A DNA stretch of 61,559 nucleotides from Sedimentisphaerales bacterium (GCA_028282745.1 JANQHJ010000001.1:1-61559), one strand, 5' to 3'. Positions 1-61,559 are shown, counted from the stretch's first letter. Made by a program: numbers and translations. Notes: generated from the sequence alone by a model not told the origin.

Positions 1-1
1 C

Positions 2-646
2 GGAGGCGGTATCGATCAGGGGCTGAGGTTCAAGGCTGTACAGATCGGCGGGCCATCCGGAGGGTGTATCCCTGCCGAACTAACCGACGTACCGGTGGAT
101 TTCGAATCTTTGACTGAATTGGGCGCGATAATGGGATCGGGCGGATTGGTCGTGCTCGATGAAACAGACTGCATGGTAGATATCGCCCGGTACTTCCTTG
201 AGTTCACACAAAATCAGTCGTGTGGTAAATGCACTTTCTGTCGCATAGGTACGCGTCGAATGCTCGATATACTTGACAGGCTCTGTAATGCGGAAGGTAA
301 AGCAGGGGATATAGAAGAGTTGCTGCGCCTCGGGGCTATGGTACAACACGGCAGCTTGTGCGGGCTTGGTAAGACAGCTCCGAATCCGGTTCTGTCCACG
401 ATAAAATATTTCCGCGATGAATACGAAGCACATATTAACGGCCGATGCCCTGCAGGTAAATGCAAGTCGATGATTAGTTATCGTGTAACTGATGATTGTA
501 TCGGTTGTACTCTCTGCGCACAGCATTGCCCGGAAGACGCGATAGAGATGAAGCCTTATGAAAAACATGATATTGACCAGGATAAATGTGTTCAGTGTGA
601 TACGTGCAAGCGGGTTTGTCCGCAGGGCGCGGTGATAGTTGAATAA
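2..646 (+). CDS. NuoF/HydB-like NADH-binding flavoprotein subunit, C-terminal part
   Basis: The 5' part lies outside the window; the reading frame is open from base 2. The visible 214 residues hold the end of the NuoF FMN/SLBB region (GGPSGG), then the NuoF-type [4Fe-4S] site (CGKCTFC plus a later Cys), then a C-terminal two-cluster ferredoxin ([11 protein letters not shown] and [11 protein letters not shown]). A ferredoxin tail on NuoF is typical of soluble NAD-linked bifurcating hydrogenase, formate dehydrogenase and Hyl-type complexes rather than of respiratory complex I. The next gene starts 3 bases after the stop and supplies a NuoG-like [2Fe-2S] domain, so the two are probably subunits of one cytoplasmic NADH-ferredoxin electron-transfer complex. 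The terminal substrate subunit is not visible. Confidence 0.9.
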
Positions 647-649
647 AAA

Positions 650-2194
650 ATGGCGAAACTAACAATAGACAATCAATTTGTTGAAGTGCCGGATGGTACA
701 ACTATTTTATATGCTGCCGAGCAGCTTGGTATAGACATCCCCACAATGTGTTATATCAAGGACTTTGAGCCGTCGGCAAGCTGTATGATGTGTATTGTAC
801 AAATCGAAGGAAGCGGTGATTTTGTTCCATCCTGTGCCGCTATAGTTGAAGATGGGATGGTAGTTACCACTGATAACGAACAGATCAGAGAAGCCAGGAA
901 AACAGCCTTGGAATTATTACTCAGCGATCATTATGGTGACTGTATGGGGCCTTGCCATTTGATTTGTCCTGCGCAAATGAATATTCCTTTAATGATCCGG
1001 CAAATAGCTGCTGGTCAATTAACAGAAGCGATCAAGACGGTGAAAAAAGATATTGCACTGCCTGCCGTTCTTGGACGGATCTGTCCGGCGCCATGTGAAA
1101 AAGGATGCAGGCGGAGTTTTTGTGACGAGCCTGTTTCAATTTGTCTTCTCAAGCGTTTTGTCGCGGATGTTGACCTGAATTGCGAACAGCCTTATCGACC
1201 GGAATGTAATGAATCGACAGGTAAAAAAGTTGCGGTGATCGGAGCGGGGCCGGCTGGTTTAGCTGCAGCTTATTATTTGAAGCAACGGGGAGTTGATGTT
1301 GTAATCTATGATAAGAACGAACAAGCCGGTGGGATGCTCAGGTATCAGGTTAATAAAGAATTTTTGCCAGTTGAAGTTTTAGAGAAAGAAATACAGCAGA
1401 TAATAGGCCTGGGTATAGAATTAAAACTTAATACTGAAGTTGATAAAGATATTACTTTCGATGAGATTAAGAAAAGCTATGATGCAGTTTTTATTGCTAT
1501 TGGAAATGCTGAACATGATTTCAACGTTGAAAAGACAGATAAAGGTATTGTGATTGACAAAAAAACTTATCAAACTTCGGTTCAGGGTGTTTTTGCCGGC
1601 GGTGATATTGTTCGACAAAGAAAACTTACAGTTCGCTCTGTTGCCGATGGTAAAGAAGCGGCTGTTTCTATCTGTCAATATTTAGCGGAGCAGCAAGTCA
1701 CCGGAGTAAAAAGGCCGTTCAATACTCGCATCGGAAAGATCGATGAAAGCGAAACCCAGGAATTCCTCAAAACGGCGAATAATTCCGGCAGGACTTCTCC
1801 AGAGAATTTAGAAAATGGGTTTACCGGGCAACAGGCGATAGAGGAAGCGAAAAGATGTTTGCATTGTGACTGTCGTAAGGCGGACAATTGTAAATTGAGA
1901 GATTACAGTGATGGATATGGTGTATCGGCATCGCATTTTAAATACAGCAAGCGAAAATTTGAGCAGTGCATATCGCATCCGCAGATAATTTATGAGAGCG
2001 GCAAATGTATCGATTGCGGCATCTGTGTTAAGATAGCCGCCCAACAAAAAGAGCAATTAGGGCTGACATTCATCGGCAGGGGATTCGATGTTAGAGTAGC
2101 TGTTCCCTTTGATAATAAGCTGAAAGAGGCCCTTATAACGACCGGAGGCCAATGTGTCAGGGCCTGTCCGACGGGGGCCCTGGCTTTTAAATAG
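650..2194 (+). CDS. NuoG-type [2Fe-2S] / GltD-like FAD iron-sulfur protein without NAD(P)H domain
   Basis: A 514-residue protein. Residues 1-80 are a NuoG-type [2Fe-2S] ferredoxin with C34, C45, C48 and C62. Residues 95-185 carry GltD-type cysteines (GRICPAPCEKGC). The FAD-binding GAGPAG lies at 198-203 and the second FAD motif GGD at 317-319. A C-terminal Fe-S region follows (CLHCDCR, CIDCGICVK, CVRACPTGAL). In ordinary GltD about 280 residues separate the two FAD motifs, because an NAD(P)H-binding domain is inserted between them. Here only about 115 do, and YDAVFIAIG is followed within some 15 residues by the GGD-side segment, so the NAD(P)H domain is absent. NADH would then be handled by the NuoF-like partner encoded 3 bases upstream. 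Electron bifurcation is inferred from this pairing, not shown. Confidence 0.88.
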   Translation: MAKLTIDNQFVEVPDGTTILYAAEQLGIDIPTMCYIKDFEPSASCMMCIVQIEGSGDFVPSCAAIVEDGMVVTTDNEQIREARKTALELLLSDHYGDCMGPCHLICPAQMNIPLMIRQIAAGQLTEAIKTVKKDIALPAVLGRICPAPCEKGCRRSFCDEPVSICLLKRFVADVDLNCEQPYRPECNESTGKKVAVIGAGPAGLAAAYYLKQRGVDVVIYDKNEQAGGMLRYQVNKEFLPVEVLEKEIQQIIGLGIELKLNTEVDKDITFDEIKKSYDAVFIAIGNAEHDFNVEKTDKGIVIDKKTYQTSVQGVFAGGDIVRQRKLTVRSVADGKEAAVSICQYLAEQQVTGVKRPFNTRIGKIDESETQEFLKTANNSGRTSPENLENGFTGQQAIEEAKRCLHCDCRKADNCKLRDYSDGYGVSASHFKYSKRKFEQCISHPQIIYESGKCIDCGICVKIAAQQKEQLGLTFIGRGFDVRVAVPFDNKLKEALITTGGQCVRACPTGALAFK

Positions 2195-2222
2195 AAATTC
2201 AATATAGAGCGTGTATAATAAT

Positions 2223-2400
2223 ATGACTATGGAAAAGAACTACACAACAACGATGATAAGCAGAAAGATTCAGGCTTTTACCTTGATAGAGCGGCTGGTG
2301 GTAATGTTGGTTTGCTCGATGCCTCTGTAGCCTGGAGGAAAATTGAGGATATGAAAATATATCCCGGTTCTAATAATAGCAATGCAAAAATATGCCTATC
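2223..2400 (+). pseudogene. remnant of a type IV prepilin-like (FTLIE) gene
   Basis: Reading from the ATG at 2223 gives a 35-residue peptide containing QAFTLIERLVVML, which matches the prepilin cleavage/methylation motif (FTLIE followed by a hydrophobic helix). It stops at a TAG near 2330. In another frame the reading continues (SVAWRKIEDMKIYPG) up to a stop at 2409, as expected for a frameshifted remnant. The helix has an Arg directly after the conserved Glu and is very short. It is most likely a decayed pseudopilin or DUF1559-type N-terminus, families that are abundant in Planctomycetes. No other recognisable domain follows. Confidence 0.5.
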
Positions 2401-2441
2401 TTACTGGTAATGATGAAAGTTGTAATAATAAGGAGATAGAT

Positions 2442-3656
2442 ATGTACGGTGGTAAAAAGGTTCTACTAACAAGCGTTGTATCATTACTTGTCATTCTGTT
2501 TTTGATTTCAGCCGCTAATGCCGATGATTGGCCTTGTTGGCGTGGGCCCGACAGAGATGGGATATCTAAAGAGGTGGACTTTTTGACAGAATGGCCGGAT
2601 GGCGGGCCGAAAGTATTATGGAAGAATAAGATCGGCAAAGGATTCTCTTCAATTGCCATAGCCGATGGCCGGGCATATACCAGCGGCAATTCTTTTAATA
2701 AAGATACCATTTTCTGTTTTGACGCGTTAACCGGTAAAGAGCTGTGGAAGCATACTTATGATGAGTCGCTCGACCCTAAATGGTATGAAGGCGGTACCAG
2801 CGCTACACCGGTTGTTGACGGCGAGCTTGTTTATACATGTAGTAAAAGTGGAAAGGTGTTTTGTCTGAAAGTCGCCGACGGCAGTGTTAAATGGGGCAAG
2901 GATCTTAAGGAAGATTTCGGTATTGAACCGCCGACATGGGGATTTTCGGGCTCGGCTGTGATAATAGGTGAGCTTGTTATTTTTAATGCCGGCCAAAGGG
3001 GTATTGCCTTCGATAAGATGACCGGCCAATTGAAATGGCAGAGCGGGAAAGAAAAATCCGGCTATGCCTCAGTGGTGCGGTATCCGCAGGACGGGAAAAA
3101 CTATATTTTGATGTTCGGCAGCAAAGCTTTATATTCTCTTGACCCTCAATCAGGACAGGTCAATTGGCAGTTCGAGTGGAAGACACGGCACGGTTGTAAT
3201 GCCGCCGATCCAATCGTTAAAGATGATAAGGTCTTTATCTCGTCAGGCTATGGCAAAGGCTGTGCATTGATACAGATCGTCGATAATGATGTTACCCAGG
3301 TTTGGCGGAATAAAAAAATGAAAAATCATATGAATACCTGCGTGCTTATCGACGGGTATCTATATGGCTTTGACGAGAAGACACTCAAGTGCCTGGAGTT
3401 TGAGACATCAAAAACCTTATGGTCACAGAGCGATCTTGGTAAGGGCTGCCTGATAGCTGCTGATAATAAGCTTATTATTCTCAGTCAAAAAGGTGAGCTT
3501 GTAATTGCCGAGACATCGCCGAAAGGTTTTAAAAAAATAGCGTCCAGTAAAATTTTAACAGAGACTTGCTGGAGTATTCCTGCTTTGGCGAACGGTTTGC
3601 TTTATGCAAGGGATTCGAAGGGTAACCTGGTTTGTGTTGATCTAAGAAAAAAATAA
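2442..3656 (+). CDS. secreted PQQ/beta-propeller repeat protein (BamB-like)
   Basis: A 404-residue exported protein. The start at 2442 is chosen because AAGGAG lies just upstream (2430-2435) and it opens a clear signal peptide (MYGGKK, then a hydrophobic stretch ending ISAANA). The mature protein begins DDWPCWRGPDRDG, the signature of planctomycete PQQ-like beta-propeller proteins. Repeated blades follow, of the type FDALTGKELWKHTY, LKVADGSVKWG and LDPQSGQVNWQ. Such proteins form eight-bladed propellers in the periplasm or outer membrane. Some bind PQQ or assist outer-membrane assembly, but many have no known role. No catalytic residues can be assigned. It sits between the redox pair and the isoprenoid set, with 13 bases to the next gene, so it may be co-transcribed with the latter. 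Confidence 0.85.
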   Translation: MYGGKKVLLTSVVSLLVILFLISAANADDWPCWRGPDRDGISKEVDFLTEWPDGGPKVLWKNKIGKGFSSIAIADGRAYTSGNSFNKDTIFCFDALTGKELWKHTYDESLDPKWYEGGTSATPVVDGELVYTCSKSGKVFCLKVADGSVKWGKDLKEDFGIEPPTWGFSGSAVIIGELVIFNAGQRGIAFDKMTGQLKWQSGKEKSGYASVVRYPQDGKNYILMFGSKALYSLDPQSGQVNWQFEWKTRHGCNAADPIVKDDKVFISSGYGKGCALIQIVDNDVTQVWRNKKMKNHMNTCVLIDGYLYGFDEKTLKCLEFETSKTLWSQSDLGKGCLIAADNKLIILSQKGELVIAETSPKGFKKIASSKILTETCWSIPALANGLLYARDSKGNLVCVDLRKK

Positions 3657-3669
3657 CGAAGGAGTTTCA

Positions 3670-4461
3670 ATGTCAGAACCGGTATCTATTTTGTTTTGTA
3701 ACTGCTCGCATTCGGATATTATAAAGAGTGGAGTAAAATCCGCTGTGCTCGAAGCTCTTCAGCAAAGAGGTATTGTTTTTAAAGGGCTCAATGGCCTTTG
3801 CCGGGCCGCTAAAGAGAGGCAGCCTTTTCTAAAAGAATTTGCCCAGCACGGCGGCTTGGTGATAGCTTGTTATCCCAGGGCGGTTAAATGGCTGTTTCAC
3901 TGGTCGGGAAATCCTTTAGATGAAGACAAAGTGACGATCCTGAACATGAGAACCCAAAACCCGGAATTAATTATTAGCGAGCTGGACAAACTGCTAACTG
4001 CAAAGGGTGAGCCGGTAATTGATAAATTTGTTGGTGAGGATAACTGGATCCCATGGTTTCCTGTAATAGATAAGGATAGATGCTCGAACTGTAAACAGTG
4101 CATGAATTTTTGCCTGTTCTCAGTTTATAAACAATCCCAAGAAGGGCGTGTAATAGTTGAAAACCCGGCTAACTGCAAAACCAATTGCCCGGCTTGCGCG
4201 AAAATGTGTCCACAGCAAGCCATCATATTCCCTAAGTATGAGCATTCACCGATCAATGGTGACGAGGTGATGTCTGAAAATGAAGGTGATACAAAACAGG
4301 ATCCGGCAAATATTGATATTAACAAAATGCTCAGGAACAGGCAAAAAGGCGGTGTCGATGCGTATAAAGAAATAGCGAAAAAACTTGATATACCTTCCGA
4401 TGTTCTGGATTCCATGGGGCCGCTGGATGTCGACAGGGTGAATGATTTGATTGAAGATTGA
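3670..4461 (+). CDS. two-cluster [4Fe-4S] ferredoxin-type protein with HdrA-like N-terminus
   Basis: A 263-residue cytoplasmic protein preceded by GAAGGAG. Residues 1-100 contain FCNCSH, LCRAA and IACYPRAVKWLF, resembling the cysteine-bearing N-terminal segment of HdrA-type subunits. Residues about 135-190 form a bacterial ferredoxin domain with two cysteine sets (CSNCKQCMNFC and CKTNCPACAKMC), enough for two [4Fe-4S] clusters. The C-terminal 70 residues are charged and resemble no family I recognise. The stop is 2 bases from the start of the radical SAM gene, and the following genes overlap or nearly touch, so it probably donates electrons to that enzyme within one operon. The physiological partner is inferred. 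Confidence 0.82.
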   Translation: MSEPVSILFCNCSHSDIIKSGVKSAVLEALQQRGIVFKGLNGLCRAAKERQPFLKEFAQHGGLVIACYPRAVKWLFHWSGNPLDEDKVTILNMRTQNPELIISELDKLLTAKGEPVIDKFVGEDNWIPWFPVIDKDRCSNCKQCMNFCLFSVYKQSQEGRVIVENPANCKTNCPACAKMCPQQAIIFPKYEHSPINGDEVMSENEGDTKQDPANIDINKMLRNRQKGGVDAYKEIAKKLDIPSDVLDSMGPLDVDRVNDLIED

Positions 4462-4463
4462 TA

Positions 4464-6032
4464 ATGGCTGAACGTAAGCTCCAACCTAAGGTCATACTTG
4501 TAGCCGACCGGACACTAAGCGCAAATTACCCCACACTTTTTGACGGTATGTTCGCGACTATGCAGACAACACAGGTGCCTTCGTTAATGATGAAGCACTT
4601 CGTCGCTCCGCCGGTTCCGACTGATAAACAAGCAAGAGCTGAATTTGCGCCCATAGGACTTCGCCGTATCCAGTCTGCTTTAATAAAATATAATCAACTT
4701 GATATTGACGACGTTGTCTGTACCACTCCCGAAGCTTTACAAAAATTGTTAGGCCCCTGGGTAGAGATCGTTGCTGTCAGTTCCAGCGATCCGCTTGGTC
4801 ATGGTATGAGCAATACCACGACTTCGAATTTTTGGAAAGGTGAACTTTATACGTGGTTATTTACACGTCAGCTACTTGAAGTTTTATATAAAGCAAAACA
4901 AAAATATAATTTTAAGATTATCGGCGGCGGAGCCGGTGCCTGGCAGTGGAAAGCGTTTCCCGATGATACAGCCCGGAGAACGCTCGACGTAGTCTATGAA
5001 GGCTATTTCGAATCCGCGGGCTGTGCTTTGTTTGAAGAAATTCTATCCGGGAAATCTATTGATCATCATGTCCAGTGCAACGATTCAGGCGTTGATCGCA
5101 TCGTCCCTATTAAAGAGGCTTCGATATTCGGCTCAGTCGAGTTGTCGCGCGGGTGCGGTAGGGGATGTTGCTTCTGCAGTATGTCAGATCAAAAAATGGA
5201 GCACCTGCCAGCGTATATTATTTTAGCCGACATCGAAACTAATATTGCCGCAGGTTTAACTTCCGTTGTCAGTACAAGCGAAGACCTGTTTCGCTATGGT
5301 GCGGTAGGCCTAAGGCCTGATTTTGAAAAGCTTACTTCGTTACTTGATAAGATGCGCCGAATCAGGGGTATCGGGTTTATGCAGATCGACCATGTTAATG
5401 TTACAAGTGCCGCACAGCTTACAAACGAACAATTGTGTGAGATAAAAAGATTACTCTCCTGGAACATCTCGCATAAGCATCTCTGGGTGAATCTTGGAGT
5501 TGAAAGTGCCAGCGGTGAACTTGTCAAAGCTAATTGTCCTGGAAAAGTCGCGCCGTACGATGCCGATGACTGGGCCGAATTGGTTAAAGAGACCGCTTTA
5601 AGGCTACTCGAAACAGGCTATACACCTGTGCTTAGTCTCGTATTAGGCCTGCCTGGTGAGACTCCAGGTGATATTTCCCTGACGCAGAAACTGGTTAACA
5701 GCCTTGGTGATAAAGGCGTAGTTATCTTCCCGATATTTTATGAGCCTGTCGATGTAAAGGATTACAAGTCTCAAGATCGATTTACTATCGAGGAAATGCG
5801 GTTGGACCACCTGAATCTATATCGCAGTTGTTACGAGATAAATTTCAGAAATGTGCCCGGCCTTATATACGACAACCAAACCGCGGCTGGTGTAAAATTA
5901 ACCAAAAGGGTTGCAATGCAGATGCTTGGAAAAGTCGAAATAATGAACTGGCGTCGAGCGTTTAATAAAATTGGGAAAAAGCTTGCTGATAGTTCACTTT
6001 CTGCCCAGAGGAGTGTTGGATATGCTTCGTGA
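4464..6032 (+). CDS. cobalamin-type (B12-binding) radical SAM protein
   Basis: A 522-residue protein. The ATG at 4464 is preferred over the in-frame TTG at 4458. The N-terminal 215 residues are a Rossmann-like domain of the kind found before B12-dependent radical SAM domains, with a DPLGHGMS segment near residue 110 and an IIGGGAGAW glycine motif near 152. The radical SAM cluster motif CGRGCCFC (C231, C235, C238) follows a conserved ELSRG. The rest forms the TIM-barrel half (VNLGVESASGELVK, LSLVLGLPGETPGD). Known relatives methylate or rearrange lipids, hopanoids (HpnP) and antibiotics. The genomic position suggests action on an isoprenoid made by the next genes, but the substrate is unknown. 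It overlaps the next gene by 11 bases, which points to translational coupling. Confidence 0.85.
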   Translation: MAERKLQPKVILVADRTLSANYPTLFDGMFATMQTTQVPSLMMKHFVAPPVPTDKQARAEFAPIGLRRIQSALIKYNQLDIDDVVCTTPEALQKLLGPWVEIVAVSSSDPLGHGMSNTTTSNFWKGELYTWLFTRQLLEVLYKAKQKYNFKIIGGGAGAWQWKAFPDDTARRTLDVVYEGYFESAGCALFEEILSGKSIDHHVQCNDSGVDRIVPIKEASIFGSVELSRGCGRGCCFCSMSDQKMEHLPAYIILADIETNIAAGLTSVVSTSEDLFRYGAVGLRPDFEKLTSLLDKMRRIRGIGFMQIDHVNVTSAAQLTNEQLCEIKRLLSWNISHKHLWVNLGVESASGELVKANCPGKVAPYDADDWAELVKETALRLLETGYTPVLSLVLGLPGETPGDISLTQKLVNSLGDKGVVIFPIFYEPVDVKDYKSQDRFTIEEMRLDHLNLYRSCYEINFRNVPGLIYDNQTAAGVKLTKRVAMQMLGKVEIMNWRRAFNKIGKKLADSSLSAQRSVGYAS

Positions 6033-7695
6033 TTCACTTTTCTTAGATAGAGCATCACATCCGGCTCAGGCTAATATACCTGCCGATAAAGCTGTACGTG
6101 AAAAAGTACTGCTGTTGGCCCGTGATTATATAAGTAAAGAAAAGACAGCCGGGCCTGTCTCTTTGGCACACCTTGAGCAAATTTGCGATAAAATTATAGA
6201 GCAATCTGAGATATCGAAGCAATACAAGGATTTTTTATCTGTTCTGGTTAATAACGAGATTTGGCGTGATGCGGTTGCTGCTATCCCTTATGACAAACGC
6301 TTGCTGCTGCTGCCAAAGTGTCTGCGAGATGCGGAAAATTGCAAAGGCCATTTTGATAATGTCGGCCTGCTCTGTGCTCATTGCGGCAATTGCATAATTG
6401 ACAGGTTGCAAAGTGACGCCGAAAAACTCGGCTATACTGTTCTAATAGCTGAGGGCTCGCCGATTGTCATATCTCTCATACAGACAGGTCAAATCGAATG
6501 TATTATTGGAGCCTCCTGTCTTTCGGTTCTGGAACAGACATTCAAATATATGGAAGCCGGTGCCATCCCCGGCATCGCGATTCCATTATTATACGATGGC
6601 TGTAAAAATACTTTTCTTGATATTGACTGGCTAAGTGACGCAATATATGACAGCCGGGCTGAGAGAAATCAGCGGCTCAATTTACGAATAATCTGTGGTC
6701 AGATAAAAGAGCTGTTTAATGAAGCACAGCTAAAAGGCTTGCTTGTACAAGAAAATGATCCCACTGAACAGATCGCACTTGACTGGATGTGTTGCTCAGG
6801 TAAAAGATGGCGGCCTGCTATTATGGCCTGTACTTATGCGGCTCTAAGTTATAGAGATTTTAAATTTACTGATGAAGTTATTCAGTCAGCTGTCGCCGTC
6901 GAATGTTTCCATAAAGCCAGCCTGATTCATGACGATATCGAAGACGGCGACATGCAGCGGTATGGCAAAAAAACACTGAACGCCGAATACAATACGGGCA
7001 TAGCTCTTAATGTCGGCGATTTTCTGCTTGGCGAAGGTTATCGCCTTTTAGCGGAATTGGATGTTGACAGCGATAGAAAAAATCAGATGCTAAGCACAGC
7101 TGCTTTGGGGCATCGGAATCTTTCACTTGGTCAGGGCAGGGAGCTTTTATGGAGCTATGAGCCCGGGCCGTTAAGTGTCGAAGATGTGCTGGCAATCTTC
7201 GAAAAGAAAACCGCGCCGGCATTTGAAGTTGCACTTAAAACAGGGGCGATATTAGCTGGTCAGGGTGGAAAATATGATGATATTTTTACTCAATACAGCA
7301 AATATCTTGGCATCGCTTATCAAATTCAGGATGATATCGATGATTATGATAAACCTTGTGACTCTAATGACCTTTTACATAACAGGCCGTCGATAATTCT
7401 TGCTTTGACTTATAGAGCCGCGACCGCAGAACAGAAAAACAGTATTGAACAATTCTGGAAAAATGACCCGGCAGATCAGACTGTTCAGCAGAAAATACAT
7501 GAAATGATTGCGGCTGCTCACAGCAGGCGAACTGCTCTTGAGATGTTATCTTTATATAAAGATAAGGCGGTTAATTCTCTTACTGAGCTGAAGAACCAAA
7601 ATCTCAAGGGGTTCTTTAGAATTGTGGTCAGTAAATTGTTCCATGAAATTGAAGTGATGCTGTGCTGTGACGACGATCCGAAAAGAAATGATTGA
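6022..7695 (+). CDS. DUF116 - trans-polyprenyl diphosphate synthase fusion
   Basis: A 557-residue two-domain protein. The start at 6022 is set by AGAGGAG (6007-6013). Residues about 85-210 are DUF116: LLLLPKCLRDAENC, then CAHCGNC (C118, C121, C124), IIGASC and a downstream DGCKNT, a cysteine pattern likely to bind a metal or Fe-S cluster. Residues about 225-530 are a class I (E)-polyprenyl synthase with GKRWRP (260-265), the first Asp-rich motif DDIED (304-308) and the second DDIDD (437-441). All catalytic aspartates are present. It should join isopentenyl units into a linear prenyl diphosphate; chain length cannot be read reliably. Fusing DUF116 to a prenyl synthase is unusual and suggests that the prenyl product or its synthesis is linked to redox or metal chemistry. 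It overlaps the upstream and downstream genes. Confidence 0.9.
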   Translation: MLRDSLFLDRASHPAQANIPADKAVREKVLLLARDYISKEKTAGPVSLAHLEQICDKIIEQSEISKQYKDFLSVLVNNEIWRDAVAAIPYDKRLLLLPKCLRDAENCKGHFDNVGLLCAHCGNCIIDRLQSDAEKLGYTVLIAEGSPIVISLIQTGQIECIIGASCLSVLEQTFKYMEAGAIPGIAIPLLYDGCKNTFLDIDWLSDAIYDSRAERNQRLNLRIICGQIKELFNEAQLKGLLVQENDPTEQIALDWMCCSGKRWRPAIMACTYAALSYRDFKFTDEVIQSAVAVECFHKASLIHDDIEDGDMQRYGKKTLNAEYNTGIALNVGDFLLGEGYRLLAELDVDSDRKNQMLSTAALGHRNLSLGQGRELLWSYEPGPLSVEDVLAIFEKKTAPAFEVALKTGAILAGQGGKYDDIFTQYSKYLGIAYQIQDDIDDYDKPCDSNDLLHNRPSIILALTYRAATAEQKNSIEQFWKNDPADQTVQQKIHEMIAAAHSRRTALEMLSLYKDKAVNSLTELKNQNLKGFFRIVVSKLFHEIEVMLCCDDDPKRND

Positions 7696-8548
7696 AGCGG
7701 TATGCCGTTCGAAGCAGTTACTTGCTGTTGACGTCCCGGATATTATAGCTTTTTTGAATGATAAACAAAATCCTGACGGTGGTTTTCGAGGACGTTCCAA
7801 ACACAGCGATATTTATTACACTTTATTTGCATCTGAAGCATTAATAGCTCTTGGGGCAAAATTGCCTGCTAAGTTAATAAAGAAATATCTTAAAGGCCTT
7901 TTAGATAATCTTCCTTGTGACCTTATCCATTTGGCGAGTTTAATACGTTGTTATGCTGATTTTACGTCTGAAGAATTAGCTAACTATAAAGATATTTTTG
8001 TCGAGCGGCTTGAGCAGTGTCATGTCAAAAAAGACGCGGGTTATGAATGTTATAAAAATAGCGGTGGTTCTTCGTACGGATGTTTCTTGGCCTTAGCGGC
8101 TTATCAGGATTTGGAGAGCGATCTGCCTGATCCGGATGGAATTATAAAATTTCTGCAAACACTGTGTATTAATGACGGGGGGTATTGTAATGAGCCGGCG
8201 TTACCATTCGCATCTACACCGGCTACCGCTGCTGCTATAACTACTTTACATTATCTAAATGCTAAGATATCGGAGGATGCCTTAGTATTTTTAAAAAACT
8301 GCTTTGAAGAAGATGGCGGTTGCAAAGCCGTCGCTGGTGCAAAACAACCCGATCTGCTTTCAACCGCGGTTGCGATTCATAGTTTATCTGTCGTCGATAA
8401 GTTAGGCCTTATCGATAAAAGGCCGACACTGAGTTTTATTAAAAGTCTTTATCATGATGGCGGTTTTTGTGCCGGGTTGGATGAAACAGTACTGGATTGC
8501 GAATACACTTATTATGGTTTACTTGCCCTTGGCCATCTTGTAGATTAA
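7688..8548 (+). CDS. prenyltransferase/squalene-oxidase repeat protein, single small barrel
   Basis: A 286-residue protein. The ATG at 7688 overlaps the upstream stop (ATGATTGA), which favours it over an in-frame GTG at 7667. It consists of about five alpha-alpha repeats of the prenyltransferase-beta/terpene-cyclase type: QNPDGGF near residue 26, CINDGGY, FEEDGG and LYHDGGF, ending in CEYTYYGLLALG, which resembles the end of protein prenyltransferase beta subunits. There is no DxDD motif, so protonation-initiated cyclisation by this protein alone is unlikely. Its size fits one alpha6-alpha6 barrel. It lies between the prenyl synthase and the class II cyclase (8 bases to the latter) and could be a partner subunit or a prenyl-binding protein; that role is inferred. 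Confidence 0.82.
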   Translation: MIEAVCRSKQLLAVDVPDIIAFLNDKQNPDGGFRGRSKHSDIYYTLFASEALIALGAKLPAKLIKKYLKGLLDNLPCDLIHLASLIRCYADFTSEELANYKDIFVERLEQCHVKKDAGYECYKNSGGSSYGCFLALAAYQDLESDLPDPDGIIKFLQTLCINDGGYCNEPALPFASTPATAAAITTLHYLNAKISEDALVFLKNCFEEDGGCKAVAGAKQPDLLSTAVAIHSLSVVDKLGLIDKRPTLSFIKSLYHDGGFCAGLDETVLDCEYTYYGLLALGHLVD

Positions 8549-8555
8549 AAGCGAT

Positions 8556-10370
8556 ATGGATATTAACGTTTCTAAACTGCAAGCAGTCATTAATTCCCTT
8601 GAGACGGAACTTTTCAATCGACGCAATAATGATGGTTATTGGGAGGGACGTCTTTCCAGCAGTGCTCTTTCAACTGCAACAGCTGTTTTTGCATTAGCCG
8701 TTGTTGATAGAGAAAAATACGACGTGCTTATAAACAAGGGTGTGTACTGGCTCTGCGGGAATATTAACGATGATGGCGGGTGGGGAGATACTATACGCAG
8801 TAAAAGTAATATAAGTACAACGCTTCTTGCATTAACAGCTATTTCCTATATCAACAGAAATGAACATGAAAAAACGATAGGCTCTGCTCAAAAATGGCTA
8901 ACTAAACGGGCTGGAAGTTTAGAGCCTAAGGCTTTGATAAAAGCTATAGATCAAAAGTACGGCGATGACAAAACTTTCTCATGCCCTATTTTGACTATGG
9001 CTGCCTTGGGAGGTGTTTTAGGGAGTAACGTAAAGATTTGGGATAACATCAAAGCTTTGCCTTTTGAGTTGGCTGCGTTTCCGCAGTCATGGTTTCGCTT
9101 TTTAGGATTACCTGTTGTCAGTTACGCCCTGCCGGCCCTTATCGCAATTGGCCAGGTTAATTATTTTCATAAAAAACCCGGCAATCTTTTAGTAAGCCTC
9201 ATTCGAAAAATAACTATTCATCGAACCAGAAAAGTATTGCAAAAAATTCAACCTCAAAGCGGCGGCTTTCTTGAAGCTGCGCCTCTAACAAGTTTTGTAG
9301 TAATGAGTTTGGCGTCGATGGGATTAAGCGATTACCCTGTAGTAATAAAAGCGGTTCGATTTTTAGAAAGCAGTGTTAGAGATGACGGCAGTTGGCCGAT
9401 CGATACGAATCTTGCGATCTGGGTGACAACACTTTCGGTTAATGCTTTATCAATAAAAGAAAAGCTAAGTGAAATATCCAAGACAAAAGACTGGTTGTTA
9501 TCACAACAATACAAACATAAACACCCTTATACCGGTGCCGAGCCAGGCGGTTGGGCATGGACAAATCTTAGCGGTGCTGTCCCCGATGCGGATGATACGG
9601 CGGGGGCGTTGCTTGCGTTGCGAAATATATCTGGGCCGGATATGAATATAATAAAAGCGGCTCGTTCAGGTATCGAATGGTTATTGGAAATCCAAAATAA
9701 GGACGGCGGTATTCCTACATTTTGTAAAGGCTGGTCAAAACTTCCATTTGATCGTAGCAGTTGTGACCTGACCGCTCATGCCGTTGCCGCTATGTCAGCG
9801 TGGCAGGATTCTTTTGATAGTAAACTAAGAAGAAAAATATCAAAGTCGTTAAGGCGAGCGGTCATATTTTTACAAAAAGCTCAGAATCCGGATGGCAGCT
9901 GGCATCCTTTATGGTTTGGTAATGAATCGGCACCGAAAAGTAACAATCCATCATATGGCTCTGCAGGAGTTTTGACGCATATATCTGCCGTAACATCCGA
10001 TAACAATAGAACTCTGACGCATAATATTCAAAAAGGGCTGAATTGGCTTCTTATTAATCAAAATATAGATGGCGGCTGGGGTGCTGTTAAAGGTGTTTCT
10101 TCGTCAATAGAAGAGACCGCTTGGGTTATTGATGCCTTATCAAGCTTGCTTTTATCCAGCTATGAGATCCAAGGTCAAAATGATATAAAATCTGCAATCA
10201 AAAAAGGATTGGGCTGGTTAATGCCCCGTATTGAAGAGCCCGATAAAATCTCTGCTACTGCTATAGGGTTATATTTCGCCCGGTTGTGGTATTACGAAGA
10301 ATTGTATCCGTTAATATTTTCGCTAAGCGCCATGCAAAAAGTCTGTCTGGTAAAGTCGCTTTTGCAATAA
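8556..10370 (+). CDS. squalene-hopene-cyclase-like class II terpene cyclase
   Basis: A 604-residue protein with the beta-gamma double-barrel layout of squalene-hopene cyclase. The protonating motif is present as DADD (344-347) inside VPDADDTAGALLAL. QW-type repeats are seen (DDGGWGD near 72, DDGSWPIDTNLA near 276, QNKDGG, QNPDGSWHPLWFGNE, QNIDGGWG). The length is slightly below the usual 630-650. It should protonate and cyclise a polyene such as squalene or a longer or oxygenated prenyl chain. No squalene synthase or HpnCDE gene is present nearby, whereas a prenyl synthase lies two genes upstream, so the natural substrate may not be squalene. It is the last gene of the cluster. Confidence 0.85.
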   Translation: MDINVSKLQAVINSLETELFNRRNNDGYWEGRLSSSALSTATAVFALAVVDREKYDVLINKGVYWLCGNINDDGGWGDTIRSKSNISTTLLALTAISYINRNEHEKTIGSAQKWLTKRAGSLEPKALIKAIDQKYGDDKTFSCPILTMAALGGVLGSNVKIWDNIKALPFELAAFPQSWFRFLGLPVVSYALPALIAIGQVNYFHKKPGNLLVSLIRKITIHRTRKVLQKIQPQSGGFLEAAPLTSFVVMSLASMGLSDYPVVIKAVRFLESSVRDDGSWPIDTNLAIWVTTLSVNALSIKEKLSEISKTKDWLLSQQYKHKHPYTGAEPGGWAWTNLSGAVPDADDTAGALLALRNISGPDMNIIKAARSGIEWLLEIQNKDGGIPTFCKGWSKLPFDRSSCDLTAHAVAAMSAWQDSFDSKLRRKISKSLRRAVIFLQKAQNPDGSWHPLWFGNESAPKSNNPSYGSAGVLTHISAVTSDNNRTLTHNIQKGLNWLLINQNIDGGWGAVKGVSSSIEETAWVIDALSSLLLSSYEIQGQNDIKSAIKKGLGWLMPRIEEPDKISATAIGLYFARLWYYEELYPLIFSLSAMQKVCLVKSLLQ

Positions 10371-10692
10371 GATGTCACGATATTGTCGTGGCTCTAATAC
10401 ATTTCTGAAATCAACACGTTATTTTTTCATATTTAATGGAAGGTGCACATTTGCGAAATCGTAATTATCAACACTGATAATTGCTTTTGCTTATTCAATG
10501 TCAAATGTTTTGTGTCAATACAAAATGCGCAAAATGTTTTTAACATGGCCGGTTATTATGATAACTGGTGCGTTTTTTAATGAGATGTAACCATCAATGC
10601 CGATTTCAACCTTAAAATAATTGATTGATTAATATTGTCAGGGTAAATGCACTGTCAGCTATGAAGAGACTGGCCGTTGAAAGGAGTATTGG
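10371..10692. other. intergenic region between the terpenoid cluster and the porin gene
   Basis: It contains a short inverted repeat just after the cyclase stop (CACGA-TATTG-TCGTG, about 10377-10391) and a perfect 8-bp A/T-rich inverted repeat AATTATCA-ACAC-TGATAATT at 10463-10482. Either may mark the end of the upstream transcript or an operator for the porin gene. I see no coding sequence and no convincing promoter hexamers. Confidence 0.4.
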
Positions 10693-12048
10693 ATGAAAAA
10701 GCTTTTAATATCAGCATGTTTGGCCATGATGTTTTGTTGTACCGCTTATTCAGCTACGGATGATGAACTGGCGGCCGTTAAGAAAGAAAATGCTGAACTG
10801 AAACAGCGAGTGACAAAATTAGAGACGGAACTGGAGCAGATCAAAAAGATCGTCTTCAGCGGGCAGGCAAAGCCCCAGCCTGTTGAACCATCTTCTTTGA
10901 GCGATGATGACCTTCAGAAGATTGCCAAGTATGTTCAGGACAAAGGCGCGACATCGAACAAAAAATCCGTCTGGTCGAGTCTTGATATACAGGTATATGG
11001 TTTTATTAAAGCAGATGCTTCGTATGACAACTCGCGAACAACGCCGGGCAACTTTGTCCTTTATGCCGACAACGAACAGCATAAGCGTAACGATAACGAG
11101 TTTAATATAACCGCAAACCAGACAAGGCTTGGTATGAAGATCAAAGGGCCTGATAACGGCAAGCTGAAAACGAGCGGCCGGGTTGAGATTGATTTCTACG
11201 GAAATTATGCTAGTGAAAACAAAGCGAAGATACAACTGCGTCATGCGTACATGACCTTGGATTGGCCTGATGATAATTTCAACATTATTGCAGGTCAGAC
11301 ATCCGATGTTATTTCGCCTTTGAATCCGATGACGCTTAATTACACGGTATTATGGGATGCTGGTAATATCGGCTACAGGCGGCCGCAGATCCGCCTGACC
11401 AAGGTATTCCCGGATGGCGACCGACAATTCAAGCTTGAAGGTGCCATAGCTCGAACTATAAGCAGTAGTTTTGCCGCGTCAGAGGCAGGTGCCGATTCGG
11501 GCCATCCGACCTTCCAGGCTCGTGCAAGTGTCAGGTTCCCCTGGATAAATGACAAAACAACGGAGATCGGTGTTTCCGGTCACTGGGGCAAAGAAGAGTA
11601 TGACGTCAATGCCGTCAACTATAAGAACAAAAAGTTCGACTCGTGGTCTTTCAATATTGACCTGACCCAGCCAATCAATGACTGGTTGAAGTTTAAGGGC
11701 GAATTTTTCTGTGGCGAAAATCTCGGAACATACTTTGGCGGTATAGGCCAGGGAGTCAACACGACTACCATGAAGGAAATACGTGCCAAGGGTGGCTGGG
11801 TAGCCGTAACGATAGGCCCGTTTGACAAATGGACGTTTAATGTCGGCGGTGGTATGGACTGTGTCAAAGAAGATGATATTTCCACCGGAGGCCGACAGTC
11901 AAACCGTTCGATATTCGGTAACTTACTTTACGCATTTAATAAACATATGACATTTGGCTTCGAGTTGTCTCACTGGAGAACCGAATACAAGGGGCATGGT
12001 GACGCCGAAAACCTGCGTGCCCAGACCTCATTCATCTATAAATTTTAG
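10693..12048 (+). CDS. outer-membrane porin with N-terminal coiled coil (DcaP-like)
   Basis: A 451-residue protein with strong GAAAGGAG upstream and a clear signal peptide (MKKLLISACLAMMFCCTAYSA). Residues 22-55 are a heptad-rich coiled coil (ELAAVKKENAELKQRVTKLE), the usual trimerising or peptidoglycan-side segment of such porins. The rest alternates aromatic and polar residues as in a 16-18-stranded beta barrel, and the chain ends in aromatic Phe (SFIYKF), the outer-membrane insertion signature. The barrel start (VYGFIKADASYD) resembles DcaP-type trimeric porins. The transported substrate is unknown. It stands alone, with a strong terminator 24 bases after the stop. Confidence 0.8.
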   Translation: MKKLLISACLAMMFCCTAYSATDDELAAVKKENAELKQRVTKLETELEQIKKIVFSGQAKPQPVEPSSLSDDDLQKIAKYVQDKGATSNKKSVWSSLDIQVYGFIKADASYDNSRTTPGNFVLYADNEQHKRNDNEFNITANQTRLGMKIKGPDNGKLKTSGRVEIDFYGNYASENKAKIQLRHAYMTLDWPDDNFNIIAGQTSDVISPLNPMTLNYTVLWDAGNIGYRRPQIRLTKVFPDGDRQFKLEGAIARTISSSFAASEAGADSGHPTFQARASVRFPWINDKTTEIGVSGHWGKEEYDVNAVNYKNKKFDSWSFNIDLTQPINDWLKFKGEFFCGENLGTYFGGIGQGVNTTTMKEIRAKGGWVAVTIGPFDKWTFNVGGGMDCVKEDDISTGGRQSNRSIFGNLLYAFNKHMTFGFELSHWRTEYKGHGDAENLRAQTSFIYKF

Positions 12049-12071
12049 ATAACTCACTTCTATGTTAAATC

Positions 12072-12104
12072 TAAGAGCCCGCCAAAACCGGGCTCTTATT
12101 TTTA
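12072..12104 (+). terminator. rho-independent terminator of the porin gene
   Basis: A perfect 10-bp stem TAAGAGCCCG / CGGGCTCTTA (12072-12081 and 12089-12098) with a 7-base loop, followed by TTTTT. Confidence 0.9.
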
Positions 12105-12171
12105 GAAGCCATAACGCAGGCCTCGAATTTTGCAGCCAATTGCAGTAGATCGAGGTTTTGGGATGGCTTCT
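12104..12171. repeat. nested inverted repeat, about 68 bases
   Basis: Outer arms AGAAGCCAT (12104-12112) and ATGGCTTCT (12163-12171) are perfectly complementary, and inner arms CCTCGA (12121-12126) and TCGAGG (12150-12155) are nested inside. The element lies exactly between the porin terminator and the stop codon of the convergent gene. It may be a palindromic repeat unit or part of the 3' end of the minus-strand transcript. Confidence 0.6.
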
Positions 12172-12541
12172 AGTATTTGTTACTTATACTCAAATACCAG
12201 GAACCATCTTCATTAATACTCAGCAATGCCGGGCCATTTAAAATCTCACCATTGAATTCAAGTGAAATAACACCAGTCTTTTGATTTGTTACTGTGTATT
12301 TTCCAGAATCAACTATCCTTACTTTGCCGGTATTGTTTTGAACCGGCCCTTCATATATAAGATACTTTTTGTGATGATCATATATCTTAACCGCCTTGAT
12401 CGGCCCTGAGTAAATATCTGAGGGATGCTTTTCGAGGCTGTAAGTCTCCAGTACATCGCCGGATTCGAGCATAAGGTCCCAATGAACCTCACAGTCGCAT
12501 TTATGCTCCTGTATAACGAATTTTGTTGCTTCTGCGGTCAT
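12170..12541 (-). CDS. stand-alone LigD-type 3'-phosphoesterase domain protein
   Basis: A 123-residue cytoplasmic protein matching the DNA ligase D N-terminal phosphoesterase (PE) family. FVIQEH carries H13, and VHWDLMLE carries H20 and D22, the expected Mn-binding His/His/Asp set. The middle (HKKYLIYEGPVQNNTGKVRIVDSGKY) matches the HxxxYxxYEGPV block of the short, stand-alone family. PE domains trim 3' phosphates and ribonucleotides at DNA ends. There is no ligase or polymerase domain and no Ku gene nearby, so it acts alone or with partners elsewhere. The spacing between the first His and the HxD is one residue longer than in the classical motif. It is transcribed divergently from the thi operon. 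Confidence 0.78.
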   Translation of the reverse strand: MTAEATKFVIQEHKCDCEVHWDLMLESGDVLETYSLEKHPSDIYSGPIKAVKIYDHHKKYLIYEGPVQNNTGKVRIVDSGKYTVTNQKTGVISLEFNGEILNGPALLSINEDGSWYLSISNKY

Positions 12542-12565
12542 AGAATTCGGCCTGATTTAATTTAT

Positions 12566-12594
12566 TTGTTTATTTGAGCCAATGGTATTATACT
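12566..12594 (+). promoter_or_regulatory. probable sigma70-type promoter of the thi operon
   Basis: TTGTTT (12566-12571), a 17-base spacer, then TATACT (12589-12594). Transcription would begin about 20 bases before the TPP riboswitch. Confidence 0.5.
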
Positions 12595-12617
12595 GTTTCC
12601 AATGAAAATTGATAGAT

Positions 12618-12718
12618 GCCAGGGGAGCCGAAACTCGTGATTTGAGCAAGGCTGAGAATTTCTCGCTGTGGAATGACCCTCTGAACCTGATCAGGTTAAA
12701 ACCTGCGAAGGGAGGCTA
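12618..12718 (+). promoter_or_regulatory. TPP riboswitch (THI element)
   Basis: The conserved blocks occur in order: GGGGAGCC (12622-12629), GCTGAGAA (12651-12658), ACCCTCTGAACCTGATC (12676-12692), and AACCTGCGAAGGGAG closing the P1/P2 region. This is the thiamine pyrophosphate aptamer. It precedes a thiS-thiG-thiH-thiF operon, exactly the expected target, and is followed by an intrinsic terminator that serves as expression platform. Confidence 0.95.
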
Positions 12719-12730
12719 TGATGTATATTT

Positions 12731-12766
12731 AAGGCACTCCTTTTGTAGAAGTGCCTTTTCTTTTTT
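12731..12766 (+). terminator. riboswitch-controlled transcription terminator
   Basis: Stem AAGGCACT (12731-12738) / AGTGCCTT (12750-12757) followed by TTCTTTTTT, ending 10 bases before the thiS start. With TPP bound, the aptamer would let this hairpin form and shut off the operon. Confidence 0.88.
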
Positions 12767-12775
12767 GGGTGAAAA

Positions 12776-12988
12776 ATGGAAACGTTAATTATAAACGGTA
12801 AAACGAAGCAGTATCAAGCAGGGCAGATGCCGGCGACCTTGCTCGCTCTTTTAGAGCAGATGAACATCAAGGCCCCTACTATTGTCGCTGAGATTGACGG
12901 CGAGGTTATTGACCGGCAAAAATTTGCTGATACTAAGATCAATAATGGCCAGAAGATCGAACTGATACGTTTTATGGGAGGCGGCTGA
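12776..12988 (+). CDS. thiS: sulfur carrier protein ThiS
   Basis: A 70-residue ubiquitin-fold protein ending in the diagnostic Gly-Gly (FMGGG). The C-terminus is adenylated by ThiF and converted to a thiocarboxylate that supplies sulfur for the thiazole ring of thiamine. The opening ([12 protein letters not shown]) and core (VAEIDGEVI) fit the family. First gene after the TPP riboswitch and terminator; 2 bases to thiG, so it is co-translated with it. Confidence 0.93.
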
Positions 12989-12990
12989 TA

Positions 12991-13764
12991 ATGGATAACT
13001 TAGTAATTGCCGGCAGGGAATTTAATTCACGGCTTTTAGTCGGTACTGGTAAATTCGCTTCTTCAAAAGTAATGGCTGATGCCATCGAGGCATGTGGTTC
13101 AGAGATCGTCACCGTTGCCCTTCGAAGAGTTGACATCGAAAATGAAAACGACGACATGCTCTTGGCTATCGACCGTGATAAATATCTTCTGCTGCCGAAC
13201 ACTTCCGGTGCTCGTGATGCCGATGAAGCTGTTCGCTTGGCAAAGCTTGCTCGCGCAGCGAGTAGTATCAACTGGCTAAAGCTCGAAGTAACGCCGGATC
13301 CTTATTATCTATTGCCCGATCCTGTCGAAACTCTCAAGGCCGCTGAGGCGTTGGTCAAAGATGATTTTATAGTGTTGCCATATATAAATGCTGATCCTGT
13401 TTTAGCTAAGAGGCTCGAAGATGCCGGTACTGCAACGGTAATGCCTTTAGCCAGCCCTATAGGTTCCAACCAGGGTATGAGGACACGGGCCGCTATAGAG
13501 ATAATAATCGAGCAGGCTAATGTTCCTGTAGTGGTTGACGCCGGCCTTGGCTTACCATCTCACGCCGCAGAGGCGATGGAGATAGGTGCCGACGCGGTGC
13601 TGGTCAATACAGCAATAGCTACCGCTGCCGATCCATGTGCGATGGCAAGGGCATTCAAACTTTGTGTCAAAGCGGGGCGGACAGCTTATAATTCAGGCCC
13701 GGCTGTCGCTCAGAGAAAGGCGACAGCTTCGAGCCCGTTAACTGGATTTTTGCGCGACGAATGA
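12991..13764 (+). CDS. thiG: thiazole synthase ThiG
   Basis: A 257-residue TIM-barrel enzyme of normal length. It condenses 1-deoxy-xylulose 5-phosphate, dehydroglycine and ThiS thiocarboxylate into the thiazole phosphate of thiamine. Recognisable family blocks are LLVGTGKF near the start, VALRRVD, WLKLEV (with the expected Schiff-base Lys), [13 protein letters not shown], and [21 protein letters not shown]. The start codon is 2 bases after thiS and the stop overlaps thiH. Confidence 0.95.
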
Positions 13765-14927
13765 AAACAATGCAAACTAAATCACAACAATTCAGTTCAA
13801 TATTAACTCTGCGCGGCCTTGATAGAAAATATTCTCAATGGTCGAATGCTCTTAACAACTTTACTGAATCCGATGTGAAGGGGGCTCTGTCAAGTCAGCC
13901 GGGCGTATATCGACCAGAGAAGTTAATGGTTTTAGTGTCACCAGCTGCCCGTGGACATCTTGAGCAGATGGCCCAACTTGCTCATCAGCTAACTGTTCAG
14001 CGGTTTGGCAAAACAATAAAACTTTACGTGCCGTTATATCTATCAAATTATTGCTCAAGCAGTTGTCGCTATTGCGGTTTTAATGTAGATAATAAAATCG
14101 AGCGAAAACGACTTACTATCGAAGAGGCTCTGGAACAGGCTGATATTATAGCCAATGAAGGTTTTCGGGATATACTGCTCGTAAGCAGTGAGGATAGAAA
14201 TTATATCACTGTTGAATACCTTTGTGAGCTTTCAAAGCAGCTGCGGAAAAAGTTCAGCTGTGTCTCTATCGAGGTTTACCAGATGACAGCTGCCGAATAC
14301 TCCGAGCTTTTCGCGGCTGGTATAGAGGGCGTGACGCTCTATCAGGAAACTTATGATCGTGATGTTTACAAGTATTATCATCCGGCTGGGCTAAAGACGG
14401 ATTACGGTCAAAGGCTAAATGTCGCGGATGATATGGCAGCAGCCGGGATGCGTGAGATCGGCTTAGGAGCACTTCTTGGCCTGGCTGACTGGCGAGTCGA
14501 GACGCTGGCGCTTGGTGAGCATGCTCATTATTTAATGAAACGGTATTGGCAGAGCCATATCTCTATATCATTTCCAAGAATCCGGCCGGCCAGTCATGTC
14601 GATGGGCAGCAGTTCGAGCATTTGCTCAGCGATAAGGACATGGTGCAGATGATGCTCGCTCTCAGGCTGTGCTTTGCCGATGTCGGGCTGGTTCTTTCTA
14701 CTCGTGAGCCCGCGTCGCTGCGGGATAATATGGTGTCGCTCGGTATTACACGGATGAGTGCCGGCAGTAAAACGAGCCCCGGCGGGTATTGTAAAACCGA
14801 ACATGCTCTCGAGCAATTCGATGTAAACGACAGCCGATCCGCTTCACAGATAGCAGAGATGCTGAGGGAACGAGGGCTCGACGCGGTCTGGAAAGACTGG
14901 GATTGCGGCTTTATCGATAACAAATAG
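13761..14927 (+). CDS. thiH: 2-iminoacetate synthase ThiH (radical SAM tyrosine lyase)
   Basis: A 388-residue enzyme whose ATG overlaps the thiG stop. It has the radical SAM motif CSSSCRYC (Cx3Cx2C) near residue 100, preceded by YVPLYLSNY, and the ThiH C-terminal region ([22 protein letters not shown]). It cleaves tyrosine to dehydroglycine and p-cresol for thiazole synthesis. ThiH replaces the oxygen-using glycine oxidase ThiO, so its presence fits an anaerobic lifestyle. Confidence 0.95.
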
Positions 14928-14936
14928 CAAAGGTCA

Positions 14937-15671
14937 ATGATGCCATTGAACAAACAACAAACTCGAAGGTATCATCGAAATATTATTCTCGATGAAATCG
15001 GTGTCGAGGGGCAGCAAAAGCTGCTTGACTCCAAAGTTCTTGTTATTGGTGTCGGCGGTCTGGGTTCGCCGGCTGCGATGTACCTGGCAGCAGCGGGTAT
15101 CGGTACTATAGGCATAGCCGACGCTGATAAGATTGAACTATCTAATCTGCAACGACAGATTATCCATCACACAAAGGACCTTGGTGTTAGTAAAACTGAT
15201 TCGGCTTCAGAGAAGCTTTCCGCGATCAATCCTGATGTTAGTATTCGCACATATAATTTACTTGTTAAAGAAAATAACGCTTGTGATATTATTAATGAGT
15301 ATGACTTTGTTCTCGATTGTACGGATAACTTCGAGTCCAAGTTTATGATTAACGAAGCATGTTGCTCTGCGAAGAAACCATTTTCTCATGCCGGCATTTT
15401 AGAGTTCCAGGGTCAATTAATGACCATCTTAGCCGGGCAGACCGCATGCTATAGATGTGTTTTTGACGGCCCGCCGCCAGCAAGCAAAGTTGCTGGTGTG
15501 CTCGGCGTACTGCCGGGCGTGATCGGGTCACTACAGGTTACTGAAGCTGTCAAATACCTTTTAGACATTGGTGGATTACTGACAGATACTCTTTTGACTT
15601 ACGATGCTTTAAAAATGGAATTTCGAAAGGTCACCGTAAAACGCAATCCCAACTGTCCGGTCTGTGGTTAG
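14937..15671 (+). CDS. thiF: ThiF/MoeB-family adenylyltransferase
   Basis: A 244-residue E1-like enzyme with the nucleotide-binding VIGVGGLGSPAAMYLA near residue 35, the family N-terminus RRYHRNIILDEIG, and zinc-binding pairs CYRC and CPVC (last residues NPNCPVCG). ThiF, MoeB and HesA cannot be separated by sequence alone; position as last gene of a TPP-controlled thiSGH operon indicates ThiF, which adenylates the ThiS C-terminus. AAAGG lies just upstream of tandem ATG codons. It may also serve a molybdopterin carrier. Confidence 0.9.
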   Translation: MMPLNKQQTRRYHRNIILDEIGVEGQQKLLDSKVLVIGVGGLGSPAAMYLAAAGIGTIGIADADKIELSNLQRQIIHHTKDLGVSKTDSASEKLSAINPDVSIRTYNLLVKENNACDIINEYDFVLDCTDNFESKFMINEACCSAKKPFSHAGILEFQGQLMTILAGQTACYRCVFDGPPPASKVAGVLGVLPGVIGSLQVTEAVKYLLDIGGLLTDTLLTYDALKMEFRKVTVKRNPNCPVCG

Positions 15672-16324
15672 TTGAAACTGCCATAGAGATATTTTTAGCC
15701 ACAGAGGGCACAGAGAAACTAAAATTCTAAATTCTAATATCTAAATCCTAAACAAACCCGAAGCACTAAATCCAAAATACAAAACATTCAAGATTGCCAC
15801 GGCCATATTATGGCCTCGCAATGACATATTAGCAACCCTGCCATAGTGATGGCAGGGCTAAACAATTGGGTTTGTTTTGGGTTTGTTTTTTTGAAAATCG
15901 CCACATAAAGCACAAAAATCAATATAATTGGGTTCGTTTTGCATAAATAAGGTTTTTCATAAATGACCTGTTTTGCGCATAAAATAAGCGCAACCGATTT
16001 GCGACACGGATTAACATCCTCCTTCGCTAAAGCTGCGGAGGGCAGACGACTTCACTTTTTAAAGAGCCAAATATAGTTCTTAGTTTTGAATTTTTAGTTC
16101 TGAGTTAATAGGAATTTCCATAAATATTTCTTCGTTTTTAAAGGCATATATGGCATTCTTGTGATGTTTGGTGAGTATTATACAAAAGCATATGTTGTGT
16201 GTCAAGTGAAAAGTTGAAAAATACACAGAAACCACGGATTTCTCGGATTGACACAGATTATGAGGTATAAAGGAGCTTATATTAATGTCATGTAGCGTTT
16301 TAATTGTTGGCAGTGTTTTGTATT
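15672..16324. repeat. gene-free spacer dense in hairpin and interspersed-repeat-like units
   Basis: No credible gene. From left to right it holds: CCACAGAGGGCACAGAGAA (from 15700); a tract of AAATTCTAA/TAAATCCTAAA-type degenerate repeats (15721-15780); a hairpin with nested arms ATTGC/GCAAT and GGCCAT/ATGGCC (15793-15822); a strong hairpin CCCTGCCAT-AGTG-ATGGCAGGG (15836-15857) followed by T-rich sequence (possible thi operon terminator); TTGCGC/GCGCAA (15973-15993); CCTCC/GGAGG (16018-16041); and CCACGGATTTCTCGGATT-type sequence near 16231. These are the kinds of interspersed, selfish-looking repeats seen in large environmental bacterial genomes. Confidence 0.6.
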
Positions 16325-17944
16325 TTAAGGTTTTGAAGTAAGTACGTAATCTTCAGCAAAGCCGTAACGGTCGTAAAAACGAAAGACTATTCCCCTGTAA
16401 TCTTCGATGATCTCATAATTCCAAGGTGAGTCACCGTATTCAACCTTTTCATTAGTATAATGATCATTGTAATCGTCAAAGAAGATATCTATCATGTTAG
16501 AAACGGCATCTTTATTCATTCCATCGAAGTAATTAGTTTTTTCAGCTAATCCATCAATAGAGTCAAACATTTTGTCAGTTCTGAAAAAATAGGCAATCAT
16601 CCATATATCACCACTAGTTTTTGCATTTATTTTTGGAAGACAAAGAAAAATAAATGTACCAATTAGAAAACTAATGAAGAGAGCGGGAGAAAAAACTCGT
16701 TTCAAAGAATCTGCAGTTCGATATTTGGTAAAATTCTTATTATTAATAATCTTTGATGTTAATAGTAATATTAAAAGACTGCATACATTTGAACAAATCA
16801 AAATCGTAAAAATTCTTGCTCCCTTGAAACTATAATAATGCTTTCGAAAAGGCTCAGCTTTGCTGAAGTTCAAGTATAAATCATCTTTCATCTGTTTTGA
16901 GGTAAGGATACCAGTTAACTTTGTCACAAAACAGCCGTCCCACATGAAATCTTTTGCCCCAGAGTGCCCGATATGTTGTTTAAAATTTTCATCATTAAAG
17001 CCATATATTTCCTGTTTATCACTGCGAATCCAATATTTTCCAACTTTTTGGTAGGAATATTCATTTACAACTTCTCTGGTAAGCTGCTTGCAGTCTGCCG
17101 ATTCATCAGCAATAACGAAAATCTCAAGATATACATTACTACCAACAGTGGAAGTAAGCTTCATGGGGTAAACAGCTTTTTCAGTTGGGAAGGTCAGGCT
17201 GACAGGGTGTGGGCTACTGTATCCATCAGCATCTCTTTTTAATTTAGCTACTACAAAGTACCAGTTTTCATTAATATAGCTATCTACAATGTTCCTGTCC
17301 TGTTCGGAGAGTCCAACAAAATCATTCGTATTTAACCAGCTTGCCAAGGCATTGGGGTCATCAGCTTTTAGGACAGCGACTTCATAATTGCCTATTATTG
17401 ATGTTTCAAGTACATCAACACCTTCTAATTCGGATAAATTAAGCCCCAGTCCTGCAGATGATAAGGTAGGTATTAAAATCAGGAACAATATGGAACCTAT
17501 CAATAAAAATAGTACTATGCGATAATGATTTCTAGGGGCATTTCTCAATTTCATATAGCACAATAAGATGACAAGGACAGTAATTGAAAATGAAATTCCC
17601 AAGAAGGGCGCATGTGAATCACCGTTTTCGATTTTTGGTTGAATATTTAAACTCATTGTTTCAATCAGGCCGGATGAGACTTGTTTGAATTTTGTTGGTT
17701 GTGAGGGGAGCGGTATTACCCAACCGAATTCTGTGCCGCCGCCATCAATAGACGATTCAATGACAAGTTTTTCAATGCCATCTCTATACGAGAGTATAGC
17801 TCTCTGTGATGGAATAGAGGGCGGAACCTTTTGCATTCTCTTTGGGAAAACCTTGCCATCAGCAAAGGTTTGCTGGTTGATAAATATGGGAAGAGCAAAT
17901 AAAGTAAGAAGAAACAGTTTTCGGAATCCGCAATATCTGGACAT
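16325..17944 (-). CDS. DUF2330-family membrane-anchored secreted protein
   Basis: A 539-residue protein with an N-terminal signal peptide (LFLLTLFALPIFINQQTFA). The following block QRAILSYRDGIEKLVIESS...FGWVIPLP is characteristic of DUF2330 proteins. Hydrophobic helices occur around residues 110-130, 145-165 (ending PTLSSAGLG), 378-400 and 420-440, so the chain probably crosses the membrane several times with large extracytoplasmic parts. The function of the family is unknown and no catalytic residues can be named. It appears monocistronic, with a 70-base gap from the methyltransferase gene upstream of it on the same strand. Confidence 0.7.
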   Translation of the reverse strand: MSRYCGFRKLFLLTLFALPIFINQQTFADGKVFPKRMQKVPPSIPSQRAILSYRDGIEKLVIESSIDGGGTEFGWVIPLPSQPTKFKQVSSGLIETMSLNIQPKIENGDSHAPFLGISFSITVLVILLCYMKLRNAPRNHYRIVLFLLIGSILFLILIPTLSSAGLGLNLSELEGVDVLETSIIGNYEVAVLKADDPNALASWLNTNDFVGLSEQDRNIVDSYINENWYFVVAKLKRDADGYSSPHPVSLTFPTEKAVYPMKLTSTVGSNVYLEIFVIADESADCKQLTREVVNEYSYQKVGKYWIRSDKQEIYGFNDENFKQHIGHSGAKDFMWDGCFVTKLTGILTSKQMKDDLYLNFSKAEPFRKHYYSFKGARIFTILICSNVCSLLILLLTSKIINNKNFTKYRTADSLKRVFSPALFISFLIGTFIFLCLPKINAKTSGDIWMIAYFFRTDKMFDSIDGLAEKTNYFDGMNKDAVSNMIDIFFDDYNDHYTNEKVEYGDSPWNYEIIEDYRGIVFRFYDRYGFAEDYVLTSKP

Positions 17945-18015
17945 AACTAACCTCCGGCATTAATTAGATATCATGCGTTCGCAATAATACTCTATAGTAA
18001 ATAGAAAATCAATGT

Positions 18016-18657
18016 TTATGGCTTTATTTCATAGACGATGCATTTTCCGGCGGATTCGGGAAGGTATTCTGTTTCCCTGACCGTCCGGCAGTTGTATTTG
18101 CTGAATGTGTTCTCGTCGAAGTGGAAGCGGTGTTCGCCTAAATTGATAGTCAAATTTTGTTTGCAAGGGGTGGTTATTATCAGTGAACGTTTGGCATGTT
18201 TAAGACATTTATCAACTATGACGTAAGGGTCATCAAAATGCTCAAGCGTTTGTATGATAATAATGTAATCATACTTATCAGGAATCGGATCCCTTAAAAT
18301 ATCGTGGACAATGTAATCGATATCTTTTGAATGTTTTTTTGCCTTGGCTATTGCGACGTCACTGAAATCGGCGCCGGTAATATTAGCGTTCGGGAATTTA
18401 CGCTTTAGAAGCTGACAGCCGTTACCGAGGGCACAGCCTATGTCGAGCAATGAAAAGGCTTCATCTTTCGGCAGCAGGTCAAGGATGAGGTTGTAAGGGG
18501 TGTCCCTCCAGAAGCTGTCATATTTCGCAAGTTTTTTGTTCCAGTATTCTTTAGTGTTGGGATTATGGCCTGTGATCTTACTTTTGATGCAATGACAAAT
18601 AGTAATAAAAACATTGGAAATGAAACTTATGGGATTAACTTTTCTTTTTACAGTCAT
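18016..18657 (-). CDS. class I SAM-dependent methyltransferase
   Basis: A 213-residue protein. The SAM-binding motif LLDIGCALGNG is near residue 70, followed by ADFS as the acidic loop and an IIIIQTLEHFDDP motif IV. It has an N-terminal extension of about 45 residues containing a hydrophobic stretch and the phrase NTKEYWNKKLAKYD, common in small-molecule or lipid/sugar methyltransferases. The substrate is unknown. Its ATG overlaps the stop of the upstream four-helix-bundle gene (ATGA), so the two are translationally coupled. Confidence 0.75.
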   Translation of the reverse strand: MTVKRKVNPISFISNVFITICHCIKSKITGHNPNTKEYWNKKLAKYDSFWRDTPYNLILDLLPKDEAFSLLDIGCALGNGCQLLKRKFPNANITGADFSDVAIAKAKKHSKDIDYIVHDILRDPIPDKYDYIIIIQTLEHFDDPYVIVDKCLKHAKRSLIITTPCKQNLTINLGEHRFHFDENTFSKYNCRTVRETEYLPESAGKCIVYEIKP

Positions 18658-19019
18658 TTTGAATCGCGTCTTTCAATTCCTTTTATTAGCCCAGAGAGCA
18701 TTTTAGCTATAGTTAAAAGCTTCTCTCTTAATTGGTTATGCGTTTTCTCGTCGATCAACCGTCTTCGTTTTGCCAATTCTAATAATGGTACACATTCCTG
18801 CATAGAGCCCCGAGATATTATAAAAAAGTTTTTTCTATCAGCTTTTGTGAATCTGCCATTGCCTTCAGCGATATTAGCAGCGATTGATAAAGATGCACGG
18901 TTGAGTTGATCACGGAGATAATAATAGCCGTTGGGAAATTTGGAAGTTGTCTCGCAAATTTTGTCGGCAAAGTTGACAGCCTTCTGATAAACGACAAGTT
19001 TTTCAAAAGCGAATGCCAT
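18654..19019 (-). CDS. four-helix-bundle protein of the 23S rRNA intervening-sequence (S23) family
   Basis: A 121-residue, nearly all-helical protein. FEKLVVYQKAVNFADKI, FPNGYYYLRDQLNRASLSIAANIAEGNGR and the later FFIISRGSMQE block match the S23/IVP family (typical motif: QL-RA--SI-ANIAEG-GR). The family was named for open reading frames inside 23S rRNA intervening sequences but is widespread as free genes with unknown role. Here there is no rRNA. It is coupled to the downstream methyltransferase by an ATGA overlap and lies about 120 bases from tRNA-Pro. Confidence 0.85.
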   Translation of the reverse strand: MAFAFEKLVVYQKAVNFADKICETTSKFPNGYYYLRDQLNRASLSIAANIAEGNGRFTKADRKNFFIISRGSMQECVPLLELAKRRRLIDEKTHNQLREKLLTIAKMLSGLIKGIERRDSK

Positions 19020-19113
19020 TTAGTTATTCCTCTTGAAAGGAGATAGTAGAAAGGAGACCGCTGTAGAGATTGACATCTTACTCTACTTTCACCTTTCTAT
19101 GCTCTACAGCTCT

Positions 19114-19138
19114 ATTTTTTGAGCTAAGCTCAAAAAAT
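19114..19138 (-). terminator. palindromic terminator of tRNA-Pro(UGG)
   Basis: A perfect palindrome: ATTTTTTGAGCT (19114-19125), one base, AGCTCAAAAAAT (19127-19138). It starts at the tRNA 3' end and reads as stem plus T-run on both strands. Confidence 0.65.
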
Positions 19139-19212
19139 CGGGGTGATAGGATTCGAACCTACGGCCTCCTGGTCCCAAACCAGGCGCTCTAGCCAAGCTG
19201 AGCTACACCCCG
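19138..19212 (-). tRNA. tRNA-Pro (anticodon UGG)
   Basis: On the minus strand the 75-base cloverleaf has acceptor CGGGGTG/CACCCCG, anticodon stem CCTGG/CCAGG with loop TTTGGGA (anticodon TGG), T-loop TTCGAAT, and discriminator A. CCA is not encoded. Confidence 0.96.
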
Positions 19213-19632
19213 ATAAATCAGGTTCTGATTTAACGCAGCTGGGCATTTTACGGTATTGTGATTATAAATGCAACCCCGATTTATCGGGGCTAAATCAAGT
19301 AAAATAAAGCTCTTAGCCAAGGCTGTATATGTTAGAATAGGCAAGATTTGGCTTGCAAAGGGGGGCGATTTCAGCTATAATATTAGATATTAATAGACTT
19401 TAAGAGGCTAACATAGGGGCTGTATTTCATAGAGGATGGGTGCTAAGGACTTGAGTGTCCGGCACATCCCGATGTTTGAGGTGATGCTTTTCTTTTTTGT
19501 TTTTGTAGTGTGCTATGTCCTTTAGCCGAAATAAATTACAGCACTGGTTAAGTTTTTGTGACAGTGCAATAGTCCATGGGCAACCATACAATAACTGCGG
19601 CAAGGCAAAGCTCTTTTCCGCAGGGGAGTCGA
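19213..19632. other. intergenic region upstream of the HTH membrane protein gene
   Basis: It contains a short hairpin CCCCGAT-TT-ATCGGGG (19274-19289) and otherwise A/T-rich sequence. An in-frame upstream ATG at 19576 lacks a ribosome binding site, so this part is treated as leader. I see no gene and no clear promoter. Confidence 0.4.
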
Positions 19633-21090
19633 ATGAAAATGGCAGGAATGTTTTATTCATTAAATGAAGCGGCCGAGAAGCTCGGTAAAAGCGAAGACGA
19701 AATCAAACAGCTTGCCCAGGAGGGTAAGATCAGAGAGTTCCAGCATGAGGGGGAACTTCTGTATAAGGTCGATGAGGTTGAAGCCCTTGCTGCCGAGTCA
19801 GGCGCAGAGCCCATTGATACTCCGGTTGAAGAGGCAGAGGCCCTTGATGATCTCGCACCTGCTATGGGAGATATCGATATGGATATGGATCTGTCGCCGG
19901 TCGAAGAGCCGCAGGAGCCTGCTACCGAGGCGGAGCCGGAACCGGAGCCCATTAACCTGGATGAGTCAGGCGAGCTTGAGTTAGCGGATTCGCTTGCACA
20001 GGATGTCTCTGAAGATTCATTTATGCTCGACGATATACCGGAAGCAACTCCCGAGCCTGCCGCTGAGCCGGAACCTGCTGCCGAAGTGGAGCCGGAGCCT
20101 ATCAATCTTGATGAGTCAGGTGAGCTTGAATTGGCGGATTCCCTTGCTCAGGATGTGGCGGACGATTCGTTTATGCTTGGTTCGACTGGTGAGAATGTTT
20201 CGATTTCGGAAGATTCTTTCGCGATGGATATGGGGGCGGGCGAAGAGCTTGGGGCAGAACCAGCCGCGGCTGCGGATGATTCGTTCAGCTTTGAAGATAT
20301 GGCTTCAGATGAACCTGCTGCTGAGCCTGTTCAAGATCAATCGGAAGAGACCGAGCTTTCATTATCAGTTGATGACCAGGAAGGCTCGACAATGAATAAA
20401 GAAATGGCGGCGGAAGATACGGCGCTGACCAGTGAAGGATTAAATGTAATGGATGATGCCGGCAGTGGATTCAGCCTTACCGAAGACACAGCAGCTCAAA
20501 CCAAAGCAATGGAAGATGCCTCTTCTCTTGAAGAGATCGAAGGCGATTTGAATCTTGACAGCTTTGGAAGCGGGTCCGGTCTTTTGGACCTGTCGCTGCA
20601 GGCTGATGACACTTCGCTTGGCGGGATTCTTGACGAGATATATACAGATGACCAGGCTGAAGCGGGCTCACCAGAGGCAAGTGCCGCTGATGTTGCAGCC
20701 GAAGCCGATATACTCGCTGGTGAGAGCGTCACTGCTGCTCCGGCAGTTGTGCAGGGATATGTTGAACCTGAGCCGGATGCATCGAGCAATATTCTCGGCG
20801 GTCTTCTTTTACTGCCGCTTGCTGTAGTTATTTATACTATTATGGTAGCCGTGGTTGGTATGAAGGAAGTCAGGCCGATTCTCGTGCCGGAAAATGTATC
20901 TATGGTGCTGTATGCACTGGGAGGATTGGCTGTGCTGGGTATTATCCTGGGCGTTTGGGGATATTCAGCAGGTTCTCCAGCAAAGCCGAAAACGGCTAAG
21001 TCTAAAAAGGCTAAAGAGCCCAAGGCTAAAAAAGAAAAAGTGAAGAAGCCTAAAAAAGAGAAAAAGAAAAGGGTTAAGAAAAAGAAATAA
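19633..21090 (+). CDS. membrane-anchored protein with N-terminal excisionase-type HTH and acidic repeat linker
   Basis: A 485-residue protein. The start is chosen because AGGGGAG (19621-19627) sits 5 bases before it. Residues 6-55 form a MerR/excisionase-like helix-turn-helix (MFYSLNEAAEKLGKSEDEIKQL, then a wing with KVDEVEAL). Residues 60-385 are an extremely acidic, Ala/Pro/Glu-rich linker that includes two copies of a 28-residue block. Two transmembrane helices follow (about 387-409 and 422-446), then a 35-residue tail rich in Lys. This layout would place a possible DNA- or protein-binding head on a long flexible stalk at the membrane. Function unknown; a role in envelope or chromosome organisation is only a guess. 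A strong terminator follows. Confidence 0.8.
   Translation: MKMAGMFYSLNEAAEKLGKSEDEIKQLAQEGKIREFQHEGELLYKVDEVEALAAESGAEPIDTPVEEAEALDDLAPAMGDIDMDMDLSPVEEPQEPATEAEPEPEPINLDESGELELADSLAQDVSEDSFMLDDIPEATPEPAAEPEPAAEVEPEPINLDESGELELADSLAQDVADDSFMLGSTGENVSISEDSFAMDMGAGEELGAEPAAAADDSFSFEDMASDEPAAEPVQDQSEETELSLSVDDQEGSTMNKEMAAEDTALTSEGLNVMDDAGSGFSLTEDTAAQTKAMEDASSLEEIEGDLNLDSFGSGSGLLDLSLQADDTSLGGILDEIYTDDQAEAGSPEASAADVAAEADILAGESVTAAPAVVQGYVEPEPDASSNILGGLLLLPLAVVIYTIMVAVVGMKEVRPILVPENVSMVLYALGGLAVLGIILGVWGYSAGSPAKPKTAKSKKAKEPKAKKEKVKKPKKEKKKRVKKKK
19945..20178 (+). repeat. two in-frame copies of an 84-base coding repeat, 150-base period
   Basis: Copies at 19945-20028 and 20095-20178 encode EPINLDESGELELADSLAQD followed by V, two variable residues, DSFML. 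The peptides differ at only two of 28 positions while the DNA differs at many third positions. This suggests an old duplication maintained by selection on the peptide. Confidence 0.85.
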
Positions 21091-21123
21091 CACGCTTTTT
21101 TTGGACTTATAAATGAGCTTTAT

Positions 21124-21158
21124 AGGCCCCTGTTTAAATAACGGGGGCCTTTCTTTTT
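21124..21158 (+). terminator. rho-independent terminator
   Basis: AGGCCCC (21124-21130) pairs with GGGGCCT (21144-21150), extended inward by GTT/AAC, and is followed by TTCTTTTTT. It ends the transcript of the HTH membrane protein gene. Confidence 0.9.
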
Positions 21159-21196
21159 TACGTGTAGTCTGGATAGTATATTTTACAAATTTGCCC

Positions 21197-21224
21197 TTGA
21201 CGGCATAAGACAATAAGGTACTAT
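21197..21224 (+). promoter_or_regulatory. possible promoter of the OmpA-type lipoprotein gene
   Basis: TTGACG (21197-21202), a 16-base spacer, and TACTAT (21219-21224), about 105 bases before the start codon and downstream of the preceding terminator. Confidence 0.4.
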
Positions 21225-21331
21225 TTATCCATACTATTGTGCATTTATCACAGGCGGGGATTAGCTCGAATGATGATAATATTTGAACGGGAAAAGGGAT
21301 AAGTTTTCCGCTACTTATGAAAGGAGTTATA

Positions 21332-22105
21332 ATGCGAATCGCAAGAATTATTTCAGTTAGTCTTATCGTTGCAAGTCTTTTACTGGTTATGGGTTGTGAG
21401 CCCGAATGTAAGGATCTCAAGATCCAGAACAACACACAAAGAAAGAGGATTTCTCAGTTAGAAAGTGAAAAACAGAGCACGGCACTTCAGATATCACAGC
21501 TCGAGAGACAGGTAGCGGCAGCTCAGCAGCGTGAGAGCATCGAAACAGGTGCACTTGGCGAAAAAGTCGATGCTCTTGAAAAAATGATGGCTAAGAAAGA
21601 TGAAATGATCGCCCAGATGCAGGAGCAGCTGGTCTATGGTATTCAATTGCCGGTCGAGCTTAGCACATTATTACAGGATTTTGCCAGCAGCCAGTCGATG
21701 GTTGAGTATGACTCGAGTCGCGGCGTGGTAAAGTTCCAGAGTGACCTGCTCTTCGAAAAGGGCAGCGATACCGTGGCGTCATCAGCTGTCAGTGCAATCA
21801 AATCATTGTGTGAAATCCTCAATAATGAACAGGGCCAGAAATTCGATGTTATTATCGCAGGGCACACTGATGATATTCGCATCGGCAAGCCTCAAACGAA
21901 GGCTAAACATCCGACTAACTGGCATCTTTCGGCACATCGTGCGATATCGGTATTGCGAATAATGTCTGGTAATAATATTAATCCTGACAGATTGAGTGTT
22001 CGCGGATTTGGCGAGTTTCGTCCTATCGCCCAGAACAAACCCAATAGAAAGGGCAATAGCCTGAACAGACGTGTCGAGATTTATATTGTTCCCAAGGGCA
22101 TGTAA
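21332..22105 (+). CDS. OmpA/Pal-type peptidoglycan-binding lipoprotein with coiled coil
   Basis: A 257-residue lipoprotein. The ATG at 21332 is preferred to one at 21317, because AAAGGAG (21320-21326) overlaps the latter and is correctly spaced for the former. The signal peptide ends in a lipobox (LLLVMGC). Residues about 25-105 are a long coiled coil (RKRISQLESEKQS, ISQLERQVAAAQQ, KVDALEKMMAKK). The C-terminal 130 residues are an OmpA/MotB domain: VVKFQSDLLFEKGSD, VIIAGHTDD, and LSVRGFGEFRPIA plus NRRVEIYIV. It should tie an inner- or outer-membrane anchor to peptidoglycan. It resembles MotB/OmpA stalk proteins and lies alone between a promoter and a terminator. Confidence 0.88.
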   Translation: MRIARIISVSLIVASLLLVMGCEPECKDLKIQNNTQRKRISQLESEKQSTALQISQLERQVAAAQQRESIETGALGEKVDALEKMMAKKDEMIAQMQEQLVYGIQLPVELSTLLQDFASSQSMVEYDSSRGVVKFQSDLLFEKGSDTVASSAVSAIKSLCEILNNEQGQKFDVIIAGHTDDIRIGKPQTKAKHPTNWHLSAHRAISVLRIMSGNNINPDRLSVRGFGEFRPIAQNKPNRKGNSLNRRVEIYIVPKGM

Positions 22106-22142
22106 GATAGCGAATAGTCGTTAGTTAATAGTTAATAGTGAT

Positions 22143-22176
22143 AAAGCCCGTGGTTTTGCCGTGGGCTTTTTCTTTT
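22143..22176 (+). terminator. rho-independent terminator of the OmpA-type lipoprotein gene
   Basis: AAAGCCC (22143-22149) pairs with GGGCTTT (22163-22169), and the T-rich tail TTTTTCTTTT follows. Confidence 0.85.
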
Positions 22177-22238
22177 ACACATTTTTACTTGAAATAAGCC
22201 GGATTTCTCGCTAAACTGGCAATAGTTGTAGTTCAGAT

Positions 22239-22309
22239 TGGCCAATAGTGTAACGGTAGCACGACTGACTCTGGATCAGTTAGTTGGGGTTCGAATCCCT
22301 GTTGGCCAG
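22239..22309 (+). tRNA. tRNA-Gln (anticodon CUG)
   Basis: A 71-base cloverleaf: acceptor TGGCCAA/TTGGCCA, anticodon stem ACTGA/TCAGT with loop CTCTGGA (anticodon CTG), T-loop TTCGAAT, discriminator G. CCA is not encoded. The D-loop is short, as usual for tRNA-Gln. Confidence 0.95.
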
Positions 22310-22762
22310 TTTTTATATTAGAGCATCTAAAAAAAGTGGCTCTGCATTCGAGCGACTTATTTTCCAGCCTGACTGTGTTGAAACGCTCAAAATCATCCTC
22401 AATGTAGCTTTAGCTACACCTGCGGTGATTTTGCACCTTTCGCCTTGCAGACTGCAAAAACGTTCACTCTCGGTGCTACGATCCATTTTTCCAGAGGCTC
22501 TATTTTCTTTTTGGTAAGAATTATAGTTCAAATATAATCTGTCATTGTCCTATAAGTATTAGTATAAAACATTTGCAAAGGCTGATTTGTGCGGTTAAGG
22601 CTCTTCTTAGGTTGACTTAAACATACCCAATAATGTATCATGGAATCTGGAGGTTACGGACAACTCACCTATAGGCAGTTCTGAGGTAGGACGCCAAATT
22701 GCAAGGATGCCATAGAATGGATATCGCCCCTAAGGGGTGATTTGATAGAGAGTGGTGATAAG
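22310..22762. other. gene-poor region downstream of tRNA-Gln with inverted repeats
   Basis: No convincing gene; short open frames on both strands lack a ribosome site and family resemblance. It holds the palindrome TGTAGCT-TT-AGCTACA (about 22403-22418) within a sequence that looks like an interspersed repeat unit. Near the 3' end, just ahead of the lipoprotein gene, is the hairpin ATCGCCCC-TAA-GGGGTGAT (22723-22741), preceded by a structured-looking leader (GGAGGTTACGG to GGATGCC). I could not match this leader to a known riboswitch class. Confidence 0.4.
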
Positions 22763-23857
22763 ATGTTTCGTGATTTTGTTAACCTTGCAACGGCTAAGCC
22801 GGTGTTCTTTATGATCATAATTTTTGCAGTCCTTTTCAATTCAGGATGTTCTTCATCATTGTCAGAATTAGCTGGGCCGGACGGGAAAATAAATCTACTC
22901 GATCCTGAGAATAGCCCTTATGACATCGAGATCATTGAAAGGCCGAACGGTAGGTTAGATTATTACTGGGACATCGACAGCAGCATTGAACAGGCTGATT
23001 TCTGCAAGTTAAAATACCATTCATCATACAAATACACTCGCTCGATAGTTGTTCAGGGGAGTATCGGGCAGTCCGATAATACCTATCCTGTGCTTCTCGA
23101 TACCGGCTGTTCCCAGCCTTTATTTGTTAGAGAGGCCCATGTGCGTGACAATTCATTAGCGGTTTATCCCCTTAAAACGGGTTCATTTAACGGTTATCAG
23201 ATGGCTTTATGTCATCTGCCTGAATTGAAGCTTGGTGAGATAAGCCTGATGGATTGGCCGTGTCTGTATCTAAGGAGTGGCTCCAGGAATTCATTTTTCA
23301 AATTAGCCGCCGAACATGATAATTTTATGATCGTAGGATTGCCTCTGTTGATGGAATTTCAATATGTCCTGATCGATGATGCCAATAAAGCAGTTGAGCT
23401 ATCAAATGATAAGGAATTTACTCCGTCAGACCCTGATAACTGGGAGAAGTTTCCTATAACAATCGAAGAGGATTTACGCGGCAATGCCTTTTTGTTTGTC
23501 GATATTCCTATAGAGGCAAGGCAGACATATATCCAGATCGATACCGGTAGTGGTACAGGCCTGTCGGTTAGCCAAAGTCTATGGAATCAGCTCAAAGAAC
23601 AAACAGGGCCGATAAAATTCAGCAGGACAAAGCTGAATTACCCATATATCGGAAATCTGTCCTGCAAAAGGGGCAAGGCTGAATCACTTAGTATGGGATC
23701 GAAGACTATTAAGAATGCCGACATTGCAGTCTTCGCCGATAACTGTCCTCTTGTCGAGGATTGTGACGGCCTGATTGGGATGCAATTCTTCCGCAATTCT
23801 ACAATAGTTCTGGATTTTGAGAACGATCTGCTGTGGATAAGATCCTCAGATAATTAG
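22763..23857 (+). CDS. lipoprotein with two retropepsin-like aspartic-protease lobes
   Basis: A 364-residue lipoprotein. An ATG at 22763 is chosen; an in-frame TTG at 22742 would only add 7 residues. The signal helix ends with lipobox LFNSGC (C29). Two similar halves follow. Lobe 1 has VLLDTGCSQPLFV (D113) and a closing VGLPLLMEFQYVLID. Lobe 2 has IQIDTGSGTGLSV (D260) and a closing LIGMQFFRNSTIVLD. Each half therefore carries the DTG catalytic turn and the G-hydrophobic-F-L strand of pepsin/retropepsin folds, so a single chain could form a complete two-aspartate active site. It would sit in the envelope, on the periplasmic or outer face. The substrate is unknown, and activity is not proven by sequence. 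Confidence 0.75.
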   Translation: MFRDFVNLATAKPVFFMIIIFAVLFNSGCSSSLSELAGPDGKINLLDPENSPYDIEIIERPNGRLDYYWDIDSSIEQADFCKLKYHSSYKYTRSIVVQGSIGQSDNTYPVLLDTGCSQPLFVREAHVRDNSLAVYPLKTGSFNGYQMALCHLPELKLGEISLMDWPCLYLRSGSRNSFFKLAAEHDNFMIVGLPLLMEFQYVLIDDANKAVELSNDKEFTPSDPDNWEKFPITIEEDLRGNAFLFVDIPIEARQTYIQIDTGSGTGLSVSQSLWNQLKEQTGPIKFSRTKLNYPYIGNLSCKRGKAESLSMGSKTIKNADIAVFADNCPLVEDCDGLIGMQFFRNSTIVLDFENDLLWIRSSDN

Positions 23858-24147
23858 GCATTGGTCTTACATTTTTCAAATCTTTCTGTTTCCCAGACAG
23901 TGATTGTCTCAGGCCTGTTTACAGCCATTTTCCCGCTTTATTTAGCCTCAAGAAACAAATTCCTGATGACCGATAAATTTCTGTAGGCAAGGAGTTTATA
24001 TGGAGAATCTACATTACGTTTCGGGCAGTTAAAAAGGTGTTCATTAATTGGTCCGCTGTTGGATTGAATGACACCCGACGGGGACGGAGTCTGTTTAATT
24101 AACCCTATTTTCTTATCTTTTGCCATAGGATTCTTTCCATACGGATT
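23858..24147. other. spacer before the polysaccharide locus
   Basis: A 62-codon open frame on the minus strand (23938-24126, beginning MAKDKKIGLIKQ) is the only coding candidate. It has no Shine-Dalgarno sequence and no family resemblance. Some inverted repeat (CCCAGACAGTGATTGTCTC) is present. The promoter of the plus-strand polysaccharide genes should lie here, but I cannot place it. Confidence 0.3.
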
Positions 24148-25353
24148 GTGAAGATCCTAATTATAAATCAGTTTTATAAACCTGACGTAGCTGCTACAGG
24201 CCAGCTACTTGCTGATTTAGCTGAGAGCTTAGCTAAACAAGGGCATGAGGTACATGTAATTTGCAGCCGTTGTGCATATGGTGGCGGTAAAACAAGATTC
24301 CCATCCAGTCAATCATTAAATGGTGTACATATTCATCGTGTATCAGCGACGGGTTTTGGTCGCAAAAACATAATTGGGCGCTTGGTCGATTACCTTTGCT
24401 TTTATATTCTCGCTATGTTCAAGGCGGTGATTATGCCCCGAATGGACATGTGTATTGTACTTACCACACCACCTTTTATCGCGTTGTGCGGCTTGATCTT
24501 GCGACTGCTTAAAAGAACACAAGTGATACTCTGGAGTATGGATATATACCCAGAAATTGCTGTAGCATATGGTGCGATAAAAAATAAAAGCATACTGCAT
24601 AAGTTTTTATCCGGTATAAGCAAATGCATATATCGTCGAGCAGTTAGAATAATATCCTTAGGCGAAGTTATGACAGAGAAACTTGTTGAGGCCGGGGCCA
24701 GTCAGGAAAAAATAATAACAGTGCATAACTGGGTGCCGGGTGAAATCGTCGATTCAAATCCATCTGGCAATTCTGTCTTATATGAAAAATGGCAAGTCAG
24801 AGATCGCGTAAAATTAATGTATTTGGGCAATCTTGGAATCGGTCATGAACTGGAATCAGCAGTTAGAGCAATGAAGGAACTTGGTCAAAATGTCAAAGTT
24901 GATCTTTTGTTTGTTGGTAATGGTAAGATGCGTGAAAGGCTTATCGACTTAGCCAGTGAGCTTGACTTGGATACTGTTAGCTTTCATCGTCCGGTCCCTT
25001 TAGCTGATCTTCCCAATGCCCTTGCCATAGCAGATATACATTTAGTTTCACAAAAGCCGGGCACTCAGGGATTGATAGTTCCGAGCAAACTCTATGGCGT
25101 GCTTGCTGCGGGCCGCCCAACGATTTTTGTTGGTCCCGATGATTGCGAAACTGCAATGATACTACGTAAAAGTAATGCAGGTATCATTGTATGCCCCGGA
25201 GATATTCATGGGGTGGCTGAAGCAATAAAAAAATTAGCGTATGAGCAGGGCGTTAGAGAAATAATGGGTGAAAATGCCAAACAATACTACATGAATCATT
25301 TTGGTCGCGATCGAAGTGTGTCACAAATTCAAGAACTCATTGAGGCAATTTAA
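24148..25353 (+). CDS. glycosyltransferase family 4 (WbuB-like)
   Basis: A 401-residue GT-B enzyme starting with GTG; no ATG is available upstream in frame. The N-terminal domain opens MKILIINQFYKPDVAATGQL, the typical acceptor-domain start of WbuB-like enzymes. It contains a membrane-associating segment (LCFYILAMFKAVIMP, LTTPPFIALCGLILRLL). The C-terminal nucleotide-sugar domain has LMYLGNLGIGHE, VSFHRPVPLADLPN and PSKLYGVLAAGRPTIFVG. WbuB-like enzymes commonly add L-FucNAc or a related sugar. First gene of the plus-strand polysaccharide block, 6 bases before the epimerase gene. Confidence 0.85.
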   Translation: MKILIINQFYKPDVAATGQLLADLAESLAKQGHEVHVICSRCAYGGGKTRFPSSQSLNGVHIHRVSATGFGRKNIIGRLVDYLCFYILAMFKAVIMPRMDMCIVLTTPPFIALCGLILRLLKRTQVILWSMDIYPEIAVAYGAIKNKSILHKFLSGISKCIYRRAVRIISLGEVMTEKLVEAGASQEKIITVHNWVPGEIVDSNPSGNSVLYEKWQVRDRVKLMYLGNLGIGHELESAVRAMKELGQNVKVDLLFVGNGKMRERLIDLASELDLDTVSFHRPVPLADLPNALAIADIHLVSQKPGTQGLIVPSKLYGVLAAGRPTIFVGPDDCETAMILRKSNAGIIVCPGDIHGVAEAIKKLAYEQGVREIMGENAKQYYMNHFGRDRSVSQIQELIEAI

Positions 25354-25359
25354 ATTATT

Positions 25360-26523
25360 ATGAAAGTTTCTTTTATTTTCGGGACACGTCCGGAAGCAAT
25401 AAAGATGGCCCCTTTGATCTTAGGCATGAAGAATATGGCCGAGTTTGAGGTTAATGTTTGTGTTACGGGTCAACATCGTGAGATGCTGGATCAGGTTCTG
25501 GATGTATTTGAGATCATACCGGATGTCGATATTGCGCTTATGGAGGATAATCAGACACTTGCTTCATTGACTTCAAGGGCAATTAAATCAATCGCATCTT
25601 ACTTAGATTGTTATAAGCCTGATCTTGTATTAGTTCAGGGTGATACCACAACAGCTTTCTGTGCCTCACTGTCAGCTTTCTATAATATGATACCAGTTGG
25701 TCATGTTGAAGCAGGGCTACGGACATATAATAAATTTTCTCCCTTCCCTGAAGAAATAAATCGTGTAATGATTACTCATATAGCAGACTATCATTTTGCT
25801 CCTACACAATCATCAAAGAATAGCCTTGTTCGAGAGAATGTTGATGAGAGCAGGATATTTGTAACTGGCAATACGGTGATCGATGCTCTTAATATTGCCG
25901 TAGAGAAAGTCAGACAAAAATCTTCATTGATTCCAGGTTTGCCAGATGAGTTGTTTAGCAATGATGGCGACAGAAAGCTGGTTTTAATAACCGGACATCG
26001 ACGGGAAAGCTTTGGTGATGGTTTTAAAAATATTTGTGAAGCTGTCAGCCGGCTTGCGAATAGTTCACCAGAGGTTGTATATGTTTATCCTGTCCACTTA
26101 AATCCGAATGTTCGCGAAATTGTATTTAATATGTTGAAAGGGTATAAAAATATTTACTTAATCGAGCCGCTGAGCTATTTGCCGTTTGTGTCATTATTGG
26201 ATCGTTGCTCATTAATATTGACTGATTCAGGTGGGATACAGGAGGAAGCGCCGAGTCTTGGCAAACCGGTACTTGTTATGCGTGATACAACCGAACGTCC
26301 TGAAGGTGTAGAAGTTGGTACGGCAAAACTGGTTGGTACAGATCCTAATAAAATTGTTAGAGAAGTCTCAGAATTGCTCACAAACGAATTAGCCTATAAA
26401 GATATGGCTAACAAGCATAATCCCTATGGTGACGGGAAAGCTACAGATAGAATAATCAAAGCTATTAAGGATTGTGAAGATATTGTTGACTCCAAGCGTC
26501 AACTAAAATGCGTGGAAGTATAA
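25360..26523 (+). CDS. wecB: UDP-N-acetylglucosamine 2-epimerase (non-hydrolysing)
   Basis: A 387-residue enzyme of normal length that interconverts UDP-GlcNAc and UDP-ManNAc in the cytoplasm. Family blocks are GTRPEAIKMAPL at the N-terminus, HVEAGLRT, PFPEEINR, ITGHRRESFG, and DSGGIQEEAPSLGKPVLVMR. The product feeds ManNAc or ManNAcA synthesis; no ManNAc dehydrogenase (WecC) is present in the window, so the sugar may be used as ManNAc or processed elsewhere. It lies between a glycosyltransferase and the flippase. Confidence 0.93.
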   Translation: MKVSFIFGTRPEAIKMAPLILGMKNMAEFEVNVCVTGQHREMLDQVLDVFEIIPDVDIALMEDNQTLASLTSRAIKSIASYLDCYKPDLVLVQGDTTTAFCASLSAFYNMIPVGHVEAGLRTYNKFSPFPEEINRVMITHIADYHFAPTQSSKNSLVRENVDESRIFVTGNTVIDALNIAVEKVRQKSSLIPGLPDELFSNDGDRKLVLITGHRRESFGDGFKNICEAVSRLANSSPEVVYVYPVHLNPNVREIVFNMLKGYKNIYLIEPLSYLPFVSLLDRCSLILTDSGGIQEEAPSLGKPVLVMRDTTERPEGVEVGTAKLVGTDPNKIVREVSELLTNELAYKDMANKHNPYGDGKATDRIIKAIKDCEDIVDSKRQLKCVEV

Positions 26524-26532
26524 TAGAGGAAT

Positions 26533-27939
26533 ATGGGAAAAAGTTCAGTTGGTCTTAGTATTAAAGACTCGCTTCTTAGATCAGTATTAGGCATAAGGGG
26601 TGCTTCTACTGATTTGCAGCAGGGCGCAAAAGATCTTTTAGCGTCTGTAAGCCCCCAGGTTGTTGCATTAGTGACGCAAGCAGTAAGCGCTGTCTTAATA
26701 GCAAGAGGTTTGGGTCCTTCCAGTTTAGGTCGCTATGCTCTTGTCATGAGCCTTACCGCGATAGTTGTGTCATTATCCGATCTTGGCTTGAATCAGACCG
26801 GTATCCGATATGCTTCTCGTGCTGCCGCTCATGGCAATCTTGCCGGACAAATGTCTGTATTAAGATGGTCCTTTCGCTTACGTTTAACTTTAGCGGCAAT
26901 TGTTACAGTAATATTTTTCATTGCAGTTCCATTTATCGCTAAATATTTCTGGCATGATCAGCAACTCTCACCATTGTTACGCTTAGGTTTATTTACCGGC
27001 GTCATAGGCGTTATTGCCGGTGTGCCGAGTATTTACTATTTATCTCTTAAGCGGTTTAAAAGTAACGCAATAATTCTATGTGTACAGAGACTTCTCTTAT
27101 TTGGTGGAATACTAATCATTGCGCTATTTGGTCTTTGGTCATTATTTAATATATTGGTTTTCAAAATTGTATTCGCTGCTCTCGGAGCCGCGGTTGGGAT
27201 ATTGGTAATTCCACAAGCTGCTATTTGGCCTCCTAAAAATATATCGCTTTTAAAGGATCTAAGATTAAGGCATTTCTGGGCAAGCCCTGATGTAGGAGTT
27301 GAACATGATTTCGTAACTGATACTGACAGCCCTAACAGCTTTGCTTTTTATCATCTTTTATCTACTATTTTTATTATGCTGATTTTGCAGGCGGATGTCT
27401 GGATGATAGGGCACTACCATAATAAAGAACAACTTGGCTATTATAGCGCGGCAATTTACCTAACCTTGCCATTAACAGTTTTTTTGAATTCACTAACTAC
27501 TATACTCTGGCCAAGAGCATCCGGGCATACGACATTTGAGCATGCCGTTTCACTTTTGAAAAAGACTTTTCGAGTGTGTGGTATCCTGGCTATTTTGTGT
27601 TTGATCTATGCTATGGTTGTGCCTGTAATGGCTCCTGTGCTTTTCGGTTCAGAATATAAGCCAAGTGTGTTATTTGGTCATTTTCTTTGCATACGATATT
27701 GCATTGCCTTTCTTATATGCCCAATGGATGTTGTAAGTTACAATTTTGGGCTGGTCAGAGTTTATTGGATAGTTTTTCTTTTTCAGTTAATAGTCATGGT
27801 CCTGATATGCCTTATCTTGTTGCCAAGGATCGGGCCATTAGGAGCAGCTATCGCATTGATTTCACAGGATCTCTTTGGCGCAATTATAAGAGGATCCTTG
27901 ATTCTAAAAAAGGTGTGGTTTTATAAAAATCTTCAGTAG
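26533..27939 (+). CDS. polysaccharide flippase (Wzx / MATE-MOP superfamily)
   Basis: A 468-residue polytopic membrane protein with AGAGGA before the ATG. About 12-14 hydrophobic helices are visible. It starts with the PST/Wzx pattern VSPQVVALVTQAVSAVLIARGLGPSSLGRYALVMSL, and the mid-protein ILQADVWMIGHYHNKEQLGYYSAAIYL is typical. It should flip lipid-linked repeat units across the inner membrane. A hydrophilic insert lies around residues 240-270. Confidence 0.85.
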   Translation: MGKSSVGLSIKDSLLRSVLGIRGASTDLQQGAKDLLASVSPQVVALVTQAVSAVLIARGLGPSSLGRYALVMSLTAIVVSLSDLGLNQTGIRYASRAAAHGNLAGQMSVLRWSFRLRLTLAAIVTVIFFIAVPFIAKYFWHDQQLSPLLRLGLFTGVIGVIAGVPSIYYLSLKRFKSNAIILCVQRLLLFGGILIIALFGLWSLFNILVFKIVFAALGAAVGILVIPQAAIWPPKNISLLKDLRLRHFWASPDVGVEHDFVTDTDSPNSFAFYHLLSTIFIMLILQADVWMIGHYHNKEQLGYYSAAIYLTLPLTVFLNSLTTILWPRASGHTTFEHAVSLLKKTFRVCGILAILCLIYAMVVPVMAPVLFGSEYKPSVLFGHFLCIRYCIAFLICPMDVVSYNFGLVRVYWIVFLFQLIVMVLICLILLPRIGPLGAAIALISQDLFGAIIRGSLILKKVWFYKNLQ

Positions 27940-27953
27940 TAAGTGATATACAC

Positions 27954-29129
27954 ATGAACGGAATCATTCTTTGTGAACCGCTGTGTCATGGATTCGAGCA
28001 TTCGACTGGTAATGCAGCTCTTTTGGAAACTGTATTCAGTGCATATCCGAATGATTGTATTACCTTCATGGCCGAAGATGAGCATATCGAATGGGTTAAG
28101 ACTAAGCTAAGAAGTCAAAAAAGTGATTGTATGCAGCAAGTTAACTGGAAGTCTATTAGTATTCCGCCAAGGAGTATTAGTGGTTTCAAAAGATTTAAAA
28201 AAGACTTATGCTGGTTTAAGAACTTAATATCTGTAGCACAGAGCACTCCATGTAAAGCTGTATTGATCTGTTCAATAACGAATACTACACTTTTGATTTT
28301 GAAGCTTTGGCTATACAGACACAGTCCGGATTTCCATATCATGGCGATACCTCATGGAATTCTTAGTACGCTTTCGGGGAAAAAACCAGTTAATCCGATC
28401 AGTAGATTATTAAGCTTTCGTAAAATGTTAAGCCTACCTCATCCGGCACAGTTAAAATATCTTTTGCTGGGCGAGACCATTTATAAGTCGGTTGTTGAAT
28501 TTCAGCCGAAATGGGCGAATCATTTTACTTTTATAGACTTGCCATATTTTCATGAAGAGGCTGATGTGACAAACATTCAAATCTCTGAATCTGTTTGCTT
28601 TGGCTACTTTGGCGTGACAATTAAAGGGTTTGATGCTTTTTATAATCTTGCACTTGAGGTTCAGGGTAAAAATGATAGGGCAGCATTTGCTTTAGTAGGG
28701 CATCTAAGTAAAAACGGTAATCAGAAAACATATGATCCCTGTAAAATAATTGGTCTAACAGATAAGCCTTTGTCGTCTAAAGAATATGTTGAACGCTCAA
28801 AAAAATTGACCTATGCGGTAGGTATAACAGACCCTGAGCATTATCGCTGGGGTGCCAATTCTTCGTTTGTTGATGCTTTATCTTTTGTAAAACCGGGTAT
28901 TTATCTACGTAATTCTTATGTTGAATATTACTTCGATAAAATGGGAGATGTTGGTTATATATGTGACAGCTATAACCAGATCAAGGAAACAGTCATTTCG
29001 ATACTTGATGATTTCCCGACACAGAGATACCAAGAGCAAACTCAAAATATAATTAATGGTCGAAAGTTATTTGAGCCGGTAAACATTTCACCAAAGATGC
29101 GAACAATAATTGATGGGGCTTTTGCGTGA
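27954..29129 (+). CDS. putative glycosyltransferase, GT-B-like, unassigned
   Basis: A 391-residue soluble protein. It is not clearly related to a named family, but its layout fits a GT-B enzyme: an N-terminal half with alternating strands (KAVLICSITNTTLLILKLW, then MAIPHGILSTLSG) and a C-terminal half with AFALVGHLSK, the acid-rich VGITDPEHYRWGANSSFVDALSF, and PGIYLRNS. The HGIL and GxxxS/F-D-A-L motifs resemble acceptor and donor loops. No strong ribosome site is seen. The stop overlaps the next gene by 4 bases, so it belongs to the same operon. Confidence 0.55.
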   Translation: MNGIILCEPLCHGFEHSTGNAALLETVFSAYPNDCITFMAEDEHIEWVKTKLRSQKSDCMQQVNWKSISIPPRSISGFKRFKKDLCWFKNLISVAQSTPCKAVLICSITNTTLLILKLWLYRHSPDFHIMAIPHGILSTLSGKKPVNPISRLLSFRKMLSLPHPAQLKYLLLGETIYKSVVEFQPKWANHFTFIDLPYFHEEADVTNIQISESVCFGYFGVTIKGFDAFYNLALEVQGKNDRAAFALVGHLSKNGNQKTYDPCKIIGLTDKPLSSKEYVERSKKLTYAVGITDPEHYRWGANSSFVDALSFVKPGIYLRNSYVEYYFDKMGDVGYICDSYNQIKETVISILDDFPTQRYQEQTQNIINGRKLFEPVNISPKMRTIIDGAFA

Positions 29130-30070
29130 AGAAAGCTATGGTGACAGGGGTGTCAGGTCAGGATGGCACTTATTTATCTGAATACTTATTGCAGAATGGC
29201 TATTCCGTTGTTGGAGTAGATATTAGAAAGTCTTCTGTAAAAAATGTCGAAATGGTAACGGATATAGATTTGTCTGATAAAGATGCTGTATTTGAATTTG
29301 TGGGAAATAATAATTTTGGCGAGATATATTGTTTGGCGGCATATCACGGCTCGTCCCAGGATAAAATCTCCGATGACTTAGAAACTTTTAAAAGAAGCTA
29401 TGAAATCAATGTTCTACATGTCGCAAATCTTTTAGAGGCTGTTAAAAAATATTCTGCCAATACCAAAATATTCTATGCAGCTTCAAGTCAAATGTTCGGA
29501 GAGCCGGACAAGCCCATGCAAGATGAAAAAACGGCACTGAATCCTAATAATATTTATGGTATTACAAAAGCGACCGCTACCAAGCTATGCGATTATTACA
29601 GAAACAAACACAATATATTTGCATCGGTAGGGATATTATATGCCCATGAATCGCCCCTGCGAACCCCTAATTTCGTCTCAAAGAAAATTGTAAAAACAGC
29701 TGTGGAAATTAAAAGAAAACAAAAAGATAAGCTTGTTTTAGGCTCTCTTGACTCCCAGGCTGACTGGGGATATGCCGGTGATTATGTTGTTGCTATGAGC
29801 AAAATACTCCAGCATGAACGAGCGGATGATTTTATTATTTCAAGTGGTAAAACTCATACAGTTAAAGATTTTGTTCGAATTGTTTTTGATTGTCTCGAAA
29901 TGGATTGGGAGCAGTATGTAGAGGAAGATAAGAGTTTGTTTCCAAATTCTTTGAGATTCAGCATATCGGGGGATAATAAAAAAATAAAATCCAGAACAGG
30001 CTGGCATCCGACAGTAGATTTTAAAGGACTTGTACAGTTATTGGTTAAAGCAGAACTTCAGGAAAATTAG
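29126..30070 (+). CDS. GDP-mannose-4,6-dehydratase-like NDP-sugar SDR enzyme
   Basis: A 314-residue extended short-chain dehydrogenase starting with a GTG that overlaps the upstream stop. The NAD(P)-binding start KKAMVTGVSGQDGTYLSEYLL is the characteristic GMD-type glycine motif. The active site is ASSQMFGEP, then YGITKATATKL (Y-x3-K). It is smaller than typical GMD (about 340-370) and lacks the longer N-terminal helix. With a second GMD-like gene at 32584 and heptose kinase/guanylyltransferase genes beside it, it may act on a GDP-heptose or carry out epimerisation/reduction of the 4-keto intermediate. This is inferred. Confidence 0.75.
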   Translation: MKKAMVTGVSGQDGTYLSEYLLQNGYSVVGVDIRKSSVKNVEMVTDIDLSDKDAVFEFVGNNNFGEIYCLAAYHGSSQDKISDDLETFKRSYEINVLHVANLLEAVKKYSANTKIFYAASSQMFGEPDKPMQDEKTALNPNNIYGITKATATKLCDYYRNKHNIFASVGILYAHESPLRTPNFVSKKIVKTAVEIKRKQKDKLVLGSLDSQADWGYAGDYVVAMSKILQHERADDFIISSGKTHTVKDFVRIVFDCLEMDWEQYVEEDKSLFPNSLRFSISGDNKKIKSRTGWHPTVDFKGLVQLLVKAELQEN

Positions 30071-30084
30071 GATAAGAGGAAAAA

Positions 30085-31221
30085 ATGGAAGAACAAGCTT
30101 TTACAAATACATATTCGGAGCGAGAATTAAACGGCTCAGGGGCACTTTTAGCAGAATTACTGGAGGAGAAGCAGTTTCAGGAGGAAGGCCTGCTGGATAA
30201 TAAAGGGATAATCATAACTCAAACGCCTTTTAGAGTCAGTTTCTTTGGTGGAGGTACTGATTTTAGTGATTATTTCAATAAGTATGGCGGGGCAGTGATA
30301 GGTTGTTCAATAAATAAATATCTTTATGTGACACTCAACTCTCTTACGCGATTCCTTAATAAGAGGATCAGGCTGTCTTATTCAAAGCATGAGCAGGCTA
30401 ACTATGCTGATGAAATTCAGCATAAGCAAGTAAAAGCTATTCTTCAAAGGCACCCATTCTTTGATGATAGAAATTTTCTTGATATACATACCTTTGCGGA
30501 TCTGCCGGCATCGAGCGGGATGGGGTCATCGTCGTCATTTACCGTGGGAATGCTTAATGATCTGTACCTGATCAACAATATTTATAAGACGCCTGAGTCG
30601 TTAGCTAAAGAAGCCATACATATAGAGCGTGAGATTTTGAAAGAAAAGGGCGGGTGGCAGGACCAGATATTTGCGGCCTATGGCGGTTTCAATCGGATCG
30701 ATTTTTACGATAATTCATTCAGAGTGACACCTGTTTTGCTGTCGCAGGAAAAACAAAAAGCTCTCGAGAGTTCTTGTATGCTTTTCTTTACGAATATGCT
30801 ACGTCAATCCAATGACATACAAAAGAATGTAGTTGATTCCGATGAATCCAACAGGGTCAAGTGCCTTAACCAGATCAGAGAATATGTTGAACGGGCCTTT
30901 TTTGTATTGAAACATTCCTCGAGTTCTGAGCAATTAGTTCGTGAATTTGGCCAGCTTCTTGCACAGACCTGGGAGGCGAAAAGGAATTTATCCAATTCGG
31001 TTTCAAATGAGCAGGTGGATAGGATGTATCAATTGGGCATGGATGCCGGTGCTTATGGCGGCAAACTATGTGGTGCTGGTAATGGAGGTTTTGTGCTTTT
31101 TGTTGTTCCTGAAGAAAAAAGAGCGACTGTTGCAGATGCGTTGAAAGAATATAAGAGGATCAATATTTCTTTCGAGAGTCATGGCAGCCGTCCGATATAT
31201 ACGAAAAGAGTTACCGATTGA
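30085..31221 (+). CDS. hddA: GHMP kinase, probable D-glycero-D-manno-heptose 7-phosphate kinase
   Basis: A 378-residue GHMP-family kinase. The core begins TQTPFRVSFFGGGTDFSDYF after an N-terminal extension of about 45 residues. The ATP-binding motif is PASSGMGSSSSFTVG. Other blocks are KGGWQDQIFAAYGGFN and a C-terminal GAYGGKLCGAGNGGF. These match HddA-type sugar kinases that phosphorylate heptose-7-phosphate at O-1 for GDP-heptose synthesis. An HddC-like guanylyltransferase and GMD-like dehydratases in the same operon support this. Alternative: a fucose or other sugar kinase of the same family. Confidence 0.8.
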   Translation: MEEQAFTNTYSERELNGSGALLAELLEEKQFQEEGLLDNKGIIITQTPFRVSFFGGGTDFSDYFNKYGGAVIGCSINKYLYVTLNSLTRFLNKRIRLSYSKHEQANYADEIQHKQVKAILQRHPFFDDRNFLDIHTFADLPASSGMGSSSSFTVGMLNDLYLINNIYKTPESLAKEAIHIEREILKEKGGWQDQIFAAYGGFNRIDFYDNSFRVTPVLLSQEKQKALESSCMLFFTNMLRQSNDIQKNVVDSDESNRVKCLNQIREYVERAFFVLKHSSSSEQLVREFGQLLAQTWEAKRNLSNSVSNEQVDRMYQLGMDAGAYGGKLCGAGNGGFVLFVVPEEKRATVADALKEYKRINISFESHGSRPIYTKRVTD

Positions 31222-31257
31222 TAAACCATAAATCGAACGATAAGCGAAAGGAAATTT

Positions 31258-32553
31258 ATGGAATCTAATACTGTTTTAATGAAAGAAAAAAATTCAAGCA
31301 CTTATATAAAGGTCGATAAATGCAGAGTTTGTGGTTCTGAACAATTAGAGCCATTATTCTCGTTAGGTAAGCAGCCTTTGACGGGCGTTTTTGTCAAGCC
31401 TGATGCTGAGGATCCGCTAAGAGCGCCTTTGGATATGGTCATTTGCGATAACTGCAGGCTTGTTCAGCTTCATTATACCGTTGAAGCTGACCTTATGTAT
31501 AAGAACTACTGGTATCGTTCCGGTATTAACCAGACTATGAGAGACCATTTGGCCGATATTGCAGAAGATGTTAAATCGCGCGTAGATTTAATAGCAGGCG
31601 ATGTTTTTATTGATATTGGCTGTAATGACGGAACTTTGCTTAATGCCTGTGATATTGACGGCCTTGCCAAGATCGGTGTTGATCCTTCAGATGCGATCAA
31701 ATCGATTACATCCCCGGATATTACCAAGGTCAACCAACTGTTTTCAAAGTATGCCGTTGAAGAAGCGCTTAACGGCAGGAAAGCAAGAGTTATAACAGCG
31801 ATATCGATGTTCTACGATATCAATGATCCCCATGAATTTGTCCAGAACATTGCTGATATATTAGCTGATGATGGTATGTGGGTAGTCGAGATGAATTATA
31901 CCGGCGACATGGTAAGATATTGCGGCTATGATATGATCAGCCATGAGCATGTTACTTATTATACGATGACAGTATTCGAAGAGTTACTCAAGCCACACGG
32001 ACTATATGTTAATGACGTAAGCTTAAATCCTATCAATGGCGGAAGTATCCGGATTTTTGCAGGCCCTAAACCTATCGAGACTGATAATGTCAAAGCTCTC
32101 AGAAAACAGGAAAAAGATGAAGGACTTGGTGACAAGCAAACATATATCCAGCTTGCAGAGAGAATGGAGCAGTCAAAGCAGAAGCTGAACAGAAAGATAC
32201 AAGAGATATTGGATAATGGCCAGAAGATAGCTGTTTATGGCGCTTCGACACGTGGAAATACAATTCTGCTTTATTGTGGACTGGATAATAATGCCATCTT
32301 TGCAGCTGCTGAACGAAATCCGATCAAATATGGACTTGTGACAGCCGGGTCAAGAATCCCGATTGAATCCGAAGAAAGGATCAGAGGCGAAGAGCCTGAA
32401 TATATGCTTATACTTCCTTATACTTTCCTGGAAGAATTCATAGACAGAGAATCACAATATCTTGACAACGGTGGACGTTTCCTTGTTCCAGTACCGGATA
32501 TCGAGGTGATATCTAAGAAGAACGGAAAAATAATACGTGAAGTGGTTGATTAA
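31258..32553 (+). CDS. NDP-sugar C-methyltransferase, zinc-binding type
   Basis: A 431-residue protein with the three-part layout of sugar C-methyltransferases. Residues 18-75 are a zinc-binding domain with CRVC and CDNC. Residues 95-250 are a SAM-binding domain with VFIDIGCNDGTLL. The C-terminal domain contains KIAVYGASTRGNTILLYCG and AAERNPIKYGL. This architecture (Methyltransf_13/12/14) is known from enzymes methylating C-3 of 4-keto-6-deoxysugars, such as TylC3 and NovU. It lies between the heptose kinase and a GMD gene, so it probably adds a methyl branch to a GDP-4-keto-6-deoxy sugar or heptose. Confidence 0.85.
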   Translation: MESNTVLMKEKNSSTYIKVDKCRVCGSEQLEPLFSLGKQPLTGVFVKPDAEDPLRAPLDMVICDNCRLVQLHYTVEADLMYKNYWYRSGINQTMRDHLADIAEDVKSRVDLIAGDVFIDIGCNDGTLLNACDIDGLAKIGVDPSDAIKSITSPDITKVNQLFSKYAVEEALNGRKARVITAISMFYDINDPHEFVQNIADILADDGMWVVEMNYTGDMVRYCGYDMISHEHVTYYTMTVFEELLKPHGLYVNDVSLNPINGGSIRIFAGPKPIETDNVKALRKQEKDEGLGDKQTYIQLAERMEQSKQKLNRKIQEILDNGQKIAVYGASTRGNTILLYCGLDNNAIFAAAERNPIKYGLVTAGSRIPIESEERIRGEEPEYMLILPYTFLEEFIDRESQYLDNGGRFLVPVPDIEVISKKNGKIIREVVD

Positions 32554-32583
32554 AAAACAATCGGAGGATAGCAGAGATATAAT

Positions 32584-33603
32584 ATGGCACAAAAGACAAA
32601 TGCGTTAATTACCGGCATAACCGGTATGGTTGGTTCGCACCTGACAGATTATTTGCTTGAGAATACTGATTGGGATGTGCATGGTTTATGTCGATGGAGA
32701 AGCCCGCTTAACAACCTGGAGCATCTTGTTGACAGGATTAACAATAAAGACCGTGTTTTTCTACATTATGGTGATCTTAACGATCTTGGTTCTCTATATA
32801 ATGTAGTTGGCAAGATAAAGCCGGATTATGTCTTTCATTTAGCTGCTCAGAGTTATCCTCAGGTTAGCTTTGACTCTCCTGTGGATACTCTCAATACAAA
32901 TATACTTGGCACAGCAAGAATACTGGACTGTTTAAAAAATCTGAAAAAAGACGCCACTATCCATGTATGTTCTTCTTCGGAAGTATTTGGGAAAGTGCCT
33001 AAAGAATTTACTCCGATCAATGAGGATATTGCTTTTCATCCTGCATCCCCGTACGCCATTTCAAAGGTTGGTACCGATCTCGTGGGGCGTTATTATGCCC
33101 AGGCATATGGAATGACGATAGTTACTACCCGAATGTTTACACATACCGGCCCCAGAAGGGGAGATGTTTTTGCCGAATCGACCTTTGCTAAACAGATAGC
33201 TATGATCGAAGAGGGTAAAATTCCTCCGGTGATAATGGTTGGTAATCTGGACTCACTTCGTACATGGTGCGATGTTCGTGATGCCGCCAGAGCTTACTAT
33301 ATGCTGGTTACGATCAATCCTATTGCCGGTGAATATTATAATATCGGAGGAGATTATCATTGCACAGTTCGCCAAATGCTTGATTATCTCATCAGCCAGT
33401 CGTCAGCCAAGGATAAAATTAAAATAGAAGTAGATACTGAGAGACTCAGGCCAATTGATGCTGATTTGCAGATACCTGATACCAGTAAATTCAGAAATCA
33501 TACCGGATGGAAGCCGCAGATATCGTTTGAACAGACTATGCAAAACCTGTTGAGCTACTGGCGAGAGAGGGTAAAAAGAGGCGAGAGCTTTTTGAACAGG
33601 TAA
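32584..33603 (+). CDS. gmd: GDP-mannose 4,6-dehydratase family protein
   Basis: A 339-residue NDP-sugar dehydratase. The N-terminal motif ITGITGMVGSHLTDYLL binds NADP. HLAAQSYPQVSFDSPVDTLNTN and SPYAISKVGTDLVGRYYAQ (catalytic Y-x3-K) follow, and TRMFTHTGPRRGDVFAESTFA is typical of GMD and the RmlB/GMD group. It makes a GDP-4-keto-6-deoxy-hexose or, as in the DmhA branch, a GDP-6-deoxy-4-keto-heptose. The neighbouring HddA- and HddC-like genes favour the heptose substrate. Confidence 0.8.
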   Translation: MAQKTNALITGITGMVGSHLTDYLLENTDWDVHGLCRWRSPLNNLEHLVDRINNKDRVFLHYGDLNDLGSLYNVVGKIKPDYVFHLAAQSYPQVSFDSPVDTLNTNILGTARILDCLKNLKKDATIHVCSSSEVFGKVPKEFTPINEDIAFHPASPYAISKVGTDLVGRYYAQAYGMTIVTTRMFTHTGPRRGDVFAESTFAKQIAMIEEGKIPPVIMVGNLDSLRTWCDVRDAARAYYMLVTINPIAGEYYNIGGDYHCTVRQMLDYLISQSSAKDKIKIEVDTERLRPIDADLQIPDTSKFRNHTGWKPQISFEQTMQNLLSYWRERVKRGESFLNR

Positions 33604-33633
33604 TAAGATTCGATCTTACTATCGAGGACTGAT

Positions 33634-34326
33634 TTGATAACTCAAGCAATTATTCTGGCAGGTGGATTGGGCACGCGTTTAGGAAAACTTACACAGGAAA
33701 CCCCAAAACCGTTACTTGCTGTAGCTGGTAAACCTTTCCTGGAGCATCTGGTTAATAAACTTAAGAGCTGTAATGTTACAGAGGTGATTCTTTCTGTTGG
33801 CTATCTTGCCGAGAAGATAATCGAGTATTTTAGCGACGGTAAAGATTTTGGGATTTCAATAGACTATGTCATAGAGAAGAAGCCTGCAGGAACTGGCGGA
33901 GGAGTGCTTTTAGCTAAGCAACAACTAAAGGAAAACTTCTTTGTATTAAACGGCGATACATATTTTGACGTAGATTTATTGGATTTGGCTTCATTTCATG
34001 AGCATACAAATGCGACCGTGACGATGGCTCTGAGGCACTTATATGATACTGAGCGTTTTGGAACTGTTGTTTTAGACAGGGGTTATATAACAGGATTTGC
34101 TGAAAAGGAGAAAGCTGGTGCCGGACTAATTAATGGTGGCATTTATGCCATGCAACGAAGTGTAGTCGAGTATTTTCCAGGCAAGCCGTTTATCTCTCTT
34201 GAAAAAGATATTTTTCCTTGTATTACTGAAAAAAGATTATTGGCTGCTAAGGAGTATGATAGCTTTTTCATTGATATTGGATTGCCTGAGACCTTAAAAC
34301 AAGCGAATGAATTACTCAAATGTTAA
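33634..34326 (+). CDS. hddC: sugar-1-phosphate nucleotidyltransferase, HddC-like
   Basis: A 230-residue protein that starts with TTG. It is a short nucleotidyltransferase with AIILAGGLGTRLGKLTQETPKPLLAVAGKPF at the N-terminus. KKPAGTGGGVLLA and LNGDTYFDVDL carry the metal-binding Asp, and INGGIYAM follows. The short length and GTGGG match D-glycero-D-manno-heptose 1-phosphate guanylyltransferase (HddC) rather than the longer GlmU or RmlA. It would make GDP-heptose for the dehydratases in the same operon. The substrate is assigned from context. Confidence 0.8.
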   Translation: MITQAIILAGGLGTRLGKLTQETPKPLLAVAGKPFLEHLVNKLKSCNVTEVILSVGYLAEKIIEYFSDGKDFGISIDYVIEKKPAGTGGGVLLAKQQLKENFFVLNGDTYFDVDLLDLASFHEHTNATVTMALRHLYDTERFGTVVLDRGYITGFAEKEKAGAGLINGGIYAMQRSVVEYFPGKPFISLEKDIFPCITEKRLLAAKEYDSFFIDIGLPETLKQANELLKC

Positions 34327-35777
34327 AAAACAAGACTTATATTATGAGAAGTAATAATATTAATATGAAGCACTCGCAAATTGCTAAATTCCCTAAACCA
34401 ATAACCGTGTTGATATTATGTTTGATATCTACAGGATTAGCGTTGCTATGTAGAATGAGCGGTCTTAGTGATTTATCTGTTGTATTTGCTTGTGGGGCAA
34501 TAGTTGCGTTCTACTTGAAGAGTAGATCTGTTTACAGTCATATAGACTGGTTAGGCAATCCTATACGCTTGCTGGTGCCGATATTAACGGCAATGCAGGT
34601 TGTGTATTGGCTGTGGTTTGGTGTCTTTCTAAAATATAGACCGTCAACAATATTTGACGGTATGATCCCTGCCCTTACTCCTGAAGATCTTGCCGTAACC
34701 TGCACCGATTATCTTTTGGCCCACTTGGTCTTTTTTGTTGCCCTTGATTATGGCTATAAGACCAACCTTAAGCCTCGTTTACAACTACCACAATTTACTT
34801 TAAGGGTTGATTATTCAATAGTTTTGTCATTAATTGCAATAGCTTCTGCGTCGGCTTACGTGATTTTTTGGCTTATTGCTGAAGGTAAATTGCCCGCAAT
34901 AATTGGTTATCCGGTATCATTTATTTTAAGAATATTTCCTTTGAGTGTAGCCTTAATGGCATATTTGTTCGCGACAAGTAAATTAAAGCACGTAAAATTA
35001 ATAGCTGCTGTGATTCTGACGATCTCCTGCATTTTGGGATTTATTATTTCGCTTAAAACAGGCATGCGTTTTATGTTCCTGGAGCAAATTGCAATTATAT
35101 TTTTAGTTATTGTTGCTTTTATCAAGTGGAATCGTAAGTCCATTTTAATAATAGCAGCTATCATATTAATTGCCTTTGTATTATTCACAAGCCTTACTGT
35201 TGCCAAGCATGAAATTGATATAAGGCAAATGGACACATGGGTGGATATGGGGATTTTTGGCGTAGATCGCTTTGTTCAAAGGGTCGCCAGTTTTACTACC
35301 GACACGATGATGCTTGACAGCAGGGTCAGCCGGGTTATTTCAGATAATCCAGAGATAACGACGTATCGTATTCTTGATGGATTGCCCTTTGCGGGGCTTA
35401 TTTATGAAAATCCTCTGCCACCTGGTGATACTATAAATCTAAGGATTTATGAAATGTGGTCTGGTGATTATACTGGCATCAGTAGCATTTTTGTTTCAGG
35501 TCTGTCAGAGATCAAAGTAGCTTTTAATATTTATGTTATGCTGTTTGCCGCAGTATTTTTTGGTCTTTTACACGGCTCAGTTTCGTCCTTATCCAGAAGA
35601 ATAATCGGCAATTATCAATATCTTGTTATCATCGCGATATATGCCAAGCTTGCTATTCATGGAATTGAAGCCAGTACTTTTTTTGATGGTCCTTTAAATA
35701 TCATAGTCTTGGCGGTAGCGTTACGTATAGTCAGTAAGCCGAATAATAGTATAGCTATGAATCAGGCCAATATTTGA
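34320..35777 (+). CDS. polytopic membrane protein, candidate O-antigen polymerase (Wzy)
   Basis: A 485-residue protein with about 12 hydrophobic helices and a large extracytoplasmic loop around residues 330-390 (DRFVQRVASFTTDTMMLD through PLPPGDTINLRIYEMWSGDYTG). It overlaps the previous gene by 7 bases; a later ATG (34344 or 34365) is also possible. No sequence motif is firmly conserved in Wzy, so the call rests on topology, size and its place between the flippase block and glycosyltransferases. Other polymerase/ligase candidates in the locus are at 40159 and 48373 (minus). Confidence 0.6.
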   Translation: MLKNKTYIMRSNNINMKHSQIAKFPKPITVLILCLISTGLALLCRMSGLSDLSVVFACGAIVAFYLKSRSVYSHIDWLGNPIRLLVPILTAMQVVYWLWFGVFLKYRPSTIFDGMIPALTPEDLAVTCTDYLLAHLVFFVALDYGYKTNLKPRLQLPQFTLRVDYSIVLSLIAIASASAYVIFWLIAEGKLPAIIGYPVSFILRIFPLSVALMAYLFATSKLKHVKLIAAVILTISCILGFIISLKTGMRFMFLEQIAIIFLVIVAFIKWNRKSILIIAAIILIAFVLFTSLTVAKHEIDIRQMDTWVDMGIFGVDRFVQRVASFTTDTMMLDSRVSRVISDNPEITTYRILDGLPFAGLIYENPLPPGDTINLRIYEMWSGDYTGISSIFVSGLSEIKVAFNIYVMLFAAVFFGLLHGSVSSLSRRIIGNYQYLVIIAIYAKLAIHGIEASTFFDGPLNIIVLAVALRIVSKPNNSIAMNQANI

Positions 35778-37000
35778 ATGTATTAATGATACATCCCGGG
35801 CAGGTAGAGCAACTGCCGCCAATATTAACTGCCGCATCTTCAATGGCAAGTCTTGGAACTAAAGTTACGCTTGTTTCATCAGGCTGTATGGAATCGACAG
35901 CTTTGTATTTGAATAAACATGGGATTAGGCATTTTAGCATTGGCTGGGAAGAATACCCCCAAAAATTATGGAAAAAGGTGTGGCTTAGAATCAAATTTGC
36001 TCTTTTACTTAAAAAAGTAATTAAAGAAACCTCACCTACTGTTATTTGGTTCCACGGAGCCGATTCTTTTACTTACAGATTTTTACTGCCGCTTGAGCAA
36101 ACATTTGTTGTAGCTCATGTACATGAATATCATAGTCAAGGCGACAAAAGAGCGAATCCCCTAAATAATCTGGTTAGAAAAGCGCACCTATATATTATTC
36201 CAGAGGTTAATCGTGCTTGGTTATTGAAATTTGATTCAAATACTTTGGCTGAATTTGTAGTAGTTCCGAACAGATTGCCTGAACATACAATGCCGGTATC
36301 TGACTACAGCAATGAGACTCGAGACGCTTTTCAAAAAGCAGGCGGAGATCTTCGCTGTGATCGATTTGTAATATATCAGGGCCAATTATCTTCAGAACGC
36401 TGCATAAAACAAGCTATTGAAGCTTTTAAAATGATCCACAATGAAAATGTTGGATTTATAATTTTAGGGATTGTCTTGGAGAAAAAATATCTAAACCAAA
36501 TTGGGAAATTAGCAGCAGGTGATCCGCGTATCAGGATCCTGCCATATATCGCACCGCCTGATCATCTGCGTATAACGAAGGGATGTGATTGCGGCTTGCT
36601 TCTATATGCCCCGACTGAAATTAACAATGTTTATTGTGCCCCTAATAAGATATACGAATTTGCGTATTACGGTTTGGGTATGGTAATGTCTGATTATCCT
36701 GGTTTGAGAAGCCTCAACAATAAATATAATATTGCTACATTGTGTGACCCTCTTTCACCGGCATCAATAGCTCAGAGTATTAAAGAGCAGTTACAGCGTA
36801 ATACTGAAGAACGCCAAAAAACGGCCCAGTATTTCCTTTCTGATTCACCAACACCTGTTGAGTTGTACAGGAAAGTATTTTCACGTATATCCGGCACTTC
36901 AGAAAATAAGACAAACGAGAAATCGTCACATATTCAGCGTGATAATATTACAGGAAAAAGCATAAAACCTTCAGAAGCACCGAAAGAAATATCGGTTTGA
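35774..37000 (+). CDS. glycosyltransferase (GT-B, family 4-like)
   Basis: A 408-residue protein that starts with TTG and overlaps the upstream stop. It is a GT-B enzyme, with AHVHEYHSQGD as the acceptor-domain block. The donor-domain signature is weakly conserved: VIYQGQLSSERCIKQAIEAF, ILPYIAPPDHLR, and PNKIYEFAYYGLGMVMSDYPGLR, where the E-x7-E motif is replaced by EFAYYGLG. The C-terminal 40 residues are polar and unstructured (NKTNEKSSHIQRDN). Donor sugar unknown. It shares an operon with the polymerase candidate. Confidence 0.7.
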   Translation: MNVLMIHPGQVEQLPPILTAASSMASLGTKVTLVSSGCMESTALYLNKHGIRHFSIGWEEYPQKLWKKVWLRIKFALLLKKVIKETSPTVIWFHGADSFTYRFLLPLEQTFVVAHVHEYHSQGDKRANPLNNLVRKAHLYIIPEVNRAWLLKFDSNTLAEFVVVPNRLPEHTMPVSDYSNETRDAFQKAGGDLRCDRFVIYQGQLSSERCIKQAIEAFKMIHNENVGFIILGIVLEKKYLNQIGKLAAGDPRIRILPYIAPPDHLRITKGCDCGLLLYAPTEINNVYCAPNKIYEFAYYGLGMVMSDYPGLRSLNNKYNIATLCDPLSPASIAQSIKEQLQRNTEERQKTAQYFLSDSPTPVELYRKVFSRISGTSENKTNEKSSHIQRDNITGKSIKPSEAPKEISV

Positions 37001-37010
37001 TTCACTTTCA

Positions 37011-38153
37011 ATGAAGATACTTCATATTATACCTGGTCTTGAAATAATGGGTGGTGGTGCTAATAGAGCTTGCGCTGAACTGTGTCAGGCCCAGGCCGAA
37101 TTAGGGCATGAGGTTACTATTGCACATGTTGATAAATCAAGAGCAGAGTGTTTCAGACCTGCTAATGTGACAGTAAAGAAATTTCCTGCCAGATTTTTAA
37201 GTAGTTATGCCTATTCCCCTGAATTGAAAAAATATCTGCAAGAAGCAGTTCCTGATTTTGACATTGTACATATACATGCGACGTGGCAGTATCCCAATAT
37301 TCCAGCATCTAAATATGTGCACAGATATCGAACACCTTATATTATTCAGCCGCATGGCAATCTTCATCCATGGAAATTGAATTATAAATCCTTTAGAAAA
37401 AAAATGTATTGGCATTTTATAGAAAAAAGGATTCTGGAAAATGCGGCTTTCATACATGTTGAGTCGGAGGTTGATAAGTCCGATGTGAAATCACTTTTAC
37501 CTGAAGCTAAAACTGTCATTTCTCCGTGTGGTGTATTTGAAGATAATTTCAGAATAAAAAACCATCAAAATTTTATAAGGGAGAAATGGCCTATATTTAG
37601 GGATAAAAAAGTTCTTCTCTATCTTGCCAGATTAGATATTAACAAAGGAATTGATCTATTGCTCAAATCCTTTGCAAAATTAGCAGGGGATAATAAACAA
37701 TGGAACCTTCTTATTGTAGGGCCTGATTATGCTGATACGACAAGCAAAATGCAAAAACTGGCGCATCAACTGGACATATCGGAAAGGATTGCATGGGCGG
37801 GAATGGTATCCGAGCAAGAGCGGATCCTGATAATGCAGGGGTGTGATATATATGTATTGCCGAGCCTATCTGAAAATTTTGGGATTTCAGTTTTGGAGGC
37901 AATGTTTTGCTCAAAACCAGTTCTTACTACCAACAAAACATCATGGACAGAGTTGGAGAATAATAATGCCGGTGTAATTGTCAGTGTAGATGTAGATGGT
38001 ATTACTAACGGATTAATGAAAATGTTCAACATGCCTATAGAACACCTTCGTTCTATGGGCCAAAATGCTCTTAATTTGGCGAGGTCTAAATACAGCTGGC
38101 CCAAAATCGCAGAGAAACTGCTCGTTGAATACGAACAGGTCATTAGGAACTAA
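37011..38153 (+). CDS. glycosyltransferase family 4
   Basis: A 380-residue GT-B enzyme. The N-terminal domain has MKILHIIPGLEIMGGGANRACAELCQAQ and VHIHATWQYPNIPASKY. The C-terminal domain has LLYLARLDINKGIDLLLKSF, WAGMVSEQERILIMQGCDIYVLPSLSENFGISVLEAMFCSKPVL, containing the E-x7-E nucleotide-sugar motif. The best-preserved GT4 member of the locus. A donor such as a mannose or related sugar is possible but not readable from sequence. Confidence 0.9.
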   Translation: MKILHIIPGLEIMGGGANRACAELCQAQAELGHEVTIAHVDKSRAECFRPANVTVKKFPARFLSSYAYSPELKKYLQEAVPDFDIVHIHATWQYPNIPASKYVHRYRTPYIIQPHGNLHPWKLNYKSFRKKMYWHFIEKRILENAAFIHVESEVDKSDVKSLLPEAKTVISPCGVFEDNFRIKNHQNFIREKWPIFRDKKVLLYLARLDINKGIDLLLKSFAKLAGDNKQWNLLIVGPDYADTTSKMQKLAHQLDISERIAWAGMVSEQERILIMQGCDIYVLPSLSENFGISVLEAMFCSKPVLTTNKTSWTELENNNAGVIVSVDVDGITNGLMKMFNMPIEHLRSMGQNALNLARSKYSWPKIAEKLLVEYEQVIRN

Positions 38154-38208
38154 GAGCTAAATAGCCTGAAATTCAATAATTTTATAGGATTTACTAAACG
38201 GTATTGAC

Positions 38209-39132
38209 ATGATAACCAAATTAAAAAATCAAAATGATCTAAAAGTCCAGACACAAAATTTATGTAATGAAAAATTAATGACACATGACTCGAAGGTTCA
38301 GACTGATCTGCCCGTTTCCGTTGTGGTACCTGTTAAAAATGAAGAAGTTAATATCTCTCATTGTCTTGAACACTTAAAAGGTTTTTCTGAAGTTATTGTT
38401 GTTGATTCCGGAAGCACCGACCGTACTAAAGATATCGCGCTATCAAACGGAGCAAAAGTGCTGGAGTTTCAATGGGACGGTAAATTTCCTAAAAAACGTA
38501 ACTGGACCCTGCGCAATTACAAGTTTAGTAATGATTGGGTTTTGTTTGTTGATGCCGATGAATACTTAACACCTCAGTTTAAAAAAGAATTATGCGGTGT
38601 TTTAAGTAATACGGATAAAGTTGGTTTTTGGGTTACTTATCATAATTATTTCATGGATAGACTTCTAAAGCACGGTGATCCGTTTAAAAAATTGTCGTTG
38701 TTTAGAGTTGGAGTTGGAGAATACGAGCGCATAGAAGAAGATGGTTGGAGTAATTTTGATATGGAAATTCACGAGCACCCTGTGCTTGATGGCAGTATAG
38801 GTACTCTTAAATCTCCAATTATTCATAAAGACTTCAAAGGGCTAAAGGCATATATTTCTCGTCATAACGAATATTCATCATGGGAAGCAGAACATTACCT
38901 TGATGTTATGAAAAAATCCGGCGGTTCATCCGGAGACATGACCTTTCGACAACGTATAAAATATAAATTTTTAAATACATGGCTTCTTGGCCCGGCATAT
39001 TTTTTTATTTCTTACATAATTAAATTCGGATTCTTAGATGGTAAAGCCGGCTTTATGTTTGCTCTTTTAAAGATGCACTATTTTATACAGATAAAGCTAA
39101 AAATATATGAGTCACAAAAAATGTCATATTAA
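38209..39132 (+). CDS. glycosyltransferase family 2 (WaaE/KdtX-like)
   Basis: A 307-residue GT-A enzyme. SVVVPVKNEEVNISHCLEHL opens the Rossmann-like nucleotide domain. DSGSTDRTKDIA and the metal-binding DADEYLT follow, then the family-typical KHGDPFKKLSLFRVG and HEHPVLDGSIG. The pattern DSGSTD...KRNWTL is the WaaE/KdtX group, which adds glucose or glucuronic acid to LPS cores. A C-terminal amphipathic/hydrophobic end (FLNTWLLGPAYFFISYIIKFG) probably contacts the membrane. Its substrate in this polysaccharide is unknown. Confidence 0.85.
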   Translation: MITKLKNQNDLKVQTQNLCNEKLMTHDSKVQTDLPVSVVVPVKNEEVNISHCLEHLKGFSEVIVVDSGSTDRTKDIALSNGAKVLEFQWDGKFPKKRNWTLRNYKFSNDWVLFVDADEYLTPQFKKELCGVLSNTDKVGFWVTYHNYFMDRLLKHGDPFKKLSLFRVGVGEYERIEEDGWSNFDMEIHEHPVLDGSIGTLKSPIIHKDFKGLKAYISRHNEYSSWEAEHYLDVMKKSGGSSGDMTFRQRIKYKFLNTWLLGPAYFFISYIIKFGFLDGKAGFMFALLKMHYFIQIKLKIYESQKMSY

Positions 39133-39175
39133 TTGAAATAATATTTTAGCGTGCATTCTCAAGGAGATATGTACC

Positions 39176-40150
39176 GTGAAAAATTACAATAGTTCAGTTA
39201 AACGCGTTCTTGTGACAGGTGGCAGCGGTTTTCTGGGCTCGCATCTGTGTCAGGCCCTTTTGGATAAAGGCCATGAGGTGCTTTGTGTTGACAATTTCTA
39301 TACCGGCAGACGTTCCAATATCGCTGATATGCTGTTTAATCCACGTTTTGAAGTATTAAGACATGATGTTTGCTTTCCATTATATGTTGAAGTTGATGAA
39401 ATATACAATCTTGCATGTCCGGCATCTCCCGTGCATTATCAGTTCGATCCTGTTCAGACCACGAAAACCAGTGTACATGGAGCGATCAATATGTTGGGGC
39501 TTGCAAAAAGGCTGCATATAAAAATACTCCAGGCATCGACTTCGGAGGTTTATGGCGATCCTGCTATTCATCCCCAGGTAGAAAGTTATTGGGGCAATGT
39601 AAACCCTATTGGAATAAGGAGTTGCTATGATGAAGGGAAACGCTGTGCCGAAACTCTATTTTTTGACTATTACCGCCAGCACAGTCTTCAAATAAAAATC
39701 GCGAGGATATTCAATACTTATGGCCCAAAGATGTATCCGAATGATGGCAGGGTAGTTAGTAATTTTATAATGCAGGCTCTTAAGAATGAGGACATTACAA
39801 TATTCGGCAAAGGTGACCAGACAAGAAGTTTTTGTTATGTTGGTGATTTAATCCGTGGATTGATCGCTCTAATGGAAAGCGATGATGATCTTACCGGCCC
39901 AGTTAATCTTGGAAATCCGAAAGAAAATACTATTTTAGAATTAGCTAAAGAAATTATTAGGCTTACAAATTCAAAATCAAAGATAATTTATAAACCTCTG
40001 CCACAGGATGACCCGTGTCGAAGACAACCATGTTTGGATTTGGCAAAAAAGGAACTTGGTTTTGAACCTACCGTTCCATTGGAGCAGGGTCTGACAAAAA
40101 CAATTCAATATTTCCAGGAATTCATAAAAGAGAACCAACAGGAAAATTAG
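39176..40150 (+). CDS. uxs: UDP-glucuronate decarboxylase (UDP-xylose synthase)
   Basis: A 324-residue enzyme starting with GTG, 9 bases after AAGGAG. The NAD motif is [21 protein letters not shown]. The UXS signature [20 protein letters not shown], the catalytic [13 protein letters not shown] (Y-x3-K), and [23 protein letters not shown] follow. It converts UDP-GlcA to UDP-xylose. Family identity is very clear. The UDP-glucose dehydrogenase that would make UDP-GlcA is not in the window. The product may be a xylose donor for one of the glycosyltransferases here. Confidence 0.93.
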
Positions 40151-40158
40151 GTTAAAAG

Positions 40159-41724
40159 ATGCCTGATAATCAAAGCTCTTCGAATAGTAATATACTGATA
40201 CATGTTTTGTGGACTGCAGCTGTAGTCGCCGTAGCTGCTTTATTTCTGTGGCCTGTATTTGCTCGGATGGTTTCTATAAATGATAGTGTCCCGAATGGTA
40301 GAGGGCAGTTTGTTATCGGCTCTTTATCTGAAAACTTTGTTTACTGGTGGAGTAATCATCGGCAGTTTCGTCTTATTGATATTTTGGGTGGTTTTCTGAC
40401 TGATCCTGTAACATTAGATGCCAGAAATTCTCTTCTATTACACCTGCCAGCTATTGCAGCTATTTTAATTGGAATGTGGGTAATCATTAAACGTATTTCT
40501 ACACAAAATAAATTAGTTTACCCGATTGCCGTTATCTGGTTCATAACACATACCGCAACCTCCACTACCACCTGGCTGCATGCCACCCTTGCGCAAACAT
40601 GGTGTGCTGCTACTGGTGTATGGCTTGGCATTTTTATATGGAATGCTTCAAAAGACGTCCTTAACGGCCAATCGATTTTGAAGCATATAGCTGTAATAAC
40701 ATTATTATGCATATTGGGTGTTTTTACAAAAGGAAGCTTTTACGGTTGGTGTGCTGCCGGTTGTGCTGTTGTAGTTCTTGTTTCGAGCTATAACTGGCTG
40801 AACCATTCGAAAGATAAGGCCGTAACTTTTTTACTGCTGTTATTACCACTTATTATTATACCTTTGTCGATGATATATTTACGATCAAAGACGGGGGGGC
40901 TAAACCTAATTGCCTCTGAAGGTGGTCGCTATCAGCCGGCTTTTGGTTTAAATATGGTTCGAAATGCTGCCATATCAGGGCTTGGCTATTTTGCAACAGG
41001 CCCTGTTAGCATCGCGCGTTCTTCAAATGTTTCTAAAATACTAAGATTAGTTCCATTTATTGGTATCCTTGCCTGTGCTATTGTCAGTTCATTACCATGG
41101 TTACTTATAGCTTCAAAAAAATACATTTGGCCCCATCATCCATCCGGTAGAATGGTAATTGTAATTGCGATTATGAGTTTCCTGGGTATCTCTGCTACAA
41201 TTCCGATGCAACATACCTCAGAATTATATCTAATGGGTCCAAATATTGGCGCGGCGATTTTAGTCGGGCTTGGCCTGACTGGTCTTCTGAAAATGAGAAA
41301 GTCCAATAATATTAAGCCGGGAACTTGTATTATCCCCGTTAATATAGCTTTGGCCCTGATATTTGCATTGGTTATTTCAGTAATAAGTCTCTTTGGTTTT
41401 ATTAGTCGTGCCAATAATTTTCGCATCACATGGAAATATGCTAAACAACTCAACAATGAGATATTATCCCACCTGGCTCAATTGCCGGACAAACCGGATA
41501 ATATCAAAATATTTCTTAGTAACCGTTGCCTGCAAGGGCAAGTGCACAGCCAGTATGTTATGCCACCAGCTCAGGCTTTAAATACTATTATGGCTGAGCA
41601 GTGGATAAATCACTACCAGTCAAAACATAAAGTGCAAATTGTCATAGGTATGCCCATAAAAGAATTATCTCCCTGCGATTTAGTAATAAATGGTGCTGAT
41701 TTGCCTGAAAGGCCGTTTTGGTAA
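40159..41724 (+). CDS. polytopic membrane protein, possible GT-C-type glycosyltransferase or polymerase
   Basis: A 521-residue protein with roughly 10-12 transmembrane helices (first LIHVLWTAAVVAVAALFLWPVF) and a first extracytoplasmic loop (FVYWWSNHRQFRLIDILGG) rich in aromatic residues. The C-terminal 110 residues are soluble (KYAKQLNNEILSHLAQLPD to the end). Layout, with a large loop after helix 1 and a soluble tail, resembles GT-C glycosyltransferases and some polymerases. No metal-binding DxD or similar motif is seen in the first loop. Function is unassigned. Confidence 0.6.
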   Translation: MPDNQSSSNSNILIHVLWTAAVVAVAALFLWPVFARMVSINDSVPNGRGQFVIGSLSENFVYWWSNHRQFRLIDILGGFLTDPVTLDARNSLLLHLPAIAAILIGMWVIIKRISTQNKLVYPIAVIWFITHTATSTTTWLHATLAQTWCAATGVWLGIFIWNASKDVLNGQSILKHIAVITLLCILGVFTKGSFYGWCAAGCAVVVLVSSYNWLNHSKDKAVTFLLLLLPLIIIPLSMIYLRSKTGGLNLIASEGGRYQPAFGLNMVRNAAISGLGYFATGPVSIARSSNVSKILRLVPFIGILACAIVSSLPWLLIASKKYIWPHHPSGRMVIVIAIMSFLGISATIPMQHTSELYLMGPNIGAAILVGLGLTGLLKMRKSNNIKPGTCIIPVNIALALIFALVISVISLFGFISRANNFRITWKYAKQLNNEILSHLAQLPDKPDNIKIFLSNRCLQGQVHSQYVMPPAQALNTIMAEQWINHYQSKHKVQIVIGMPIKELSPCDLVINGADLPERPFW

Positions 41725-41828
41725 GAAATGAGCAGTCATCCTGCGAATAAAAAATCAATATTAGAGAAGTTTATAGTCGAAAAATAAATAGTTGTTTTCA
41801 TTTTCAGATTTTATAAAAGGAGTCGATC

Positions 41829-42668
41829 ATGAAGGTGGTCATTCTTTGTGGCGGGAAGGGAACTCGTATTCGCGGCATTTCTGACGAATTACCCAAACCT
41901 ATGATACCGATAGGTGAATATCCCATTGTTAAGCATATTATGGATATCTACTCGCGGCATAATTATAACGACTTTATTTTATGTCTTGGCTATAAGGGGT
42001 GGAAAATTAAAGAGTATTTTTTGAATTATCGAACTAAGACCATGGATGTCGCAATGGATTTTACTAATGGACAAAAGGTCAAGTGCATAAATAGTAAAGA
42101 ACCTCCGCCATGGAAGATAACGCTTGCAGAGACCGGGCTTGAGTCTATGACAGGTTATCGAATTAAGCTTGTACAGAAATATATAGGCAATGAACGTTTT
42201 ATGCTTACTTATGGAGACGGAGTGGGAAATATTAACATAACAGCTTTGATGGAATTTCACAAATCACATGGCAAACTTGCAACAATAACATCCGTTCGTC
42301 CGCCTTCTCGTTTTGGTGAGTTGGTTGTAAATGGCAATATTGTTAGTTCTTTTGAAGAAAAATCTCAATCTTTAGGCGGTTTAATTAACGGCGGTTTTTT
42401 TGTTTGTGAACCGGGAGTGTTTGAATACCTTGCAGATAATGAATCATGCACTTTTGAATGTGACCCCCTCGTTGATTTAGCCAGAGATGGTGAACTTATG
42501 ACATTCTTCCACAATGGTTTTTGGATGCCGATGGATACATACCGTGAATATAAAATGCTGAACGATATGTGGAATCGTGGCAATGCTCGATGGTGCCAAA
42601 AACCTCTGCGAGAACAATTACTTTCAATGCGAAGAAATATGCTAAACACGGCAACTGCTGTTCATTAG
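41829..42668 (+). CDS. rfbF: glucose-1-phosphate cytidylyltransferase
   Basis: A 279-residue nucleotidyltransferase with AAAGGAG before the start. VVILCGGKGTRIRGISDELPKPMIPIGEYPI is the RfbF signature, distinct from RmlA. YGDGVGNINI carries the metal-binding Asp, and LINGGFFVCEPGVFEYL and WMPMDTYREY are also typical. It makes CDP-glucose, the first step to CDP-3,6-dideoxyhexoses or CDP-6-deoxysugars. CDP-glucose 4,6-dehydratase is encoded next, 31 bases downstream. Confidence 0.92.
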   Translation: MKVVILCGGKGTRIRGISDELPKPMIPIGEYPIVKHIMDIYSRHNYNDFILCLGYKGWKIKEYFLNYRTKTMDVAMDFTNGQKVKCINSKEPPPWKITLAETGLESMTGYRIKLVQKYIGNERFMLTYGDGVGNINITALMEFHKSHGKLATITSVRPPSRFGELVVNGNIVSSFEEKSQSLGGLINGGFFVCEPGVFEYLADNESCTFECDPLVDLARDGELMTFFHNGFWMPMDTYREYKMLNDMWNRGNARWCQKPLREQLLSMRRNMLNTATAVH

Positions 42669-42699
42669 TATTTAACATGTAAAAAAATGGACTCTGTTA

Positions 42700-43833
42700 G
42701 TGGCATTCAATTCTTTTTACCGTGGTAAAAAAGTTCTGGTAACAGGTGATACCGGTTTCAAGGGATCATGGCTTGTTAGCTGGCTGCTACAACTTGGAGC
42801 CGATGTGTACGGCCTCGGTTTAGAGCCACAAACACAACCTTCTCTTTTCGAAATATTACAATTAAAAGAGAGAATTAACCATACTACCCTTGATATTCGC
42901 AATGCGGAAAAACAACGGAAATATATCGATAAAATTAAACCCGATGTAATATTCCATCTTGCTGCTCAGGCTCTTGTCAGGCTTTCATATGAAATACCAC
43001 TTGAAACCCTCGATACAAATTTTATGGGCACAGCCAATTTACTTCATGCGATTGAAGAAGCAAAATATTCCACCGAAGGGCCATGTGTTTTGGTTGTTAT
43101 AACTTCGGATAAGTGTTATGAGAACAGAGAGGTGGATGAGCCTTACAGCGAGATCGATCGAATGGGAGGTCATGATATTTATAGTGCAAGCAAAGGTGCA
43201 ACTGAACTTCTGGTATCATCCTGGCGACGTTCATTTTTCCAATCTTCGAATGGTTCAGCTCCACATGTGCTAATGGCAAGTTGCCGGGCTGGAAATGTAA
43301 TAGGCGGAGGAGATTGGTCAAAAGACAGGATTATGGTAGATAGTATCCAGGCCTTGGTAAACAATAAAAATATTCGGGTTAGAAATCCTGATTCTGTCAG
43401 GCCGTGGCAGCATGTACAGGAGCCATTGTCCGGATACCTACAAGTTGGCGCTGAATTGGGCTCTAACTTGAATGATTGGAAAAAATATGCAACATCCTGG
43501 AATTTTGGCCCCGGCTCTGATTCAGAACAAACAGTTGGAAAATTGTGTGACAGGATAATTAGTTCCTGGGGTACTGGTTCATGGGAACACTTATCTCAGG
43601 AAAACGCTGCTCATGAAGCAAAGCTCTTAAGACTGTCAGTAGATAAAGCAAAAAAACATTTAGAGTGGCAGGGTGTCTGGGATTTTGAAAAAACTATTGA
43701 AGAAACAGTTCTATGGTACAAACTTGCCTATGAATCTAATTATGGCCATAAAGTGATGTTCGATAAAACACAAAGCCAGATCGAAGAATATACAAATGAT
43801 GCCGTGTTGAAATCATTACGATGGACAAATTAG
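42700..43833 (+). CDS. rfbG: CDP-glucose 4,6-dehydratase
   Basis: A 377-residue enzyme starting with GTG. VTGDTGFKGSWLVSWLLQLGADVYGLGL is the diagnostic RfbG opening. HLAAQALVRLSYEIPLETLDTN, DIYSASKGATELL (Y-x3-K), and SCRAGNVIGGGDWSKDRI follow. It converts CDP-glucose to CDP-4-keto-6-deoxyglucose. It overlaps the next SDR gene by 13 bases. The RfbH-type 3-dehydrase that would lead to 3,6-dideoxysugars is not present in the window. Confidence 0.93.
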   Translation: MAFNSFYRGKKVLVTGDTGFKGSWLVSWLLQLGADVYGLGLEPQTQPSLFEILQLKERINHTTLDIRNAEKQRKYIDKIKPDVIFHLAAQALVRLSYEIPLETLDTNFMGTANLLHAIEEAKYSTEGPCVLVVITSDKCYENREVDEPYSEIDRMGGHDIYSASKGATELLVSSWRRSFFQSSNGSAPHVLMASCRAGNVIGGGDWSKDRIMVDSIQALVNNKNIRVRNPDSVRPWQHVQEPLSGYLQVGAELGSNLNDWKKYATSWNFGPGSDSEQTVGKLCDRIISSWGTGSWEHLSQENAAHEAKLLRLSVDKAKKHLEWQGVWDFEKTIEETVLWYKLAYESNYGHKVMFDKTQSQIEEYTNDAVLKSLRWTN

Positions 43834-44849
43834 TGACTAATAACCTAACTGAAATTGCGGGCCGTCGAATATTGGTCACGGGTATCAATGGATTCATAGG
43901 TTGTAACTTAGCGGTAGTAGCTCAAAATTCTGACGCTGATGTTTATGGAATTGATTTGCCGGGTACAAGCGGAAATGCTGATAAAATTCGATACTCCTTA
44001 ATTTCTTCTCCTAAACAGATAACTGTTAATGAAGTTGAGAGCCTTGATAGGGAATATTTTAAGAATATTATATCTGAGCATAGAGTTGATATTGTTATTC
44101 ATCTTGCTGGTGATACGAGCAGAAATTATGATCATTCGAAATGGGCAAAGAGTATCGAGTCAAATGTATCACCGGTATTGTCTTTACTAACGGCCATTGC
44201 TGAAATGCCTGATTCTGACAGGCCTGTTTTAATAATACCTGGCTCACAAATGGAATATGGACTCGCTCCCATGCCATGGGCCGAATCCCGGCTTGCAATG
44301 CCTGTTAATGCCTATGGGGTAAGCAAGTTATTAGCTACAGATCTAATTTTAGCAGCTGTCCGAACGGGTATTGTCAAAGCTTCAGTAATAAGGCTGCCGC
44401 TTGTATTTGGTCCGGGACAAAATCTAACGATGGTCGTTCCGGAGATTATTTGCAAGGCCTTAATGGGTATTGATATACCTATGACAGAAGGTCGGCAACA
44501 AAGACGTTTTGTTTTTGTAAATGATGTAGCCGTATTTATTCTTAAGATGGCGAACTTATTATGTACTGAAAATGCTGTTCCTCCCTTAGTTAATGCTATA
44601 GCTAATGAACCGGTCAGTATAGCTGATATCGCGCAAAAGACTATTAAGCTTATTGAAAGTAAGGCGAAATTAAAAATGGGGGCATTGTCATCAAGGGGGG
44701 ATGAATTAATGCAGGCTTGGCCTGACACCTCATTAGCTGATTCAATGAAGCTTATTAATGTTACGAGTTTAGATAAAGCTCTTTCTGATACAGTTGACTG
44801 GTATAAAGAAAATGATTGGTTTACATCTATGGTGAGTTTAACTAACTGA
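43821..44849 (+). CDS. NDP-sugar SDR epimerase/reductase
   Basis: A 342-residue extended SDR with a Rossmann start (RRILVTGINGFIGCNLAVVA, about residue 16) and active-site PGSQMEYGLAPMPW then NAYGVSKLLATDL (Y-x3-K). Direct overlap with the CDP-glucose 4,6-dehydratase gene suggests that it reduces or epimerises CDP-4-keto-6-deoxyglucose, in the style of CDP-abequose/paratose synthases but without a preceding 3-deoxygenation. The exact reaction is inferred from position. Confidence 0.75.
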   Translation: MDKLVTNNLTEIAGRRILVTGINGFIGCNLAVVAQNSDADVYGIDLPGTSGNADKIRYSLISSPKQITVNEVESLDREYFKNIISEHRVDIVIHLAGDTSRNYDHSKWAKSIESNVSPVLSLLTAIAEMPDSDRPVLIIPGSQMEYGLAPMPWAESRLAMPVNAYGVSKLLATDLILAAVRTGIVKASVIRLPLVFGPGQNLTMVVPEIICKALMGIDIPMTEGRQQRRFVFVNDVAVFILKMANLLCTENAVPPLVNAIANEPVSIADIAQKTIKLIESKAKLKMGALSSRGDELMQAWPDTSLADSMKLINVTSLDKALSDTVDWYKENDWFTSMVSLTN

Positions 44850-44873
44850 ATCTAATTCTAAAGGTTGAGTTAT

Positions 44874-46166
44874 ATGGATGATATTATTGTTTTAGGTGCT
44901 GGACTTGCTGGGCTGGGTTTTGCCCATGAAAATCCGTCTGCTCGCATTTTTGAAAAAAATCAACATCCTGGCGGCAGAGCTTTTTCTTGTCCTGTCGATG
45001 GTTATTTCTTCGATCAGGGGGCACATATATCTCATACTAAAAAAGAAGATTTTCGCAGGCTAATTTGCTCTGCCCTTGATAAGGTAAATCAGATCAAATC
45101 CAGTAATGTTTCTAACTACTGGAAAGGTTTATGGATGACTTATCCCGTCCAGAATCATCTCAACCAACTTCCTCAAAATCAAAAGGTCGAGGCACTAATC
45201 GATCTTGTAATGAGCCATGTTGATCAAAATAAAAATGAAGCTGTGAATTACTTACAATGGTGCCAGAAACAATATGGTAATTTTCTGACGCATAATTTTT
45301 ATGAGGTCTTTACCCAAAAATACTGGCGGGTAGAAATGGAGCAATTAGCCACTGACTGGCTTGGAGGTCGTTTAATACCTTCACTTGTGCCTAATATTAT
45401 ACGAGGAGCATTCTCTTCTCAGCAAGAGAAACAAACATCATTTAATAAATTTTACTACCCAAAGCAAGGTGGTTTCTTTGCTTTCTTTGAGTCCTTGTAT
45501 TCTGAATTAGATATTCAGTTTAATGAAAAAGCTGTAGAATTGGATGTTAATAAAAAGCAAATAACTTTTAGTTCAGGAAGAAAAGAATCGTATGATATCC
45601 TGGCGAACTCAATTCCTTTGCCGGAATTGATTAATATGATTAATCCTATTCCTGCTTCTGTGAAACAGGCTGTGGAAATGCTTAGACATACAAAACTTCT
45701 CTGTGTGAATATGGTTATTTCCAAACCTGCCCTTACCAAAAACCACTGGTGTTACATTTATGATCATGACATTGGGCCGGCCAGAGTATCTTTTCCCGGT
45801 AATTTATCTGCAGCATCTGAACAAAATGAAGTTTCGATGTTACAGGCTGAAATCTTCAGGCGAGATAACGAAAACTGGGATACTGAAAGTCTCACTCAGG
45901 ACACAATTAGTCAGATGGCGAATATGTATGGATTTGATGCTCAAAGGGATGTTGCTTTGGCCAATTCTTTTGTTGTTCCGTATGCTTATGTCATTTCAGA
46001 TATAAATCGACAGCCCTTAGTCTCATATCTTCTTTCATGGCTAAGAGAAAAAGATGTTTTCTCCATGGGGCTTTATGGCAAATGGAAATATGTGTGGTCT
46101 GATGTTGCGTATTACTCGGGCAGGGAAACCGCTAATGAAATTAAGGAGCAATTGTGTCAGGTCTAA
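44874..46166 (+). CDS. FAD-dependent amine-oxidase/UDP-galactopyranose-mutase-like protein
   Basis: A 430-residue flavoprotein. The ATG at 44874 is 9 bases after AAAGG; an in-frame TTG at 44865 would touch that site. The FAD motif IIVLGAGLAGLGFAH is at the N-terminus, with EKNQHPGGRAFSC as the second nucleotide-binding block. FDQGAHISHTKKEDF and GKWKYVWSDVAYYSGRETA near the end are typical of the protoporphyrinogen-oxidase/UGM group found in polysaccharide loci. A UDP-galactopyranose mutase role is possible, but the usual UGM motifs are not clear. It may instead oxidise a lipid or sugar. The stop overlaps the next gene by 13 bases. Confidence 0.7.
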   Translation: MDDIIVLGAGLAGLGFAHENPSARIFEKNQHPGGRAFSCPVDGYFFDQGAHISHTKKEDFRRLICSALDKVNQIKSSNVSNYWKGLWMTYPVQNHLNQLPQNQKVEALIDLVMSHVDQNKNEAVNYLQWCQKQYGNFLTHNFYEVFTQKYWRVEMEQLATDWLGGRLIPSLVPNIIRGAFSSQQEKQTSFNKFYYPKQGGFFAFFESLYSELDIQFNEKAVELDVNKKQITFSSGRKESYDILANSIPLPELINMINPIPASVKQAVEMLRHTKLLCVNMVISKPALTKNHWCYIYDHDIGPARVSFPGNLSAASEQNEVSMLQAEIFRRDNENWDTESLTQDTISQMANMYGFDAQRDVALANSFVVPYAYVISDINRQPLVSYLLSWLREKDVFSMGLYGKWKYVWSDVAYYSGRETANEIKEQLCQV

Positions 46167-46873
46167 ATGGTAATGTCGAAGTTACGCTAGCTCTACCAGC
46201 GTATAATGAAGAAAAGAACATTGTAAACGTTTTAAATGATTCTGTCGCATCACTTGAAAAGCTCAGATGTGCATGGGAGATCATTGTAATCGATAATTGT
46301 TCCAATGATTCAACAAAAGAGCTTGTTAGGCAATATAGTGAAAAAGAACCGCGAGTCAGAATTATTGTACATGATGAGAACAGGCTTTATTCTGGTTCTT
46401 GTGCAACTGCCATTGAAAATGCCAAGGGCAAATACGTTGCGATAATGGATTCTGATGGCCAGTTTGTTGCGGCTGACCTGCCAAAATTTGTTGATAAACT
46501 TCGTAATGGGGCTAACTTTGTCATGGGTTGGAGACGTAATCGTAATGATCCGTTTATGCGACTTGTGACCTCAGCTGTTTTTAATTTCCTGGGAAAATTT
46601 TGGCTTAAATATCCTCTGCATGATTTAAACTGTGGCATACGTATGTTTGACCGAAGTTTTGTCGATAACGCTAAAATCGAATACAAAATTAACATGGTCA
46701 ATCCCGAATTATATGTAAGAGCAAAATTGGCCAACTTAAAATTGGATGAAGTCGAAATTCAACATTTCGAACGTACGGAGGGGATTACCTGCCATAACTT
46801 CTGGAAATCATGGAAGATATTTATGGATGTTAACATGTATATGCGGCATCTTAGGAAAAGATTTAAAAGCTAA
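46154..46873 (+). CDS. glycosyltransferase family 2 (dolichyl-phosphate sugar synthase-like)
   Basis: A 239-residue enzyme starting with GTG. VTLALPAYNEEKNIVNVLND opens the GT-A domain, followed by VIDNCSNDSTKELV and the metal-binding MDSDGQF. The segment LHDLNCGIRMFDRSFV is typical of DPM1/undecaprenyl-phosphate-sugar synthases. It lacks the two C-terminal transmembrane helices of ArnC-like enzymes. It may charge a lipid-phosphate with a sugar for a GT-C enzyme in the locus, such as the protein at 40159. Last gene of the plus-strand block. Confidence 0.8.
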   Translation: MSGLNGNVEVTLALPAYNEEKNIVNVLNDSVASLEKLRCAWEIIVIDNCSNDSTKELVRQYSEKEPRVRIIVHDENRLYSGSCATAIENAKGKYVAIMDSDGQFVAADLPKFVDKLRNGANFVMGWRRNRNDPFMRLVTSAVFNFLGKFWLKYPLHDLNCGIRMFDRSFVDNAKIEYKINMVNPELYVRAKLANLKLDEVEIQHFERTEGITCHNFWKSWKIFMDVNMYMRHLRKRFKS

Positions 46874-46902
46874 TACATGCTAAATCTGCAACAGCTGCAT
46901 TT

Positions 46903-48369
46903 CTATACTGTTACTTCTTGAGAATAAGGCAATGATGTCACTGAATATCGCTCGATAAGCTTGCCAAATAATGCTATTCGCCTGCCTGCTGACTCTATTG
47001 AGCCATTTGTGTTGACATTAATGCCAAGCTTTAATACCGAATTGCTCCGGCGATCCGGGATACTTAGTGTCGTCTCAATTACATCCTTGCCATTTTCATT
47101 GTCTTTATCTTTTGCCCATTTCAGGGTATTTTGACTGCCGTCGCGATTAACTAATGGCAATTTGGCTTGAGCAAATTCCATTTTATGAGCGGCGAAGCAT
47201 ATCGCATGCCACCATGTATCGAAATTCTTTGCCTGGCGAAAGTGGAGCTCTGCCTCTTCATATCTTTCAACTTCTATTTTTCTCTCAATCATCTTTTTAT
47301 GTTTATGCTTCAAGCCTGACATAATATTTCTGAAACTCATTGCCCCTGCAAAACGAAATACTAATATCAACAGGACTACAGTGGCTCCAAAGATAATAAG
47401 AGTATTAACACCTTTGGATAGCATCATTAATAGCCCTGCCCCAGCCGCTATTGCCGTTACCATATACATAGATATGACTACATGCTTTTGGCGAAGGCCA
47501 AGGTCCAGCAATATGTGGTGAAGGTGACTGCGATCGGGGGACATTATTCTCCTACCTTCCAGAAAACGTCTTAACATTGCAAAGCTCATGTCAAATATTG
47601 GCAGTCCCAATGACAGAATCGGCAGAGCGAGACCGACTAAAGTGCCGGATTTAGCCGTACATATTACGCTCGAGCTTGCCAGTACAAAACCGAGATACAT
47701 GCTGCCGCAGTCACCCATAAATATTCGAGCTGGATTAAAGTTATAAATTAAAAAGCCGCATAGACCCCCTAATATTGCAAGCATTATTACCGCCATTATC
47801 ACCTGACCTGCGGCTATCGAGAAGATGGCAATTGCACCGCATGCTATCGCAGATATACCAGCCGCAAGACCGTCCAGGCCGTCTATCAGGTTTACCGCAT
47901 TTGTTAAACCTATTATCCACAGAATCGTAATTGGCAGAGAAAGAAATCCAAGCTTGATTGTAAAAAGCTCTGTCAAAGATAACGATTCGATCCTGATTCC
48001 AGCCATATACATCACACAAGCAGCTAACATTTGAGCCGCGAGTTTGTGACGTGCACGAAGATTACATATATCATCGATAAGTCCAATTATGAAAATAAAA
48101 GTACCACAGCCAAGAAGAGAGATTACCTGCACACGTATATCGTTGAATAACCCGCCAATACGATTATTAAGAAATAAAACTGCTACCACCAAAGCCGTAG
48201 ATGACAAAAATATTGCTATACCGCCTATTCGCGGTATCGAGCTTTTATGAACTTTCCTTATCCCGCAATTGTCATAAAGGCAAAACTTGCGAGCTGCAAG
48301 GATTATGATCGGAGTCAGTAAGCCCGCAAATAAAGTTGCACTAATATATACGGCGATATAAGTTCTCAT
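46903..48369 (-). CDS. wecA: undecaprenyl-phosphate GlcNAc-1-phosphate transferase (WecA/TagO family)
   Basis: A 488-residue integral membrane protein, about 11 helices, with a 150-residue soluble C-terminal extension. Catalytic blocks are IPRIGGIAIFLS, GLIDDICNLRARHKLAAQ (DDxxx), NLIDGLDGLAAG, FNPARIFMGDCGS, and the SHLHHILLDLG histidine motif. It should start repeat-unit assembly by moving GlcNAc- or a related sugar-1-phosphate to undecaprenyl phosphate. It is longer than E. coli WecA (367) because of its C-terminal tail, whose role is unknown. The start is 3 bases from the stop of the upstream ligase-like gene. Confidence 0.9.
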   Translation of the reverse strand: MRTYIAVYISATLFAGLLTPIIILAARKFCLYDNCGIRKVHKSSIPRIGGIAIFLSSTALVVAVLFLNNRIGGLFNDIRVQVISLLGCGTFIFIIGLIDDICNLRARHKLAAQMLAACVMYMAGIRIESLSLTELFTIKLGFLSLPITILWIIGLTNAVNLIDGLDGLAAGISAIACGAIAIFSIAAGQVIMAVIMLAILGGLCGFLIYNFNPARIFMGDCGSMYLGFVLASSSVICTAKSGTLVGLALPILSLGLPIFDMSFAMLRRFLEGRRIMSPDRSHLHHILLDLGLRQKHVVISMYMVTAIAAGAGLLMMLSKGVNTLIIFGATVVLLILVFRFAGAMSFRNIMSGLKHKHKKMIERKIEVERYEEAELHFRQAKNFDTWWHAICFAAHKMEFAQAKLPLVNRDGSQNTLKWAKDKDNENGKDVIETTLSIPDRRSNSVLKLGINVNTNGSIESAGRRIALFGKLIERYSVTSLPYSQEVTV

Positions 48370-48372
48370 TTT

Positions 48373-50883
48373 CTATTGCTCAATTGCTTCAATTAATACT
48401 GATTTTTGGACCGAACAATGCGCCAGCAAGTTTTTTGCTTCCATAAATTCCGGGCGCAACTGCAGACATATCCTCGTCTCTCTCATTGCTTCTTTGAATA
48501 AATTATTTTCAACAAGCAATACAGCCAGCTCATACCGCCAGTCAACTTGTTCATATTTTAATCGTAAGGCTTCACGGTAACACTCTATAGCAGCTTCAGT
48601 TTGATTTTTGTTTTTATAGCAAATACCAAGGATTCTACGTTCCCATGCTGATGCCATATTTTTATCGCATTTATTTTCAATAACTTTGATCAATTTATCT
48701 TGTGCATGTGATGAATAATCCGGATACTGTGAGTCTCGCAGAGCTTTTAGTACATAATATAGATCCCAGGAACTTTCTCCCGCTGCTTCTATGCACAATT
48801 CAGGCCTGCTTAAATAGTCGATATAAATTTTTGATACGTTTGCAAAAAGCCTCGGGTCTAATTTGATGGCTCTGGCGAATTTTTCCTTCGCGGGATAAAT
48901 TTTGCCTTCCCATGCATCTAAATATCCTGCTAAAAGACAAATACTTGGGTTGTTTGGATAAAGAAAATAACTTTTCCTGATCAGTTCTATCCCGGAATCA
49001 TCTTCAAGGCAGAATAATTTTATTTGTCCAGCGCTACCATATGCCGGGCCATAGCTTGGGCATATTTTGCAAATTTCTTCTAAATTGCTGATTATATCTT
49101 TAACAGCGGGTATATTTTTGTCATTAACTGCAATTTCGCCGGTATATGGATCCATGTTGCCGCCAAGAGAATACCAGCGGTAAATGTTTGCCCAATACTG
49201 ATAGTGAATATTATCAGGTGATTTCTTAACTGCCTCTTGGCTATGTCGGATTAATTCGGTGTATTCCTGTTCGGTTGCATCCCAGTTTTTCGCTTCAAGT
49301 CTTTTTTCAACATCAACAGCTTTGCTCCAGCTTTGCTGTGCAATACGATCATTGTTAAAGTCTCTTACCGCTTGCACCCATATGACGCTGATTATTACGA
49401 AAACGACAAGGCGTAATATCATTCTTCCTCTGTAATGTTCAGGCTTTCTTGTCCTTAAAGCTTCTTTTGAATAATTAGCTAAAACAATTATCAAGCCACA
49501 GAATATCGTCGTTAGTAATCCATTCGCTGGGATGTGTTGACCAAAATCAGTCATGCTGTGGATTAATATCGCAAGTAATCCAAAGCCCAAACCAAAAACT
49601 CCAACATTTAAAGGATGTTTTTGGGTTTTTATGGCTTTGAAATAGCTTCTCCAGACCATCACTCCTAAAGTAACCAATGCTATTAATCCCAACGATCCTG
49701 TTTCTTCCAGGACTTGAGCATATTCGTTCTCTGCATGAGTGGCTAATGCCACAATATGTGAACGATCGAACATTGGATAAACGTACTTATGAGTCCCTAA
49801 ACCGGTTCCCAAAAGTGGAAACTGTTTCCATGCTACTGCTATATCTTTAAGTATCTGAATTCTACTGCTGTTTTCTTGCTGTAGATTTCTTAGGGTCGCC
49901 AATCGATTGCAAACCGCATCAAAGCCAACATAAAGAATGCAGCAAAATGCAAAAAGAGTTATTACCGTGAATAACCATCCATGTCCTTTTATGGCTTTAC
50001 TTTTGGCAAGGATTAAAGCGCTGAAGGCTCCAGCAAGCAACATGCTGATTATGCCGCCGCGTGTTAAAGAGATAAAAACGGTTGTTATACAAATAGCAAT
50101 AAGCCCGATTAATGCCCATATTTTCCTGGAGCTGTGTGATCCAAGAAAGTCGAATACTGCCGATGTCGTTACTCCTTCACCAGTAAATCTTTCATGTAGC
50201 TTGATCAATAACAATGCCAGTGATGCACCTATAACAAGGTTCATGAATTGACCGTAGTGACTATGGTTTACAAATGGTCCTGAATAGCCTTGACTATTGG
50301 GGGTTGATATTAACCAGTAAATCTTCCCATTGCCTGCTAAATTTTGCCCTATTGTTATAAAAGCAATGGTGCTTCCAATTATTACAATTACAGTAAGAAG
50401 TTTCTTTATCTGTTCAGGCTTGCGGAATGTGTTGATAACAACGAAAAATATTCCAGCTGCTGCTAAGACAAAGCGAAGATCATGTATACCGGCAGCGCGG
50501 TAAAAACTGATGGACATAAATTCAGTGTTGCCAGAGTTCGATATGTCGCTAAGTAGTTTATCTTTTAATATGACAGTATTGGGACTGATTATTTCTACGA
50601 GTCGTCTTGGCAAATCTATTAAACCGAATGCTGCTATAAAAATAAAGAGTGCTATTGGAATGTATGTCCAGCTCCATATTATGCGTTGCTCGGGACAGAT
50701 GGTTGTTTTAAGGCAAAAACAAGTTACTATTGCCCCCGAAAGGAAAATAACTACTTGTTCGCTCCACGGGCGTGATGCTCCAAGTGCTATAGGCATAAAA
50801 GCCAAAAGACTCACCAGCAGAGTCATTATGATATTATCAAATGCCTTTGCTCTATTACTTTCAATATGTCCCATTACTTCCAT
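48373..50883 (-). CDS. O-antigen ligase/polymerase-like membrane protein with TPR-like C-terminus
   Basis: An 836-residue protein. About 10-12 helices fill residues 15-500, including the Wzy_C/WaaL-type block FPLLGTGLGTHKYVYPMF, AENEYAQVLEETGSLGLIALVTLGV. The C-terminal 300 residues are soluble and hold tetratricopeptide-like helices (EEICKICPSYGPAYGSAGQIKLF, AIECYREALRLKYEQVDWRYELAVLLVENNLFKEA). The ATG at 50883 has AAGGGG 9 bases upstream and overlaps the phosphatase gene by 23 bases. It probably polymerises or ligates the polysaccharide, and the TPR part could recruit partners. Confidence 0.8.
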   Translation of the reverse strand: MEVMGHIESNRAKAFDNIIMTLLVSLLAFMPIALGASRPWSEQVVIFLSGAIVTCFCLKTTICPEQRIIWSWTYIPIALFIFIAAFGLIDLPRRLVEIISPNTVILKDKLLSDISNSGNTEFMSISFYRAAGIHDLRFVLAAAGIFFVVINTFRKPEQIKKLLTVIVIIGSTIAFITIGQNLAGNGKIYWLISTPNSQGYSGPFVNHSHYGQFMNLVIGASLALLLIKLHERFTGEGVTTSAVFDFLGSHSSRKIWALIGLIAICITTVFISLTRGGIISMLLAGAFSALILAKSKAIKGHGWLFTVITLFAFCCILYVGFDAVCNRLATLRNLQQENSSRIQILKDIAVAWKQFPLLGTGLGTHKYVYPMFDRSHIVALATHAENEYAQVLEETGSLGLIALVTLGVMVWRSYFKAIKTQKHPLNVGVFGLGFGLLAILIHSMTDFGQHIPANGLLTTIFCGLIIVLANYSKEALRTRKPEHYRGRMILRLVVFVIISVIWVQAVRDFNNDRIAQQSWSKAVDVEKRLEAKNWDATEQEYTELIRHSQEAVKKSPDNIHYQYWANIYRWYSLGGNMDPYTGEIAVNDKNIPAVKDIISNLEEICKICPSYGPAYGSAGQIKLFCLEDDSGIELIRKSYFLYPNNPSICLLAGYLDAWEGKIYPAKEKFARAIKLDPRLFANVSKIYIDYLSRPELCIEAAGESSWDLYYVLKALRDSQYPDYSSHAQDKLIKVIENKCDKNMASAWERRILGICYKNKNQTEAAIECYREALRLKYEQVDWRYELAVLLVENNLFKEAMRETRICLQLRPEFMEAKNLLAHCSVQKSVLIEAIEQ

Positions 50884-51697
50884 CTTTATAACCCCTTACA
50901 CTAAGACCTCCAACACATGAGATGTTCCTGCCCTGCAAAATCAGAGAGGGATTCTCGATACACAATTGCTTGGCTGTACCTTGCCCCAGTGCCAGGCTGA
51001 TGTGCCTAAATGCATTGGTCATACATGATTTCCTTCTTTTCGTATCATGGCAGTCACCAGCTACTATCCCCACCCAACCCACTTTGAGCATCTCCATCGA
51101 TGCTTTTTGGGCTGTATTACCGAACTGGCCAAGAATGCTGCCGGCGGTTATCTGTAAACAACATCCGTATTCAAACCATTTGTCCATTACATTCGGCTGC
51201 TTAGCGATGATCGGATGTCGTTCCGGATGTGCAATTATCGCACGGACATTTTGAGAATTCAGCTCTGCCAGAAGAACACCAATGTCGATAAATATCTCGT
51301 TAGGAAGTTCAAGAAGGATATATTTTCCGTTATCCGCCACCGTAAGTACATCATCATTTTGGATGAATTGGGGCAGTCTTTCGTCTATCCTGCTTTCACC
51401 GCCAGGATAGACTTTTAGATCAATGTTGTTAGCTTGCAATTCTTCTCTGAGTCTTATTACGGACTCTCTTACCTTAGCCGAGCAGTTCTGGTCTGTATAA
51501 CGGCCTAATTGATGGGGTGTTGCTACGACGCTCTTTATGCCGTCGCGAACTAACATTCTACACATAGATACCGATTCACTCATTGTCCTGGGGCCGTCGT
51601 CGAGCCCAGCCAAACAATGGCAGTGGGTATCTATAAATTGCTGCGGACCGAAGTCCGCAGCAAAGTCGTCAATGTTCATATGTGCAAAGTCTTCCAT
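50861..51697 (-). CDS. PHP-family protein tyrosine phosphatase (CpsB/CapC/YwqE-like)
   Basis: A 278-residue protein with the metal-binding PHP motifs: FIDTHCHCLAGLDDGP, VATPHQLGRY, IIAHPERHPI, and VAGDCHDTKRR. This family of Mn-dependent phosphatases removes phosphate from the tyrosine-rich tail of bacterial tyrosine kinases and controls polysaccharide chain length. The gene lies directly beside the Wzc-type kinase gene and just upstream of the ligase gene, as expected. Ribosome site AAGAG is found before the ATG. PHP-type enzymes are best known from Gram-positives; here one serves a Gram-negative-type Wza/Wzc machine. Confidence 0.92.
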   Translation of the reverse strand: MEDFAHMNIDDFAADFGPQQFIDTHCHCLAGLDDGPRTMSESVSMCRMLVRDGIKSVVATPHQLGRYTDQNCSAKVRESVIRLREELQANNIDLKVYPGGESRIDERLPQFIQNDDVLTVADNGKYILLELPNEIFIDIGVLLAELNSQNVRAIIAHPERHPIIAKQPNVMDKWFEYGCCLQITAGSILGQFGNTAQKASMEMLKVGWVGIVAGDCHDTKRRKSCMTNAFRHISLALGQGTAKQLCIENPSLILQGRNISCVGGLSVRGYKDGSNGTY

Positions 51698-51730
51698 AAC
51701 AATGCTCTTTATAGAATTGTTAGCTAATTT

Positions 51731-54403
51731 TTAATTAGTGATTCCAGCTGTTTCTGGCTTGTGGCTTTTAGCATTTTGTTCGCCATAACCATATCCACCG
51801 TAATAACCGTAACCATAGCTTCCGTAAGAACCGTATTTCCCGCCACTGACATGTACGTCATTAACAATGGCACCTAACACTTTAGCCCCGACACCAGATA
51901 GATTTTCCATAGCGTGGATACTTAATCTGCGTGTAGATTTCATGGCCCTGAGGACAAGCAGGGTTACATCGCAAGTCGCACTTAAAATTCGGCTGTCTGC
52001 CACAGCTGTTGCAGGGGGTGAATCAATTATAATACGATCATATTTGCTTCGAAGCTTTTCGATTAACTTACCGAACATCTCACTATTGAGGATTTCTGAA
52101 GGATTAGGAACTTCCGGGCCACGAGTTAAAAGGTCAAGACCTTCAGTAGGACTTTTATGGATTACTTCGTCAAGCTTCATCTCGCCAGCGAGAACGTTAG
52201 AAATTCCTTTATTGTTATCGATCTCGAAAATGCAGTTTTGCCTTGGCTTACGGAAATCACAATCCATAATCAGAGTTTTCTGCCCGGCTTGGGCCATAGC
52301 TATGCCTAAATTACTGACCAGCGTACTTTTGCCATCACCAGGAGCAGGAGAAGTTACAAGGATTGTTTTGGCTTCATCTTTAGGAACTCCGAAGAATACC
52401 GCAGTTCTAATTGTTCGATAAGATTCTGCCACGACCGAACGAGGTTTCAACCGAACTTCTTGTCCGCGTTCTACACTGTTGGTATCTGGATTGATGCTAA
52501 CCTTATCATTAGCTTCAACTACTACCTTCTTCGCTGGATGTTCAGTTCGCTTTGGCGTTTTACCAAACAATACATTATCAAGACGCTGCTGATATAAATC
52601 GCCAACACTATGCTGGGCATCAAGCCAACCCTTGCCCTGCTTTTGATTTTCCTGATTAGGCATAATTTCAACATCAGTATTTGCATCGTCTCTGTATTCT
52701 CCATCACGATTGCTTATTGCGATGCCATTGCGGACTGTTTTACAAGCTTGGCTTATCGCTGGCCAAACCTTAAGAAGCATATTTTTGCCTGATGACAGAA
52801 CAGTAAGCTGCTTGCTTGTATTTTCATTGCTGATCTTAGAAGACGAAGTCTTTTCATGTTTTGCCAAAAATACTTTTTGCTGGAGTTTTTCAATAAATTC
52901 ACCTGTATAGTTCTTGACCAACTCCCATGCCTTTTGGCTGCCAATATTGATATTATCTTCCAGCGTAGTCTTGATCGATGGTACAACGCCAAGCACTGGA
53001 ATTCCAAGCAGTGAAGATATTTCTTCTGCTGAATGAAGTCGATAATCAAGCCAACCTCGTGATATCGCTAAACCATATCCCATCAATAGGCCCATCATCA
53101 TTGCCATTGCAAGGGTTTTGGCTTTTTGCGGGCTTGTTGGTCTTTTCCCTGCTTTAGCCACTTCAAGGATACGGATATTTAATGCACCGGCATCTTCTGT
53201 AACATTAAGTTCTTTAATTCGTTCGTCAAGTATTTCACACAATCTCTCTGTTCGTCTAAGTTCCGATTGCAGAACGGAATACTCGGCGGCTTTGACGCCA
53301 ATTGATTGTGCGATATGACGTTGATCTTCGAATGATGCTAAAAGCTTCTCTTCTTTCATCTTGGCTGTTTGCCATTTCTGATTGATCGCATCGACATATA
53401 CTTCTGCAAATAAATTGTTTTCACCTTTTAACTGGCTTTGTATTTGTGAGATCTTTCTTTCCACATCTACAACCATTGGGTGTTCATTCGTACATTGACT
53501 TGTCAGATGGACCAGTTCCTGCTGGAGTTCACGAAGCTGTTGGCGTAAACCCATTTCGGAATCATTTGCTACTGAGGTTGCATTGCTATGTGAACCGATC
53601 ATTACCAGTTGCTTCAATTTAATTGGATCTTTCGCCATCTGTACTGCAGCATCATAATCAGCTTTGGCGTTAATTGTTTCTATTTGTGACATCGTCAATG
53701 CTTCAGATAGCTTGCCCAGCCTTTGAAAAACAACATGTCCATTCTGTCCTGTGTCCTGAACAACACCATTTTCACGTGTAAATTCCAGAAGGCTGTTAAG
53801 TTTCTCTGAAAGCTCCTTGTCTCGATTGATTTTTTCCTTTTGAAGAAGACGGAGAACTTCACTCACAGTGCTGCGATTCTGATTTGCGTAATCGTCAACA
53901 TAAGAACTGACAACTTCATTTACGATCATTGCAGCCTCTTCAGGGTAGGCACTATCAAGAGAGACGGTGATAATGTCATCCTTCCTGCCTATTTCAATTC
54001 CCAGGTTTTTTTCCAGGTATCCGACAGGATCGTCGATCCCTTCAAATGTTTTAAATTGACCGATACTGGGCTTGTTGATCGCTTGGGACAATATCGATGG
54101 AGATCTCAAAAGTTCACCCTGAGTGTACAGGTAATTCTTCGAATGAGACCTTACTGCACCGTAATCCGAGATTATCTTAGGCCCTGTCTGTTTGACATAT
54201 AATTTCGATCTGCTGGTAAAGATCGGAGTTGCTTTTAGAAGATAAGCTATAGATGCCAAAAGGCAGATTGCTACTGTCAATATAATTGTCCATCTGTAAC
54301 GGATAGTGATATCCAAAAGACTTTCGTGAAATATTGGATTCTTTTGACTTGAGTCCGATTCGAAATTCCCGTTTTCATTTATATTGCTTCCGTTCTTATT
54401 CAT
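51731..54403 (-). CDS. Wzc-type polysaccharide co-polymerase with bacterial tyrosine kinase domain
   Basis: An 890-residue protein. The start at 54403 is chosen because GAGGT precedes it; an upstream in-frame ATG overlaps the wza gene. Residues 25-60 hold a hydrophobic helix and a Wzz-type segment (LLDITIRYRWTIILTV). A periplasmic coiled coil follows, then a second helix (LAMAMMMGLLMGYGLAIS). The C-terminal BY-kinase has Walker A SPAPGDGKSTL, Walker A' LIMDCDFRKPR, and Walker B IIIDSPPATAVADS. The tail carries a Tyr/Gly cluster (YGSYGSYGYGYYGGYGYGE), the autophosphorylation site. Between the second helix and the kinase is a roughly 170-residue low-complexity linker. Confidence 0.93.
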   Translation of the reverse strand: MNKNGSNINENGNFESDSSQKNPIFHESLLDITIRYRWTIILTVAICLLASIAYLLKATPIFTSRSKLYVKQTGPKIISDYGAVRSHSKNYLYTQGELLRSPSILSQAINKPSIGQFKTFEGIDDPVGYLEKNLGIEIGRKDDIITVSLDSAYPEEAAMIVNEVVSSYVDDYANQNRSTVSEVLRLLQKEKINRDKELSEKLNSLLEFTRENGVVQDTGQNGHVVFQRLGKLSEALTMSQIETINAKADYDAAVQMAKDPIKLKQLVMIGSHSNATSVANDSEMGLRQQLRELQQELVHLTSQCTNEHPMVVDVERKISQIQSQLKGENNLFAEVYVDAINQKWQTAKMKEEKLLASFEDQRHIAQSIGVKAAEYSVLQSELRRTERLCEILDERIKELNVTEDAGALNIRILEVAKAGKRPTSPQKAKTLAMAMMMGLLMGYGLAISRGWLDYRLHSAEEISSLLGIPVLGVVPSIKTTLEDNINIGSQKAWELVKNYTGEFIEKLQQKVFLAKHEKTSSSKISNENTSKQLTVLSSGKNMLLKVWPAISQACKTVRNGIAISNRDGEYRDDANTDVEIMPNQENQKQGKGWLDAQHSVGDLYQQRLDNVLFGKTPKRTEHPAKKVVVEANDKVSINPDTNSVERGQEVRLKPRSVVAESYRTIRTAVFFGVPKDEAKTILVTSPAPGDGKSTLVSNLGIAMAQAGQKTLIMDCDFRKPRQNCIFEIDNNKGISNVLAGEMKLDEVIHKSPTEGLDLLTRGPEVPNPSEILNSEMFGKLIEKLRSKYDRIIIDSPPATAVADSRILSATCDVTLLVLRAMKSTRRLSIHAMENLSGVGAKVLGAIVNDVHVSGGKYGSYGSYGYGYYGGYGYGEQNAKSHKPETAGITN

Positions 54404-54440
54404 CTTATACCTCGTATAAAAGAATTTATGTTTCGTTTTA

Positions 54441-55238
54441 TTAGTTACTGACTGGAACGCTAGTTCCAACACTGAAATGCAGCAATTTATCAAGGAACAA
54501 GTTCATTTCTGTTCGCATTGTCCTGTCAACTGATATAACGTCGCCAGGCTGGATAAGAATATCAGAGGCTAAAACCATATTCTTGCCGTTGATCTTAGCA
54601 GTCACTGAGGTGACTTGTCCTTTACCATCCTGCCTATAGATTGTTGCAAAATGAGGATCTGCTGCAATGTGCGCGCCTTTGGCCATCGCTATAGCATCTG
54701 TTAATGTATATTGAGCGTTTGGTGGATACTCAAATGTTCCAGGCTCACGAACCAGGCCTACAACTGAAAACATCCTGTCGGTTCTATGTTCACTAACCTT
54801 ACATACGACTGGCGGAACTTTATTAACGTATTTAGGATAATGTGCGGATATGACTGTTGCTTCGATTTGATCTGTTGTCATACCTGCGGCTGGAATTGTA
54901 CCAGCTATTGGCATTACAATATGTCCCTCTTGTGTTACTCTACAAAGGAAGGGCTGAGCCTTTTCTCCCCATTTTAAATAATTGTTGGACAACTCGTATA
55001 GTACTGGCGGGATGCTGAACTCTAAAACATCACCGGGTGAAACTCTATATGAATGTTCAAATCGATTCTCTGCAGCTTCTTCCTGAAGTTGCATTATTGC
55101 ACCAATACGGTCGAACCGTCTTAATTGCTCGCTGCCTGATACGGTAGGGCTGCAACCAGATTGGCAAATAGCCAGGCCGATAGCAATGCAGCTTACAAGA
55201 AAATTTCCGATACGTGGGCTTGTGCAAATCCATTTCAT
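54441..55238 (-). CDS. polysaccharide export lipoprotein (Wza-like)
   Basis: A 265-residue lipoprotein. The ATG at 55238 (MKWICTSPR) has AGGAG 8 bases upstream and opens a signal peptide ending in lipobox AICQSGC. Poly_export domain blocks are RVSPGDVLEFSIPPVL, the SLBB-like VTQEGHIVMPIAGTIPAAGMTTDQIE, and FSVVGLVREPGTFEY, ending DILIQPGDVISVDRT. It forms the outer-membrane channel for polysaccharide export. It is shorter than E. coli Wza (379) and lacks the extra C-terminal helix that spans the membrane. It is the first gene of the minus-strand polysaccharide block, 37 bases before the Wzc gene. Confidence 0.92.
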   Translation of the reverse strand: MKWICTSPRIGNFLVSCIAIGLAICQSGCSPTVSGSEQLRRFDRIGAIMQLQEEAAENRFEHSYRVSPGDVLEFSIPPVLYELSNNYLKWGEKAQPFLCRVTQEGHIVMPIAGTIPAAGMTTDQIEATVISAHYPKYVNKVPPVVCKVSEHRTDRMFSVVGLVREPGTFEYPPNAQYTLTDAIAMAKGAHIAADPHFATIYRQDGKGQVTSVTAKINGKNMVLASDILIQPGDVISVDRTMRTEMNLFLDKLLHFSVGTSVPVSN

Positions 55239-55580
55239 TTTCGTTACTCCTATTTGATTGTTTTGTCCAGTTCTCAGTTTCGAATCATTCAGGCACAAAA
55301 ACCTGATAAACTCGGTTTTTTCGTTATAATCCATACCGTTCTCACAATCATTCGACATGTCAAAAGGGGTAAATAAGTAAAAATAGGAGGTGTTGTGAAA
55401 AAAAATGTGGATTTTATCTAAGAGATACTGCTGAAGATATGCGTTTGTATTATAGGACTAACAGAATTTTTATTTTTAGAGGCTAATAAGAGGTCCGATA
55501 AGTTTTTATCGTTTTATTAAATAAAAAGCCGGCCCAGCAAATAACTGGGCCAGCTATATAGCTTAATGGATTAATATGAT
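55239..55580. other. spacer upstream of the wza-like gene
   Basis: The in-frame extension upstream of the chosen wza start has no ribosome site and is treated as leader. The region also contains the terminator of the following minus-strand gene and a copy of GTCCGATAAG at 55493. The promoter for the minus polysaccharide block is expected here but cannot be placed reliably. No other gene is visible. Confidence 0.4.
55522..55551 (-). terminator. rho-independent terminator of the glycine-rich secreted protein gene
   Basis: On the minus strand GGCCCAG (55551-55545) pairs with CTGGGCC (55537-55531), a loop TTATTTG separates them, and GGCTTTTTATTT follows. Confidence 0.88.
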
Positions 55581-56777
55581 TTAAGAACCGCTGCGTGAAC
55601 TGCTTCCACCGCCGCCACCAGCTGCGACTCCGCCGCCGACTCCACCACCGATAACACCGCCGGCTGTCATTGGACTCATACCAAGAATGGTCGGGCCTGT
55701 TGCAATCTTCATGGAGCCAAGAGCCGCTACATTTTGAGCTAATGATGTAGATACAGTTCCCATCGGAACAGCGGCTGATGGAATCTGGCCAAGGCCCTGT
55801 AATGTTACAAGGCGGCTTGCCGGGATATAAATCGATGATACTGGGTTCAAAGCACCTTCACATGCCAAACCACTGCATGCTGTAGATACCTTTATTGCCC
55901 GCAAGCCATCAAACTGGGCCCATGCCGGCAGAATACCTTCTTCTTTGACCTTAAGATCTTTGTTTGTCAAACCGACCTTGCGGACGAGTTTCTCGAATTT
56001 CTTACCAAGGCCTGTCAGATCTATACTCGCACCCGCTGCATCTGTTTTATATGTAGCAAGCTCATGTCTGAGTGTTTCTTTCTTTCCAGTCAACTTGGTT
56101 GTACCTTCGAAGACAGATACGCTTAGATAAACCTCTTCGATTGCCGGATCAAACACATAGACAGCACTGGCCTTACATTTTAAACTGTCAACCTCGCCCA
56201 CCTCATTCTGAATGGTGTAATTAAACGGCTCAGATATTGCTCTAACTGCAACAAGGTCACCAAATGCCTCTGTATTCAGCCCTATTGCGGTTACAGTGAA
56301 TTTAAGTTCTGACTCGAATGCTCTGCCGAGATAAGAAAGATCGAATGACTGTTTCCAGGTTGTGTCGATCTGCTCACTCGATACCTTAGACAAGCTCATT
56401 ACACAACGATTGTGCATAAGCTTGAAGAAGGTCAGCTCATCCTGGCTCGAAGTGATAGCACGTGTCTCAGGATTCATATTGAAAGACACTTCACTTGACC
56501 AGTTAGGATTGTATTCGGCGCCGGCTTCAATATTAGCTATTGAATTATCAGTAGCTATATTATATTTGAATTCGCCTGCACCTATCGCTTCCTTGCGGAC
56601 TCGTACTAATTCCTGTGTACGGTGTTTGTACTGGGTTTGCCCCTTGTACTCTATGGATGATATCATCCTGTAGTGCTGACTGCCGGTACCTGTTGCTGCT
56701 GCCGTTTCGCACAGTGCGAGGACTAACATTGCAACGAGTAAACCTACCAACGCGATTCTCTTGTTCCATACTTTCAT
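55581..56777 (-). CDS. secreted protein of unknown function with glycine/serine-rich C-terminus
   Basis: A 398-residue exported protein. The start at 56777 (MKVWNKRIAL) is 8 bases after GGGAG and opens a signal peptide (ALVGLLVAMLVLALCETAAA). The middle is beta-rich and has no family I recognise (for example FKYNIATDNSIANIEAGAEYN, FELKFTVTAIGLNTEAFGD-like strands and CSGLACEGAL). The C-terminus, from about residue 360, is Gly-rich: ILGMSPMTAGGVIGGG and VAAGGGGGSSSRSGS. It lies at the far end of the polysaccharide locus with its own terminator and could be a surface or matrix protein; this is a guess from position. Confidence 0.6.
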   Translation of the reverse strand: MKVWNKRIALVGLLVAMLVLALCETAAATGTGSQHYRMISSIEYKGQTQYKHRTQELVRVRKEAIGAGEFKYNIATDNSIANIEAGAEYNPNWSSEVSFNMNPETRAITSSQDELTFFKLMHNRCVMSLSKVSSEQIDTTWKQSFDLSYLGRAFESELKFTVTAIGLNTEAFGDLVAVRAISEPFNYTIQNEVGEVDSLKCKASAVYVFDPAIEEVYLSVSVFEGTTKLTGKKETLRHELATYKTDAAGASIDLTGLGKKFEKLVRKVGLTNKDLKVKEEGILPAWAQFDGLRAIKVSTACSGLACEGALNPVSSIYIPASRLVTLQGLGQIPSAAVPMGTVSTSLAQNVAALGSMKIATGPTILGMSPMTAGGVIGGGVGGGVAAGGGGGSSSRSGS

Positions 56778-57024
56778 TTTTTTTCTCCCAAAAAACATGT
56801 TTTAACCCCCTTGTTTCTTTACACTTGATTTCCATTTTTTTGATTTCTTACACATCTATAAAGCCAATTCGGTAAAAATCCTTATTCCCTTAACGGCATT
56901 TAGATAAAATGTAAAAAGACTAAAAAATACTTAAATAATTGCAAAAATTAAGGTTTTGGGATGAAATATTTGCTGATGTCTAAATAGTGCGTCCGATAAG
57001 CTTATATGTTACCGGACTTTTTAC

Positions 57025-58152
57025 TTATCTTTTAGACTGCTGTTTGGCAAGGTGCTGCTGTACTTTTTCATTCATTTCTCGCAACCTCTTACGAATAGGC
57101 AGCTGCTGGGTGCATATCCTCTCGCACAATCCGCACTCACTGCACTTACCAGCTGGATTATCTTTTAATTCTATCCCCCAGTGCCATTTGAGCCTGCCCA
57201 GCATATCATCGCTATTGCCCAGCATTAGCTGATTATAGCTGTCCATCATTTTAGGTACCGGTATCCTGAGAGGGCACTTATCGCAATACTGACAGCCCGT
57301 GCATAACTCGTTGAAAGCTTCTTTAATACCCCTACGTATATTCTCCAGACTTTCCGATGGTATCGGCTCAAATCCTTCTACAGCCTTTACAGCTTCCCGA
57401 AGTTCTTTTTCATTGTTGAATCCTACCAGCGCAACATTTATCCGTTCGTCGTTGAACAAGAATCGAAGTGCACCCTCAATAACGTTTTCATCATTTCTGC
57501 TCTTCACAAAATCGAACAGCTCAGGATTGCGTGGGATTATCCCGCCTCCTAAGGGATTCATTGCTACAACACCTAAATACTTTTGGCTGGCGAAGTCCAA
57601 TCCTTTCTCACGATATGCAAAATTCATCGCCGAATAACCAAGTAATATCCCGTCAAACGAATAGTCATCTAACATCGTACCTATATCATCGCCTGCCATG
57701 TGTGTGGAAACACAGATATGTTTTATAAGACCTTCTTCCTTGAGCTTCTCGAATTCCTTCAATACCCTATTCTCTTTGCGTTTATAATACTCATCCAGCG
57801 TCAATATGCACCAGTAATGATAGAAGTCTATACTATCTAAGCCGAGCCGTTTCAAAGATTTCTCAATATCTTTGCGAACCTCTTCGGGCTTATCTTTGCC
57901 GGATTTGGTTGAAACATAGAACGGCTTTTCATCCCTGCTCTTGACCATCTCTTTAAGAGCCGCACCGAAAATCTCCTCGCTCTTATCATCGCAATAGATC
58001 GGCGCGGTGTCGAAATAATTGATCCCCGTATCATAAGCCTTCTTGATCAGCCCGGCATTGCCGTCGATATCCGCAGCATTGGTAAACCGCATCCCCCCGA
58101 ATCCTATGGCAGATACTTGTTTTCCCGTCTTGCCGTATTCACTGAAGATCAT
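57025..58152 (-). CDS. aldo/keto reductase with C-terminal [4Fe-4S] ferredoxin domain
   Basis: A 375-residue enzyme. Residues 1-280 are an AKR barrel with GFGGMRFT at the N-terminus, YFDTAPIYCDDKSEEIFG (catalytic Asp and Tyr), YVSTKSG (catalytic Lys) and FYHYWCI (catalytic His). The C-terminal part has two cysteine sets, CTGCQYCDKC and CSECGLCERIC, for two [4Fe-4S] clusters. Ferredoxin-type AKRs are common in anaerobes, where Fe-S clusters may deliver electrons in place of, or with, NADPH. Substrate unknown. It is oppositely oriented to the following PPC gene. Confidence 0.9.
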   Translation of the reverse strand: MIFSEYGKTGKQVSAIGFGGMRFTNAADIDGNAGLIKKAYDTGINYFDTAPIYCDDKSEEIFGAALKEMVKSRDEKPFYVSTKSGKDKPEEVRKDIEKSLKRLGLDSIDFYHYWCILTLDEYYKRKENRVLKEFEKLKEEGLIKHICVSTHMAGDDIGTMLDDYSFDGILLGYSAMNFAYREKGLDFASQKYLGVVAMNPLGGGIIPRNPELFDFVKSRNDENVIEGALRFLFNDERINVALVGFNNEKELREAVKAVEGFEPIPSESLENIRRGIKEAFNELCTGCQYCDKCPLRIPVPKMMDSYNQLMLGNSDDMLGRLKWHWGIELKDNPAGKCSECGLCERICTQQLPIRKRLREMNEKVQQHLAKQQSKR

Positions 58153-58233
58153 TGTTTTTCACTCGATTTCTGATAATATTCTATGAAAGTACAAATTATA
58201 ACAACCAAAGTATATTATTACAGGGCTAAAATT

Positions 58234-58668
58234 ATGGCTGTTTATAAAGAAGCTACGCCCCAAAAGGTTCTCATGGGCAAATTAAGTCACGGCAAAGATT
58301 TACTTCAGCAACTTAATGATATCTGCCGTGAAAACAACATTAAACTCGGCCGAGTCGAAGCTATCGGCGCCGTACAAAAAGCTCGCATAGGTTTCTATGA
58401 TCAGAATTCATTTAAATACGAATTTCACGATATAGACCAACCACTCGAAATTGCCAATCTTACCGGCAATATTTCTCTACGTGATGGCCAACCATTTATC
58501 CATACCCATATTACTCTTGCCGATTCCAACGACAACGCTATAGCAGGTCACCTCGCTGAAGGTACCATTGTTTTTGCCTGTGAGTTTATAATCCAGTGCT
58601 TCGACGGCCCTGATTTTATCAGAGATTTTGACGAACAGACAAAACTGCCGTTATGGAAAGATCAGTAA
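58234..58668 (+). CDS. PPC-domain (DUF296) protein
   Basis: A 144-residue protein. A start at 58234 (MAVYKEA) is preferred over an upstream ATG at 58183 because AGGGC is the only ribosome-like site. The PPC domain is covered end to end: VLMGKLSHGKDLLQQLNDIC, VEAIGAVQKARIGFYD, LTGNISLRDGQPFIHTHITLAD, and AGHLAEGTIVFACEFIIQ. The HTH-type HxHxxxxD and GH motifs are the metal-binding residues of the family. PPC proteins are trimeric and widespread; a role in DNA binding is established for plant members but not for bacteria. The 3' end overlaps the next, convergent gene by 18 bases. Confidence 0.88.
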   Translation: MAVYKEATPQKVLMGKLSHGKDLLQQLNDICRENNIKLGRVEAIGAVQKARIGFYDQNSFKYEFHDIDQPLEIANLTGNISLRDGQPFIHTHITLADSNDNAIAGHLAEGTIVFACEFIIQCFDGPDFIRDFDEQTKLPLWKDQ

Positions 58669-59382
58669 TTTCGAACCAGCTAATAATAAAAATACGCAAA
58701 TGACCTGTCGGAATTTCTGCTGAGGTATTTTCTCAACAAATTTCTTAGCTATCTTCGCCCCAGTAAACGAAGCTGGAACAAAGAGTATAAATCCCCACAT
58801 TAATCCTGACTCCAGCCTTATCCCTTTATAGGTATAGGTGCTCAACCGCATAGTGTCTATTACAAATCCGATCGCCCCAGCCGTTGCGATATAAACCTCT
58901 TTAGGAAGATCGAATGCAGTCAAGAACATTCCTCGAACCGCACCGCCAACTCCGAAGATACCCGCGCAAAAACCACTGAGACCGCCTCCGACCATAGCTA
59001 TTTTTTCATCAGCCTTTACTTTTATCCTGGGCTTAATGAATAAAAATACCGCGTAACCTATCATGAACCCGCCCAGTATCTGCTTAAGCAGTCCACTGTA
59101 ATCTGATAATGCAAGCTTCGTCATCAGCATCGCGCCAATATAAGCAGCGATTATCCCCGGTATGCCGAATGTTAGGATTAATCGCCAGCGAAATCCCTTA
59201 TGGAATAATGTTATCTTCCAGATATTACCAAACCAGTGAATTATTCCGACCAAAAGAAGTGTTTGCGGCAACGGCAGGAACATTAACAGAACAGGCACCA
59301 TGATAGTTGACGTGCCGAAACCGGTCAGCGTCCCGACGCCACTTGCGATAACTGTAAATATTGCTATTAATAGAATTTCCAT
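58651..59382 (-). CDS. TauE/SafE-family sulfite/anion exporter
   Basis: A 243-residue permease with eight predicted helices in two repeats. GVGTLTGFGTSTIMVPVLLMFLPLPQTLLLVGIIHWFGN is the first TauE/SafE half and GGGLSGFCAGIFGVGGAVRGMFLTAF the second. The conserved glycines and GGxxG-type motif are present. The family transports sulfite, sulfoacetate and other small anions; no substrate gene is nearby. The stop overlaps the PPC gene by 18 bases in convergent orientation. Confidence 0.9.
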   Translation of the reverse strand: MEILLIAIFTVIASGVGTLTGFGTSTIMVPVLLMFLPLPQTLLLVGIIHWFGNIWKITLFHKGFRWRLILTFGIPGIIAAYIGAMLMTKLALSDYSGLLKQILGGFMIGYAVFLFIKPRIKVKADEKIAMVGGGLSGFCAGIFGVGGAVRGMFLTAFDLPKEVYIATAGAIGFVIDTMRLSTYTYKGIRLESGLMWGFILFVPASFTGAKIAKKFVEKIPQQKFRQVICVFLLLAGSKLLIFP

Positions 59383-59457
59383 TACTTGTATTTACAGCAA
59401 TTACGGAATTGTGTTCGCCTTTCTAATGTTCTACTGCTCTGATTCGCCAAATGCGAA

Positions 59458-59532
59458 TCGGGGCGAGAGGACTTGAACCTCCGACCTCATGACCCCCAGT
59501 CATGCGCGCTAGCCAAACTGCGCCACGCCCCG
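59458..59532 (-). tRNA. tRNA-Pro (anticodon GGG)
   Basis: On the minus strand the 75-base cloverleaf has acceptor CGGGGCG/CGCCCCG, anticodon stem CATGA/TCATG with loop CTGGGGG (anticodon GGG), and discriminator A. CCA is not encoded. Downstream on the minus strand GATTCGC/GCGAATC (59441-59459) forms a hairpin that begins at the tRNA end. Confidence 0.94.
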
Positions 59533-59731
59533 ATACTTAGAGTCTCTAACTTAATGAATAAAAAAAACTTTTTTAATAGCAAAAACCGGCATTTGTCTTT
59601 TTTTTGTTATATACTATTAGAAGATTCTAATCAAACGTATCTCAAAACTCAAACACTTTCCTGACATCATCTTATAAAATCACTCAAATAGCCTGGTTGA
59701 CAATTGTTAATGGTTCTATATGAATTTAATC

Positions 59732-59760
59732 TTGTGAAGTTAGGATGCCCTAACTATAAT
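59732..59760 (+). promoter_or_regulatory. promoter with DtxR/MntR-type operator in the spacer
   Basis: TTGTGA (59732-59737), a 17-base spacer and TATAAT (59755-59760). The spacer is filled by the palindrome GTTAGG-ATGC-CCTAAC (59739-59754), which contains the TTAGG/CCTAA half-sites of DtxR/IdeR-family operators. Repressor binding would block the promoter directly. With a normal start 6-8 bases after the -10, the mRNA would begin within a few bases of the ATG at 59770, so it would be leaderless or nearly so. Confidence 0.75.
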
Positions 59761-59769
59761 AGCTGTATT

Positions 59770-60231
59770 ATGACAAAAAGCGGGGCTTTAAAACTTAGTG
59801 CCTCAATGGAAGATTACCTTGAAGCTATATTCAACCTTTCGAATAAGGAGGGGCACGCTCACTGTACGGACATTGCAGAAGAAATGAATGTTGCCAAACC
59901 ATCAGTTACAGAGGCTCTGAAGAAACTAAAGGAAAAAGGCTTGGCTAATTATGAGCCGTATGGCAGTGTTACACTTACTAAAAAAGGCACAACCGCGGCC
60001 AGTAAAATAGTCCAGAAGCACTGCGTTATTAAATCTTTCTTTGTCAATGTGCTTGGCATAAAACCAGAGATTGCTCAATCAGCAGCCTGTAAAGCGGAAC
60101 ACGTCTTCGGTGCCGAAGTCGTCGCAAAGCTTTCAAGTTTTAGCGAATATATAGAGAAGGGCGGCGATGCTAACCAGAATATTGCTAAAAAATTCCAGAA
60201 GTATTATGAAACAAAAAACTGCCAACAGTAA
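59770..60231 (+). CDS. DtxR/MntR-family metal-dependent transcriptional regulator
   Basis: A 153-residue protein. The start at 59770 (MTKSGALKLSASMEDYLEAIF) is preferred because an upstream ATG would put the operator inside the coding region; no Shine-Dalgarno is seen. Residues 10-70 are the winged helix (HCTDIAEEMNVAKPSVTEALKKLKEKGLANYEPYGSVTLT), and the rest holds the dimerisation/metal-binding helices (HCVIKSFFVNVLG, CKAEHVFGAEVV). It carries metal-site candidates His, Cys and Glu as in the family, though the SH3-like third domain is absent, as in MntR. It probably represses its own promoter in response to iron or manganese. Confidence 0.9.
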   Translation: MTKSGALKLSASMEDYLEAIFNLSNKEGHAHCTDIAEEMNVAKPSVTEALKKLKEKGLANYEPYGSVTLTKKGTTAASKIVQKHCVIKSFFVNVLGIKPEIAQSAACKAEHVFGAEVVAKLSSFSEYIEKGGDANQNIAKKFQKYYETKNCQQ

Positions 60232-60474
60232 ATGAATATGGAAAAACAACTACAGCTATCTACCATTAAAGCAGGCTCATTTGTAAACATCGTAAGTGTT
60301 GATGCAGGCCAGGATCTTGCGAATCGTCTTGCTACAATGGGACTGCTGCCCGGCGTCCAGATAAAAGTTGTTAATAATTCACATCCCGGACCGTTTGTTG
60401 TTGAAATCAAAGGCTCAAGAGTTGCTCTGGGCAGGGGGATGGTAAGCAAGATTATTGTAAGTCCAGGGCAATAA
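60232..60474 (+). CDS. feoA: FeoA-domain protein
   Basis: An 80-residue SH3-like FeoA domain whose ATG follows the regulator stop with no gap (an alternative ATG is at 60238). VNIVSVDAGQDLANRLATMGLLPGVQIKVVN and the end LGRGMVSKIIV fit the family well. FeoA partners the ferrous-iron transporter FeoB, but no FeoB gene is visible here. In this position it could act as an extra domain for the regulator, as DtxR-type proteins often carry an SH3 domain that this regulator lacks. Alternatively FeoB lies elsewhere. Confidence 0.9.
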   Translation: MNMEKQLQLSTIKAGSFVNIVSVDAGQDLANRLATMGLLPGVQIKVVNNSHPGPFVVEIKGSRVALGRGMVSKIIVSPGQ

Positions 60475-60477
60475 CGT

Positions 60478-61341
60478 ATGACAGTTTCGAATATCAAAGA
60501 AATTATCTCAGATCTTCATGACCCCATACCATGGGATGAGGGTGACAATATACCCTGGAACGAACCGTCATTTAGCAAAAGAATGCTCAACGAGCATCTT
60601 ACGCAGACACACGATTTAGCCAGCAGGCGTTTTCAGATAATTGACCAGCACGTAAACTGGATACACTCTGACCTGCTGAAAGGGCGTCCTTGCGACATCC
60701 TCGATATATGTTGCGGCCCGGGCTTTTATACCGAAAGATTCGCTCGCCTTGGGCATAAGTGCCTGGGCATTGATTATTCGCCAGCCTCCATCGAGTACGC
60801 ACGCCAACAGCTCGAAGACAAAAACCTTGACTGCGAATACATACTTGAAGATGTTCGTGAAGCTGATTTTGATCGAGGTCATGATTTAGCTGCATTAATC
60901 TTCGGAGAATTCAACGTTTTTAAAAAGGATCACATAAAACAAATATTATCAAAAGCCTATTATTCACTAAAACCATCAGGCTTGATCATTCTCGAAGTCC
61001 ATACTTTCGATGCTGTTAAAAAGATTGGCATGAGCAGGTCAGCGTGGCAAGCACTTGAAAAAGGGCTTTTTCAAGATAGCCCCCATATTTTCCTGGAGCA
61101 AAGTTACTGGGACCCAGAAACGCAAACCACGACAAAAAGGTTCAGTGTTATTGAGACGCCTGGCTTCAAGGTAAAAAAGTATGCTCTGTCCTGCCAAGCT
61201 TATACAGAGTCCGAATATATTGATCTTGTCGAGTCAGTTGGTTTTTGCAACGTGCGATTTGCCTCTAAGCCGAATTTCGAACATAAAGAAGAATTTGCCG
61301 ACGATCTGCAGTTCATAATCGCCCAAAAACCTGACAACTAA
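60478..61341 (+). CDS. class I SAM-dependent methyltransferase
   Basis: A 287-residue protein starting 3 bases after the FeoA gene, so likely part of the same transcript. The SAM-binding motif CDILDICCGPGFYTERFA is near residue 76, with IDYSPASIEYA as the acidic loop and LEDVREADF as motif III. A roughly 55-residue N-terminal segment (HDPIPWDEGDNIPWNEPSFSKRML) precedes it and looks like part of a conserved planctomycete/deltaproteobacterial family. The substrate is unknown. A link to iron is only by position. Confidence 0.78.
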   Translation: MTVSNIKEIISDLHDPIPWDEGDNIPWNEPSFSKRMLNEHLTQTHDLASRRFQIIDQHVNWIHSDLLKGRPCDILDICCGPGFYTERFARLGHKCLGIDYSPASIEYARQQLEDKNLDCEYILEDVREADFDRGHDLAALIFGEFNVFKKDHIKQILSKAYYSLKPSGLIILEVHTFDAVKKIGMSRSAWQALEKGLFQDSPHIFLEQSYWDPETQTTTKRFSVIETPGFKVKKYALSCQAYTESEYIDLVESVGFCNVRFASKPNFEHKEEFADDLQFIIAQKPDN

Positions 61342-61559
61342 CGTATATTCTCAAGCAAACTAATAGGAATTCCACCATATAACAGTTAGATATTTAGCTG
61401 GTTCCGATAAAATCCGCATTTTTGCTGCGCGTACTTAACTACTTTCGTTTCAAGTGCTTAACCCCAAATGCCGACTCTTACAGAATTGAAGTGTAATGAT
61501 TTGTTGGTACAAAAATTAAATTAATTTGTTTGGGGCAACAGACTGCTCATGAACGGGTG
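61342..61559. other. 3' end of the window, no gene seen
   Basis: No open frame with a family match or ribosome site, and no clear terminator or repeat was found in the last 218 bases. Confidence 0.4.

Follow-up and report, generated by a model that had tools for sequence, protein, structure and literature searches.

The closest published precedent for the locus described here is found in Makarova et al. (2015; PMC5898192), whose passage on DUF116 states that this domain is fused to a polyprenyl synthetase in some bacteria, as in Psta_0175 of Pirellula staleyi, and proposes an electron-transfer role and a flavodoxin-like fold for the family. In that passage, the fusion takes up one sentence, with no mention of a gene cassette, an active-site change, a squalene-synthase test or a wider distribution. 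Because the fusion and the redox idea were both published there, neither is new, and the claim of an earlier note on this DNA, that the fusion gives a first functional hint about DUF116, had been anticipated in print. Our search found no other relevant literature naming DUF116. Two further systems are useful for comparison. In the sesquarterpene route of Bacillus, which is squalene-free, heptaprenyl diphosphate is converted to tetraprenyl-beta-curcumene, on which a cyclase of the squalene-hopene cyclase (SHC) family acts. Among trans-IDS-like prenyltransferases, Ord1 farnesylates free tryptophan (PMC13290415).

The fusion studied here has the same two-domain architecture as Psta_0175 and lies in a stretch of 61,559 nucleotides from a Sedimentisphaerales bacterium (GCA_028282745.1, JANQHJ010000001.1:1-61559), hereafter the window. 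Beyond the published fusion, what is new is the surrounding cassette, the squalene-free genomes and a clade of synthases with an RYG motif; neither the cassette nor the altered active site seems to have been described before, and nothing relevant on the cassette was found in the literature. The features of the locus are as follows:

95..2194, + strand: NuoF-like subunit (95-646) and NAD(P)H/Fe-S oxidoreductase (650-2194) (Pfam, NCBIfam)
2382..3656, + strand: PQQ-type beta-propeller protein, a recurrent neighbour (Pfam)
3670..4461, + strand: 4Fe-4S protein; C-terminal ferredoxin region with eight cysteines, N-terminal region uncharacterised (Pfam, alignment)
4458..6032, + strand: radical SAM protein, nearest to the B12-binding type TIGR04013, below the cut-off (Pfam, NCBIfam)
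6022..7695, + strand: DUF116-polyprenyl diphosphate synthase fusion, 557 aa (ORF, Pfam, AlphaFold2 model)
6193..6642, + strand: DUF116 domain (PF01976), an alpha/beta Rossmann-like core after three helices (Pfam, domain model)
6319..6603, + strand: seven conserved cysteines, C100, C107, C118, C121, C124, C166 and C194 (alignment)
6793..7503, + strand: (E)-polyprenyl diphosphate synthase domain (PF00348) (Pfam; nearest solved structures GGPP and polyprenyl synthases)
6931..6966, + strand: first aspartate-rich motif (FARM) DDIED (residues 304-308), followed by RYG (313-315) in place of RRG (Tyr in 40/40 fusions)
7330..7344, + strand: second motif (SARM) DDIDD (residues 437-441) (sequence, alignment)
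7667..8548, + strand: small alpha-alpha toroid of the prenyltransferase-repeat family, with conserved DxLST and DxEYTxY (Pfam, alignment)
8556..10370, + strand: squalene-hopene-cyclase-like class II terpene cyclase (Pfam, NCBIfam)
9585..9596, + strand: DADD, the protonating DxDD motif of the cyclase (100% in 76 homologues)

Elsewhere in the window, a thiamine-type run (ThiG-like, ThiH, ThiF-like; 12991-15671) has no relation to the fusion, and a set of sugar-nucleotide, glycosyltransferase, polymerase and chain-length genes (24148-54493) looks like an exopolysaccharide cluster.

Integrity and Distribution of the Fusion

That the two domains form one protein is a near certainty. Positions 6022-7695 (+) make up a single stop-free frame of 557 codons, in which Pfam recognises DUF116 at residues 58-207 (1.5e-31, 109.4 bits, cut-off 25) and polyprenyl_synt at residues 258-494 (4.2e-41, 141.3 bits, cut-off 27), and the AlphaFold2 model of the whole fusion has a pLDDT of 88.6 and a pTM of 0.85. 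The sequence AGAGGAG lies 8 nt 5' of the ATG at 6022, the first 11 nt of the fusion gene are shared with the 3' end of the radical SAM gene and its last 29 nt with the toroid gene (start at 7667), so that the cassette genes look translationally coupled. A TTG at 5971 is a possible alternative start giving a longer ORF; conservation starts only at about residue 10-20.

Searching with the protein showed the two domains joined in a single stop-free frame in 66 of the 294 genomes of the phylum, this genome included and four of them matched as two pieces of one ORF. DUF116 of whatever kind occurs in 99 of the 294; the fusion-bearing genomes are mostly draft MAGs. According to a scan of named genomes, the planctomycete carriers include Sedimentisphaerales (the nearest, at 49%), Phycisphaerae, Pirellulales, Gemmataceae, Isosphaera and Rhodopirellula, and the fusion is also present in Verrucomicrobia, Lentisphaerae/Kiritimatiellota, Bacteroidota and “Zipacnadia”. 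It is rare in Bacteroidota (1/148 sampled genomes, the sole carrier being the genome on which the sample was centred). One genome (G243) encodes DUF116 and an RYG-type synthase as two separate genes. The earlier note had named confinement to this assembly, or a junction broken in related genomes, as outcomes that would count against the fusion; it is found in 66 genomes of the phylum and in several other phyla, and none of the 66 has a stop at the junction. An assembly or frameshift artefact, for which we found no support, thus has a negligible probability and is refuted by a frame that is open in all these genomes, single-contig ones among them. The description of DUF116 as belonging mainly to anaerobes fits the fused form poorly, since it is carried by Rhodopirellula, Isosphaera and Gemmataceae, whose life is aerobic.

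The DUF116 Domain and its Contexts

The AlphaFold2 model of the DUF116 domain (pLDDT 91.3), with three helices leading into an alpha/beta core, is compatible with the proposed Rossmann/flavodoxin-like fold. Foldseek returned no fold match for this model in the PDB at E<=0.001, and a sequence comparison of DUF116 with the PDB gave no match either. Cobalamin-binding Rossmann domains were considered as homologues and rejected, their weak Foldseek matches (best E 0.019, TM about 0.25) being non-significant.

All seven cysteines are kept in 38 of 40 aligned fusions, and the seven columns, including CxxCxxC, are identical in 13/13 fused and stand-alone DUF116 proteins of archaeal and planctomycetotal origin. 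The earlier note had listed five of them (C100, C107, C118, C121, C124) ahead of an intact synthase: these cysteines, DDIED and DDIDD are indeed present, but C166 and C194, which are as conserved as the other five, were missing from its list, and the synthase departs from the usual pattern in that RYG replaces RRG. Its suggestion of a metal or redox role for the cysteines is supported by their conservation, by their occurrence in stand-alone DUF116 and by the Fe-S and Hdr-like neighbours. Several or all of these cysteines have been lost at five loci that retain the RYG synthase part (L064, L074, L079, L144 and L146), one of them (L064) in a genome, G105, that also has a normal fusion (L056); since these fusions keep the synthase without the cysteines, Fe-S is not always required.

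Stand-alone DUF116 genes are found in other surroundings. Several planctomycetotal copies lie by fmt, those of one family, which we take to be anammox-like, within def-fmt-DUF116-rsmB; the archaeal copies neighbour HdrA-, HdrB/TfrB- and sulfite-reductase-like Fe-S genes, mtnA plus an HdrA-like gene, or hisS. At 2 of the 22 archaeal loci, both Methanophagales-type, DUF116 lies directly upstream of a gene of the geranylgeranyl reductase family (TIGR02032, 233 bits against a cut-off of 159). The idea that stand-alone DUF116 generally accompanies isoprenoid genes was rejected on these numbers, the other contexts prevailing. The tie between DUF116 and isoprenoids is therefore lineage-specific, save at the two Methanophagales-type loci, and the thread common to DUF116 contexts is redox, not isoprenoids. 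Nothing in these data shows DUF116 acting on, or controlling, an isoprenoid diphosphate, as had been suggested. A tandem pair of stand-alone DUF116 genes is found immediately 5' of the geranylgeranyl reductase gene at L183:4607-7128 and at L200:2702-5488; such loci connect DUF116 with isoprenoids independently of any fusion, and are a lead worth following. Another archaeal ORF, of 466 aa (L201:4343-5743), contains two DUF116 domains.

A Synthase Clade with an Altered Acceptor Site

The synthase domain matches the fold of GGPP and octaprenyl diphosphate synthases (GGPPS, OPPS) of solved structure (TMt about 0.8), Ord1 also being among the nearest. It falls in none of the named NCBIfam equivalogs (GGPPS, HepT, octaprenyl and others); the best match, an encapsulin-cargo synthase, was rejected at 114 bits against a cut-off of 450. 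In our tree, the synthase domains of the fusions form one clade with 100/100 branch support against 21 housekeeping synthases, a limited sample of controls found through similarity to the fusion, and are divided into two main clades. The genome of the window encodes a separate housekeeping-type synthase as well.

The fusions share the signature HKASLxHDDxxDxxxxRYG (40/40), in which the second Arg of RRG is replaced by Tyr, while Arg is found in 21/21 housekeeping synthases. In human farnesyl diphosphate synthase (FPPS), Arg113, together with Lys57 and Arg60, contacts the diphosphate of isopentenyl diphosphate (IPP; PMC7815940). The Tyr of RYG stands at the equivalent of Arg113, so that the acceptor site is altered while the metal-binding motifs are intact; as an IPP-contacting Arg has become Tyr, ordinary condensation with IPP is not certain. 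The other IPP-site residues are mostly kept (R264 40/40, H297 40/40, K261 30/40), K298, N330 and A400 are further clade-specific residues, and the second motif starts with ND in 14/40 fusion relatives. All 40 fusions have Ala/Ser at positions -5/-4 relative to the FARM, and small residues ahead of this motif are a mark of enzymes making GGPP or longer chains (PMC7261888), which argues against a product of FPP length without fixing the exact length.

A Conserved Cassette and a Cyclase in Squalene-Free Genomes

The fusion is part of a recurrent cassette. Of 76 loci in which it has full flanks (6 kb or more on each side; not all independent, some genomes having been sampled twice), 64 have an SHC-like cyclase nearby, 51 the 4Fe-4S protein, 42 a radical SAM protein of either of two types, 40 the toroid, 34 a GcvH-like protein and 22 a CobW-type GTPase. 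The same neighbourhood search detected these companions around 0/21 housekeeping synthases and 0/38 stand-alone DUF116 genes, a complete contrast. PQQ-propeller-related genes lie near 17 of the 76 fusions. A conserved fusion within a conserved cassette supports a functional link of DUF116 with isoprenoid synthesis in these bacteria.

Most cassettes encode a SPASM-like radical SAM protein; that of the window, like those of a few relatives, resembles B12-binding ones. C9, an ORF running antisense at the radical SAM position, was discarded; it has no Pfam match and is probably a shadow ORF of GC-rich genomes. Genes for a PQQ-propeller protein, a NuoF-like subunit and an NAD(P)H oxidoreductase precede the cassette both in the window and in a contig from Bacteroidetes (L117), and the latter two are a possible electron source for it. 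The cyclase comes before the fusion in one large planctomycete lineage, which corresponds to one of the two major branches of our synthase tree. GcvH-like genes, such as that at L081:12969-13496 and its relatives, occur in planctomycetotal and verrucomicrobial cassettes with a CobW-type GTPase and sometimes IscS; their products retain the lipoyl lysine (ESSKA / EGFKA), and these genes possibly provide a carrier or sulfur step. The window's own cassette has no GcvH-like gene. Among solved structures, those nearest in sequence to the toroid (7667-8548) are Rab GGTase beta subunits.

The cyclase (8556-10370) has SHC domains (131.7 bits, PF13243) and the DxDD motif (as DxDDT), which is kept in 76/76 aligned homologues. 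It reaches 118 bits against the model of squalene-hopene cyclase proper (TIGR01507), for which the cut-off is 431. The window's genome (G000, 94% complete) has no squalene/phytoene synthase (PF00494) and no second gene with an SQHop_cyclase_C domain. Of 64 fusion-bearing genomes in the phylum, 49 have PF00494 and 15 likewise lack it, several of the latter being 96-99% complete; it is also absent from 11 of 22 named fusion genomes, including the isolate Draconibacterium aestuarii. Since this synthase is missing from many hosts, the cyclase probably takes its chain from the adjoining fusion, which is the most economical interpretation; squalene is excluded as its substrate only in the genomes without PF00494.

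A Possible Pathway and its Alternatives

Taken as a whole, the pathway that we favour, in which a dedicated trans-polyprenyl synthase with an Fe-S redox module works in a squalene-free terpenoid cassette, falls somewhat short of an even chance. The C-terminal domain would make a polyprenyl diphosphate of at least C20, which the adjoining class II (DxDD) cyclase would fold, in place of squalene, into a cyclic lipid, and the radical SAM enzyme and the 4Fe-4S protein may modify or reduce this lipid. Through its cysteines, the N-terminal DUF116 would hold a metal centre, probably Fe-S, and serve as an electron-transfer module linking the synthase with the 4Fe-4S protein encoded in the cassette.

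Alternatively, DUF116 might carry no electrons and have a structural or a regulatory task in the synthase, the latter as a sensor of metal or redox state. Cys-less copies do persist as fusions, the two domains are modelled as one compact unit (pTM 0.85), and a labile Fe-S relay would be costly in aerobes, which are among the hosts; but seven cysteines are maintained in 38/40 fusions and in stand-alone proteins, and the adjoining genes encode Fe-S redox proteins, and we regard such a purely structural or sensory role as rather unlikely. It is unlikely, too, that the synthase domain is a trans-IDS-like enzyme that, like Ord1 or ComQ, prenylates a non-IPP acceptor (a head group, a thiol, a lipoyl group or a cassette intermediate) presented by DUF116 or the GcvH-like protein. 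The retention of R264 (40/40), K261 (30/40), H297 (40/40) and the SARM speaks against such an acceptor, as does the window's cassette, which lacks the putative GcvH-like carrier, even though the R-to-Y change at the Arg113 equivalent of human FPPS (PMC7815940) is invariant, K298, N330 and A400 are specific to the clade, the tryptophan-farnesylating Ord1 (PMC13290415) is among the nearest solved structures, and many cassettes encode a GcvH-like protein with a lipoyl lysine.

An ordinary hopanoid or otherwise squalene-derived pathway, with an incidental extra synthase, is quite improbable. In its favour are the closeness of the cyclase to squalene-hopene cyclases and the presence of PF00494 in 49/64 fusion genomes of the phylum; yet the cyclase scores far below the hopene-cyclase cut-off (118 vs 431 bits), hosts without PF00494 retain both fusion and cyclase, and a synthase next to the cyclase would be redundant. 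In its broadest form, the squalene-free pathway would operate across the PVC group and some Bacteroidota, with an RYG-type DUF116-synthase feeding a class II cyclase, followed by radical SAM, Fe-S and sometimes lipoyl-carrier steps, towards an undescribed membrane lipid or cofactor, DUF116 being a redox partner of isoprenoid enzymes; so extended, the proposal is tentative and leans towards the doubtful side. If the cyclase does use the fusion's product, these groups hold a class of cyclic lipids missed by hopanoid and sterol surveys, with a bearing on biomarkers and enzymology. What was a guess about the function of DUF116 is now testable, with partners, a likely pathway and cultured hosts (Draconibacterium aestuarii, Rhodopirellula species) to name.

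Comparison with Known Systems

With trans-polyprenyl synthases (GGPPS to octaprenyl, PF00348), the fusion has in common the fold, the FARM, the SARM, the Lys/Arg residues of the IPP site and the KT pair; it differs from them by its separate clade, by RYG for RRG and by the fused DUF116. Like the trans-IDS-like prenyltransferases Ord1 and ComQ, it combines the synthase fold with an altered acceptor site. Stand-alone DUF116 proteins (COG1852) of archaea and planctomycetes have the same domain and the seven cysteines, without a synthase and in def-fmt-DUF116-rsmB or Hdr/sulfite-reductase contexts. Finally, the Bacillus sesquarterpene route likewise sets an SHC-family cyclase on a chain derived from a polyprenyl diphosphate, whereas in the cassette described here the cyclase has radical SAM, Fe-S and DUF116 components at its side.
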